Assembly (NCBI GenBank): GCA_937122485.1
Contig: CAKZKH010000099.1
Span: 1 to 46,646, forward strand
Source of the DNA: an uncultured bacterium
GTDB taxonomy: Bacteria; Bipolaricaulota; Bipolaricaulia; Bipolaricaulales; Bipolaricaulaceae
DNA length: 46,646 bases
Direction of reading: 5' to 3'
Part shown: positions 1 through 46,646 of the stretch, in pieces
How positions within the stretch are numbered: the first letter of the stretch is position 1
How the letters are laid out: each line of letters begins with the position of its first letter
Notes under the pieces: generated by a model
What the model was told of the DNA's origin: nothing
Seen by the model: only the letters and a program-made list of their open reading frames with translations
Database searches by the model: none
Translations under genes and position numbers: made by a program

Positions 1-209
1 GCTTGGTACCACGCCTCCACCAACTGCTCAACCCCTTCAGGGCTGCGATCCAACAGCTTGAGGTAAAAGGATCCCAGGCCTGAGTAGTGCTCCAGGGCTT
101 GTTTGAATATCTTCTCGGCCTCCGGGGGTTCCCCTGGTTGGAGGGATAGGGCAGGACCCGGAGTTCCAATTGCCGCCAGGATGCTCAACGCCACAATCCA
201 TCTTCTCAT
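1..209 (-). CDS. Secreted LolA-like protein, N-terminal fragment (cut by window edge)
   Basis: The first 69 codons are visible. An ATG at 209 follows a strong GAAAGGAGG ribosome site that overlaps the stop codon of the upstream gene, so the two are probably translationally coupled, with 11 bases between stop and start. The product begins with a signal peptide (MRRWIVALSILAAIG, small residues near position 22). It continues with a helix (EAEKIFKQALEHYSGLGSFYLKL) that matches the start of each LolA-like repeat in the neighbouring 546-residue protein. I infer a second exported protein with the LolA/LolB-like fold, possibly binding lipid or a hydrophobic ligand outside the cytoplasm. The rest lies beyond the window, so a thioredoxin tail cannot be checked. 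The short plus-strand reading frame over this stretch is a shadow. Confidence 0.7.
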   Translation of the reverse strand, partial: MRRWIVALSILAAIGTPGPALSLQPGEPPEAEKIFKQALEHYSGLGSFYLKLLDRSPEGVEQLVEAWYQ

Positions 210-220
210 CGTTCCTCCTT

Positions 221-1861
221 TCACTTTGGGGAGCGGAGAAAACTCAACAGACGCCAGGCAGGGACAGCACCTTCTAGACGGGCCAGCTCTCGGCCTTGGC
301 TGTCGAGGATGAGGGTTGTAGGTAAAGCCCAGACCTTGTACTGACGCTCCAGAGCCCGGGTCTTGGGGCTCCTCCAATCGGAGAGGTCTACCTTGAGGCG
401 TACGAACCGCTGGGCCTCTTCGATGATCCGCGTATCGCGCCAGGCATTCTCCTCAAACTCCAGGCAGGGCAGGCACCAATCGGCGGAGAAATACAGAAGG
501 ATCAATTTGCCCTGGGACTTGGCCTGCTCCAGGCGCTCTTCGGAGTAAGGTTCCCACGTCACGCCCTCCGCAGCCTTTTCCCCAAGCTCCTCCTCCGTTA
601 CACCTACACCGAGCCTGATCTCCAACTTCTCGACCGGGATCCCCTCAGGAACCACGAACTTCTCCGCAGGGACTTCGACCCCGGGCCGAAACTCCACAAC
701 CCGATAGGTCTGCACATGCTTCTTCCTCTGGATGTGAAAGATTTCCCTTTTTTGCACAATTAGGTGCGTCTGCTTGTCTACCCAAAGAACGAGACCGAAG
801 GCCACGTCCCCGCTTTCTTCGTCCCGGGCGGAACTTTCCCCGGTTATCTTCCAAGTTGGCCGACCCTCCAAAACCTCTTCCTCCAGGCCAACAAACCGCA
901 TGGCATCGGCGAAATGGAGGTTCAAGGCCTGCAGGGCGCGAAGTTTAGGCGGTACGCGCCAGGCTTCGTAGGCCTCCCATTGGCCAGAGTGCTCGAGGTA
1001 GTCCACACCCTTTTCGAAGTCCGTGATGCGTGTGAACGTAAGAGTTAGCGTGTAGGGGTGGGGACCAAGCTGAACTTGCCTCTCTTCCCGTGCAAATGGT
1101 TCACTGTACCATATGTGGATGGATTCGGACCGGTCTGGTTCGGAAACCATGTGGACGTAAAACGAGCTGTGCTTTTGGTATTCGCTAAGAGCCTGCTTGG
1201 CTATGGCCTTGGCCTGAGGGTGGAGGGGGGGCAAGGTGATCCGCCGCGCTCGCGGAGGCAGCTCAAATACCTCCGGCGGAACTTCGGTGTTGGGCAAGAA
1301 CTCTCGGACCTCCGCGGTTAATCGGTCTCCTCCCACAAGCTCCATAAGGACTTTGCGGATGAGGAGAGTGCTGGGATCGACCCAAATGGTGATCTTGGCC
1401 TCCACAAGGCCCCCGAGAATCGCTTTTCCGTCCAACCCCCAAAGCTCCCCCTCGTCGGACAGTTCCCGGCTCCAAGCCTCCAACACCAAGTCCCTTGGCA
1501 AAAAGTGCACAGGAAGCTTGAGAGGAAGGTCCGAAGGGTCCACGTCCTCTTCTTCGATTATGAAATCCTCTCCGACTCTGGTCAGGAAATTCCCCGCGTA
1601 GTCCACCAAGATTGTGGTCTCTCGAAACGCGCCCATTCCCTCGACCTTCAGCCAGGGATGAGCATACCAGGCTCGAAAAGTTTCCGTGAGGGTTTGGGGC
1701 CCCTCCACTGTCACCACGACCAAGGCTTCCCAGGACTCAAGCTCGTCATAGGCCTTCAAAACCCTTTCGTAGAGGGCCATGGCCTGGGGATCGGGTTGCG
1801 CTTGAGCCCAAGCCGCAAGAGGAACAGGGACGAGTACCGCCAAAAGAGCGCACCAGCGCAT
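221..1861 (-). CDS. Secreted fusion protein: two LolA-like domains plus C-terminal thioredoxin domain
   Basis: The 546-residue product starts with a signal peptide (cleavage near AWAQA, residue 20). Two repeats of about 190 residues follow (about 24-205 and 213-410). Each has a leading helix, a run of strands, a region of the type LVLWVDKQTHLIVQKRE, and a closing PEVFELP or AEKFVVP motif. This is the layout of LolA/outer-membrane-lipoprotein-sorting-like domains. The C-terminal part (about 435-546) is a thioredoxin fold of the DsbD-gamma/thioredoxin_7 type, with WCLPC (Cys463, Cys466) and a cis-Pro in WALPTT (Pro514). The likely role is extracytoplasmic thiol-disulfide exchange tied to lipid or lipoprotein handling; the pairing is inferred. 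The ATG at 1861 has GGAGGTG nine bases upstream, and a TATAAT box at 1880-1885 could start a short transcript. It lies 32 bases after dnaJ. Confidence 0.85.
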   Translation of the reverse strand: MRWCALLAVLVPVPLAAWAQAQPDPQAMALYERVLKAYDELESWEALVVVTVEGPQTLTETFRAWYAHPWLKVEGMGAFRETTILVDYAGNFLTRVGEDFIIEEEDVDPSDLPLKLPVHFLPRDLVLEAWSRELSDEGELWGLDGKAILGGLVEAKITIWVDPSTLLIRKVLMELVGGDRLTAEVREFLPNTEVPPEVFELPPRARRITLPPLHPQAKAIAKQALSEYQKHSSFYVHMVSEPDRSESIHIWYSEPFAREERQVQLGPHPYTLTLTFTRITDFEKGVDYLEHSGQWEAYEAWRVPPKLRALQALNLHFADAMRFVGLEEEVLEGRPTWKITGESSARDEESGDVAFGLVLWVDKQTHLIVQKREIFHIQRKKHVQTYRVVEFRPGVEVPAEKFVVPEGIPVEKLEIRLGVGVTEEELGEKAAEGVTWEPYSEERLEQAKSQGKLILLYFSADWCLPCLEFEENAWRDTRIIEEAQRFVRLKVDLSDWRSPKTRALERQYKVWALPTTLILDSQGRELARLEGAVPAWRLLSFLRSPK

Positions 1862-1893
1862 GAGCCACCTCCGAGGAGGATTATAGGGCGACT

Positions 1894-3021
1894 TTAGGCG
1901 GGAAGCCCTGGGCGGCGGGGCGGCGGAGGCTGGGGCAAGGACTCGGTGAACTCCCGCAAAAGCTCGCGCTCCTTCCGGCCCAAACGCTTGGGGATTTCCA
2001 CCTTCAGGCGGATGTGGAGGTCACCAGGGCGGCCCCCTCCGGGCAGCCCCCGGCCGGGCAGGGTCAGCACCTCTTCGGGGTCTGTTCCCGCCGCAATCTC
2101 CAGTTCGTCTTCGCCTTTGAGCGTAGGGACACGGATCTTGCCCCCAAGGACCAGCGTGCCGTAGTGAACGGGCACCTCGACCCACAGGTCCTGGCCCCGG
2201 CGGGCAAAAAGCGGATGGGGCTGGATCTCCACCACCACGTACAGGTCCCCCGGTGGGCCGCCGGCCAGGCCGGCGTTGCCCTGGCCGGCCAAACGCAAGC
2301 GGTCCCCGTCGTCCACTCCCGGCGGAACTTGAATTTCCAGTTCCGAACGCTCACGGGCGCGGCCGGTGCCCGCGCAGGCCCGGCACGGCGCCTCGGGCAT
2401 CTTCCCCACCCCCTGGCACTCCGGGCACACCCGGACGTTGATGAAAGAGCCGAACACGGTGGACCGCCGGTACTCGATTTGCCCGGTGCCCCGGCAGGTG
2501 GCACACGTCCGCTCGCCCGTGCCCGGAGTCAAACCCGAGCCCCCACACCGGGCACACGTCACCTGGCGGGGGATCGTCACCTTCAATCTTGTTCCGAACG
2601 CGGCGTCCTCCAGGCTGAGGCCAACGCGGTACTCCAGGTCCTCGCCGCGCTGGGTTCTGCCTGGTCGCCGGGAGCTGACCCCTTGACCGAAGAACAAGTT
2701 GAGGATTTCCTCAAAAGCCGAGGGGCCAAAGAACTCCTCGAACGCTTGGCGGGTGCGGTGGAAGTCCCGCGGCCCGAAGTCCGCCTCCGGCGAGGGGCCC
2801 ACGTACCCAAACCGGTCGTACTGGGCCCTTTTTTCCGGATCGGAGAGGACCTCGTAGGCCTCAGCGACCTTGCGGAACTTCCGCTCGGCCTCGGCTTTGT
2901 CCCCCTTGTAAGTGTCGGGGTGAAACTGCTTGGCCAACCGACGGAAGGCCCGCTTGATCTCCTCCGGTGAGGCCCCCCGCTCCACCCCTAGGATCGCGTA
3001 GTAGTCAGGGTCACCAGGCAC
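1894..3021 (-). CDS. dnaJ: Chaperone DnaJ (Hsp40)
   Basis: This 375-residue cochaperone stimulates the DnaK ATPase and delivers unfolded clients. The N-terminal J domain carries the essential HPD motif at residues 34-36. It is followed by a short Gly/Phe-poor linker and a zinc-binding domain with four CxxCxGxG-type repeats ([32 protein letters not shown]), so it is a type I DnaJ. The C-terminal substrate domains follow ([21 protein letters not shown] and later). The start is GTG at 3021, with GAGG seven bases upstream, only three bases after the dnaK stop; dnaJ is therefore the last gene of the hrcA-grpE-dnaK-dnaJ operon. The C-terminus ends in a proline/arginine-rich tail. Confidence 0.97.
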
Positions 3022-3024
3022 AGG

Positions 3025-4818
3025 TTAACCTCGAGGCTCTTCTCCCCCGCCGACCCCGGCTCTGCGGTAGGCCTCGCTGGCCATGTCCCCCGCCCGCTTG
3101 CTCAGCTCCTCCATGGCCGCCCGCAGTTCCCCGGGTGAAGCTCGCCCGTCCAGTTTGGTGCGCAACTCCCGCAGTGCTGCTTCCACCTCGGACTTGCGGG
3201 CTTGGGGTACCTTGTCCGCAAGCTCCCCCAACGTGCGCTCCACCGCGTAGGCCAGAGCCTCCGCCTGATTGCGGGTCTCAGCCTCCTCCAATTTCCGCCG
3301 GTCCTCCTCGGCGTACTGCTCAGCCTCCTTCTTCATTCGCTCGATCTCCGCCTCGCTCAACCGCGACGTTTCCTTGATCACAATGGAGGCAGACTTTCCC
3401 GTGGCCTTGTCCTTAGCTGTGACGTGCAGGATTCCGTCGGCGTCAATCTGGAACGTCACGTCCACTTGGGGCACACCGCGGGGAGCAGGGGGAAGCCCGG
3501 TCAGCTGGAACTTGCCCAGCGACTTGTTGTCCGCGGCCATCTTTCGTTCGCCCTGGACCACATGAATTTCCACGGTGGTCTGGAAGTCCTCCGCGGTGGT
3601 GAAGGTCTTGGTTCGTTCCACAGGGATGGTGGTGTTGCGATCGATGATGGGGGTGGCCACTCCGCCCAAGGTCTCGATGGAAAGGGTTAGCGGCGTCACG
3701 TCAAGGAGAACAAGGGACTGCATTTCCCCGGCCAGGACCGCAGCCTGAATGGCCGCTCCCAGGGCCACGACTTCATCGGGGTTGATGTCCTTGTTGATCT
3801 TGGCCCGGCCGAACTTTTCGGCCACAAACTCCTGCACCTTGGGGATGCGGGTGGAGCCACCCACGAGCACAACCTGGTCAATGTCCGTGGGCGCGAGCTT
3901 GGCCGCCGCCAGGGCAGAGTCCACGATGCGCATGGTGCGGAGGAGGTAGTCCTCGATCATGGCCTCCAGTTTGGCTCGGGTAAGGGAGCGCTCCAGGTGT
4001 TTGGGGCCGCGGGAGTCGGCGGCCAGATAAGGCAGGGAGATCCGGGTCTCCATCCGGGTGGACAGCTCCTTCTTGGCGGCTTCGGCGGCCTCGCGCAACC
4101 GCTGCTGGGCCGCGGGGTCCTTGCGAACATCGATCCCCGTCTCCCGTTTGAATTCCTCGCTCAGCCAGTCCATGATTCGGCGGTCGAAGTCGTCGCCGCC
4201 AAGCTGGGTGTCCCCGTTGGTGGCGATCACCTCGTAGACGCCCTCCCCGATGTCCAAAATGGACACGTCGAAGGTTCCCCCTCCTAGGTCGTACACGAGG
4301 ATCTTTTGCTCCCCCTGCTTGTCCAGGCCGTAGGCCAGGGCGGCCGCGGTGGGCTCGTTGATGATCCGCAACACCTCCAGCCCGGCAATCTTTCCGGCGT
4401 CCTTGGTGGCCTGGCGCTGGAGGTTGTTGAAGTAGGCGGGCACGGTGATCACCGCCCGGCGGATGGTCGATCCCAAAAAGCTCTCCGCGTCCCCCTTCAT
4501 CTTTTGAAGGATGAAGGCCGAGATTTGCTCCGGGCTGTACTCCCGGAACTGCCCGTCCACCCGCACCCGGATCCTCCAGTCCGTCCCCATGTGCCGCTTC
4601 ACCGAGAGCACCGTGCGCTCGGGGTTGAGGATGGCCTGACGGCGGGCCAGCTGCCCCACCAACACTTCGCCCCGGTCGGTGAAGGCCACGGCCGAAGGGG
4701 TGATGCGTTCGCCTTCGGCATTGGGAATGACCTCGGGCCGGCCTCCGCGCACGAGGGCCACGCAGGAGAAGGTGGTCCCCAGATCAATTCCCACAACGCG
4801 TTCCTTCGTCTCCGCCAT
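3025..4818 (-). CDS. dnaK: Chaperone DnaK (Hsp70)
   Basis: This ATP-driven chaperone has an actin-like nucleotide-binding domain (GIDLGTT near residue 10, [21 protein letters not shown]) and a substrate-binding domain ([12 protein letters not shown] onward). Two in-frame ATGs exist, at 4824 and 4818. The ribosome site AAAGGAGG sits only two bases before the first and eight before the second, so I chose 4818 (597 residues). Region [10 protein letters not shown]...[16 protein letters not shown] lacks the roughly 20-residue insertion that characterises DnaK of most diderm bacteria and resembles the short Firmicutes form. The lid is short and ends in GGGEEPRG. The gene overlaps the end of grpE by about 35 bases. 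Confidence 0.97.
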
Positions 4819-5320
4819 GCTCATTGCCTCCTTTCTTTCCCAGACTCACTTTGACCTTGGCCGGACGGAGGACGCGGCCGTTGCGTATCCAGCCTCGCTC
4901 GAACTGTCCCAGGATAGCGCCCCGTTTGTGCTCGCTGTCCTCGGCCAACACAGCTTCATGGTAAAGCGGGTCGTACTCGCCAAGAGGCTCGATCGGTCGG
5001 CACCCGAGCTGATCCAGACTGGCGAGCAACCAATCCCGGAGCCGACCCACCCCGTCGCGAAGCTCCTGGTAGGAGCCCCCGGCGGGGGGATGAGCGTCCA
5101 ACACCCTGTCCAGTTCGTCCACCACGGGGAGGACAGCCAACAGCGCTCGGTCGAGGGCCTGTTCCTCCAGGTTCTCCCGCTCCCGGGCGATCTGCTTTCG
5201 CCAGTTATCGAAGTCGGCCGCGACCCGGGCGAGCTGGGCCCGCAGCTGGTCCGCCTCGGCCGCGGCGGGATCCGTCCCGTGGGCTTCACCTGCGGCCAAA
5301 GTGTCAGGACGCTCACTCAT
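4784..5320 (-). CDS. grpE: Nucleotide exchange factor GrpE
   Basis: GrpE releases ADP from DnaK. The 178-residue product has the acidic N-terminus and long helix ([24 protein letters not shown]) that forms the dimer coiled coil. The beta domain follows ([44 protein letters not shown]), close to the family consensus. I chose the ATG at 5320, which overlaps the hrcA stop as ATGAGTGA; the frame stays open further upstream only because it runs inside hrcA. The 3' end overlaps dnaK, so all four heat-shock genes are coupled. The tail after [10 protein letters not shown] is encoded by the dnaK ribosome site and start, and is probably unstructured. Confidence 0.95.
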
Positions 5321-6335
5321 TGCCTTCTCCTTGGGCCAGCACCCACTGGAGGCGCCCGGCCACATATTTGGAAGCCGAAAAGGCCCGGGCGTAGTCCATC
5401 CAGAGGGGACCAATCACCCCGAGGAGGTCCTCCTCGGTCCAGTAGGGGGCAGAGACCACGCTCAGCTCGGCCAGAGGCGGGATCGTGCCATCGCCCACGT
5501 GGACCGCCATGCCCCTTCTTCCCATCCGGCTCTCCAGCACCGCTGCCCGGAAAGTTTGGGCGTTCTCCACCAACCGGAGGAGGTCCTGGCCCCGAGCCAG
5601 CGCCCAGCTTGGGGAGTGGCTCGCCAGGCCACTGAACAGCTGGGCCCAGCCCTCAACGCACAGTCCAGGCTGGTCCCCCTTTTGGGCCAAGGCCTGGACA
5701 ACCCGGAGAGCTCCCACCATCGCCCGGGAGTGCCATCCGGCCAACTTCGTGTCCACCGAGGCGTCCTGGATCCTCTCCAAGCCGAGGGCATGCAAGAAGC
5801 GCTCCACCTGGGGGAGGTCCTCGGGCTGCATTTCCTCGGGCAGATTCACAATCTGGGATCTCACCATACCCAGCTGGTTGGCCTGAACGGCCAAGGCCCG
5901 GCCAGGGCGGAGCCAGCGCAGAGCAACCAGGGAACAGTTCAGGCGCTCCAAGGGAGGCATAAAGGCGAAGGCCAAGCCTCCGGTCAGGGTGGCAAGAAGC
6001 AGCGTCGTGCGCTGAAAGAGGAGAAGCGGCTCCCCCAGGGGAAGGGGGGGTTCGGGTTCCACGGGAAGCCCCGGCATCACCTCCCTCTGTTCGGTCACCT
6101 CGAGGAGCCAGTCGGCGAAGAAGCGGAAACCCTTGGCGGTGGGGACGCGCCCGGCCGAGGTGTGGGGTTTGTGGAGGTAGCCCCCTTCCTCCAAGGCCAA
6201 AAGTTCGTTGCGGACCGTGGCGGAGCTGAATCGGTACCCGTAGGCAGCCACGAGCTCCTGGGAGCTCACCGGCTGGAGGGTCCGGATGTAGCGGTGCACG
6301 GTTTCCACGAGGATGCGCGCCCTCCGTCCCGTCAT
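5313..6335 (-). CDS. hrcA: Heat-inducible transcription repressor HrcA
   Basis: This 340-residue repressor of class I heat-shock genes binds the CIRCE inverted repeat. It has the N-terminal winged helix (QPVSSQELVAAYGYRFSSATVRNELLALEEGGYLHKPHTSAGRVPTAKGFRFF, residues about 17-70), including the conserved SATVRNE and HTSAGRVPT motifs. The GAF-like and insertion domains follow and diverge from well-studied members. The start is ATG at 6335, directly after a CIRCE-like element whose spacer supplies the GGAG ribosome site; the extra 26 upstream codons of the open frame run through the promoter and are not coding. It heads the operon hrcA-grpE-dnaK-dnaJ, so autorepression is expected. Confidence 0.95.
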   Translation of the reverse strand: MTGRRARILVETVHRYIRTLQPVSSQELVAAYGYRFSSATVRNELLALEEGGYLHKPHTSAGRVPTAKGFRFFADWLLEVTEQREVMPGLPVEPEPPLPLGEPLLLFQRTTLLLATLTGGLAFAFMPPLERLNCSLVALRWLRPGRALAVQANQLGMVRSQIVNLPEEMQPEDLPQVERFLHALGLERIQDASVDTKLAGWHSRAMVGALRVVQALAQKGDQPGLCVEGWAQLFSGLASHSPSWALARGQDLLRLVENAQTFRAAVLESRMGRRGMAVHVGDGTIPPLAELSVVSAPYWTEEDLLGVIGPLWMDYARAFSASKYVAGRLQWVLAQGEGNE

Positions 6336-6362
6336 CTGGCACTCTCCTTCAAAGACTGCTAA
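6336..6362 (-). promoter_or_regulatory. CIRCE-like HrcA operator
   Basis: On the minus strand the site reads TTAGCAGTC, then nine bases, then GAGTGCCAG, and is followed at once by the hrcA ATG. The CIRCE consensus is TTAGCACTC-N9-GAGTGCTAA, so the left arm has one mismatch and the right arm two, with the spacing exact. The spacer contains the hrcA ribosome site. The element begins four bases after the proposed -10 box, so bound HrcA would cover the transcription start. Confidence 0.8.
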
Positions 6363-6366
6363 ACGA

Positions 6367-6394
6367 ATTGTAAGGGCCCACCAGCCTTTCTCAA
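6367..6394 (-). promoter_or_regulatory. Predicted sigma-70-type promoter of the hrcA operon
   Basis: The minus strand carries TTGAGA (6389-6394), a 16-base spacer and TACAAT (6367-6372). Transcription would start inside the CIRCE element just downstream. The promoter sits in the 87-base gap between the secA stop and the hrcA start. Confidence 0.65.
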
Positions 6395-6422
6395 CCTGGG
6401 ACCGGGTATGCAACCTTCTGAC

Positions 6423-9206
6423 TTACCGACCCCGGCCGTGGCAGTGCTTGTACTTCCTCCCCGACCCACACGGACAGGGGTCGTTGCGACCCACCTTGGC
6501 CGGGGGACCCTGGCGTCCAGGGGTGGCGGCGGTCGTGGTGGCCGTGGCTCGGGGGGCCACGCCGGATGTGGTCGTGCTCGTGGGGCGGGCCGGCGACCCC
6601 ACCGCGGCCGGCTCGGGTGGCGGCGCCCCTTCTGGCCTCACCATCAGCCGCGGGGAGAGCAGGAACTTCAAGGCCTCCTCCTCGGCCCGCAACAGCATCT
6701 CTTGGAACATTCGGTGAGCCTCCCGCTTGAACTCCACCAGGGGATCTGTACCCCCGTAAGCCCGGAGACCAATGCCCTCCCGCAGTTCATCGAGGTCCAA
6801 AAGGTGCTGCCGCCAACTCTCGTCTACCGTGCGCAGAATCACGATCCGCACCACCATGGGGAAATGGGGAGACAGCCGCCGCCACTGGGCCTCCAACTGC
6901 CCCAAAAGTAGCTCCTCCACCTGGGCTTGGAGGTCCTCCACCTTGCGCACGGGTTCCTTGGGCAGCGCCACGCCCACGCCTTGGAGCTCTTGCGCCAGGC
7001 CCGCAAGGTCCCAGGCGTCGGCGGTCCCTTGGGCGTACCTTTCCACCAACAGGGCGGCGAACTCCCTTGCCATCTCCTCCAGGTGCCCCCGCAGGCCGGT
7101 GTCGTCGATCTCCTCGCCCGGATCGGGCATGAGGTACCGCTCCCGCAGGGCGTAGACCGCCTCCCGCTGCTTGGCCATGATCTCGTCGTACTCCAAAAGC
7201 CGCTTGCGAATCTCGAAGTTCCGCTCTTCCACGCGCTTTTGGGCCCGGCGGATGGCCTGGGTGAGGAGGTTGTGGGTGATGGCCTCCCCTTCTTTCACCC
7301 CCAGCCGCTCCATCATCGCCCCCAGCCGTTCGCCCCCGAAGATGCGCAACAGATCGTCTTCGAGGGAGAGGAAGAACTGGCTGCCCCCAGGGTCCCCTTG
7401 GCGGCCAGCTCGGCCCGCCAACTGGTCGTCGATGCGCCGGGCCTCGTGGCGCTGGAACCCCAACACGATCAACCCGCCCTGGTGGAGCTGATCGCTCCAC
7501 TCCTCGGGGTGGAACGGGCGACCGATCTCCTTGCACCATTCGCGGATCCGGTTCAGGGCGGCCCGACCCTGGGGGGAGCCGGGGTCCACCCTCGTCACGA
7601 TCTTCTCCCGCTCCCTGCGGGCCTCTTCCCGGTAACGCTCCAGAAGCTCCCGGTATTTTTCGGGTTCGCTCGCGGGATCTGCTTCTTGGCGGGCGCGGAA
7701 CTCCGGGTTCCCGCCCAAGAGGATGTCCGTTCCCCGACCGGCCATGTTGGTGGCGATGGTGATGGCCCCCAGGCGGCCCGCCTGGGCCACGATCATGGCC
7801 TCCTTCTCGTGGTACTTGGCGTTCAGAACTTGGTGGGGCAGACCGCGCCGCTTGAGCAGGCGTGACAGTTCCTCTGAATCCTCGATTGAAGTCGTCCCGA
7901 TCAGGACAGGCCGGCCCTCCCGATGGTACTTCTCCACCTCGTCGGCCATGGCCTGGAACTTCCCCTTCTTGGTGCGGTAGATGACGTCGGGAAGGGGGGT
8001 ACGGACCAGGGGACGGTTGGTGGGGATTTGCACCACGTCCAAGCCGTAGATCTGCTTGAACTCCTCTTCCTCGGTCTTGGCCGTGCCGGTCATCCCGGCC
8101 AAACCCTTGTACAGGCGGAAGTAGTGCTGGAGGGTGATTTGAGCCAGGGTCTGGTTTTCCCGCTGGATGGGGAGGCCCTCCTTGGCCTCGATGGCTTGAT
8201 GGAGCCCTCCGGAGTAGCGGCGGTCGGGCATGAGCCTGCCTGTGAACTCATCGACGATGATGACCCGCCCGTCCTTGACGATGTAGTCCCGGTCGCGGTG
8301 GAAGAACACCCGGGCCCGCAGAGCCGTCTCCAAGTGGTAGCGGGCGGTGGTGGCCCGGGCGTCGGCGATGTTGTCGAACTTGAGGAGCTTCTCGGCTTTG
8401 GTCCACCCGGCCTCGGTGAGGGACAACCGCCTGTGCTTTTCGTCCACCTCAAAGTCCTCGCCCTCCCGGAACACCTTGGCCAACCGAGCAAACTCCTTGT
8501 AGAACTTGGCGGTGTCGGCGGTGGGGCCGGAGATGATGAGGGGTGTGCGGGCCTCATCAACGAGGATGTTGTCGATCTCGTCTACAATGGCGTAGTCCAA
8601 GGGGCCTTGCACCTTTTGGCTTTTGCTCACCACCATGTGGTCGCGCAGGTAGTCAAAGCCAAACTGGGCGTTGGTGCCGTAGGTGATGGGGCAGGCGTAA
8701 GCCTTCTTGCGCTCCTCGGGAGGGGTGTCTTCCTGAAGGAGGCCCACGGAAAGGCCCATGAACTCGAACACCGGCCCCATCCAGTACCTGTCCCGTTTGG
8801 CCAAGTAGTCGTTGACCGTGACGATGTGGACCTTGCCCACCAGGGCGTTGAGGTAAGCGGGCATGGTGGCCACAAGGGTTTTCCCTTCGCCAGTTTTCAT
8901 TTCGGCGATCCGGCGCTGGTGGAGGACGATGGCCCCCAGGACCTGGACGTCGAAGGGGTAAAGGCCGATTGAGCGGCGGGCGGCCTCACGCACGGCCGCA
9001 AACGCCTCGGGCAGGATCTGGTCCAGGGTTTCGCCCCGGGCAAGGCGTGCCCGGAATTCCCCCGTCTTGGCCTGCATTTCCTGATCGGAAAGGGCGGCCA
9101 TGCGGTCCTTCCAGGCGTTGACCTGGTCCAAAATGGGCATGAGCTTCTTGAGCTTCTGCCGGTTTGTCTGGCCAAACAGGAACTCGATCGCGCCTTTTAG
9201 GGGCAT
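6423..9206 (-). CDS. secA: Preprotein translocase motor ATPase SecA
   Basis: SecA drives unfolded preproteins through SecYEG. The 927-residue product has Walker A (MKTGEGKT, Lys109), the DEAD-type box (VDEIDNILVDEARTPLIISG), the preprotein-crosslinking region, the second nucleotide-binding fold (TNMAGRGTDI, LAGRAGRQGDPG) and the helical wing and scaffold. After a low-complexity linker (PPPEPAAVGSPARPTSTTTSG) comes a C-terminal zinc motif, CPCGSGRKYKHCH. That motif is the SecB/ribosome-binding tail of full-length SecA. The ATG at 9206 has no clear ribosome site and lies eight bases after a TATAGT box, suggesting a leaderless transcript. Confidence 0.98.
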   Translation of the reverse strand: MPLKGAIEFLFGQTNRQKLKKLMPILDQVNAWKDRMAALSDQEMQAKTGEFRARLARGETLDQILPEAFAAVREAARRSIGLYPFDVQVLGAIVLHQRRIAEMKTGEGKTLVATMPAYLNALVGKVHIVTVNDYLAKRDRYWMGPVFEFMGLSVGLLQEDTPPEERKKAYACPITYGTNAQFGFDYLRDHMVVSKSQKVQGPLDYAIVDEIDNILVDEARTPLIISGPTADTAKFYKEFARLAKVFREGEDFEVDEKHRRLSLTEAGWTKAEKLLKFDNIADARATTARYHLETALRARVFFHRDRDYIVKDGRVIIVDEFTGRLMPDRRYSGGLHQAIEAKEGLPIQRENQTLAQITLQHYFRLYKGLAGMTGTAKTEEEEFKQIYGLDVVQIPTNRPLVRTPLPDVIYRTKKGKFQAMADEVEKYHREGRPVLIGTTSIEDSEELSRLLKRRGLPHQVLNAKYHEKEAMIVAQAGRLGAITIATNMAGRGTDILLGGNPEFRARQEADPASEPEKYRELLERYREEARREREKIVTRVDPGSPQGRAALNRIREWCKEIGRPFHPEEWSDQLHQGGLIVLGFQRHEARRIDDQLAGRAGRQGDPGGSQFFLSLEDDLLRIFGGERLGAMMERLGVKEGEAITHNLLTQAIRRAQKRVEERNFEIRKRLLEYDEIMAKQREAVYALRERYLMPDPGEEIDDTGLRGHLEEMAREFAALLVERYAQGTADAWDLAGLAQELQGVGVALPKEPVRKVEDLQAQVEELLLGQLEAQWRRLSPHFPMVVRIVILRTVDESWRQHLLDLDELREGIGLRAYGGTDPLVEFKREAHRMFQEMLLRAEEEALKFLLSPRLMVRPEGAPPPEPAAVGSPARPTSTTTSGVAPRATATTTAATPGRQGPPAKVGRNDPCPCGSGRKYKHCHGRGR

Positions 9207-9214
9207 ACTGGACC

Positions 9215-9244
9215 ACTATACGCGCTGGGGCTGGGTGTCCGCAA
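9215..9244 (-). promoter_or_regulatory. Predicted secA promoter (leaderless arrangement)
   Basis: The minus strand shows TTGCGG (9239-9244), an 18-base spacer and TATAGT (9215-9220). The secA ATG begins eight bases after the -10 box, so the transcript would start at or within about two bases of the initiation codon. No Shine-Dalgarno sequence is seen in between. Confidence 0.5.
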
Positions 9245-9279
9245 CGTGGGTCCCCCGGGCCACTGCGCTTCCCAGGGGC

Positions 9280-11505
9280 CTAGGGCAGTTCGCGCAGGCG
9301 AGCTTCCACGGTGGTTCGCTGGGTCCGAAGGCGAGAGAGTTCGGCCTGGAGGTCCCCATACCGGTCCAGGGGGAGGGGATTGCGCAGTTCATTCGTGATG
9401 CGTCTTTCCTTCTCGCTCATTACGGCCAGGGCGCGCTCGTAGTTCTTGCGGGCCTCGGCCCAGAGGTAACGGCCGCGGGCAATGTCCCCTAGCCCTATCC
9501 ACCCGCGTTCGAACATCGGGTCAAGGACCACAATCGTCTCCAACATCTCACGGGCCTGAAGGTACTCCCCCTCGTGGAGGACGATCGTGGCCAGGAGGTA
9601 CCGGGCCTCCAGTTCCTGCTCGCGGAAGGGGATGGTGGCCAAGAGTTCCTGGATCAAGGCCTTGGCTTCGGCCCGGTCCGCCGCGGCGCCCGCTCGGTCC
9701 CCCTGGGTTTCCTTGGCCATGGCGATCTGGACGTTGGCCGCCGCCAGGTTGATGTACAGGCCTTCGGGGCGGTACAGCCTGAGGCAGCGGCGAAACAGCT
9801 CCTGGGCTTTGGCAATCTCCCCGTCCCGGGCGTAGGCCGTGGCCAAGTAGTAGAGACTCACCCGGGGGCAGAAGTCGAGCTCCACGGCCCGGGTTAGCCG
9901 TGCTTTGGCACCCTTGACGTCGCCGGTCTGGAGGGCCACTTGGCCCGCCAGAAGGGAGGCATCGGCGGTAGCGTCGCGGATGGCCACGACGGATACCACG
10001 GTTCCCAGCACAAGGGTGACGGCAAAGGACCAGGAGAGGGCGCGGCGGCGCACACGCACGGCCCACGAGCCCAGGGGACCATAGCGCGGAGACATCACCA
10101 GCCCAAGCAGGCTCACAAAAGCCAAGCTCGAGGCCGGCAAGTGGAACGGGAAAGTGGGGATGGCATGCACGAAAACGCTGATCAATCCCCCGCCCAAGAG
10201 CAAGAGCTCCAAGCGCTTGTTGGGATCGGGCTGGCGGGCGACGCGCCCCAAGCCCAGATAGACAAGGACGACCATCCCCCCAGCCATGACCAGGATCCCC
10301 AGGGTCCCCAGCTCGGCCGCCACCTGAACGTACTCGTTGTGGGCCTGGTCGGCCCTGGGGAAGGGGAAGGCGTAGCTTTCCCGGGCCGGGGAGGCCAAAA
10401 ACGGCACCTTGTAGGGCACAAAGTAGATCTTGTAGCCCCCAAGTCCGATCCCAGCCACGGGGTGCTGCTTCCACATCTCGTAGCCCACCCACCAGTCCCA
10501 GGCCCGCACCGCTCCCGACTGCCTTTCCCAAAGTTGGCGCACCCCGGCAATCGGCGTGGTCACGGGCAAAAGCAAGAAGAACGCGGCCAGGACGAAGACG
10601 GCCAGGCCGGCCCAGGCCCAGGGGAACCGGCGGAGAAGCCGGCCCAGGCCCCACAAAGCACTACCCAGCAACGCCAACCCAAGGCCACCCAGGAGGCCCT
10701 GCCAGCCCACCATGGCTCCCAAGGCCGCCAGGACCACGAGAGCTGCGGCACCCCAGCGGTAAAACTTCGCTCCCCGCGCGGGCCATAGCCCCAGCCCAAA
10801 GGCCACAAACGCCAGCCCAGCCCCCACCCCCAGCCTCACCCCAATTTGCCGAGTGAGGAGCATGACCGCCAAGTTGAACCCGCCCACCACCAGGGCCAAC
10901 AGGGCCGTCCAATCCTTGCGCAGCCGCAAAAGGAGGATCCCGGTGGGCAACACCAGGTAGCTGAGGTAGCCAGCCAAAAACTGGCGGTTCCCCATCGTGG
11001 CGATGATGGGATCCGCCCCGCCCGGAGCCACCCCCACGTGTTGCAACAGGGCCAAGAGCGCGTTGCCCAAGCCCCCAAGCACCAGAGCCCCGAGAACCCA
11101 CACCAGCTCGCGGTCCGTTTGGGCGCTGTTGGCCACAAGGAGAAAGATCAGCCCGAAGTAGAGCAACAACGTGGCCGACTGCAGCACCACGCAGGCCGGG
11201 GTCTTTCCCGTGAGGGACAAAAGCGCCGCCACAAGAAGCGCGGGCACAACCGGAAACAACCAGCTCAGCTCCAGCTTGAGCTCCCGCCGTACAAGCCCCT
11301 CCACCCCCCATAGGACGAGGAGCACGGACACCCATGCCAAGGTATACACGCTCTTGATGAACCCGTACTCGGTGTTCCAGGGGGTGAAAAACAGGGGCAT
11401 GGAGAAGAGGAAGAACACCAAAAGCCAGAACCGAACGTGGCCGAGCCGGTCGGCGGGCTTGCGCTGGGCGGGTTTGGCCGGACGAGCTTTCGCCCTCTTC
11501 GCCAT
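9280..11505 (-). CDS. O-antigen ligase/polymerase-like membrane protein with C-terminal TPR domain
   Basis: The 741-residue product starts with a Lys/Arg/Ala/Pro-rich cytoplasmic tail, followed by about a dozen hydrophobic helices (residues about 25-480). A large periplasmic loop holds the Wzy_C/WaaL signature (AHNEYVQVAAELGTLG), with the preceding WWVGYEMWKQHPVAGIGLGGYK typical of O-antigen ligase family proteins. The last 230 residues form tetratricopeptide-like helical repeats (AKARLTRAVELDFCPRVSLYYLATAYARDGEIAKAQELFRRCL and later) in the extracytoplasmic space. Such enzymes transfer or polymerise lipid-linked glycans; the acceptor here is unknown. The ATG lies nine bases after the stop of the upstream flavoprotein gene, with no ribosome site, suggesting coupled translation. 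Gene order suggests a glycan-envelope role, which is an inference. Confidence 0.8.
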   Translation of the reverse strand: MAKRAKARPAKPAQRKPADRLGHVRFWLLVFFLFSMPLFFTPWNTEYGFIKSVYTLAWVSVLLVLWGVEGLVRRELKLELSWLFPVVPALLVAALLSLTGKTPACVVLQSATLLLYFGLIFLLVANSAQTDRELVWVLGALVLGGLGNALLALLQHVGVAPGGADPIIATMGNRQFLAGYLSYLVLPTGILLLRLRKDWTALLALVVGGFNLAVMLLTRQIGVRLGVGAGLAFVAFGLGLWPARGAKFYRWGAAALVVLAALGAMVGWQGLLGGLGLALLGSALWGLGRLLRRFPWAWAGLAVFVLAAFFLLLPVTTPIAGVRQLWERQSGAVRAWDWWVGYEMWKQHPVAGIGLGGYKIYFVPYKVPFLASPARESYAFPFPRADQAHNEYVQVAAELGTLGILVMAGGMVVLVYLGLGRVARQPDPNKRLELLLLGGGLISVFVHAIPTFPFHLPASSLAFVSLLGLVMSPRYGPLGSWAVRVRRRALSWSFAVTLVLGTVVSVVAIRDATADASLLAGQVALQTGDVKGAKARLTRAVELDFCPRVSLYYLATAYARDGEIAKAQELFRRCLRLYRPEGLYINLAAANVQIAMAKETQGDRAGAAADRAEAKALIQELLATIPFREQELEARYLLATIVLHEGEYLQAREMLETIVVLDPMFERGWIGLGDIARGRYLWAEARKNYERALAVMSEKERRITNELRNPLPLDRYGDLQAELSRLRTQRTTVEARLRELP

Positions 11506-11514
11506 GGTTGGAGT

Positions 11515-12678
11515 CTAGCAAAACCCCAAGGAGGCGGCCAAAGCAAGGCCGAGGACCTTCGGCCCCAGGGTGGGGAACAGCCGGACCACCGCCCGCCACC
11601 CCTCCGGCCGGGCCAGGCTCGCCCGCACCAGGCGCGAGGGGAAGTCCAGGTCCCCTTTTTCCGCGATCAGCCTCCGCAGGGCTGGATCGCTCAAGACCTT
11701 GACAAGCTGGTCCAGCTGCTTGTCTTCCAGGCCCAGGACGAGCCTGCGGGCCCGCAGGCCAAAGGTTATTTCCTTCCCCAGAGTTCGGCGCCAGCTGCGC
11801 TCGTACCAGGCAGCAGGCTCGGAACGGAGCACGGCCTGACCAGCCAGCCGAGCTCCGCAAGTTCCGAAAAAGAGGCCGCCGCCGGTGAGGGGCTTGACTT
11901 GAGCTGCAGCGTCCCCCACAAGGAGCACATTCCCATGGGCTGTCTTTCGGGGCGGGCCGATGGGGATAAGTCCTGCCGTCCAACCCACCACCGGGGCCCC
12001 AGGAAACCGCCGCCTGAGAAACTGCCGCAGCAGTTCGGCTGCCGGATGACCTTTGGAAGTGGCCAGCCCCACACGCAAGACCCCATCCTCGGCCGGCACC
12101 ACCCAGGCCAACAATCCCGGGGCCACGCGCTGCCCAAGGTGAACCTCGACCAGGTCCTCGGGAAACGGGGCTGCGACAAGGGCCTGGAGACCCACGAGGA
12201 GCTCGGCAGGCCCGGGAAGACCAGCCCAGCGGCAGACTCCGCTCACAGGTCCGTCCGCGCCAATCAGCCTTTCGGATCGAACCGGGCCCGCGGAAGTGGT
12301 GACCATCTGTTTGGAGGTCCCCAGAGCTTTGATCCCCAGGCGCACCTCGGCCCCTGCTTCCTGAGCAAGACCCAGAAGCCAGCGGTCCAGGTTGGGGCGG
12401 TCGAGCACGCACCCCTTGACCTGGGCCGACCGCAGCTCCACGGCCTGTCCGCTGGGAGGGACGAGGCGCAAGCCACAGATTTCCCGCAGGACGAAAGCTC
12501 TGGGCACGTGGAGGGCCTCGAGGAACCGGGGGCTGACCAGGCCAGTACAGCGCAGGGGATGCGAGGGCGCGCGCTCCAAAACCAGGACTCGGGCTCCTCC
12601 TTGAGCAGCAGTGCGGGCAGCCACGGCCCCGGCCGGCCCTCCACCCACCACCACCACGTCAAAGGCCTCCACCCTCAC
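11515..12678 (-). CDS. Geranylgeranyl reductase family flavoprotein
   Basis: The 387-residue product is an FAD-dependent oxidoreductase. The Rossmann dinucleotide motif VVVGGGPAGAVAARTAAQ is at the N-terminus, the second FAD motif is LLVGDAAAQVKPLTGGGLFF, and CTGLVSPRFLEAL matches the substrate-pocket motif of geranylgeranyl reductases. The family reduces isoprenoid double bonds in lipids, quinones or polyprenols; the substrate is not readable here. The start is GTG at 12678, overlapping the upstream stop as ATGTGA, with GAGG seven bases upstream; a second GTG at 12672 is possible. The long open frame further upstream runs inside the isomerase gene and is an artefact of high GC. Confidence 0.85.
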   Translation of the reverse strand: MRVEAFDVVVVGGGPAGAVAARTAAQGGARVLVLERAPSHPLRCTGLVSPRFLEALHVPRAFVLREICGLRLVPPSGQAVELRSAQVKGCVLDRPNLDRWLLGLAQEAGAEVRLGIKALGTSKQMVTTSAGPVRSERLIGADGPVSGVCRWAGLPGPAELLVGLQALVAAPFPEDLVEVHLGQRVAPGLLAWVVPAEDGVLRVGLATSKGHPAAELLRQFLRRRFPGAPVVGWTAGLIPIGPPRKTAHGNVLLVGDAAAQVKPLTGGGLFFGTCGARLAGQAVLRSEPAAWYERSWRRTLGKEITFGLRARRLVLGLEDKQLDQLVKVLSDPALRRLIAEKGDLDFPSRLVRASLARPEGWRAVVRLFPTLGPKVLGLALAASLGFC

Positions 12679-13709
12679 ATGGGGACCTCGTCCATCCGGC
12701 GCTTGAGCTCCTGGATGACCCGAACGGGCGCGGGGTCCACCCCGTTGACCAGAGCCAGGTACACGCTGACCCAATCGCCGAAGTAAAGGAGGTACAGGGC
12801 CTGACCAAGGAGGTCTTGGCCTTCGCCCCACAGTTCCCAGAAGGGAAGGGAGCGGGCGCGGAGGAGGTCCTTGAGGGTCTCCACCCGGAGCGCGTTGCGG
12901 GGATGGTCCAACGCCGTGCGCAAGAAGATCACGGCCCCTTGGGGAAGGACGGGGCTGGTCAGCTCCCAGCCCACGATTTCGTTGTGGCAAAGTTCAGGCA
13001 GCTCGGCCCAAAACGCTGGCTGCTTGGCGTTCTCGTTGATCTGGGTCTTCCAGCGGAAGGCCACCGGGGCCGTGGCCTCGGCCCCATAGACAAGGGGCAC
13101 CTTGCCCTGCAATTCCCGAGCCAGGCCCTGGGCCCGGTTGCCCTCCTGGTGCGGGGCAAGCTCCGCGGCCAGGTTTTCCAGCCCCTCCAGGGCCAGGGAG
13201 AGTTTTCCCCGAAGCAGGCCCCAGCGGTCCATCAGGCCCAAAAGAGGAAAAAGAAGGTAGCCCAGGGCTGCCCGGGGCGGAAGGCCCCGCGGGATCTGAA
13301 TCCAGGGAATGCCCTGCTTCGTGCACATCTGGCCCAGCTTGCCTCCCGAGCTGACCGCCAGCCGCCGGGAAGTTTTGCCCTCCGCCTGGGCGAACGCGGC
13401 CAAAGTCTCCTCTGTGTCCCCGGAGTAGGACAAGGCGATGACCAAGCTCTCCGGGCCTACCCAGGGCGGCAACGAGTACCCGTGGACTACCACGGTCTCC
13501 ACGTCCGCGAACCGGGCCAGGAGGTCCCCGGCGATGCCCGAGCCGCCCATTCCCAGGACCACCAGGCGAGAGAAGCCCCGGAGGGAACCGTCGTCCACGC
13601 GGTGGGCCAGGCCCAGACCCTGGCGGCACTGCTCCGGGAACCGTGCCAGAAGGTTCAGCACGCCACTCTTGTCCACTTTAGCCAACTCGGCCCAGTTCAA
13701 CTGTCTCAT
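12675..13709 (-). CDS. Bifunctional phosphoglucose/phosphomannose isomerase-type SIS-domain protein
   Basis: The 344-residue protein belongs to the archaeal/bacterial PGI-PMI family. The SIS domain carries VLGMGGSGIAGDLLARF, the sugar-phosphate motif SYSGDTEETL and SSGGKL. The C-terminal half contains NENAKQPAFWAELPELCHNEIVGWE, which holds the Glu/His expected for isomerase catalysis. It interconverts fructose-6-phosphate with glucose-6-phosphate and mannose-6-phosphate, linking glycolysis with mannose-based glycans. The ATG at 13709 overlaps the upstream TGA as ATGA, and GGCGGAG abuts it, so translation probably reinitiates. The next gene follows with a two-base overlap. Confidence 0.9.
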   Translation of the reverse strand: MRQLNWAELAKVDKSGVLNLLARFPEQCRQGLGLAHRVDDGSLRGFSRLVVLGMGGSGIAGDLLARFADVETVVVHGYSLPPWVGPESLVIALSYSGDTEETLAAFAQAEGKTSRRLAVSSGGKLGQMCTKQGIPWIQIPRGLPPRAALGYLLFPLLGLMDRWGLLRGKLSLALEGLENLAAELAPHQEGNRAQGLARELQGKVPLVYGAEATAPVAFRWKTQINENAKQPAFWAELPELCHNEIVGWELTSPVLPQGAVIFLRTALDHPRNALRVETLKDLLRARSLPFWELWGEGQDLLGQALYLLYFGDWVSVYLALVNGVDPAPVRVIQELKRRMDEVPM

Positions 13710-15640
13710 CTCCGCCAATCCAGTGTACCGTACTCCCCCAACAGGAACCGCAGGTCCTCCGGGCACACATCGCCCTTGTAATTGTCGACCATCACGTTGC
13801 CACCCCCTTGGACCCGACCCCGGAAGCTGTAGCCCGGAGTCACGCACAGGCCATGGTACAACACCACTCCTGCTCCGAAGTTCTTGGTGAACTGGCAGCC
13901 TTCGATGGTGGCGTGGGCGGAGTCCCGCAGGGCTAGGGCCGCCGTCCAGCCGTTTCCCGTGAAGGTGCAAGACAGGAAGGTACCACGGGCGGTGTCGGCC
14001 AGCGTGACGGCCGTGGGCTGATTGTCCTCCAGCCGGCATTCCACAAGGACCCCCGTGGTCCGCTCCCCCAACCAAAGGGCGACCTGGGTGCTTCGCAGAA
14101 GGGAACATGCTTGGAGTTCCACCACGCCCGCGCCTTCCGTGTGCACGGCCCGCTCGTTCTCTGCAAAGGTGCAGTCCCTGAACTTCACGTTGGCTGCCCC
14201 GGCGATGTACGTTCCCTCTGTACCTTCCCTTATCTCCACACCAAGGACGGACACATCCCCATCACCAATCACGGCGACGACCGCGGTCTGCCTCGGCCAG
14301 AGAGGGATTAGGGTGGGCCGTCCCTCCCCTTGGATGAAAACGCTCTTGTCCACCGTGAGGCCCGCCACGTGCCTCCCCTCGCGGACGATCAGCGTGCCCC
14401 GGGGAAGCAGGGCGTCCAAGGCTTCCTGCAAGGATTGGAAGCTCGGGTGGGGGAAGTAGACCTCTAGCTCTGTGGCCTCCCGGCGGGGAACCCGCAGCTC
14501 GGGTCCCACGTTGCCCGCCAAGTCTGTGCCATTGGCCCACATGCGGTTGCCCGTACCCCACGGGCTGGTCGGGGAGCGGCACAAGATCCCGTGCTGGGTC
14601 CAGCCATCGATGCGGTTGTACAGGATCCCCACTTGGGCAAGTCCGCTGATGGCAATCCCTGAACCCTTGCCCTGGGAGAGGCTGTTCCCTTGGAGGTCGG
14701 CGCGTGCCCGTCCCGTGACCCGAATCCCGTCCCAGGCCGTCCCTTGCACCGTGCACCCGGCCACCCGGACTTCGGACATCGCCCCGGCCTCGACTCCCAG
14801 GCGGTTTTCCTCCAACAGACAATCCTCGAGGATCCCGCGGCTCCGCCCCTCCAAGTACACCCCCTGTTGGCCATTCTGGCTCACCTTGGTTTGACGGGCC
14901 TCCAGGGTGCCCTCATCGGAGGTCCAAATCCCCCGTCCCTGGTTTCTCAGAACCGAGGAGTTCGCCAAGCTCAGCTCCGACTGATCCTGCACCCAGATCC
15001 CATGGCCTTGGTTTCCCGCCACCGTCAGCCCCACGGCCTCCACTCGGGCGCTTCCCCCCATCCAAAGCCCAAAGTGGCGGTGATCGGCCACCGTGGACCC
15101 TTCCAGCCTCAGATGTGCTGATTCCCCGACTTCCAGGCCCCAAGTGCCTTTGGCCACTGTGGCCCTCTGGAGAACAACCTTGCTCTCCCCCCGCAGGACC
15201 ACCCCGTTCCCTTCCACCTCGGTCACTTCACAGTTGGCGACCTCGACTTGGGCCTGGCCTTCCGCCACCAGCCCATGTCCGCCGATCCCCCGGGTCCTCC
15301 GCACGGTCAGCCCTTCAAGTCGCACCACCACATCCTGTCCCCCCGAGACCGTCACCACCGGCACGTTCGGGCCTCCGGCCTGGAGGAAGGTTTTGCCTGG
15401 ACCCGCACCCCGGAGGACCACGCTCTTGGAGATGCGGAGGTTCACAGCCCACTGGCCGGAGGAGAGCACGACCGTTGCGCCCGGGGCTAGGCGATCGAGG
15501 ACGTCCTGGATCGCCTCGCCTTTGGGCGTGAGGTGAACGGCCCCAGGTTCGAGTTTGGGCTGCCCACATCCCCCTAGGATGAGCGCCACCCACGTCACCG
15601 CAACGGTTCCCCACAACTTGCAGGCTGTTCTGGTCCGCAT
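13706..15640 (-). CDS. Right-handed parallel beta-helix lipoprotein
   Basis: The 644-residue product has a signal peptide with lipobox LGGC (Cys25), so it is probably a lipid-anchored envelope protein. Two beta-helix units follow (about 38-375 and 385-600). Each opens with a carbohydrate-binding/NosD-like entry motif (IQDVLDRLAPGATVVLSSGQ and LQEALDALLPRGTLIVREGR, then ISKSVVLRGAG and VDKSVFIQGEG). Many 22-24-residue coils with Gly and Asn turns come next. Such folds bind or cleave polysaccharide or serve as scaffolds; no catalytic residues could be assigned. The ATG has no ribosome site and lies ten bases after TATAAT. It begins an operon with the isomerase gene. Confidence 0.85.
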   Translation of the reverse strand: MRTRTACKLWGTVAVTWVALILGGCGQPKLEPGAVHLTPKGEAIQDVLDRLAPGATVVLSSGQWAVNLRISKSVVLRGAGPGKTFLQAGGPNVPVVTVSGGQDVVVRLEGLTVRRTRGIGGHGLVAEGQAQVEVANCEVTEVEGNGVVLRGESKVVLQRATVAKGTWGLEVGESAHLRLEGSTVADHRHFGLWMGGSARVEAVGLTVAGNQGHGIWVQDQSELSLANSSVLRNQGRGIWTSDEGTLEARQTKVSQNGQQGVYLEGRSRGILEDCLLEENRLGVEAGAMSEVRVAGCTVQGTAWDGIRVTGRARADLQGNSLSQGKGSGIAISGLAQVGILYNRIDGWTQHGILCRSPTSPWGTGNRMWANGTDLAGNVGPELRVPRREATELEVYFPHPSFQSLQEALDALLPRGTLIVREGRHVAGLTVDKSVFIQGEGRPTLIPLWPRQTAVVAVIGDGDVSVLGVEIREGTEGTYIAGAANVKFRDCTFAENERAVHTEGAGVVELQACSLLRSTQVALWLGERTTGVLVECRLEDNQPTAVTLADTARGTFLSCTFTGNGWTAALALRDSAHATIEGCQFTKNFGAGVVLYHGLCVTPGYSFRGRVQGGGNVMVDNYKGDVCPEDLRFLLGEYGTLDWRR

Positions 15641-15650
15641 CGGGGGGGCG

Positions 15651-15679
15651 ATTATAGGAGGCTGGCCGACCCCTCTCCA
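15651..15679 (-). promoter_or_regulatory. Predicted promoter of the beta-helix lipoprotein operon
   Basis: The minus strand has TGGAGA (15674-15679), a 17-base spacer and a perfect TATAAT (15651-15656). The start codon lies ten bases beyond the -10 box after a run of C, with no ribosome site. This is the second candidate leaderless or very short leader in the window. Confidence 0.5.
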
Positions 15680-15689
15680 TCCAGCCGGC

Positions 15690-15718
15690 TGGCCTGCTAC
15701 CCGCCGCCCGGCTATGAT
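15690..15718 (+). promoter_or_regulatory. Possible promoter of the GYD-domain gene
   Basis: TATGAT (15713-15718) is preceded 17 bases upstream by a poor -35 match (TGGCCT, 15690-15695). It faces away from the lipoprotein promoter, with -10 boxes 56 bases apart. The same string GGCTATGATG recurs upstream of uvrA. Confidence 0.3.
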
Positions 15719-15744
15719 GTCCCAGCACCCCAGGAGGTGGGAAA

Positions 15745-16035
15745 ATGCCGATTTACGTGCTGCTGAGCCGTCTGACCGACGAGGGAGCCAAGACCATCAA
15801 GGACAAACCCGAGAGGATCAAGGAGGTCAACAAGGAGATTGAGGCCTTTGGGGCCAAGGTCCTTCACCAGTACGCTACGTTGGGGCGGTACGACTTCGTC
15901 AACATCGTGGAAGCCCAAGATGCCCTGGCCATCGCCCGCGTCTCAGTGGAGTTGGCGTCCCGCGGTACGGTGAAGATGGAGACCTTGACCGCCATTCCCA
16001 TCGAGGAGTTCGTGGCCCGAATCAAGCACCGATAG
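15745..16035 (+). CDS. GYD-domain protein
   Basis: This small 96-residue cytoplasmic protein has the pattern MPIYVLLSRLTDEGAKTIKD, GRYDFVNIVEAQD and SRGTVKMETLTAIP. That matches the GYD family (PF08734), a ferredoxin-like alpha/beta fold related to Lrp/AsnC effector-binding domains. The family is common in archaea and anaerobes and has no established function. The GRYD sequence is the variant of the name-giving GxYD motif. The ATG has a strong AGGAGGTG site five bases upstream. It is 20 bases ahead of the secreted DUF922 gene on the same strand, but the products act in different compartments, so a shared role is not evident. Confidence 0.85.
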   Translation: MPIYVLLSRLTDEGAKTIKDKPERIKEVNKEIEAFGAKVLHQYATLGRYDFVNIVEAQDALAIARVSVELASRGTVKMETLTAIPIEEFVARIKHR

Positions 16036-16055
16036 GGCAGGGTCAGCGTTTAGGT

Positions 16056-17021
16056 ATGAGGGCCCGCGGCTTGTGGCTCGCTTTGTTGCTGGCGTGGGGT
16101 GCCCTCACTTTTGGTGCCACTGTGGAGTTTGCCCTCTCCCTCCCTGGGGAAGGATCATCCTGGGCCGCAACATCCGGCACCTACAGTGGTCGGTGGCCCG
16201 AGGGAACGCCCCTGAGGCTTTCTGTCCGGGTCGCGGTTCAGCCGCCCCAGGCTCTGACCCTTCGCGCTCGTGAACTGCCCTCCGGGGCCCACGGTTCGCT
16301 CCTGCAGACCAGCCAAGGCTGGTTGGAGATGGTGTACGTGTGGACCCCCCCTGCTGGCTCGTCTGGGAAGACGTTCCGATTTAGCTTTGAGGCGGTCACG
16401 TCCAGCGGGACCGTACCGGGTCCCACTGTGACGGTGGAGGTTACCGCTCCCCCAACTTCCCCGGCGCAGAGTTCGCTAACCCCCGGACTCCGCCAATGGA
16501 GAAGGGACCAGCCCTTGACGTGGGAGGACTTCCACGGCCTTCCCCCGTGGGCCCCCACCGACGAGCTGGCCAGAATCCATCTCTTGTTCGGCTACGAACT
16601 CACGGTGGGAGCGGAGTACGACCACGGGCGTGGCGTTTGGGTGGCCCGGCCCACGCGCTTGACGGTGTTCAACGCCATGGACCCCGGGAAGTCCTGGGTC
16701 TACCCCCATGGCCGGACGCCAGCGGCCCTTGCCCACGAGCAGGCTCATTTCGACCTGCAAGAGGTCTACCGCCGGGCCGCAGAGCGCGCCCTCCAAAGCT
16801 TGAGCGCGGTGGGGTCAACGGCAAAGGAGGCTCAGGCCAAACTCCTTGAACAGGCGGAGCTTGTGTTCCAACAGTTCAGCCACGCCAACCGCGAAGCCCA
16901 GCTGCAGTTTGATCGGGAAACCGACCACGGCAGGAACATCGCCCAGCAGGGGCGATGGCGGGCGAACATTGACCGCTGGCTTGCCGAGCCGCCCACCCTA
17001 CCGTTCACTTCGTCGCCTTAG
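16056..17021 (+). CDS. Secreted DUF922 protein, putative zinc metalloprotease
   Basis: The 321-residue product has a signal peptide ([20 protein letters not shown]). An N-terminal Ig-like or cadherin-like domain follows (about 22-130; [40 protein letters not shown]), then a DUF922 domain (about 148-300). DUF922 is recognised from [10 protein letters not shown] and the HEQAHFDL motif (an HExxHF-type zinc site), with the flanking helix and [14 protein letters not shown] at the end. DUF922 proteins are predicted metal-dependent peptidases of unknown substrate. The ATG follows TTTAGGT with only a weak ribosome site. Its last 17 bases overlap the 3' end of the opposite-strand SH3 lipoprotein gene. 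Confidence 0.8.
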
Positions 17022-17682
17022 CCAAGGCCTCCTCGATGCACCACCCAGTCACTCCGTTGTCGTACTCTACGCGCCACCACAGGTAGCCATCCGCTTGCTG
17101 GGGCCCGGCCGTAATCTTCCCCTGGCTGCCCATAGGCATGGAACCAGGGTAGTTCACATGGGTCACCTTGGGATTGGAGGTCCCTGGGGCGGTGCGCACG
17201 TTCACCGCCGAGATCACCCGTACCCGGTCCCCGAGGGCAAACTTCCCCGTGGGGGTCGCCGCGGTGACCAGGAGGAGCTTCTGGGGCTTGTCGGGTCGCT
17301 GGGCGACCACCGTGGAGGTGTCCTTCCAGAGAGAGAACTGCACGGCATACTCCCCTTCCGCGGAAGGTACATGCTCCCACTCCACGGTCTCCTGCTGGCC
17401 AGGGCTGAGGAGGACAGGAGGCTTTTCGTACTCCCGGACCTTTTGTCCTCCGGAGGTGTAGACGACGACCCGAGCGATGAACGTCCCAGGGCGGGAACCA
17501 ACGTTGGTGAACGTGAGGCGAAGGAGGGCGGGCTTCCCGGCCTCAACTTTGAGGGGCTGGGTCCCGTCCTCGGGGGTGATCTTGTCGATCCGCCCCACCG
17601 CCCGTCCACAGCCCCCAAGGAACAGCGCTCCCAACACCACGAAGGCCACCCAAACCACGGCAAATTTCCCTTTTGTCGCCAC
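17005..17682 (-). CDS. Lipoprotein with Ig-like and SH3 domains
   Basis: The 225-residue product starts at GTG 17682, where GGAGGAGG lies five or so bases upstream. The open frame beyond it runs into the antisense of uvrA and is rejected. A signal peptide with lipobox LGGC (Cys25) is followed by a CARDB-like/Ig-like beta domain (about 45-135; [26 protein letters not shown]). A bacterial SH3 domain comes last (about 158-220; [38 protein letters not shown]). SH3 domains of this class bind peptidoglycan or glycans, so the protein is likely envelope-associated. It is convergent with, and overlaps, the DUF922 gene. The upstream 160-base gap is shared with uvrA, which is transcribed the other way. 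Confidence 0.85.
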
Positions 17683-17781
17683 GGCTCCTCCTCCAGCGTA
17701 ATGTCCACTACACACTAGAGCATCGACCCACGCTCTCAAGGCCATTTGCTCCGCTTGGACCGGCCGTGTGTCCGGGGCCCG

Positions 17782-17810
17782 TGGTGAGACTGTCCATCCC
17801 CGGCTATGAT
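17782..17810 (+). promoter_or_regulatory. Possible uvrA promoter
   Basis: TATGAT (17805-17810) is preceded by TGGTGA (17782-17787) at 17 bases. A leader of about 25 bases would follow. No clear SOS (LexA) box is seen in the 160-base gap. Confidence 0.35.
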
Positions 17811-17842
17811 GGGAGGATAGCGGCGGAGGAAAGCAAAGCGCC

Positions 17843-20668
17843 ATGGACAAACTGGTGATCCGGGGAGCGAGGGAGCACAACCTCAAGAACATCGACGTGG
17901 ACATTCCCAGAAACAAGCTGGTGGTGATCACGGGGATCTCCGGTTCCGGGAAGTCATCGTTGGCTTTCGACACGGTGTACGCCGAGGGCCAGCGGCGGTA
18001 CGTGGAGTCGTTGTCGGCCTACGCCCGGCAGTTCCTCGGTTTGATGCAAAAACCTGATGTGGACATCATCGAGGGGCTTTCCCCGGCCATCTCGATTGAC
18101 CAGAAGGCGCGCTCCCACAACCCCCGCTCCACGGTGGGCACCGTGACCGAGATTCAGGACTACCTCCGCCTTTTGTTTGCCCGGGTGGGACGTCCCCACT
18201 GCCCGGTGTGCGCCCGCCCCATCGAGCGGCAGACCGCCCAGCAGATCACGGATCAGATCCTGGCCCTCCCCGAGGGGACGTCGGTCCAGATCATGGCTCC
18301 CGTCGTACGAAGCCGAAAAGGGGAGTACAAGCAACTGTTCGACGACCTGAAGAAGGAAGGCTTCGTGCGCGTGCGGGTGGACGGGGTTCTCCGTACCCTG
18401 TACGAGGAAATTGAACTGGACAAAAACAAGCGCCACAGCATCGACATCGTCCTTGACAGGGTGCGCGTCACGGACAAGAAGAGGGGAAGGATCGCGGATT
18501 CCGTGGAGACGGCCCTCCGCTGGGGCCAGGGATTGGTCGTGGTGGAGGTGGTCGGCCAGGGGGAGAAACTTTACTCTGAGCATTTCTCTTGCCCTCAGTG
18601 TGGGGTTAGCCTTCCCGAGATCGAGCCCCGCCTGTTCTCTTTTAATTCCCCCCAAGGGGCCTGCCCGGAGTGCGATGGACTCGGGGTACGGATGATTGTG
18701 GACCCCGACTTGGTTTTGGATCCCCGGCGATCGGTGCGGGACGGGGGCCTGCTGCCTTGGGCCAACTCCAAGTCCCGTTGGTTGGCGGCGGTGCTCGAGG
18801 GTGTATGCCAAGCCTATGGCATCGACCCCACCGCCCCGTTGGGTTCCTTGCCCAAGAGTCAGCTGGGAGTGCTGTTGCACGGGACAGGTGGTGTACCGGT
18901 GACCTTTCGGTACACCACCACCTACGGCCGCACGCGAACCTATGCCCGCCCCTACGAGGGGTTGATCCCCATCCTGGAACAGTCGTACCGGGACGCCGTC
19001 ACCGACGAAGCCCGGGAGGAGATCGCCCAGTACATGTCGGCCCTTCCCTGCACGGGTTGCCGCGGAGCCCGACTTCGTCCTGAGGCCCTCGCCGTGCTGG
19101 TGGGAAACCGCAACATCTGGGATGTGAGCCAACTTACGGTGAAGGAGGCCCTGGGCTTTTTCGCCGACCTCCACCTCACCCCCAAGGAGGAGATGATCGC
19201 CCACCAGATCCTCAAGGAGATCCGGGCCCGCCTTCAGTTCATGGCGGACGTGGGGTTGGACTACCTCACGCTCGACCGCCCGGCGAACACCTTGGCTGGG
19301 GGGGAGGCCCAACGCATCCGCCTGGCCACCCAAATTGGCTCCCAGCTCACCGGGGTCTTGTACGTGTTGGATGAACCTTCGGTGGGGTTGCACCCCCGAG
19401 ACAACCTCCGCCTTCTCTCCACCCTCAAGCGGTTGCGGGACTTGGGCAACACTGTGTTGGTGGTGGAACACGACGAAGAGACGATGCGGTCGGCGGACTT
19501 CCTCGTCGACCTCGGCCCGGGGGCGGGGATTCATGGGGGCTACGTGGTGGCCACCGGTACCCCCGAGGAGATCGCCGCTGCGCCGCGGTCCCTTACCGGC
19601 CAGTACCTCGGCGGAGTCCGGAGAATCCCCGTGCCCACGGCCCGACGATCCCCCGCCCACCGCTGGCTCGTGGTCCGCGGTGCCCGCGAGCACAACCTCA
19701 AGGGGATCACCGTACGCATCCCGGTGGGCCTGTTCACGTGCATCACCGGGGTGTCGGGTTCAGGGAAGTCCACGCTGGCCGAGGAAGTCCTGTACCGAGG
19801 CCTGGCTTGGCGGCTGGGCTACGTGGTGGGGAAGCCCGGGGCTCACCAGGACATGGAGGGCGTCGAGCAGTTCGACCGCGCCATCGTCATCGACCAGTCG
19901 CCCATTGGAAGGACGCCACGCTCCAACCCCGCCACGTACACCAAGGTGTTTGACCCAATCCGGGACGTATTCGCCGCCACCCCGGAGGCCCGCATGCGGG
20001 GGTATGAACCTGGACGCTTTTCCTTCAACGTTCGGGGGGGAAGGTGCGAGGCCTGCCAGGGGCAAGGGAAAGTGAAAATCGAAATGCACTTTCTTCCTGA
20101 CGTGTACGTGCCCTGCGAGGTGTGCAAAGGAACCCGCTACAACACGGAAACCTTGGCCGTACGGTACAAGGGCAAGACCATTGCCGAGGTGCTGGAGATG
20201 ACCGTGGAGGAAGCGTTGGCGTTCTTCGCGGCCATTCCCCCAATCCGGGACAAGCTGCAGACCCTGTACGACGTGGGCCTGGGGTACATCCAACTAGGTC
20301 AGCCCGCCACCGAGCTTTCAGGAGGCGAGGCCCAGCGCGTCAAGTTGGCTCGAGAACTGGCCAAACGGGCCACGGGCCGAACCCTGTACGTCCTGGATGA
20401 GCCCACCACCGGCCTCCACCCCGAAGATGTGCGCAAACTCCTCGCTGTACTCCACCGCCTCGTGGACATGGGCAACACCGTGGTCGTGATCGAGCACAAC
20501 CTTGATGTGATCAAAACCGCCGACTGGATCGTGGACCTGGGCCCGGAGGGTGGCGAAGAGGGTGGGGAAGTCGTGGCCGAAGGCCCCCCCGAGAAGATTG
20601 CCGAGCACCCCCGTTCCTACACGGGGCGGTTCCTCCGCAAGGTCCTGGCCCTCCAGGAGGTGACCTGA
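17843..20668 (+). CDS. uvrA: Excinuclease ABC subunit A (UvrA)
   Basis: This damage-recognition ATPase of nucleotide excision repair is 941 residues, the usual length. Two ABC modules are visible: Walker [10 protein letters not shown] (Lys37) and GVSGSGKST (about 637-645), signature motifs [17 protein letters not shown] and [16 protein letters not shown], and Walker [12 protein letters not shown] and [11 protein letters not shown]. Three zinc modules are present (CPVC; CPQC...[12 protein letters not shown]...CEVC). Ribosome-site evidence at the start is modest (GGAGGAAAGCAAAGCGCC). It is the first gene of uvrA-rmuC-aor; rmuC begins on the last base of the uvrA stop codon after a near-perfect AGGAGGTGA. 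Confidence 0.98.
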
Positions 20669-21660
20669 TGGAAGCGGCGCTCTGGATCGCCCTGGCCATC
20701 GTTGCTGCCCTCGTTGTCTTTTTGGGGCTCCACCTGCGAAAGGTAAGCCGGCGCAGCGAGGAGTTGGCCCAGCAGCTCACCGCCGGGCTCCGCGGGCTGA
20801 GCGAACAGGTGGGCAACCAACTCGGCACCACCGCGAACCTCCTTCAGCGCCAGGAAAGCATGGTGGGGGACCGGCTTTCCAAAGTTCAAGACGTCGTCGG
20901 AGAAGTCAAGGAACGCCTGGGCGCTCTCGCGGAAACCGGGCGGAAGCTCACGGACCTGGCCCAGGACCTCGCCTCGCTTCAGGAAATCCTGAGAGCCCCC
21001 AAGGCCCGGGGGGCGTTCGGGGAATGGCTTCTGGCGGATCTCCTCGCCGAAGTCTTGCCCCAAGACCGTTTCAGTCTCCAACACCGCCTGCGGAGCGGGA
21101 CCATCGTCGACGCCGCCATCTTCCTCGAGGGCCTGGTCGTGCCCGTGGATGCCAAGTTCCCCGGCTCAGGGTTGGATCGCCTGGCCAGCGTTTCGCCCGA
21201 GGAGCGGGCGAAAGTCAACCGGGAACTTGTGCGCAACGCTCAAAAGCACGTGGACACCATCGCCGCCAAGTACATCCGCCCTGAGGAGGGCACCACCGAT
21301 TTCGCCCTCATGTACATCCCCGCCGAAGGAATCTACATCGAGCTTTTGGCCAGCCAAGACCAGGACTTCCTCACTTACGCATGGGAGAAACGCGTGGTCC
21401 CTTGTTCCCCCAACACGTTTTACGCTTACTTGCGCTCGGTGGCCCTGGGGCTGCGGGGCTTGGCCCTGGCCAAAGATGTCCAGACCGTGCTGGGTGAACT
21501 TCGGGGGCTGGAGGGCGCCGTGGGGAGAATGGCAGAGGAGATGGACATTTTGGGCAACCACCTGCGCAGCGCCCAACGGAAGCACGAGGAAGTGGGAAAG
21601 CTTGTACAGGGCGTGCGAGAGAAACTGGGGCAACTGGCCCATCCAAAGGAGGCGACATGA
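20668..21660 (+). CDS. rmuC: DNA recombination protein RmuC homologue
   Basis: The 330-residue product has an N-terminal membrane helix (LWIALAIVAALVVFLGLHL), a coiled coil (about 25-110) and the RmuC nuclease-like domain. The domain is recognised from GAFGEWLLADLLAEVLPQDRF, VPVDAKFPGSGLDRL, AKYIRPEEGTTDFALMYIPAEGIYIELL and VVPCSPNTFYAYLRSVALGLRG. These hold the Asp-x-Lys and Glu residues expected of a restriction-endonuclease-like fold. RmuC limits inversions at repeats in E. coli; the mechanism is not settled. Start ATG overlaps the uvrA stop by one base. The stop overlaps the next start as ATGA. Pairing with uvrA supports a DNA-maintenance role. Confidence 0.92.
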   Translation: MEAALWIALAIVAALVVFLGLHLRKVSRRSEELAQQLTAGLRGLSEQVGNQLGTTANLLQRQESMVGDRLSKVQDVVGEVKERLGALAETGRKLTDLAQDLASLQEILRAPKARGAFGEWLLADLLAEVLPQDRFSLQHRLRSGTIVDAAIFLEGLVVPVDAKFPGSGLDRLASVSPEERAKVNRELVRNAQKHVDTIAAKYIRPEEGTTDFALMYIPAEGIYIELLASQDQDFLTYAWEKRVVPCSPNTFYAYLRSVALGLRGLALAKDVQTVLGELRGLEGAVGRMAEEMDILGNHLRSAQRKHEEVGKLVQGVREKLGQLAHPKEAT

Positions 21661-23492
21661 AGGGCGTTTTCGGCCGGTACTTGGCAGTGGACCTGTCCAC
21701 AGGGGCGATAGAGGAAAGGGGAATTCCCGAACAATGGTGGGAGCTGCATTTGGGCGGGCGGGGGTTGGCCGCCCGGTTGGTGTGGGCCCACACCGCCCCA
21801 GGCACAGCGCCCTTAAGCCCGGAGAACGCCCTGGTGTTCGCCACTGGCCCCTTGCAGGGCACGGGCCTGGCCGGGGCGGGTAGACACGTGGTGGCCAGCA
21901 TATCCCCCAAGACCCGCGCGCTCTCCGACTCCTACGCCGGCGGCTTTTGGGGCCATGAACTTGGGCGGTCGGGCTACGACGCGCTCGTGGTCCGCGGCCA
22001 AGCCGCCCGGCCCGTGTACCTCCTGGTAGACCAGGGGAAGGCCGAACTGCGGGACGCCTCGGACCTGTGGGGGAAGTTCACCGGGGACGTGGAGCAGATT
22101 TTGAAAGCGCGGCACCCGGGCGCGCGGATCGCCCAAATCGGACCGGCCGGGGAGAAGCTGGTGAGCCAAGCGTGCATTATGCACGATGTAACTCGCGCGG
22201 CGGGGCGCCCCGGGCTGGGCGCGGTCATGGGGGCCAAAAAGCTTAAGGCCGTCGTGGTCCGCGGCCACACAACCAAGGATTTGGCCGATCCGCAGGGGTT
22301 CGCCGAGGAGCGGGCGAAATTCGCCCAGGAGGTCATGGCCGACCCCGGCACCCAGCGGTTTGGGGAGTACGGCACGGCCCGGGGTCTTACTTGGCTATCG
22401 GAAATGGGGATTCTGCCCACCAAGAACTTCCAGGAGGGTGTTTTTGACCAGGCCGCGGCCATCGGCGGGGAAACCCTCAAAAACACGATCCTTGTGGACC
22501 GGGACACCTGCGCAGGTTGTCCAGTGCGCTGCAAGCGGGTGGTCAAGACGGAGTACCTGGGCAGGGCCGTGGATCCCGTGTACGGAGGTCCGGAGTACGA
22601 GACCCTCGCCGCTTTGGGATCGCTTTGCCTGTGCGCCGACCTTCCGGCCATTGCCCTGGCGAACCAACTGTGCAACGCCTACGGCCTGGACACGATTTCC
22701 CTGGGGGTGGCCATTGCCGCCCTGATGGAGGCCTGGGAGAAGGGGCTCATCCGAGAGCAGGTCACCTGGGGCGAGGGGAGGGCCGTGGTGGAGTGGGTGG
22801 AGAAGATCGGCCGCCGGGAAGGTTTGGGCCACGACATTGCGGGGGGACTGGAGGCGTGGGCGCGCAAGGTGGGGGCGGACTTTGCCATGACCATCAAGGG
22901 TGTGGAGGTGCCCATGCACGAGCCCCGCGGTAAGGTGGGCCTGGGCCTGTCCTACGCCCTGTCCCCTCGAGGGGCCACCCACCTTGAGGGCTTGCACGAC
23001 ACAATGCTGGAAATCGATTCACCCACCCCGGAGCTGGGGGTCACCCACGGGGTAGACCGGTTCCAGCTCGAGGGCAAGGCCAAGCTGGCCGTGCTGTACG
23101 AGGACCTCCGCTCGTTCACCAACTCTTTGGTCATGTGCGTGTTCGTGACCAAGGAAGTGGGGCCGCGGTACAACTTCCCCCACCTCCGTCGGTTGGTGGA
23201 GCTGGCCACGGGGATGGCCCTGGGGCCGGAGGAGATGCTGCGCATCGGGGCCCGGAACTATGCCCTGCTCAAGCTTTTTGCCGCCCGGGCCGGGCTTACA
23301 GCCCAGGACGACGGCCTCCATGCCCGCCTTCACGAGCCCTTGCCCCGCGGGGCCTCGGCCGGCCGGCCCATCGACCCCACCCTGTTCAACAAAGAGGTTG
23401 AGGCCTACTACAAGGAGCGCGGGTGGACCTCCACTGGGCCCACGCCCCAGACCCTTCGAAAGCTCGGACTGGAAGAGCTCCTCGCATCCTGA
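21657..23492 (+). CDS. aor: Aldehyde ferredoxin oxidoreductase family tungstoenzyme
   Basis: The 611-residue product matches the AOR family, which oxidises aldehydes to acids with ferredoxin, or reduces acids, using a tungsten bis-pterin cofactor. The N-terminal domain carries GGRGLAARLVW, FATGPLQGTGLAGAGR and SYAGGFWGHELGRSGYDALVVRG. The [4Fe-4S] ligands are Cys285, Cys288, Cys292 (CAGCPVRC) and Cys494 (LVMCVF). The pterin motif near DDLR-type positions is less certain. The enzyme is oxygen-sensitive in known cases, which points to anaerobic life. The ATG has AAAGGAGG at good spacing and overlaps the rmuC stop as ATGA. No ferredoxin, pterin-synthesis or tungstate-transport gene is adjacent. 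Confidence 0.93.
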   Translation: MKGVFGRYLAVDLSTGAIEERGIPEQWWELHLGGRGLAARLVWAHTAPGTAPLSPENALVFATGPLQGTGLAGAGRHVVASISPKTRALSDSYAGGFWGHELGRSGYDALVVRGQAARPVYLLVDQGKAELRDASDLWGKFTGDVEQILKARHPGARIAQIGPAGEKLVSQACIMHDVTRAAGRPGLGAVMGAKKLKAVVVRGHTTKDLADPQGFAEERAKFAQEVMADPGTQRFGEYGTARGLTWLSEMGILPTKNFQEGVFDQAAAIGGETLKNTILVDRDTCAGCPVRCKRVVKTEYLGRAVDPVYGGPEYETLAALGSLCLCADLPAIALANQLCNAYGLDTISLGVAIAALMEAWEKGLIREQVTWGEGRAVVEWVEKIGRREGLGHDIAGGLEAWARKVGADFAMTIKGVEVPMHEPRGKVGLGLSYALSPRGATHLEGLHDTMLEIDSPTPELGVTHGVDRFQLEGKAKLAVLYEDLRSFTNSLVMCVFVTKEVGPRYNFPHLRRLVELATGMALGPEEMLRIGARNYALLKLFAARAGLTAQDDGLHARLHEPLPRGASAGRPIDPTLFNKEVEAYYKERGWTSTGPTPQTLRKLGLEELLAS

Positions 23493-23618
23493 CCCCCGCG
23501 TGCCCCCACGGCCTTGCTTGGACCGAGGGCCAACCACGTCCGTGGGCTTGACAGTCCAAAACCTCCTGGGGCGCTGAGGCCTTCTCGGTCGTGGGGAGGG
23601 CAGGACCAGGTCGTGGAG

Positions 23619-23990
23619 CTACCCCCCTACGAACACGTAGACCCAGCGGTCGGCTGGGCCGTCGAACTCGTAGAAGTAGATCCGCTGGTCCTCCCCCAGC
23701 ACCATTTTCCCCTCCCACACCACGCCCACCTCGGTGGGCGCCACCAGGGCGGCCTTGGTGTACCCTGGCGTGTCCCGATCGGGGTTGACCGCGTCCAGCA
23801 TGGCCCCAAGCTTGGGGGCGTCGGGCTCGGCCACGGTGCGATGAATGCTCACCGCAGCGGCGTCGTGGGGCACGTAGATCACGACAAAGCCCTCGCTCAC
23901 CCCGGAGGCCGCCACCGCTTGCTGGACCTCCTCCGTGATGTCACGCACTTCCTCCCGCTTCTTCGTCGGAACTGCGATCCTCTTCACCAT
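23619..23990 (-). CDS. YjbQ/UPF0047-like protein with a diverged active site
   Basis: The 123-residue protein has the layout of the YjbQ family: an N-terminal EEVRDITEEVQQAV, a core strand GFVVIYVPHDAAAVSI, then a C-terminal GKMVLGEDQRIYFYEFDGPADRWVYVFV. The last part matches the LGTWQxIxxxEFDGPRxR consensus. YjbQ proteins can replace thiamine-phosphate synthase. Here the usual HTTAAI motif reads HDAAAV, the following NE is absent, and the central GNGxAHxKxxLxG segment is replaced by GYTKAALVAPTEVGVV. Function may therefore be altered. ATG 23990 follows GAGGGG by four bases. The gene stands alone between convergent aor and divergent NYN genes. Confidence 0.75.
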   Translation of the reverse strand: MVKRIAVPTKKREEVRDITEEVQQAVAASGVSEGFVVIYVPHDAAAVSIHRTVAEPDAPKLGAMLDAVNPDRDTPGYTKAALVAPTEVGVVWEGKMVLGEDQRIYFYEFDGPADRWVYVFVGG

Positions 23991-24119
23991 GAGACCCCTC
24001 GCTCTCCTCCAAGGAATCACCACAAGGCTTGCACTGCTCGTCTTCCATGGTAATCTTCCGTCCAGCGCTCGGCTAGATCCTGTCTAGAGAGGTTCTTCCC
24101 TGAGCACTGTGGAGGAGAG

Positions 24120-24695
24120 ATGCAACTGAAACTGGCTGTTCTTGTGGACGTTCAGAACATTCAAGAGACGTTCGAACGTCAAGGATATGAAGTTCGGTAC
24201 GACGCTCTGAAGGAGTACGTCCTGGGGCAGTACCACGCCCACGAACGAGAGGTCAAGTTCCTGGCTTTTATCCCCTATCGTCGGGACGATGAGCGTCGCA
24301 TGCGCTTGATCGACGCCCTGTCGTTCATGGGCTTCCGGGTCATCACCAAGCCTGTACGGGAGCACGCCGACGGGGGGATGAAGGCCAACATGGACACCGA
24401 CCTTGTCCTCGAGGCCGTGAACCTTGTGCCTGCTGTGGACGAGTACATCCTCGTCACGGGGGACTCCGACTTCGTGGTCTTGGTGGACTACCTCAGCCGA
24501 CAAGGGAAGCGGGTCGTGGTGTTCGGACCTGGACGAGGCTCCACCTCGGTGGAACTTATCCGCTCCTCCGACCGATTCCAAAACCTCGATGAGGTACAGG
24601 GTGTGATCATCCCCAGGTTCAACCACGAGCCCCTTCTCACCACCGCCGGCTCCGCAGGTACCGAGGGACCCAAGGTCAACGGCCCGCGACCCTGA
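24120..24695 (+). CDS. NYN-domain (LabA/DUF88) predicted ribonuclease
   Basis: The 191-residue protein belongs to the NYN/PIN-like family. It has acidic residues at AVLVDVQNI (Asp10), KANMDTDLVLEAV and ILVTGDSDFVVLVDYL, which together form a metal site like that of PIN nucleases. RFQNLDEV closes the domain at about 160, followed by a short low-complexity tail. Family members are LabA-like proteins; several are thought to cut RNA, but the target here is unknown. GGAGGA lies close to the ATG. A short inverted repeat CTAGA-N5-TCTAG at 24073-24087 precedes the gene. It is transcribed divergently from the YjbQ-like gene. Confidence 0.88.
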   Translation: MQLKLAVLVDVQNIQETFERQGYEVRYDALKEYVLGQYHAHEREVKFLAFIPYRRDDERRMRLIDALSFMGFRVITKPVREHADGGMKANMDTDLVLEAVNLVPAVDEYILVTGDSDFVVLVDYLSRQGKRVVVFGPGRGSTSVELIRSSDRFQNLDEVQGVIIPRFNHEPLLTTAGSAGTEGPKVNGPRP

Positions 24696-24808
24696 GGATT
24701 CAGCCCTCCTTGGGTTGGTCCGGGGGCGTTCCTCGCCATCGCGAAAGGGAGCGAACGTGGGCAAGGGGAGGCTCCCCGCAAAGCCCTTGCGAGCGAACCC
24801 AGCCCCGG

Positions 24809-25630
24809 TCAAGTGTGCTTCCCCAGCCAGGCAGCCACGTCCTGCCAGGCTTGTTCCTTGCCCACCTCGTTGAGGGGTTCATGGCGGAACCCTGGGTAGA
24901 TCTTGAGTTCCTTGTCCTGGGAGCGGACAGAGGCGAAAAGCTCCTGGGATTTCTTCCCGTCGGCAATGCGGTCGTCTTGCCCCAGGAGAAGGAAGAGGGG
25001 CAAGTTCACTTCGCCTGCATGAGCCATCGCCTCCCGTTGAGCCTGGAGGGTCTCGGCGAACCACCGGGCGGTGACCACGCGGTGGACCCAAGGATCGTGG
25101 GCATAAGCTTGGGTTATGGCAGGGTCGCGGCTCAGGAAGTCGGGGTTAATCCCGTTGGGCGAGGTGAAGGACGGCCACAAACGGGAGAGCCAGGGGGCCG
25201 TCCATCGCTTCCAGGACGGCACGGGGAAGGCCAGACCCAAGAACGGGGCGCTCAGCACGAGACCTTGGAGGGTCGGCTTCCGTACCTGGACGTACCGCAG
25301 TGCGATCAACCCCCCGAGGGAGTGACCCAGGAGGACGCAAGGTCCCTGAGGAGCCAGGCTGTCCCCCGCGGCTTGGAGCGCCGCCACATCCCTCACGTAG
25401 TCTTGAAAAGACCTTATGTGGCCCCGCGGACCCGGGCTACGCCCATGCCCCCGCAGATCACATGCCCACACGGCCCAGCCTTGCTGGGCGAGCCAGGCAG
25501 CGAACGTTTCGTACCGCCCAGCGTGCTCACCGTACCCGTGAACGAGGAGCACCCTCCCCCGCCCGGACCCGGGCCAACGGTACCCGTGAAGGGGGACGCC
25601 ATCCTCCGTGCGCAAGGAGAGGGTCATCAT
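24809..25630 (-). CDS. Alpha/beta hydrolase, monoacylglycerol lipase-like
   Basis: The 273-residue protein has the serine-hydrolase core of Hydrolase_4/lysophospholipase proteins: oxyanion strand VLLVHGYGEHAGRY, nucleophile elbow GHSLGG, acid LLGQDDRI and catalytic His in GFRHEPLNE. The last resembles the HELLNE motif of monoglyceride lipases. It probably cleaves a medium- or long-chain ester in the cytoplasm; no signal peptide is seen. ATG 25630 overlaps the stop of the M20 peptidase gene as ATGA, with GGAGGGG seven bases upstream; a second ATG follows directly. Together with the peptidase this is a two-gene catabolic operon. Confidence 0.88.
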   Translation of the reverse strand: MMTLSLRTEDGVPLHGYRWPGSGRGRVLLVHGYGEHAGRYETFAAWLAQQGWAVWACDLRGHGRSPGPRGHIRSFQDYVRDVAALQAAGDSLAPQGPCVLLGHSLGGLIALRYVQVRKPTLQGLVLSAPFLGLAFPVPSWKRWTAPWLSRLWPSFTSPNGINPDFLSRDPAITQAYAHDPWVHRVVTARWFAETLQAQREAMAHAGEVNLPLFLLLGQDDRIADGKKSQELFASVRSQDKELKIYPGFRHEPLNEVGKEQAWQDVAAWLGKHT

Positions 25631-27003
25631 GAGGGATCCCCTCCGGTCCCGCACGCCACGGCAATCAGTTTCTCGTAGAACCGTACGCAGCGAACGAGGT
25701 TGTGCACGGACACACGCTCATCGGTGCCATGCACCCGGGGTAGATCGCCCGTTCCCAGGACAAGGGGAGCGAACCGGAACACAGCCTCACTCAAGGGTTG
25801 GTAGTAACGGGAATCCGTCGCCCCACTTACGAGGTTGGGCACCACGATGCTGTCAGGGAAGATGGACTGAACAACCTTCCGCACCGTGTCGAACGCCGGC
25901 CCGCGAGGATCCGTCACTGGGGACGGGTTCCATCCCCGGCCCAGCGGTTCAACCGTCGCCCCGGGCCCCACCACCTGCCGGAGTCGAGCCAGCACGGTGT
26001 CCGTGGTCTCCCCGGGCAGAATCCGGAGGTTCACTGTGGCTTTTGCCGACTGGGCCACAACGTTTTCCTTGTTTCCCGCCCGGAGAAGGGTGATCGCCTG
26101 GGTGGTGCGCACAAGCGCCGCTGTGTTGGGGTTTCCCAGGAGAACCCACTGAACAAGGAGGCTGAAGGCTTTGGGATGGGACAGGATTGCTCCGACAGGC
26201 CAAGGAAGCGCTGGGGCCAACGCCTTGAGCAGGCTCGCCACAGGCTCCTCGATTCGTGCGGGAAGAGGACGTTTCTCCAAACGTCGCAAGACGCGCACGA
26301 GCTCAGTAACCGCAGTCCGCCGAGGTGGGGTGGCGGCATGGCCCCCCGGGCCATGGGCGGCAACCTCCACCGTGAGGTACCCCTTCTCGGCTATTCCTAC
26401 CAAGGCCACTGGGACGGGGACGCGCATCACAAGGCCCCGATCGAGAACCGCCCCGCCCTCGTCCAGGACCCAAGCCAGGCGGACACCGCGGGCTTGAAGA
26501 ACTTCGGCGATGGCCCTGGCGCCGTCTTTTCCCCCCACCTCCTCGTCGTGGCCGAAGGCAAGGTACACGGACCGCCTGGGCTCAAAGCCCCTGGCCAGCA
26601 AGGCTTCGACGGCCTCCAAAATCCCAACCAGGGTCGACTTGGTGTCCAGTGTCCCCCGGCCCCACACGTACCCTTCGGCGACCAGCCCCCCGAAAGGTGG
26701 GTACTTCCAGTCCCTCTCGGTCTCCGGCTCGACAGGAACCACGTCCAGGTGGGCCATCAACAGAACTGGGGCGATCCCTCGGTCCCGGCCGGGCCAGTGA
26801 TAAAGAAGGCTAGCCCCTCCCACGACCTCGCGGTTCAAGGTCCTGTGGGTTCGTGGGAAGAGTTCCTCCAGGAGCTCATGGAGGGCAAGGAACGGCTCCA
26901 GCTGCCGCTCGCTTGGGTCTTGGAAGGAAACGGTGGGGCAGCGCACGACTGCCCCCAGATGGCCGGCCACAACGTCTTCTTCCGCTGTAGCTTCCTTGGA
27001 CAC
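25627..27003 (-). CDS. M20 family metallopeptidase (carboxypeptidase S/PM20D1-like)
   Basis: The 458-residue product has the zinc-peptidase ligands in order: MAHLDVVPV (His, with the catalytic Asp two residues on), GRGTLDTKS (bridging Asp), FGHDEEVGG (catalytic and ligand Glu), WVLDEGGAV (Asp) and a late His in HGTDERVSVHNL. The dimerisation domain lies between (about 205-360). The DWKYPPFGG and YVWGRGTLD context resembles the carboxypeptidase S/N-acyl-amino-acid hydrolase branch. The start is GTG at 27003, with AAGGAGG four to five bases upstream; the GTG at 27018 precedes that site and is unlikely. No signal peptide is seen. It is divergent from the acyl-CoA-synthetase-like gene. Confidence 0.9.
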   Translation of the reverse strand: MSKEATAEEDVVAGHLGAVVRCPTVSFQDPSERQLEPFLALHELLEELFPRTHRTLNREVVGGASLLYHWPGRDRGIAPVLLMAHLDVVPVEPETERDWKYPPFGGLVAEGYVWGRGTLDTKSTLVGILEAVEALLARGFEPRRSVYLAFGHDEEVGGKDGARAIAEVLQARGVRLAWVLDEGGAVLDRGLVMRVPVPVALVGIAEKGYLTVEVAAHGPGGHAATPPRRTAVTELVRVLRRLEKRPLPARIEEPVASLLKALAPALPWPVGAILSHPKAFSLLVQWVLLGNPNTAALVRTTQAITLLRAGNKENVVAQSAKATVNLRILPGETTDTVLARLRQVVGPGATVEPLGRGWNPSPVTDPRGPAFDTVRKVVQSIFPDSIVVPNLVSGATDSRYYQPLSEAVFRFAPLVLGTGDLPRVHGTDERVSVHNLVRCVRFYEKLIAVACGTGGDPS

Positions 27004-27077
27004 CCCTCCTCCTTCCACGGTCAGGCGAAAGCAAGATAGCCCGTGGGCTCAACCTTGGCAAAACAGGTACACGGCCG

Positions 27078-27105
27078 TTGCACCATCTGCACAGCTTTCT
27101 ATAAT
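27078..27105 (+). promoter_or_regulatory. Predicted promoter of the acyl-CoA-synthetase-like/livGF operon
   Basis: TTGCAC (27078-27083), a 16-base spacer and a perfect TATAAT (27100-27105) lie within the open frame that extends upstream of the ligase gene. Transcription would begin near 27112. The first usable start codon must therefore lie downstream, which supports GTG 27136. Confidence 0.6.
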
Positions 27106-27135
27106 GGCCGCTTCGGGGAGATTCCCACCACCACC

Positions 27136-28782
27136 GTGGCCAACCTCTACAAACGTAAGATTTGGCTCCGCCAGTACCCGGCCGGCGTGCCTGCCGAGCC
27201 CGTTGTCCCCGAGTCTACTGTCCTGACCCTCCTCGAGGAAGCGGGGAAGCGGCATGCGCACCGTCCGGCCGTGCACTTCTACGGGACGGCTCTGACCTAC
27301 CGCCGCCTCCGTTGGGAAGTGGAGCGGTTCGCCTCGGGCCTCGTCGCCTTGGGGGTCCACAAGGGTGATCGGGTGGGGTTGTGTTTGGCCAACACGCCCC
27401 AGTTTGTGATCGCCTACCTTGGGGCCCTCCGGGCGGGGGCGGTTGCCGTAGCGTTGAACCCCTTCCAGCCGCGGGCTCAGTTGGCGTTTCAGCTGGAACA
27501 AAGCGGAGCCGGCTGCGTAGTTTGCCAGGACCTGTTCTACCCCGCCCTGGAACGTTCGGGGGCCAACCCCGGCGAGGTGGTGTGGGCTCCGGTCCGGGAG
27601 TACCTTCCCCTGTGGCGTCGCTGGCCGGTCCAGCGCCAGCCCACACCCCGCAGGCCGGCCATCACCACCTTTGGCAGTTTGTGTCGGGCGCGCACCTTGG
27701 GGAACCTGCCCGAGCCCGGCCCACAAGATCCGGCCGTCCTGGCCTACACCCAGGGTTTGGACGGCCCTCCCCAACCTGTGCTCCTCACCCACGAACACCT
27801 CATGGCCGCGGTGGCCCGGTGGCGATCCTTCTGGCCGGGCCTGGAAGAAGGACGAGAGGTAATCGCCGCCCTTCTCCCCTTGTACCGCGTACCCGTTCAA
27901 AGTTCGACGCTTCTGCTTTCCCTCTCCCTCAAGGCCACCCTCGTTCTCTTCACGTCCCCTGACCTCAACGACATCCTCCCCGCGGCGCGGTACCAGCAGG
28001 TCACGGTCTTCCCCGGTGAGCCCGCCACGTTCATCGCCCTGGGCAACCATCCTCGCACCCGTTGGGTGCCTTGGCGAAGGATGAAGCTGATCCTCGCCGA
28101 GGGGGAGCCCCTGCCCGAAGAGGTCGCCCGCCGATGGGAAGAGCACACGGGGACGTTGATCCACGAAGCGTACGGGGCCACGGAAGCCGCCGGCCTCACC
28201 CACTGCACCCCCCTGCACCGCCTCCGACCCGGCTCGTTTGGGGTTCCCTTGCCCGGGATCGAGGCCCAGGTGGTTCACCCCCGCACCCCCCACCCCCTCC
28301 CCCCGGGACAGATTGGGGAGCTGTGGATTGGTGGACAGAGCTTGCCCACCGGAAATTGGGGCGGGAACAGAAGCGCCGCGTTCGTGGAGCGCGAGGGCCG
28401 CACCTGGTTTCGCACGGGCGACCTGGTGCGCATGGACGACGCTGGGTACTTCTACTACTACGACCGCCTGGGAGGGCTTGTGCTCCACGGCGACGAAGAC
28501 ATCTACCTCAGGGAAATCGAAGAGGCGTTGGGGGAACACCCCGGGGTGAAGGCCGCGGCGGTGGTGCCCACTTTGGGAGATGAGGGGACCCTCGCGCTCC
28601 AGGCCTTTGTTGTGCCCCGGAGCGGAGGAACCTCCTTGCCCAGCGAAGAGGCCCTTCGGGCCTACCTGCGGGACAAGCTGCCCCCGTCCAAGGTCCCCCA
28701 CCGCCTCGAGTTCCGCACCGAGCTGCCGCTGTCCCCGGCCGGACGGGTGCTGCGGTCGTTGGTAAGCAAGGAAGGAATGTGA
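27136..28782 (+). CDS. AMP-dependent synthetase/ligase-like protein with degenerate catalytic motifs
   Basis: The product (548 residues from GTG 27136) has the full length and order of an acyl-CoA synthetase: TALTYRRLRWEVERFASGLVALGVHKGDRVGL, then the adenylation core and C-terminal lid. YGATEAAG (Tyr346), RTGDL (Arg426) and REIEEAL are kept. The phosphate loop, normally TSGTTGxPKG, reads TQGLDGPPQPV (205-215), and the catalytic lid lysine is Arg537 (SPAGRVLR). Loss of both makes normal adenylation doubtful. It may have become a binding or regulatory protein, or accept a changed chemistry. It overlaps livG by one base, tying it to the transporter. The start is less certain: GGGGAG lies 14 bases upstream. 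Confidence 0.8.
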   Translation: MANLYKRKIWLRQYPAGVPAEPVVPESTVLTLLEEAGKRHAHRPAVHFYGTALTYRRLRWEVERFASGLVALGVHKGDRVGLCLANTPQFVIAYLGALRAGAVAVALNPFQPRAQLAFQLEQSGAGCVVCQDLFYPALERSGANPGEVVWAPVREYLPLWRRWPVQRQPTPRRPAITTFGSLCRARTLGNLPEPGPQDPAVLAYTQGLDGPPQPVLLTHEHLMAAVARWRSFWPGLEEGREVIAALLPLYRVPVQSSTLLLSLSLKATLVLFTSPDLNDILPAARYQQVTVFPGEPATFIALGNHPRTRWVPWRRMKLILAEGEPLPEEVARRWEEHTGTLIHEAYGATEAAGLTHCTPLHRLRPGSFGVPLPGIEAQVVHPRTPHPLPPGQIGELWIGGQSLPTGNWGGNRSAAFVEREGRTWFRTGDLVRMDDAGYFYYYDRLGGLVLHGDEDIYLREIEEALGEHPGVKAAAVVPTLGDEGTLALQAFVVPRSGGTSLPSEEALRAYLRDKLPPSKVPHRLEFRTELPLSPAGRVLRSLVSKEGM

Positions 28783-29546
28783 TGGCCGCCTTCTTCAAGT
28801 GCGCGGGCCTTTCCAAGCGGTTCGGAGGCGTGCAGGCCGTCCGCGGTGTGGGGTTCAACCTCCTCCCCCAAGAGATCCTCGGTCTCATCGGACCCAACGG
28901 TGCAGGAAAAACCACGGTGGTGCGGATGATCATGGGGCTGGTTCGCCCGGAGCAGGGCCACCTCTTGTTCAAGGACCGCGACATCACAAGGATGTCCCCC
29001 TGGCGAAGGGTATCCCTGGGGTTGACCGGGACGTTCCAGAACAGCCGTCCACTTCGCAACCTTCCTGTCCTGGCCAATGTCATGGTCGCTTGCCAATCGC
29101 CGCGTGTGGCCCGGCGAGGCCAGTGGCTCAAGACCATGGAAGCGCGGGCCTTGGAAGCGTTGGAATTCGTGGGCCTGGCCGACCTGGCCATGACCCCGGC
29201 CGCCTCCCTGTCCCAAGGGGAGCTCAAGCGACTGGAAATTGCCCGGGCCCTGTCCACCGAGCCGGAGTTGCTGGTCCTCGACGAGCCGTTTGCCGGCCTG
29301 AACGAGGCTGAAACCCGGCTGTTGGCCAACTCCCTGGCTCAGCTCCGCCGGGGGGGCAAGTTCGGCCGCGTCCACAGCGAAGGCTGTGCCATGATCATCG
29401 TGGAGCACAAATTGGCCGAACTCATGCGCCTGGCGGACAGAATCCTCGTCCTCCACTTCGGGGAAGTGCTGGCGGAGGGCAGGCCCGAGGACGTGGTGCG
29501 GGACCCCCGGGTTGTTGAGGCTTACATCGGCGCCGAGGTGGCCTGA
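28782..29546 (+). CDS. livG: Branched-chain amino-acid-type ABC transporter ATPase LivG
   Basis: The 254-residue ATPase of the LivG class has Walker A GPNGAGKTT, Q-loop FQNSRPLRNLPVLANV, signature LSQGELKRLEIARAL (LSQGE rather than LSGGQ), Walker B LLVLDEPFAGLN and H-loop IIVEHKL. The VVEAYIG ending is typical of LivG. It energises uptake of branched-chain amino acids or related amides and carboxylates; the substrate cannot be read. The ATG at 28782 overlaps the preceding stop by one base, with AAGGA five bases upstream. A nine-residue insertion (KFGRVHSEG) sits before the H-loop strand. The matching permeases lie on the opposite strand, downstream. Confidence 0.92.
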   Translation: MAAFFKCAGLSKRFGGVQAVRGVGFNLLPQEILGLIGPNGAGKTTVVRMIMGLVRPEQGHLLFKDRDITRMSPWRRVSLGLTGTFQNSRPLRNLPVLANVMVACQSPRVARRGQWLKTMEARALEALEFVGLADLAMTPAASLSQGELKRLEIARALSTEPELLVLDEPFAGLNEAETRLLANSLAQLRRGGKFGRVHSEGCAMIIVEHKLAELMRLADRILVLHFGEVLAEGRPEDVVRDPRVVEAYIGAEVA

Positions 29547-30274
29547 TGCTCGAGGTCCGTAGCCTTGTGGTCCAATACGGGAAGGCACAAATCCTCCACG
29601 GCGTATCTCTGGACGTAGGGGCTGGGCAGCTGGTGGCCCTCGTCGGACCCAATGGCGCCGGAAAGACCACCACCCTCAGGGCCATCGCCGGTCTGGTGAC
29701 TTGGGACCTCAGGGTTCTCCGTCGCCAGGCCTTCCTTTCCGGGCAAATCCGATTCCTGGGCCAAGAGGTTCAGGGGCTGCTCCCCCACCGAATTGCTCGT
29801 CTGGGCCTGGTGTTGTGCCCGGAGCGACGGAGGCCTTTCCGAGAGTTGACGGTTCGCGAGAACCTCCTTGCAGGGGCCCTGGCCCAGAAGGACGTTCGAC
29901 AGGTCCACAATAGACTGGCTGAGGCGTACGACCTGTTTCCAGCCCTGCGGGAGCGGGAGCGCCAACGGGCGGGAACCCTGTCCGGGGGAGAGCAACAGAT
30001 GCTGGCCGTTGCCCGCGCCCTCATGGCCGCTCCCAGGCTGCTCCTCATCGATGAACCTTCCACCGGCCTCGCTCCCCTCGTCAAGCGCAGCGTGTTCCAA
30101 CAGATTCGAGCGGTCCGAGACAAGGGCTTGCCCGTGTTGGTTGTGGACCAGGACGCGTCCTTGGCCCTGTCGTTGGCCGACCTGGGTTATGTGCTGTCCC
30201 AAGGTCAGGTGGTGGCCCAGGGGCCGCAACTGTTGGGGGACGACACGGTGCGGCGTTCGTTCCTAGGTCTGTAG
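29546..30274 (+). CDS. livF: Branched-chain amino-acid-type ABC transporter ATPase LivF
   Basis: The 242-residue partner ATPase has Walker A GPNGAGKTT, a LivF-type ENLLAGAL after the Q-loop region (LCPERRRPFRELTVREN), signature LSGGEQQMLAVARALM and Walker B LLLIDEPSTGLAP. It keeps the usual LivF feature of lacking a His in the switch (VLVVDQD). Between Walker A and the Q-loop it carries a slightly long segment (TWDLRVLRRQAFLSGQ) compared with the usual GxIxFxG. The ATG overlaps the livG stop as TGATG. The last 12 bases overlap the end of livM on the other strand. Confidence 0.92.
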   Translation: MLEVRSLVVQYGKAQILHGVSLDVGAGQLVALVGPNGAGKTTTLRAIAGLVTWDLRVLRRQAFLSGQIRFLGQEVQGLLPHRIARLGLVLCPERRRPFRELTVRENLLAGALAQKDVRQVHNRLAEAYDLFPALRERERQRAGTLSGGEQQMLAVARALMAAPRLLLIDEPSTGLAPLVKRSVFQQIRAVRDKGLPVLVVDQDASLALSLADLGYVLSQGQVVAQGPQLLGDDTVRRSFLGL

Positions 30275-31312
30275 GTGCGGAATCTGGCGGAGCGAGGCCC
30301 GACAGGCCCGGCACACCCTGCGGAAGAACGCATTTTTTGTACGACAGCGTGGGCAGTCGAACTCCAGCTTCTCCCTGGCCCACTGGGCAAGGCCCTGGGG
30401 CAAGAAGCGGAGAAACACCAACACCACCAAGGCGAACACGAGGAGGCGGTACTCGGAGAACGCCCGCAGGTACTCCATGGCGGGGAACAGGAGGAACACC
30501 CCCACCACAGGCCCGTAGATGGTCCCCATCCCCCCAAACATGGTCCAGATCACGGGTTGAAAGGACATGAACATGTCCAAGGTGGAGGGACCCGCCGTGC
30601 GCAGGAAGTGGGCGTGCAGGGCCCCAGCCAAGCCCCCGACCAATCCGGCCAGGCTGTAGGCCTCCAGTTTGTACCTGGTGGTGTCAATGCCCAGCGCCCG
30701 TGTGGCCACCTCGTCCTCGCGAATGGCCTGAAGGACCAAGCCGAACGAGGATCGGGTCACCCCCCACAGGACGAGCAGCACAACCACCGCCAGGCCCACC
30801 ACGATGTAGTACTCCTCCAACCGCGAAGAAGCCAGACGGCTGATGCGAAACAACCCCAATTCGCCCCCCGTGAACCGGGACAGGGACACCACCACACCGA
30901 GGAGCAACAAGGGGAAGGCCAACGTGGCCAAAGCGAGGTAAGGCCCGCGTAGGCGAAGACAGGGAATCCCCACCACCAAGCCCGCGAGGAGGGCTGCAAC
31001 CGCCCCCAAGGGGATGCTCACGGCCGGCCCCCAGCCCAGCCTGAGGTTCAGGAGCGCCGCTCCATAGGCACCCACCCCGAAGAACAGGGCGTGCCCCAAG
31101 CTCACCTGCCCAGCGTAGCCGGCCAGGAGGTCCCAACTCGCTGCGTACATGGAGAACGTGGCAGCCAGCACCACCACCCGCAGAACGTAAGGATCCTTGA
31201 CCCAAACGGGGACGACGAACAACAACACCCCGAACAGGAAGGCCAGCACCCGGCCGGGAATAGAGAAGATCTCGTCCCAGATGGAACGAACCCGCCAGCG
31301 GGTGCCCCGCAT
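30263..31312 (-). CDS. livM: Branched-chain amino-acid-type ABC permease LivM with C-terminal zinc ribbon
   Basis: The 349-residue membrane protein has eight to ten hydrophobic helices and the LivM motifs GYAGQVSLGHALFFGVGAYGAALL, RGPYLALATLAFPLL, AIREDEVATRALGID and GGMGTIYGPVVG. After the last helix and the usual FLPQGLA ending comes an added tail with two CxxC pairs (Cys320, Cys323, Cys334, Cys337; CPRC and CRAC), the layout of a small zinc ribbon facing the cytoplasm. I know of no such tail in characterised LivM. The start is ATG 31312, with GAGGAG upstream, overlapping the end of livH. It is convergent with livF. Confidence 0.9.
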   Translation of the reverse strand: MRGTRWRVRSIWDEIFSIPGRVLAFLFGVLLFVVPVWVKDPYVLRVVVLAATFSMYAASWDLLAGYAGQVSLGHALFFGVGAYGAALLNLRLGWGPAVSIPLGAVAALLAGLVVGIPCLRLRGPYLALATLAFPLLLLGVVVSLSRFTGGELGLFRISRLASSRLEEYYIVVGLAVVVLLVLWGVTRSSFGLVLQAIREDEVATRALGIDTTRYKLEAYSLAGLVGGLAGALHAHFLRTAGPSTLDMFMSFQPVIWTMFGGMGTIYGPVVGVFLLFPAMEYLRAFSEYRLLVFALVVLVFLRFLPQGLAQWAREKLEFDCPRCRTKNAFFRRVCRACRASLRQIPHLQT

Positions 31313-31313
31313 C

Positions 31314-32180
31314 CTACCGCTCCTCGAGCAGCCGAGCCCCGAACAGGCCTTGTGGGCGAACCGCAAACACCATCAGCATCACCAGGAGTCCGACCCCCGT
31401 GCGCAAGTAGGCGCCGCCGGGGACGAGAAAGACCACCGTGACCTCAGCAAAGGCCAAAATCACCGCCCCCAGGACACTCCCCCACAGGCTGCCCAGGCCC
31501 CCAAGGACCACGGCCGCCAGCACAATCACCAACGGATGCGTCCATTTGTGGGGTTCCACTGCGTACAGTGGGGCCACGGCCGCCCCAGCCAAGGCGGCAA
31601 GGACGAGCCCCAGGGCCACCACCACCCGGCCCAGCCCAACCACATCCACGCCCATCAGGGCCGCAGTCTCCCGATCCTGAGCCGAAGCCCGAATCGCCAG
31701 TCCCAACCGGGTTCTCCACAACAGCAACCACACGGCAAGGAGGGCCACCACGGCCAGGGCCAACGTGGCCAGCTCCTGATGCCCGACGCGGATTCCCCAC
31801 AGGACGGCGTACCCGGGGAAGGTGGCGGGCACCGTGCGAAAGGCCCCGCCGAAGATGCGGATCACTACCTCTTGCACCAGGATCGCGATGGCCAAGGTGG
31901 ACATCAAAACCGTGGATTCGCGCTCCCGGCCTGGCTCCACAAACAGGCGAAGGAGCAACAACCCTCCGGCCACGACCGCGGCCGCCGTAAGGGCCAGGGC
32001 CGGTCCCAGCCCCCAACCCAGCCGGACCTGAAAGAAAAACACACCGTACGCCGCGGCCATGAAGAAAGCTGTGTGGGCGAGGTTCATGATCCGGGCCACG
32101 CCGAACACCAGCATGAACCCCAGGGCCAGCATGGCGTACAGGCCACTCAACACCATCCCGTGGACAAGGATCTCCACCAC
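31314..32180 (-). CDS. livH: Branched-chain amino-acid-type ABC permease LivH
   Basis: The 288-residue permease has the LivH pattern: GLYAMLALGFMLVFGVARIMNLAHTAFFMAAAYG at the N-terminus, the EAA-like RASAQDRETAALMGVDV, and GGLGSLWGSVLGAVIL near the end. It pairs with LivM to form the membrane channel. The start is uncertain: GTG 32180 or 32177 lies just past a hairpin with no ribosome site; ATG 32156 has GGAG 14 bases upstream. I keep the longer form, because its residues MVEILVHGMVLSGL match the family start. Its stop overlaps the livM ribosome site. Confidence 0.9.
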   Translation of the reverse strand: MVEILVHGMVLSGLYAMLALGFMLVFGVARIMNLAHTAFFMAAAYGVFFFQVRLGWGLGPALALTAAAVVAGGLLLLRLFVEPGRERESTVLMSTLAIAILVQEVVIRIFGGAFRTVPATFPGYAVLWGIRVGHQELATLALAVVALLAVWLLLWRTRLGLAIRASAQDRETAALMGVDVVGLGRVVVALGLVLAALAGAAVAPLYAVEPHKWTHPLVIVLAAVVLGGLGSLWGSVLGAVILAFAEVTVVFLVPGGAYLRTGVGLLVMLMVFAVRPQGLFGARLLEER

Positions 32181-32191
32181 GGTAAGAAAGC

Positions 32192-32217
32192 GGGGCCCTG
32201 CCTAAGAGCAGGGCCCC
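32192..32217 (-). terminator. Intra-operon hairpin after livK (attenuator or partial terminator)
   Basis: A perfect 10-bp stem (GGGGCCCTGC with GCAGGGCCCC) closes a six-base loop in the 50-base gap between livK and livH. On the minus strand it is followed by GCTTTCTTACC, a weak T-rich stretch. Such hairpins after binding-protein genes commonly cut readthrough or protect the upstream mRNA, giving more binding protein than permease. Confidence 0.65.
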
Positions 32218-32230
32218 GGAGACAGTCGGC

Positions 32231-33541
32231 TTACGGCTTCCACTTGGCCACAACCCAGGGGGGGATCACGTAGGGGACGGTGCCGGGATAGCTCACCACC
32301 AGGTCGGGGTTGGCCGCATCGGGCTTCCACTGCCGAGGCCAAAAGGCCAGGAGCTTACCGTCCTGCCACTGCACGCCGATCCCGGTGGCGAACTCCGGAC
32401 CCCACTTCACATCGTGGAGCTCGTCGAACACCACCCGCCCCATGGTGGAGAGGTAGTCCGTGGCCTCCAGAGCTTTGATCACCGCGTCGGCGCCCAAGCT
32501 GCCGGCCTTCTCCACCGCCTGGGCCAGGATCTTGACCGCGTCGTACGTGCCCGCGGTGTAGATGGGAAGCTCCCCGAAACGGCCCACAAAGGAGTTGATG
32601 AAGGGGACAGTGGAGGCCGTGATGGCCACGTCGTGGGCGTAAATCCCCACAGTGGCGGTGTAGGCCCCGAAACCGCCTGTGGCCTCCAGGAACCCTTGGC
32701 GCATGGCTTCCACGTTGACCCCCACCACGGCAGCCGGCACCTGGAGCCTCCCCCAATCCCGGGCGAACGGGATGCCAGCCGGGCCGGAGAACACGGCGAA
32801 AATGATGTGTGCTCCAGCTTTTTCAATGGAGGTGAGCTCGGGTGTAAGGCTGGTGGCCAACGCCGAAGGCCGCCAGGTCCCCACCACTTGGGCGCCAAAC
32901 CCCGCCGGGGGAGGCGCTGCCGCAAACAGCTGGACCCAACCTACAATGGCATCGGCCCAAGACAACCCTTCGGCCACAATGGCCACCTTGGGCTTGTCGA
33001 TCTTCAGCTCTTTGCGGAACAGGTCGATCACGTCGGCCAAGAGGAGGAAGGACAGGCGAGCCAGTTGGCTGGAGCGGATGGGCGTGACCCGGAACAGGTA
33101 CTTGTACCGCTTGTAGTCCTTGTCCACACGGCCTTTGAGGATCTCGTCGGAAGCGGCCCCCGCGATAAGGAAGATCTTGCCGTAGTCGGCCGCCACGTCG
33201 GTCATGGGGATCACCGCTTCGGTGCGGAAGCCTCCCACGAGGAAGTCCACCTTGTTCACGGTGATGGCCCGCTCCACCGCCGTCACAGCATCCGTGATGT
33301 TGAGCATCTCGTTGGTGTCGACCTTGACGAGCTCGAGGGTGTAGGTGCGGCCGCCCACGCGGAGGCCCCCCGCGGCGTTGATCTGTTCCGCGGCCATGGT
33401 GGCCCCGTACCAGTGGTGTTGGCCCTGCACGTAGGTCATAGGGCCCACCACCCCAATGCGGATGACGTTCTGTGCGGAAGCACCAAGGGTGAGGATGATC
33501 AAAGCGGCAACACACAGAACCTTCTCTAGGCTGCTGCGCAT
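32231..33541 (-). CDS. livK: Branched-chain amino-acid-type ABC transporter substrate-binding protein (LivK)
   Basis: The 436-residue secreted protein has a signal peptide ending LGASAQN with no lipobox cysteine, so it should be free in a periplasm. The type I periplasmic-binding fold follows (IRIGVVGPMTYVQGQHHWYGATMAAEQINAAGG, VDFLVGGFRTEAVIPMTDVAADYGKIFLIAGAAS, YTAGTYDAVKILAQAVEKAG). The ligand could be an amino acid, amide, aromatic acid or similar. ATG 33541 has GGGAGGTG five bases upstream; the 13 codons before it lie in the promoter. It is first in livK-livH-livM. The neighbouring acyl-CoA-synthetase-like gene hints at an acid ligand, an inference only. Confidence 0.92.
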   Translation of the reverse strand: MRSSLEKVLCVAALIILTLGASAQNVIRIGVVGPMTYVQGQHHWYGATMAAEQINAAGGLRVGGRTYTLELVKVDTNEMLNITDAVTAVERAITVNKVDFLVGGFRTEAVIPMTDVAADYGKIFLIAGAASDEILKGRVDKDYKRYKYLFRVTPIRSSQLARLSFLLLADVIDLFRKELKIDKPKVAIVAEGLSWADAIVGWVQLFAAAPPPAGFGAQVVGTWRPSALATSLTPELTSIEKAGAHIIFAVFSGPAGIPFARDWGRLQVPAAVVGVNVEAMRQGFLEATGGFGAYTATVGIYAHDVAITASTVPFINSFVGRFGELPIYTAGTYDAVKILAQAVEKAGSLGADAVIKALEATDYLSTMGRVVFDELHDVKWGPEFATGIGVQWQDGKLLAFWPRQWKPDAANPDLVVSYPGTVPYVIPPWVVAKWKP

Positions 33542-33570
33542 CGGAACACCTCCCGATGAAAAGTTACCGA

Positions 33571-33599
33571 ACCTTAGCACCCCCGCAGCCGAAGGTCAA
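33571..33599 (-). promoter_or_regulatory. Predicted livK promoter
   Basis: The minus strand shows TTGACC (33594-33599), a 17-base spacer and TAAGGT (33571-33576). The -35 box overlaps the stop codon of the MATE gene. This separates livKHM from the PadR-headed operon upstream. Confidence 0.5.
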
Positions 33600-35014
33600 C
33601 CACCGTCCGATCCGGCAACTGGAGCGGGCTCCACCACCGAGCGCTGCCAGCCGCGGCTGAGCAGGAACCCCAGGGCAAGGAGGCCGGCCAGCACGTTGGA
33701 CAAGGACATGCCCCACCACACCCCATCGGCCCCCCAACCCAGGGGAAAACCCAGCAGGTAAGCCAGAGGAATCCGCAGCAGCCACAGGCGCACAATGCCC
33801 AGGATCATGGTGGGCACGTTGTACCCCGCAGCCCGGTACACGGCCATGGCCGCAAAGAACGTGCCCAAAAACGGCATGCTCAGGGCAAAGGCCCCGATGA
33901 ACCGCGCCCCCACGGCAATGACGTCTTCCCGGCCGGGGATGAACAACCGCACAAGGGGCTGCCGAGCCAGACCCAGCACCGCCGCCTCCACCGCCAGGAT
34001 GGCCACCAAGGCAGTCAAGCCCTTGTACACGAGATCTCTGGACCGCTCCAGCTTTCCCGCCCCAAGGGCTTGCCCCACCATCGTAGTCAGTCCTGTGCTC
34101 AACCCCTCGGTGACGATGAACAAGATGCCCAGGACCCGATCCCCGATGCCGTAGCCGGCCAGGGCCACTTCCGGGTTGGGCAGTCGGCCAATCACCGCCG
34201 TCATCACCACAAACCCAAAGGCCATACTGGACTGCCCTACGGCAGCGGGAACACCGATGCGCAGGCCTTTGGAGATCCACGCCCAGCGGGGAACCATGTC
34301 CCTGGGGACAAACCGCAGTTCCCGGTGGCCGCGGGCAAGCAGGGCTCCAAAGGCGATGGACACCAAGCCCTGGGCCAAGATCGTGGCGTACGCCGCTCCC
34401 AAAATGCCCATCTTGGGCAGCGGCCCCCACCCCAGCACGAAAAACGGATCCAGGGCCATGTTGAGGATCGTGCCACTGCCACTGAGGATGAGAGGGGTCA
34501 GGGTGTTCCCTGTGGCGGCGAACGCCGCGTGGCAAAGGCCGGGAAGGACCATGGTGGGGAGCCCGATGAAGATGACCCGGATGTACTGGGCGGCGGCATC
34601 GGCCACCCTTCCCGGCCCCACCAGCACCTCCAGAAGCCAAGGAGAGAAGAAGTAGCCCCCGACCCCCACCGCCACGCCAGCGGCCAAGGAAACAAACAGC
34701 AGCTGGTTGAGGGCTTCGTTGGCCTCCTTGGGGCGGCCAGCCCCCACGTACTGGGCCACCAGGGCGCTCATCGCCGCTCCCCCAAACCCGGCGATGAAGG
34801 AGATCAAAAACCACACGATCGGCCAGGAAACTTGGATTCCAGCCACCGCGGCGGCCGACTCCTCCTTGGGCAGCCGCCCAATCCAAAAGGCGTCAGCCAG
34901 GTTATAGAGGGTGAAAATCAGCGACCCCAGCACCGCCGGGGCGCCGATGCGCACCATCGTGCGCAAAGCCGGACCATGGAGGATCTCTTCCCGACTCGGA
35001 GGTTGGAACGCCAC
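33596..35014 (-). CDS. MATE family efflux protein
   Basis: The 472-residue protein has about twelve hydrophobic helices in two homologous halves (about 20-235 and 240-455). Motifs are those of multidrug and toxin extrusion exporters: IGAPAVLGSLIFTLYNLADAFWIGRL, ALVAQYVGAGRPKEANEALNQ, GLTTMVGQALGAGKLERSRDLVYKG. These exchange drugs or metabolites for Na+ or H+. The start is GTG 35014 with no strong ribosome site, 21 bases after galE. It may be the last gene of the PadR-headed operon; the substrate is unknown. Confidence 0.92.
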   Translation of the reverse strand: MAFQPPSREEILHGPALRTMVRIGAPAVLGSLIFTLYNLADAFWIGRLPKEESAAAVAGIQVSWPIVWFLISFIAGFGGAAMSALVAQYVGAGRPKEANEALNQLLFVSLAAGVAVGVGGYFFSPWLLEVLVGPGRVADAAAQYIRVIFIGLPTMVLPGLCHAAFAATGNTLTPLILSGSGTILNMALDPFFVLGWGPLPKMGILGAAYATILAQGLVSIAFGALLARGHRELRFVPRDMVPRWAWISKGLRIGVPAAVGQSSMAFGFVVMTAVIGRLPNPEVALAGYGIGDRVLGILFIVTEGLSTGLTTMVGQALGAGKLERSRDLVYKGLTALVAILAVEAAVLGLARQPLVRLFIPGREDVIAVGARFIGAFALSMPFLGTFFAAMAVYRAAGYNVPTMILGIVRLWLLRIPLAYLLGFPLGWGADGVWWGMSLSNVLAGLLALGFLLSRGWQRSVVEPAPVAGSDGG

Positions 35015-35035
35015 GCTCGTGAACTCTACCCCAAG

Positions 35036-36022
35036 CTACCGGAACTTCCCGAACCGTGGGGAGTTCATCCACCTCCACGCCGTCACCACAATGGCCTCCA
35101 GGTTGGTGAACTCCGGCTTCCACCCCAAGTCCTGTTGGGCTAGGCGGGGGTCAGCCACCAACACGGCGGGGTCGCCCGCCCGCCGGGGAGCCGCACGGGA
35201 AGGAATCGTTCGCCCTGTCACCCGCTGACAAACTTCCCACACTTCCCGCACGGAGTAGCCCCGCCCGATCCCCAGGTTGTAGGCCGGGGCCAGTTTTCGA
35301 CCCTTTTCCAACGCCTGGAGGGCCAAAACGTGGGCCCGGGCTAGGTCCGCCACGTGCACGTAGTCCCGCACCGCGGTCCCGTCCGGGGTTTCGTAGTCCG
35401 TGCCGTAAATCTCCAGGTACGGGCGCTGGCCCAACGCCACCTCCAGCACAATGGGGATGAGATGGTTTTCCGGTTCGTGCCACTCCCCAATTTCCCCCTC
35501 GGGATCGGAGCCCGCGGCGTTGAAGTACCGCAGGGACACGTGCCTCAGGCCGTAGCCCCGGCCGTAGTCGGCCAGAATTTCCTCCATCACGAGCTTGGTT
35601 CGGCCGTAGGGGTTTTTGGGCCGCTTGGGGTGGTCCTCGGGGATGGGGATGCGCTCAGGGTCTCCATACACGGCCGCGCTGGAGGAAAAGATGAGCAGGG
35701 CCACCTCGTGGCGGCGCATGGCGTCCAAGAGGTTGAGCGTGCCCACCACGTTGTTGCGGTAGTACTTTTCCGGCTCGGCCACGGACTCCGGGACCGAGGT
35801 CAGGGCAGCAAAGTGGATCACCGCGCGGATGGAGTAGCCCTGGAAGGCAGTTTCCAGAGCCCGGGGGTCTAACAGGTCGCCCTCCACAAACTGCTCGGTC
35901 AGCAGAAGTTCGCGGCGCCCTCGGGAGAGGTTGTCGAACACCACCACCTCGTAGCCCTGTTTGAGGAGCTCCTTGACGGTGTGGCTTCCAATGTAGCCGG
36001 CCCCGCCGGTGACGAGAATCAT
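35036..36022 (-). CDS. galE: UDP-glucose 4-epimerase (GalE)
   Basis: The 328-residue short-chain-dehydrogenase-like enzyme interconverts UDP-glucose and UDP-galactose. NAD motif VTGGAGYIGSH, FDNLSRG, catalytic Ser in SSSAAVYG and YxxxK in NPYGRTKLVMEE are all present, as are RYFNAAG and AVRDYVHVADLA. The ATG at 36022 has AAGGAGG four bases upstream and overlaps the stop of the nucleotidyltransferase gene as ATGA. The long open frame upstream of this start is a shadow. Together with the preceding gene it supplies activated sugars, presumably for surface glycans. Confidence 0.95.
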   Translation of the reverse strand: MILVTGGAGYIGSHTVKELLKQGYEVVVFDNLSRGRRELLLTEQFVEGDLLDPRALETAFQGYSIRAVIHFAALTSVPESVAEPEKYYRNNVVGTLNLLDAMRRHEVALLIFSSSAAVYGDPERIPIPEDHPKRPKNPYGRTKLVMEEILADYGRGYGLRHVSLRYFNAAGSDPEGEIGEWHEPENHLIPIVLEVALGQRPYLEIYGTDYETPDGTAVRDYVHVADLARAHVLALQALEKGRKLAPAYNLGIGRGYSVREVWEVCQRVTGRTIPSRAAPRRAGDPAVLVADPRLAQQDLGWKPEFTNLEAIVVTAWRWMNSPRFGKFR

Positions 36023-37080
36023 CTTCCCTCCTTGGAAAGGCCTGTGACCTGGGCCATGTCGCCCAAAAACAGCGAGCAGGGATGCTCCACGTCGCGCACG
36101 AGGGCCTTGCGGCCCACAACCGAACCAGCCAAGCGGACGTTCTCGAGCTGGGCTTCGTCCATGACGATGCTGTCTTGGATCCGGGCGCGGTGGACCCGCA
36201 CCTTGGGACCGAGCGCCGTGTGGGGGCCGATTTCCCCGTCTTCCACCCACGCCGGACCGTCGATCCGCGCCGGCCCCAAAATCCGGGACCGCACGACCTT
36301 CACCCCCGGCCCAATCCACACGGGGCCGGCAACCTGTGACTCGGCATCCACATGGCCCTGGACGTCGCCCTCCAAGCGGGCCAAAAGCAGGCGGTTGGCC
36401 TGAAGGAGATCCTGGGCGCTGCCGATGTCCTGCCACCAGCCTCCGATGCGGAAGCCGTAAACCTTTTCCCCCCGGTCCACCAGGCGCTGGATGGCGTCGG
36501 TGAGTTCCAATTCCCCCCGCCAGGAAGGCTGCACCTCCTGTGCCGCCTCAAGGAGGCTCGGTTTGAAGGCGTAGACGCCCACGATGGCCCAGGGGCTTGG
36601 GGGCTCGGCGGGCTTTTCCACCACCCGCACAATGTGCTCCCCCTCCAGCACGGCCACCCCGAACCGTCGGGGGTCCTCTACCCACGCCAAGGCCACAGTG
36701 GCGCGGTGGGCCCGCCTGAACGTCTCCACCACCGGTTGGACCCCGCGCTCGAGCAGGTTGTCCCCCAGCACCACAAGGAAATCCTCCTGGCCGAGGAAGC
36801 CCCCGGCGCAGAGCACGGCGTGGGCAAGGCCCTTGGGCTCGGGCTGGGAAACGTAGGTGAGGCGCACCCCCAACGCCGCTCCGTCCAAACACGCCCGGAA
36901 CTGCTTCTCCTGAGAGGGGCTCACCACCACGCCCACGTCCTCGATGCCCGCTTCGCGGACGGCGCGAATGACGTGCGCCACGACGGGTTTTCCGGCTACA
37001 GGAAGGAGGTGCTTGGGCTGAGAGAATGTGAACGGCCTAAGCCGTGTGCCCTCCCCCCCGCACAGCACCAGGGCCTTCAT
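36019..37080 (-). CDS. rmlA: Glucose-1-phosphate thymidylyltransferase-type sugar nucleotidyltransferase
   Basis: The 353-residue enzyme is of the long RmlA type. The N-terminal transferase domain has LCGGEGTRLRPFTFSQPKHLLPVAGKP, VVVSPSQ, VLGDNLLERGV and WWQDIGSAQDLLQANRL. A C-terminal left-handed beta-helix (about 235-353; VAGPVWIGPGVKVVRSRILGPARIDG) resembles that of proteins making dTDP- or UDP-glucose. The nucleotide specificity cannot be read. ATG 37080 has no ribosome site and lies inside the last 44 bases of the ABC ATPase gene, so translation is probably coupled. GalE follows with an ATGA overlap. Confidence 0.88.
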   Translation of the reverse strand: MKALVLCGGEGTRLRPFTFSQPKHLLPVAGKPVVAHVIRAVREAGIEDVGVVVSPSQEKQFRACLDGAALGVRLTYVSQPEPKGLAHAVLCAGGFLGQEDFLVVLGDNLLERGVQPVVETFRRAHRATVALAWVEDPRRFGVAVLEGEHIVRVVEKPAEPPSPWAIVGVYAFKPSLLEAAQEVQPSWRGELELTDAIQRLVDRGEKVYGFRIGGWWQDIGSAQDLLQANRLLLARLEGDVQGHVDAESQVAGPVWIGPGVKVVRSRILGPARIDGPAWVEDGEIGPHTALGPKVRVHRARIQDSIVMDEAQLENVRLAGSVVGRKALVRDVEHPCSLFLGDMAQVTGLSKEGR

Positions 37081-37894
37081 AACTTGGGGATTGTAGCCAA
37101 AGCTGGGCGTGGGCCGGGGTTTCGGCAGGGATCACCACCTGGGGACCATTCCCGTCCCCCACAAGCTGGAAGGGAATGCCGTAGGCGCGCTCCAACAGGG
37201 CTGGGGTAACCACGTGTTCGGGGCCTCCCTGCGCCAAGACTTCCCCGTGGGAGAACAAAGCGACCTGCATTCCGTAGAGAAGGGCGTTGTTGGGGCTGTG
37301 GGAGGTGATGATCGCTCCCAAGCCCTGGGCCACGATGTGCTGAATGGCCAACAACACCCGGTGCTGGTTGGCGGGATCGAGGTGGGCATCGGGCTCGTCA
37401 AGAAGGAGGAAGGACGCCCCTTGGGCCAATCCCCGGGCCACTAAGACCAGCCGGCGTTCTCCTCCGCTGAGGGTGTAGTAGGGCCGTTGGCGGAATTCCT
37501 CCAACCCCAGAAGGGCCAGGGCCTGGTCGGCCGCCTGACGGTCGCGGGCCTTGGGCTGGCTCAGCCACCGCACGTAGGGTGCCCTTCCCATGAGCACCAC
37601 CTCCCAGGCGGTGAAGTTGAACGGCGGCTCATGGAACTGGGGCACGTAGCCGATCTGGCGGGCTCGTTCCCGGGGGGACATGGACAACACCGAGCGGTTT
37701 TGGAAAAGGACCTGGCCGTGGATAGGACGGCGCAGCCCGCCCAAGCAGTCCAAGAACGTGGTCTTCCCACTCCCGTTGGGTCCAAGGAGAAAAGCCACCT
37801 GCCCCGCGGCAAACGCCACGGAAACTTCCCGGAGCACAAGCCTTCCCGGCACGTAAGCGTAGGAGACCGCTTCGCTGCGCAGCTCTAGCGCCAT
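37037..37894 (-). CDS. FecE/BtuD-type ABC transporter ATPase
   Basis: The 285-residue ATPase of the iron-chelate/cobalamin class has Walker A GPNGSGKTT, Q-loop VPQFHEPPFNFTAWEVVLMGRAPYV, signature LSGGERRLVLVARGLAQ, Walker B LLLDEPDAHLDP and H-loop ITSHSPN. The VVLMGR motif is characteristic of the FecE family. It powers the adjacent FecCD-type permease. The start is ATG 37894, inside the last ten bases of the permease gene. The C-terminal 29 residues are encoded partly within rmlA and look poorly conserved. Confidence 0.93.
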   Translation of the reverse strand: MALELRSEAVSYAYVPGRLVLREVSVAFAAGQVAFLLGPNGSGKTTFLDCLGGLRRPIHGQVLFQNRSVLSMSPRERARQIGYVPQFHEPPFNFTAWEVVLMGRAPYVRWLSQPKARDRQAADQALALLGLEEFRQRPYYTLSGGERRLVLVARGLAQGASFLLLDEPDAHLDPANQHRVLLAIQHIVAQGLGAIITSHSPNNALLYGMQVALFSHGEVLAQGGPEHVVTPALLERAYGIPFQLVGDGNGPQVVIPAETPAHAQLWLQSPSYEGPGAVRGGGHTA

Positions 37895-38952
37895 CCGCCC
37901 CGCTCCTTGAGAAACCGCAAGAACAGGGCGAGAAAAAGGGGCGCCCCCAACAGGCCGGTGAGGATCCCGAGGGGAATTTCCGCCGTGAGGGCTGTGCGGG
38001 CCACGGTGTCCAACACCACCACCAGGGCCGCACCCAGACCCATCGAGGCCGGGATCAGCCGAGCATAATCTGGCCCCACCAGGGCCCGGGCCGCATGGGG
38101 CACCAACAACCCCACCCAGCTGATCGTCCCTCCCACCGATACCGCCGAAGCCACAAGCAAGGTCCCCAGCCCCACCACCCCCATGCGCGCCGTCCGCACC
38201 CTGACGCCCAGCGATTCTCCTTCGGCCTCCCCCAGCGTAAGAACGTTCACATGCCAGCGGATGGCAAGGAGGGCCAATAGGCCCATACCTGAAGCCAGGG
38301 CCAAAGGAACAAGCTGGGGCATGCGAACCCCACTGAGGCCTCCGAGGAGCCAGTAGGTGATGGCAGGAAGGGTCCCCAGCGGGTCGGCAACGTACTTGAC
38401 AATGCCCACGGCTGCAGACAGAAAGGAGTCCACAAGGACCCCAGCGATCACGAGGATGAGCACGCTGCCCCCGAAGGCCCACCCCAAAAGCGAGGTAAGG
38501 GCCACTCCCCCCACGCCCCCAAGAAAAGCCAGTGTCTGCACAACCTCCGGTCGGGGAAAAAGGAGAAAGGCCACGGCCGCCCCCAAGGCCGCTCCAGAGC
38601 TCACCCCCAACAGCCGCCCTTCCACCAGCGGGTTGCGGAACACCCCCTGGTAGGCGGCTCCAGCCACAGCCAGGTTGGCCCCCACCAGGGCTGCCGACAC
38701 CACCCGGGGAACTCGCACCAAAAGAACCAGGTTCTGCACAGGCGGAGATACCCCAGCCAAAGGGGGAACGGGACCCAGAAGCTCGGGCAAGCCCAAACCC
38801 TCCGCCACGGTCCGCACCAGGTCCACCAGGCCTTTGTGCAGGGCGTGGGTCAGAACCAGCCAGACGTCCCCCGCGGGCACCGCGTACCGCCCCACCATCA
38901 GGGCTGCAAACATCACCGGCAAGGGCAGAGCCCAAAGGAGCCAGGGCCCCAC
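37885..38952 (-). CDS. FecCD/BtuC-type ABC transporter permease
   Basis: The 355-residue permease has about ten helices and the family motifs RVPRVVSAALVGANLAVAGAAYQGVFRNPLVEGRLLGVSSGAALGA, YWLLGGLSG, GTISWVGLLVPHAARALVGPDYARLIP and TAEIPLGILTGLLGAPLFLALF. It imports metal chelates, heme or corrinoids. Start GTG 38952 lies eight bases past the binding-protein stop, with AAGGCGGGG upstream. The open frame before this GTG, reading through the binding-protein gene, is an artefact. A proline-rich loop (LLGPVPPLAGVSPPVQN) after the first helix is longer than usual. Confidence 0.92.
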   Translation of the reverse strand: MGPWLLWALPLPVMFAALMVGRYAVPAGDVWLVLTHALHKGLVDLVRTVAEGLGLPELLGPVPPLAGVSPPVQNLVLLVRVPRVVSAALVGANLAVAGAAYQGVFRNPLVEGRLLGVSSGAALGAAVAFLLFPRPEVVQTLAFLGGVGGVALTSLLGWAFGGSVLILVIAGVLVDSFLSAAVGIVKYVADPLGTLPAITYWLLGGLSGVRMPQLVPLALASGMGLLALLAIRWHVNVLTLGEAEGESLGVRVRTARMGVVGLGTLLVASAVSVGGTISWVGLLVPHAARALVGPDYARLIPASMGLGAALVVVLDTVARTALTAEIPLGILTGLLGAPLFLALFLRFLKERGGWR

Positions 38953-38960
38953 CCCCCGCC

Positions 38961-39962
38961 TTACCGCCCCAGGATGGAACCGATCTGGTCGGGTGAGAGG
39001 TCGCACCCGTAGAACTCCTTGTAGAAGCGGGCCACTTCGCCTGCCAAGTCCAACCCAGTCGAGCCCGGATGGAGGGTCTCCGCAAGCCACAGCAGACCGA
39101 GAACAACCTCGGGGCTGGGCACGTCCCAGGGCCCGAAGAACTCGGGGAACCTGTACACCCGCTGACCGCGCACAGCGGAGACGGGGGAAAACACCGGGTC
39201 CGCGAGGAAATCCCCAGGCTTGGCCCGGCTGTAGGAGGGAACCAAGATCACTTCCGGGTCCCAGAGGAGGAGGCGCTCGGCGTCCACCCGCTGCCAGAAC
39301 ACCCCCGGCCGGGCGGCCAACACCTTCCCCAGGGGGATCCCTCCGGCCAGCTCGATGAGCACGTTTTGGATCACGTCCCCGGCGTAGACGTTGAACATGG
39401 TGTAGGCGGCGAAGTACACCCGGGGCTTTTGCGGAACCGACTCCAATCGGCTGCGCACTTGCTCCACCAGCTCGGCAAACTGCGCAGCCAGCCCCTCGGC
39501 CCGCTCCTCCCGCCCCAGGACCTTCCCTGTGAGGCGGATGGCCTCCTGGAGGGTGTCCAGCGTCTCGGGGTAGTAAAGCACACTGGGGATCCCAAGGTCG
39601 GCCAGCTGGCGGGCCAGGGCTTCCCCGTGCACGACCGAACTGGCCAACACCACATCGGGTTGCAGAGCCAAAATGGCCTCCAGTGTGGGCTTGATGGGCA
39701 GCTCCTTGGCCTTGTACTGGGGATCGAGAAGGGCCAACGCTTGCTGAGCCAAAGGCGCGGTGGGCAGGCTCACAAAGTACGCCCCCACCACCGAGTCCGC
39801 CGCCTCCAGGGCGTAAAGGATCCACGTGGTCCCCCCTTGAAGGCAGACCACACGCTGCACCGGACCGGGAAGGACCACCTCCCGGCCCGCCTGGTCCACC
39901 ACCACCGTCTGCCCCAGCGCCGCAAACCCTAGCAGCACGCACAGCCAAGCCACTCTGTTCAC
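38961..39962 (-). CDS. ABC substrate-binding protein, BtuF/FepB-like (second of a tandem pair)
   Basis: The 333-residue secreted protein has a short signal peptide ending near AALGQ, with no lipobox, and the two-lobed helical-backbone fold of type III binding proteins (VVVDQAGREVVLPGPVQRVVCL, LALQPDVVLASS, LLWDPEVILVPSY). It is a clear paralogue of the gene just upstream: both share VDQxGREV, ETxxxxxEAIxLTGKxLGRE, LLWDPEVI, DPVFSxVxAVR and HPGxxGLDL. GTG 39962 overlaps the upstream stop as GTGA, with CGGAGG upstream. It probably captures a chelated metal or corrinoid for the permease that follows. Confidence 0.9.
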   Translation of the reverse strand: MNRVAWLCVLLGFAALGQTVVVDQAGREVVLPGPVQRVVCLQGGTTWILYALEAADSVVGAYFVSLPTAPLAQQALALLDPQYKAKELPIKPTLEAILALQPDVVLASSVVHGEALARQLADLGIPSVLYYPETLDTLQEAIRLTGKVLGREERAEGLAAQFAELVEQVRSRLESVPQKPRVYFAAYTMFNVYAGDVIQNVLIELAGGIPLGKVLAARPGVFWQRVDAERLLLWDPEVILVPSYSRAKPGDFLADPVFSPVSAVRGQRVYRFPEFFGPWDVPSPEVVLGLLWLAETLHPGSTGLDLAGEVARFYKEFYGCDLSPDQIGSILGR

Positions 39963-40948
39963 GGAAACCTCCGAACTACGTTCACTTCCTCCTCCGCCAG
40001 GTCAACCCCATAAAAGCCCCGGTAAAACGTGGAAATCATCTCCACGAGATCGAGGCCAATTCTCCCGGGATGGTGGAGTTCAGCAAGCCAAAGGATGCCC
40101 AGAGCCGACTCGGGGATCGGTGTGTCCCAGGAAAACAGGATCTGGGGCATCTTGAACACCCGGCCGGTCCGGACAGCTGTCACGCTGGAGAAGACGGGGT
40201 CGGAAGCGAAGGTTTCGGGCTGCACGGGCCCGTAGGGAGCGATGACAATCACCTCAGGATCCCAAAGGAGGATTTGTTCGGGGCTGACATTCTGCCAAGA
40301 CCCGGGGAGTTCGCGGGAGACGGAGGTGCCCCCGGCCAGGGCGATGAGGTGAGTTTGGTACATTTCTTTTCCCGGCACGCGCAGGGGGTTGGTGCCGACA
40401 AACATCACGCGGGGCCGTGCTTCCAAAACCAGGGCCTCGGCAGTCTTCTCTGCCGCTTGAAGGATGGTCTCCCAGAAAGCCCAAAGCTCACGGGCATGGT
40501 CTTCCCGACCGAGGAGCTTTCCCGTGAGAAATATCGCCTCCTTGATGAGCTGAGGTGTCTCCGGGGCGTAGACCACCGAGGCAATTCCCACATCCCCAAG
40601 CTGGGCCCCCAACTCCCGATGGCGTGGCCCAAGAAGGACCAGGTTCGCTTGGAGGGCCAAGATCGTCTCCAGACCCACCTCGCCCGGGAACGCCTTGAGT
40701 TCGAAGTTGGGATCGATGCGCCGCATCACGGAAACGCCCACCGGGCTATCCGGCAACCCCAGGTACCGCGCGCCCACCAGGAGGTCGGCTGCTCCGAAGG
40801 CGTAGAAGTAGGGTGTGGCCACACCGTACACACTGGCCACCCGGGTCACTGCCTCAGGGAGCGAGACCTCCCGGCCGCTCTGATCGACCACCTGCTGACC
40901 AAGAGCCGCCCAGGCTCCCACGATCACCGCCACCAGAATCCCTAACAC
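39959..40948 (-). CDS. ABC substrate-binding protein, BtuF/FepB-like (first of a tandem pair)
   Basis: The 329-residue product begins at GTG 40948, with AAGGAGG five bases upstream. The signal peptide (VLGILVAVIVGAWAALGQ) lacks a lipobox. The body is a type III binding protein (VVDQSGREVSLPEAVTRVASVYG, ETILALQANLVLLGPRH, LLWDPEVIVIAPYG), paralogous to the following gene. The second half differs more from its partner, including RPRVMFVGTNPLRVPGKEMYQTHLIALAGGTSVSRELPG. This suggests a different ligand served by the same permease and ATPase. It overlaps the end of the PadR gene by seven bases. Confidence 0.9.
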   Translation of the reverse strand: MLGILVAVIVGAWAALGQQVVDQSGREVSLPEAVTRVASVYGVATPYFYAFGAADLLVGARYLGLPDSPVGVSVMRRIDPNFELKAFPGEVGLETILALQANLVLLGPRHRELGAQLGDVGIASVVYAPETPQLIKEAIFLTGKLLGREDHARELWAFWETILQAAEKTAEALVLEARPRVMFVGTNPLRVPGKEMYQTHLIALAGGTSVSRELPGSWQNVSPEQILLWDPEVIVIAPYGPVQPETFASDPVFSSVTAVRTGRVFKMPQILFSWDTPIPESALGILWLAELHHPGRIGLDLVEMISTFYRGFYGVDLAEEEVNVVRRFP

Positions 40949-41454
40949 TCCGGCCTCCTTTCTTTGTCCAGCAGCACCTTCACCTCCCGGAGCCACCTCA
41001 ACCCGGTTTCCACCTGCAAGCGCCGAAACTGGTGGACGGCCCGGGCGAATGCATCCGCTGGGGGCTTCCGGGCCATCAAGCGACGCCGGCGCACGAGAAG
41101 TTCCGCTGTCTCCCTCTCCACAAAGAGGTCCACGTCCTGAGGGCTGTACCTGAGCACGAAGAACAGACGGACGAGGAATTCCCCTCGCCGGCGTTCGCTG
41201 TTCCCCTCCGCGAGCCAGACGAAGAAGCGCTCCCGCCCTTTGGGGGTGAGCTCGTAGGCCCGACGGGGGCGCCCCTTGAGGCCGGGCCCCACCTGCCCCC
41301 GAACCAGCCCCTCCTGCTCCAGCTCCCGCAGCCAGGCGTAGATCTGGCTGGAAGTGAACCGCCAAGCTGGTCCCAGTTCCCTGCGGACGCGGTCCCGCAG
41401 GACGTATCCGTGGGCGGGTCCTTGGACCAAGAAGCCGAGGACAATCTCCTTCAT
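40942..41454 (-). CDS. PadR family transcriptional regulator
   Basis: The 170-residue regulator has the PadR winged helix (MKEIVLGFLVQGPAHGYVLRDRVRRELGPAWRFTSSQIYAWLRELEQEGLVRGQ, then GRPRRAYELTPKGRERFFVWL). A C-terminal helical dimerisation region (about 85-165) follows. The start is ATG 41454; 16 upstream codons in frame cross the operator and are not coding. It heads the operon of two binding proteins, permease, ATPase and sugar-nucleotide genes, and is preceded by a 17-bp palindrome over its own transcription start, so it probably represses itself and the transporter. The inducer is unknown, possibly the transported chelate. Confidence 0.92.
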   Translation of the reverse strand: MKEIVLGFLVQGPAHGYVLRDRVRRELGPAWRFTSSQIYAWLRELEQEGLVRGQVGPGLKGRPRRAYELTPKGRERFFVWLAEGNSERRRGEFLVRLFFVLRYSPQDVDLFVERETAELLVRRRRLMARKPPADAFARAVHQFRRLQVETGLRWLREVKVLLDKERRPEC

Positions 41455-41468
41455 CGCCGCGTCCCGGT

Positions 41469-41485
41469 TATTCCAACTTGGAATA
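41469..41485. promoter_or_regulatory. Candidate PadR operator, 17-bp perfect palindrome
   Basis: TATTCCAA-C-TTGGAATA is a perfect inverted repeat with eight-base arms. It lies 14 bases upstream of the padR ATG and five bases after the proposed -10 box, covering the expected transcription start. It differs from the ATGT-N8-ACAT boxes of classic PadR. Confidence 0.65.
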
Positions 41486-41490
41486 TCGCC

Positions 41491-41519
41491 AGGATACCCC
41501 ACCCGCCCCCGCCCGGCAA
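41491..41519 (-). promoter_or_regulatory. Predicted promoter of the padR-transporter operon
   Basis: The minus strand carries TTGCCG (41514-41519), a 17-base spacer of nearly pure G/C and TATCCT (41491-41496). It points away from the WD40-gene promoter, whose -35 box starts eight bases away. Confidence 0.5.
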
Positions 41520-41526
41520 GCGCCCC

Positions 41527-41555
41527 TTGACCCCCCTTCCTTCACAAGCTATAAA
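41527..41555 (+). promoter_or_regulatory. Predicted promoter of the beta-helix/WD40 gene
   Basis: TTGACC (41527-41532), a 17-base spacer and TATAAA (41550-41555) form the best sigma-70-type match in the window. A leader of about 40 bases carries AAGGAGGA before the ATG. Confidence 0.65.
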
Positions 41556-41602
41556 AGCTCTTCGCATCACACGCACGTCGGAACGATAAGGAGGACCAGC
41601 TC

Positions 41603-43726
41603 ATGTGGAGAAGTTGGGGGTCGGCGTTGGCGCTGGTTGTGTATTTCCTTGCCCAGGGAGCCACTTGGACCGTTTGCCCCGAGGGCTGCGATTTCACCCT
41701 CATCCAGGAGGCCCTGGACGCTGCCAAACCCGGGGACACCTTGGAAGTGGGCCCTGGACAGTATGCAGGCGACCTGTGGGTCAAGCGGGCTGTGACCTTG
41801 GTTGGGGCAGGGCGTGATCAAGTCCGCATCCAGGGCAACGTATTCGTGTGGGCCTGCGCTCAAGTGGCCATCTCCGGTCTGGCCGTGGAAGGCAAAGTCT
41901 CCGTGGAGGACAGCACGGGCATCGTGATCGCCGACTGCGCGGCCCAGGGTGTGCTGGCCCGCAGTTCCTCGCTCACCCTCCGCTCCTGCGAAATCGCTGA
42001 ATCCCCCACCCACGGGATCCTGGCCACGCTGAGCTCCCGCCTTCTCGTGTTCGACTGCCTCATCCGGAACTGTTCCGGCGATGGGATCAACGTGGCGGCC
42101 TCTTTCCTCGACGTGCGGTCCGTGGTGATCCGCAACAACCAAGGGTGGGCCATCTGGGGCGACCCCTTCTCCACCGTGGCCGGGGACGTCTCGCCCGGCC
42201 AACTTGACCAAAACGCCCTCGGGGCCTTGGGAGGGCGGGCGGTCTACCTGGACCGCGTTCCCCCTGAGGCACCGGCCTCCGTGCGGGTGGAGCCCGCGGA
42301 TTGGACCTCCGGCCCCATCACCGTCACCTGGACGGCTTCTCCAGACCTGTCGGGCATTGCTGCGGTGTGGTACAAGATCGGCACAGCCCCGACGGGGCCG
42401 GAGGATGGCACCCGGGTGTGGGGGGCCTCCCGTCTCGTCCTGCCTGCTCCTCCCGAAGGCCGGCAGACCGTGTTCCTCTGGCTTGAGGATCGTGCGGGCA
42501 ACAAGAGTGAGCGGAATCGGGGAGAAGTGGCGATCCAGGCCGACCGCACGCCCCCTGCCGTTCAGATCAGTGCGCCTGCTCAGGTCGCCGAAACGTCCTT
42601 CTCCGTCACCCTGGCGGCGGAGGACAGGGCCGGTGAGGGGTCGGGAAGCGGTGTGGCCTCCCTGCGCTATTCCAACGACGGGAAGACTTGGACCTCTTGG
42701 GAAGGCTTCAAAACAAGTCTCACCTGGGACCTCACCAAGGCGGGTGGGGACGCAAAACCAGGCGACCGGACGCTGTACCTTCAGGTGAGGGATCGGGCAG
42801 GGAACGTCAGGGAAGTCCGGGCCAGCGTTCGCCTGGCCCAAGTGTTTGCTTGGGAGGAGGGCATTCTCAGCCTTGCCATGTCCCCGACCGGCTTGCTCGC
42901 CATGGGGCTGTCCACGGGAAACGTGCGGGTGTTCAACCCCACCTCGGGCATCGTGGTGCTCGTGCTCCGGGGACACACAGCGGGCGTGTACGGAGTAGCG
43001 TTTTCACCCACGGCCGACCTCCTGGCCACCGGCGGCTTGGAGAACACGGTTCGCATCTGGGACGGGCGGACCGGAGCGGAGTTGCGTGTGTTGCGGGGCC
43101 ACACCGGCGGAGTGTGGACGGTGGCCTTCTCCCCGGACGGCAAGTGGCTGGCCTCTGGGTCTTCCGACGGGACGGTACGCCTCTGGAATCCCACGAACGG
43201 GAAGCTCATCCGAACCCTGGAAGGTCGGGGCGGAGCGGTACGCGTGCTCGGCTTCTCCCCCGACGGAAAGGTTCTGGCCACCGGATCCGACGACCGTGCA
43301 GTTCGGCTGTGGGATCCGCAGCGGGGCACCCTTGTGCGCACCCTCACCGGCCACTCCGATTGGGTGCGGGCCCTTTGCTTCTCCCCCGACGGCAAGGTGC
43401 TGGCCTCGGGTTGCTGCGGAAAGTTTGACCGGGGGATTTGCGCCACGATGGAGATCAAGGTGTGGGATGTGGCCTCGGGGAGAGAGCTTCGCACCTGGCA
43501 GGCCCCGGGCGAAGGTGTGCGCTCGCTCACGTTCTCTTTGGACGGCCGGACCCTGGTGGGGGGGGCCGGCGACGGCCGCGTGGTCCTCTGGACCTGGGAA
43601 GACCAGAAGGCAGTGGGGACCTTCACCGGACACACCCTGCCCGTCACAGGAACCACCTTCAACGACAACCACCTCCTTTCGGTGGGGGAGGACGGCAAGC
43701 TCATCATTTGGCAGGCTGGGTCCTAG
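41603..43726 (+). CDS. Secreted beta-helix / Ig-like / WD40 propeller protein
   Basis: The 707-residue product has a signal peptide (cleavage near LAQGA, residue 20). A short NosD-like beta-helix follows (about 24-205; DFTLIQEALDAAKPGDTLEVGPGQY, VKRAVTLVGAG), then two Ig-like domains (about 212-310 and 312-412; each ends in WLEDRAGNKSE or QVRDRAGNVRE). A seven-blade WD40 propeller closes the protein (about 417-707; repeats of GHTxxVxxVAFSPDGKxLASGSxDGTVRLW). Blade 4 carries an inserted loop with three cysteines (GCCGKFDRGIC). The entry motif matches that of the lipoprotein at 13706-15640, so the two are related in part. Role unknown; probably surface binding of glycan or protein. It is divergent from padR. 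Confidence 0.87.
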   Translation: MWRSWGSALALVVYFLAQGATWTVCPEGCDFTLIQEALDAAKPGDTLEVGPGQYAGDLWVKRAVTLVGAGRDQVRIQGNVFVWACAQVAISGLAVEGKVSVEDSTGIVIADCAAQGVLARSSSLTLRSCEIAESPTHGILATLSSRLLVFDCLIRNCSGDGINVAASFLDVRSVVIRNNQGWAIWGDPFSTVAGDVSPGQLDQNALGALGGRAVYLDRVPPEAPASVRVEPADWTSGPITVTWTASPDLSGIAAVWYKIGTAPTGPEDGTRVWGASRLVLPAPPEGRQTVFLWLEDRAGNKSERNRGEVAIQADRTPPAVQISAPAQVAETSFSVTLAAEDRAGEGSGSGVASLRYSNDGKTWTSWEGFKTSLTWDLTKAGGDAKPGDRTLYLQVRDRAGNVREVRASVRLAQVFAWEEGILSLAMSPTGLLAMGLSTGNVRVFNPTSGIVVLVLRGHTAGVYGVAFSPTADLLATGGLENTVRIWDGRTGAELRVLRGHTGGVWTVAFSPDGKWLASGSSDGTVRLWNPTNGKLIRTLEGRGGAVRVLGFSPDGKVLATGSDDRAVRLWDPQRGTLVRTLTGHSDWVRALCFSPDGKVLASGCCGKFDRGICATMEIKVWDVASGRELRTWQAPGEGVRSLTFSLDGRTLVGGAGDGRVVLWTWEDQKAVGTFTGHTLPVTGTTFNDNHLLSVGEDGKLIIWQAGS

Positions 43727-43750
43727 CGCCTGGGGCCCCAGCGGCCTGGC

Positions 43751-43756
43751 TACAAT
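43751..43756 (+). promoter_or_regulatory. Possible -10 box before amrB
   Basis: TACAAT lies seven bases before the ATG at 43764, with no convincing -35 box and no ribosome site. A transcript from it would be leaderless, as proposed for secA. The 37-base gap after the WD40 gene also allows simple readthrough. Confidence 0.3.
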
Positions 43757-43763
43757 CAAGGCG

Positions 43764-44597
43764 ATGGAGAAGCGGCAACCCGCGGTGGCCGGAACCTTTT
43801 ATCCCCGGGAGCCCGGTGATCTCCGGAACTTTTTGAGCAGTTTGCTTGAGATCCCAGGCCCAAGGGGAGGGGCTTTGCTCTCCGCTCCTGTGGGTCTGGT
43901 TGTTCCCCACGCCGGGTACATGTACTCCGGACGAGTGGCCGGAGCGGGGTTCCGGGCCCTCTGGAACCTGGGAAAACCGCAAGGCGTGGTGATTCTGGGG
44001 ACGAACCACTCTGGTCAGGGAGGAGCGTTGTGCCTGGCCGAGCCTGGGGCCTGGGAGACCCCCCTGGGCGCAGTAGAGGTGGATGCCGATCTCACCCAGG
44101 AGTTGGCCACCTTGTGGCGGGTTCGACCCTCAAACCAGCCCTTTGCCCGGGAACACTCGGTCGAAGTCCAGATCCCTTTTCTCCAGTACGCGTTTGACAA
44201 ACTACCCATTGTGCCCGTGCTGGTTCGGGAACTGAGCTGGGGGCAAGCGGAGCGGGCAGGCGCGGCCATGGCCGGGGCTTTGGCCGGAAAGGGCTGGGCC
44301 ATCGTCGCCTCCACGGACTTCACCCACTACGAGCCCGAGGCGGTCGCTCGAGAGAAGGACAGCCAGGCCCTCAAGGCCCTGCTGGCCCTCGACGGTCCCG
44401 GCTTCCTGGAGGTTGTGGGTCGGCACGCCATTTCCATCTGTGGGGTCGGAGCGTTGGCTCTGTTCCTCGCCACAGCCCGGGCTGTGGGGCTGGGCAAGGG
44501 TTCCCTCCTGGCCTACTCCACCTCGGCCGATGCGGGGGGACCGCGGTCGGCTGTGGTGGGCTACGCTGCCGCTTTGTTTGAGGCCCGGCATGCGTAG
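43764..44597 (+). CDS. amrB: MEMO1 / AmmeMemoRadiSam system protein B family
   Basis: The 277-residue protein belongs to the MEMO family, a non-haem-iron-dioxygenase-like fold. Conserved motifs are AVAGTFYP, VVPHAGYMYSGRVAG, GTNHSG, EHSVEVQIPFLQY, STDFTHY and ISICGVGAL. They include the two His and one Cys that bind metal in human MEMO1. In bacteria the protein often occurs with AmmeMemoRadiSam A and a radical SAM partner of unknown function, but neither is adjacent here. The ATG has no ribosome site. Its end overlaps yicC by eight bases. Confidence 0.9.
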   Translation: MEKRQPAVAGTFYPREPGDLRNFLSSLLEIPGPRGGALLSAPVGLVVPHAGYMYSGRVAGAGFRALWNLGKPQGVVILGTNHSGQGGALCLAEPGAWETPLGAVEVDADLTQELATLWRVRPSNQPFAREHSVEVQIPFLQYAFDKLPIVPVLVRELSWGQAERAGAAMAGALAGKGWAIVASTDFTHYEPEAVAREKDSQALKALLALDGPGFLEVVGRHAISICGVGALALFLATARAVGLGKGSLLAYSTSADAGGPRSAVVGYAAALFEARHA

Positions 44598-45447
44598 CAT
44601 GACGGGGTTCGGGCGGGGGCGAGCTTCTTACCAAGGTTACGCCGTCCAAGTGGACCTCCGCAGCCTGAACGGCCGCTTCCGCGAAGTACGTGTGCGCGGC
44701 CTTGGGGAGTTTCCCCGCCTCGCCGCCCTGGTGGAAGCCCAAGTTCTCCGGGCCTTCGAGCGGGGAACGTTTGAGGTTCATGTGCGGTGGGATTTCGAGG
44801 GCGAGCCTCACCCCAAGAGACTTCTCTTCGACGTAGCCCGCCGGTATCACCAGCAGCTATCTGCCCTGCAGGGGGAACTGGGCCTGCCCGACCCCCCCAG
44901 CCTCGCTCACCTCTTGGAACTGGGCGCGTTCCAAGAGGACCCCGCCCTCGAGGAATCCTTGCTTGTCCCTTTGGAACAGGCCATCCGCCTCGCCGTGGGG
45001 GAAGTGCAAGCCCAACGGGAGAGGGAGGGGGCCGAACTGCGGGCGGCCCTGGTCCGGGAGGTGAACAACCTGAGGGCGCTCCTGGTCCGAGCGGAGAGCC
45101 AGGCCCCCGAGGCGATCCACGCCGCGGAGGCCCGTTTGCGGGCACGACTGGCTGAGCTGCAAGTGGACCCCGATCCCGGTCGGCTGGCCGCCGAGCTCGT
45201 CCTGTGGGCGGAACGAGGGGATGTCCGCGAGGAACTGGACAGGATACAAAGCCACCTCGGCCGGCTGGAGACGCTCCTGGACAGCCCTGGGCCGATAGGC
45301 AAGGAGCTGGAGTTCATTGCTCAGGAGTTGGCCCGGGAGACGGGCACCCTCAGCGCCAAGGCCCGCTCCACCGCCTTGGCCCAGACTGCCCTCCAGATGC
45401 GTCTGGGTGTTGATCGGTTGCGGGAGCAGGGGAGGAACGTGGAGTGA
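44590..45447 (+). CDS. yicC: YicC family endoribonuclease
   Basis: The 285-residue protein has the YicC N-terminus (MRSMTGFGRGRA, VDLRSLNGRFREVRVRG) and the C-terminal DUF1732 region (WAERGDVREELDRIQSHL, LEFIAQELARETGTLSAKA). Homologues degrade RNA, including the small RNA RyhB in E. coli, and form a hexameric clamp. ATG 44590 lies inside the amrB end, with GAGG six bases upstream; the open frame before it is antisense-like noise. It is followed by gmk, a pairing widespread in bacteria. Confidence 0.93.
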   Translation: MRSMTGFGRGRASYQGYAVQVDLRSLNGRFREVRVRGLGEFPRLAALVEAQVLRAFERGTFEVHVRWDFEGEPHPKRLLFDVARRYHQQLSALQGELGLPDPPSLAHLLELGAFQEDPALEESLLVPLEQAIRLAVGEVQAQREREGAELRAALVREVNNLRALLVRAESQAPEAIHAAEARLRARLAELQVDPDPGRLAAELVLWAERGDVREELDRIQSHLGRLETLLDSPGPIGKELEFIAQELARETGTLSAKARSTALAQTALQMRLGVDRLREQGRNVE

Positions 45448-46076
45448 ACGAGTTTCTGCCTCAAGGATGGGGAACCCAAGGAGCACGAGGGATCGTGTTC
45501 GTGGTCGCCGGGCCCTCCGGGGCCGGTAAGTCCTCGGTCATCGAGGGAGTCCTGGCGCGCAACCAAGGTCTGCACTTCTCGGTGTCGGCCACCACCCGTC
45601 GGCCCCGACCGGGCGAGGTCCACGGTCGCGACTACTACTTTGTGAGCGAAAACCAGTTCGAGGAGATGATCCGCCGGGGGGAGCTCCTGGAGTGGACCAC
45701 GTACCAGGGCCTTCGCTACGGAACGCCCAAGGCTGAACTGCAGCGACCTCTTCGGGAGCAGCGCGACGTCCTCGTCAACGTGGAGGTCCAAGGAGCCCTG
45801 GCCCTCAAGCGCGCCGAACTCAAGCATCCGGTGGTGCTGATCTTCCTCGTCCCTCCTTCCTGGGACTCCCTCCTGGAGAGGATTCAGGCGCGGGGGACGG
45901 AGTCCCCGCGTACCGTCAAGGAACGGCTGGCCATTGCTCAGCAGGAGGTCCAGTACATCCCGGAGTTTCAATACCTTGTGGTCAACGACGTTCTGGAAGA
46001 GGCAGTACGAAGAGTGGAAGCGATCATGTTGGCCGAACGGGCCCGGCTGATTCCCCTGGAGAGCGGTCCCTCGTGA
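45444..46076 (+). CDS. gmk: Guanylate kinase
   Basis: The 210-residue enzyme phosphorylates GMP to GDP. P-loop GPSGAGKSS (23-31), GMP-binding SVSATTRRPRPGEVHGRDYYFV and LLEWTTYQGLRYGTP, and EVQGALALKR are present, along with the lid region RIQARGTESPRTVKERL. The start is GTG 45444, overlapping the yicC stop as GTGA, with GGAGG eight bases upstream. About 15 residues precede the usual N-terminus. The acpS start overlaps its stop in the same way. Confidence 0.96.
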   Translation: MNEFLPQGWGTQGARGIVFVVAGPSGAGKSSVIEGVLARNQGLHFSVSATTRRPRPGEVHGRDYYFVSENQFEEMIRRGELLEWTTYQGLRYGTPKAELQRPLREQRDVLVNVEVQGALALKRAELKHPVVLIFLVPPSWDSLLERIQARGTESPRTVKERLAIAQQEVQYIPEFQYLVVNDVLEEAVRRVEAIMLAERARLIPLESGPS

Positions 46077-46426
46077 GGGTGGGCGTGGACCTCGTGGAGG
46101 TTTTTCGCATCCGGGGCTTGGTGGACCGGCGGGGGGAGAGGGCCTTGCACCGCTTGTTCTCCCACCAGGAACTGGCCTATGCCCTCCAGGCTTCGCGGCC
46201 CCTGGCCTTCCAACGCCTTGCGGCCCGGTTCGCCGCCAAAGAAGCGTTCCGCAAGGCCCTGGGCAAGGCCGTTCCCTTTCGGGAAATGGAAGTCGTGGTT
46301 CGCGAGGGAGCCCCTTGGCTGCGCTGGCAGGGGAGGGACTACCCTCTCAGCCTGACCCACACCCCGGACCTGGCGGTGGCCGTGGTCCTTGTGGACCCTA
46401 CTTGCCCTGATCCGTCAGCCCCTTGA
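46073..46426 (+). CDS. acpS: Holo-[acyl-carrier-protein] synthase
   Basis: AcpS transfers 4'-phosphopantetheine from CoA to acyl carrier protein. The 117-residue product carries the magnesium-binding Asp in VGVDLVEVFRI (Asp6), the family motif RFAAKEAFRKALGKAV and the strand pattern LSLTHTPDLAVAVVLV. GTG 46073 overlaps the gmk stop as GTGA, completing a fully coupled amrB-yicC-gmk-acpS set. Its last 29 bases overlap the 3' end of the opposite-strand S1 gene. Confidence 0.94.
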   Translation: MRVGVDLVEVFRIRGLVDRRGERALHRLFSHQELAYALQASRPLAFQRLAARFAAKEAFRKALGKAVPFREMEVVVREGAPWLRWQGRDYPLSLTHTPDLAVAVVLVDPTCPDPSAP

Positions 46427-46646
46427 GGTGCTCCCGCAGGGTGATGGTCTCCCTTCCCGGCTGGGCCGCGAGATAGCGTTCCTTTTCCCCTTCGGCCGCC
46501 TCTTCGGAGACTTTCTTGATCGACAGGCGCACCTGACGCTTGGCTTCGTTGATGCCAATGATCTTGGCCGTCACTTCCTGGTTTAGTCTGAGGACCTCGG
46601 AAGGGCTTCCAATCCGCTCGGGTGAGATCTCGGACACGTGCACAAG
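46398..46646 (-). CDS. rpsA: Ribosomal protein S1-type protein, C-terminal fragment (cut by window edge)
   Basis: The last 82 codons are visible, running in from the right edge. They encode the end of an S1 RNA-binding domain (VHVSEISPERIGSPSEVL, then VTAKIIGINEAKRQVRLSIKKV), the standard ending of an OB-fold S1 repeat, and a charged tail (EEAAEGEKERYLAAQ). S1 helps mRNA bind the 30S ribosome. Assignment to rpsA rather than another multi-S1 protein rests on the family pattern alone. Confidence 0.75.
   Translation of the reverse strand, partial: LVHVSEISPERIGSPSEVLRLNQEVTAKIIGINEAKRQVRLSIKKVSEEAAEGEKERYLAAQPGRETITLREHLKGLTDQGK

Follow-up and report, generated by a model that had tools for sequence, protein, structure and literature searches.

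A degenerate acyl-CoA ligase homologue with an open reading frame at the head of a Liv-type transporter operon in the Bipolaricaulaceae

Has an enzyme that stands first in a transporter operon, and that has lost much of its catalytic apparatus while its reading frame stayed open, been retired or been turned into something new? This question is raised by a stretch of 46,646 nucleotides (contig CAKZKH010000099.1 of assembly GCA_937122485.1, in the following referred to as the window) from an uncultured member of the Bipolaricaulaceae, whose genome comprises 1.54 Mb in 246 contigs and is 96% complete. An earlier note on this DNA had proposed that an acyl-CoA synthetase-like protein with altered catalysis might bind the imported acid as a sensor or chaperone. 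Our analysis gives a more sober picture, in which a damaged or retired enzyme fits the ligase better than a novel sensor.

The ligase frame and its catalytic motifs

The gene at 27136..28782 on the forward strand encodes a degenerate AMP-binding acyl-CoA synthetase homologue, as indicated by its open frame, its two Pfam domains and its place in the tree. The frame can be read from 27043 or from 27136 up to 28782 and is full-length, with 548 amino acids when counted from GTG 27136 as residue 1, which is the numbering used here. It contains no stop, frameshift or truncation, and PF00501 (2.8e-67) and PF13193 (7.1e-13) match across its full length, so that the earlier description of an intact frame and length was correct. 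The two full-length domains and the fold make the protein an ANL / AMP-forming acyl-CoA ligase by descent. AlphaFold confidently predicts an ANL-like structure (pLDDT 79.5), whose top match in the PDB is the feruloyl-CoA synthetase 8wev (TM 0.77/0.87); such a model, drawn from homologues, is no proof of function. The nearest NCBIfam models, PRK05605 and PRK08314, remained below their cut-offs. Long open frames occur on both strands of the region 27043-28782, including an antisense frame of 550 amino acids (27049-28701); as this is expected at 65% GC, it is no evidence of a second gene.

The former A3 motif or P-loop (27748..27780, forward strand) now reads TQGLDGPPQPV and departs from the consensus [ST]SG[ST]TGxPKG. 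T208, S209, K213 and G214 are lost, with replacements that include T208L, S209D, K213Q and G214P, and T205, G207 and P212 are kept. As all 16 family orthologues have a canonical loop (TGG-T-[SA]-[AG]-QPKG), the P-loop loss claimed earlier is real. The same holds for the lid lysine: in the A10 region PLSPAGRVLR (28726..28755, forward strand) the catalytic Lys is replaced by Arg537 (28744-28746), whereas all 39 other aligned ligases have Lys at this position and possess the K213-equivalent Lys as well. The further statement that the other motifs are intact can only partly be maintained. It applies to the A5 motif EAYGATEA (28165..28188, forward strand; Y346, G347, T349, E350), to the A7 motif FRTGDLVR (28408..28431, forward strand; D429) and to Arg444 of A8, and the Mg-binding Glu and the ribose-binding Asp and Arg are thus present (E350, D429 and R444, equivalent to E328, D418 and R433 of T. 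thermophilus LACS). It does not apply to the remainder of the A8 hinge/CoA loop (28462..28524, forward strand), which carries K446G, D447G, K450L and G453D, and there are additional losses elsewhere (G322E, Y407N, H251R).

What do these exchanges mean for catalysis? Five residues are invariant across 374 ANL enzymes, the A10 lysine among them, and the K492A exchange in CBL makes adenylation much slower (PMC6122825). In E. coli FadD, replacing the A3 Lys or the Thr indexed as T325 lowers kcat/Km by about 90%, and P-loop changes in general range from mild effects to a total loss of activity (PMC6122825). As several catalytic residues are lost together in the window ligase, its adenylation is probably abolished or crippled, and the altered catalysis proposed earlier is well supported by the motif losses.

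The initiation region (27115..27138, forward strand) is also eroded. The ligases of the relatives start at ATG, nearly all of them with a Shine-Dalgarno sequence 2-6 nt upstream. In the window, an SD-like GGGGAG (27115-27120) is spaced to fit the ancestral start at 27130, where ACC now stands, and the usable GTG at 27136 lies 14 nt away. The combination of ATG and a properly spaced Shine-Dalgarno sequence has been lost in the window ligase only, where GTG is available.

Operon context and orthologues

The ligase is followed on the forward strand by the ATPase genes livG (28779..29546) and livF (29546..30274), and on the reverse strand lie the permease genes livM (30263..31366) and livH (31314..32180) and the gene of a Liv-type substrate-binding protein of the Peripla_BP_6 family (32231..33580). 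The stop of the ligase and the start of livG share four nucleotides (GTGA), and livG has its own strong Shine-Dalgarno sequence, AAGGAAGGA. The overlap had been recognized in the earlier note, which also spoke of a fusion; the two genes are in fact separate. An NTGA overlap is kept in 12/12 relatives examined. LivM has a zinc-ribbon-like C-terminal tail with four Cys residues (CPRC...CRAC, encoded near 30270-30350), which recurs in L051-L058, L066 and L067, is conserved in all ten family LivM proteins examined and is absent in two class-level LivM homologues. In L066 (genome G037), where the ligase is canonical, the gene of the substrate-binding protein is split over two frames (12207-13126), possibly by a frameshift or an assembly error.

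A ligase with 43-46% identity to that of the window is carried by 16 of the 39 other family genomes. Of the 40 family genomes, 17 have both the ligase and livG and the other 23 have neither; livG follows the ligase in every stretch examined among the relatives, and on contigs of sufficient length the gene order matches that of the window, with ligase, livG and livF on one strand and livM, livH and the substrate-binding protein on the other. In a tree of 35 rows, the window ligase is sister to the 16 family ligases with 100/100 support, at an end branch of 1.7 that calls for a long-branch warning. The identical gene order and the 100/100 grouping make the window ligase the positional orthologue of these proteins, and they rule out a paralogue or a horizontal replacement. 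A class-level search in 100 genomes revealed no closer copy, and a search of genome contigs only distant relatives (25-34%), mostly from Halobacillus. Within its own genome, which encodes five other clear ANL enzymes and has further fragmentary matches on one contig, no ANL relative exceeds 29% identity along the full length, or 36% when a short match is counted.

The earlier note had suggested examining whether the substitutions are fixed among orthologues. They are not, as 16/16 positional orthologues are canonical, and since all 39 other aligned ligases keep both lysines, the loss of catalytic motifs is, as judged from the alignments, private to the window lineage, which is represented by one genome. 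An assembly error is an unlikely cause of scattered multi-base codon changes inside an intact syntenic block.

Decay, constraint and the competing readings

In per-gene trees, the branch to the window is 2.18 for the ligase, in comparison to 0.45 for livG, 0.70 for livF, 0.55 for livM, 0.60 for livH and 0.34 for the substrate-binding protein. Between other genera, the ligase is 70.8% identical and behaves like the Liv proteins (61-81%). Within the genome of the window, another ligase shares about 80% identity with its orthologues, in comparison to 44% for the Liv-operon ligase. The long branch next to normal Liv proteins and a normal second ligase means that the acceleration is confined to the Liv-operon ligase. 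Its composition has drifted as well, with 9.7% proline versus 6.4-7.4% in the family orthologues and a GC content at codon position 2 of 0.50 versus 0.43-0.47 in Liv genes and orthologues, and 26% of its deep-conserved columns are lost. Together, the eroded start site and the general acceleration point to relaxed constraint.

Relaxed constraint is not the same as absent constraint. When neutral drift was simulated until the loss of family-invariant columns was matched, the mean number of stops was 6.4, and every one of 300 runs had acquired at least one; when only the deep-conserved columns were matched, there were 4.5 stops and 2.3% of the runs were stop-free, with frameshifts left out of the count. 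A codon branch model with seven taxa rejected omega=1 over the whole ligase branch by 72 lnL units, which is all that we take from this model, since dS on its foreground branch has reached saturation; a history in two phases, constrained at first and then neutral, is still compatible with it. The 111 lost family-invariant columns have a mean BLOSUM62 score of -0.40, which is in the range of functional distant enzymes (-0.06 to -0.51), in comparison to -0.87 (SD 0.15) for neutral change; this mild spectrum may in part be older than the loss of function. Among the positions listed in Table 1 of PMC6122825, 6/14 ligand-contact but 0/12 structural positions are lost (p=0.013), and among the deep-conserved columns the losses are 8/17 at ligand contacts versus 9/49 at structural positions (p=0.025), which is modest evidence, as the classes were assigned by hand. 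The preferential loss of ligand-contact over structural positions hints at selection on the fold. The earlier note had taken canonical orthologues as the mark of a decaying copy; such orthologues are what we found, but a clean neutral decay is disfavoured by the lack of stops and frameshifts and by the kept structural positions.

What explanations exist for such a gene? The one that we prefer, and to which we give about half of our confidence, is an inactivated ligase under relaxed constraint whose frame is held open by translational coupling to livG or by a weak residual function. A pseudoenzyme under selection, which makes no acyl-CoA but still adopts its fold and holds the imported acid and/or AMP in the role of a sensor, a chaperone or a subunit associated with the transporter, is in our view a distinctly weaker candidate. 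It would account for the absence of stops and frameshifts where neutral drift produces 4.5-6.4 stops, for a substitution spectrum unlike the neutral one, for the loss of ligand contacts where structural positions are kept, for the predicted ANL-like fold, and for the retention of residues for ribose, Mg and adenine (D429, R444, E350, Y346). Nevertheless, the orthologues are canonical everywhere else, the start site is eroded, evolution is fast and proline and GC2 have drifted, and the mild spectrum can stem from a constrained part of the branch before the loss. The altered catalysis of the earlier note stands, but nothing in our analysis speaks positively for its sensor or chaperone, nor for a regulator or partner. 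We consider it slightly less probable still that the ligase, retained under selection in its operon, now serves the Liv importer as a non-catalytic sensor or as a subunit that binds the acid or AMP, with the fold and the nucleoside-binding residues kept and the phosphate chemistry deleted.

Two further readings are less probable. The ligase could in principle still be active, perhaps slower, re-specialized or using acyl-AMP, with Arg537 and the altered loop sustaining a measure of catalysis: a single change of the P-loop Lys leaves partial activity, as in K169M of CBL with its 4-fold lower activity (PMC6122825), G214P is shared by L002, a further ligase that this genome encodes, and T205, G207, P212, E350, D429 and R444 are retained. 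Such activity would have to survive the simultaneous presence of T208L, S209D, K213Q, K537R, the A8 Lys and Asp exchanges, Y407N and G322E, and the lost A10 Lys is the one found in all 374 ANL sequences (PMC6122825) and in 39/39 ligases here, which makes this reading improbable. Least probable of all is a young neutral pseudogene that by chance has not yet acquired a stop or frameshift. The eroded start, the relaxed composition and the canonical orthologues would fit, but a loss of 26% of the deep-conserved columns is a point at which only 2.3% of simulations were stop-free, and omega=1 is rejected for the branch as a whole, with the reservation of its saturated dS.

Proposed history and known systems

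For the preferred reading, an inactivated ligase with a frame that is held open, the following history can be envisaged. The ancestral Liv-operon ligase of the family presumably activated an organic acid imported by the adjacent LivKHMGF-type transporter. Acyl-CoA dehydrogenases (PF02771, E<=1e-8) were found in none of the family genomes with a Liv-ligase operon, G000 included, and the activated acid is therefore probably not routed to beta-oxidation. A loss of beta-oxidation as the cause of the decay is unsupported, as the dehydrogenase is absent with canonical and altered ligases alike. In the window lineage, adenylation would have been lost with the Thr and Lys of the P-loop, the A10 Lys and the A8 hinge, after which relaxed constraint could have let the ligase change quickly, with the transporter keeping its normal pace. 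The frame would have stayed open mostly due to its position as first cistron, coupled to livG by the 4-nt overlap, and a weak residual role, possibly binding, may have contributed. An open frame that outlives catalysis is explained most economically if stops or frameshifts in the ligase have polar effects on livG and livF; as livG has its own strong Shine-Dalgarno sequence, the coupling might be dispensable. The comparisons establish the orthology, the gene order, the motif loss, the acceleration of the ligase, its eroded start site and its freedom from stops; what we infer from them is the ancestral activity, the loss of this activity in the lineage and the coupling as the reason for retention.

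If the gene is a relic, it offers a clear example from nature of a leading cistron that has lost catalysis but whose frame is kept open in front of the ABC ATPase to which it is coupled. If the selected pseudoenzyme were true, an import-coupled ligase would have turned into a binding subunit. With either reading, the automated label "long-chain-fatty-acid--CoA ligase" would wrongly credit the genome with acid activation.

Pseudoenzymes derived from metabolic enzymes keep the fold and lose catalytic residues. The window ligase likewise has kept its fold and lost residues for catalysis, in one genome and with any new function being hypothetical; a literature search on ANL pseudoenzymes found nothing relevant. 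With long-chain and medium acyl-CoA ligases of the ANL family it shares the two-domain architecture, A5, A7, the A8 Arg and the fold, and it differs from them by the lost P-loop, A10 lysine and A8 hinge. With the 16 Liv-operon ligases of its family it shares the gene order, the 4-nt livG overlap and 43-46% identity, but theirs are canonical and have ATG starts with Shine-Dalgarno sequences. Finally, a Liv-type ABC importer is also paired with a CoA ligase in the aromatic-acid and pimelate systems of Rhodopseudomonas; the window has the same pairing as these import-and-activate clusters, with a ligase that is predicted to be unable to activate.
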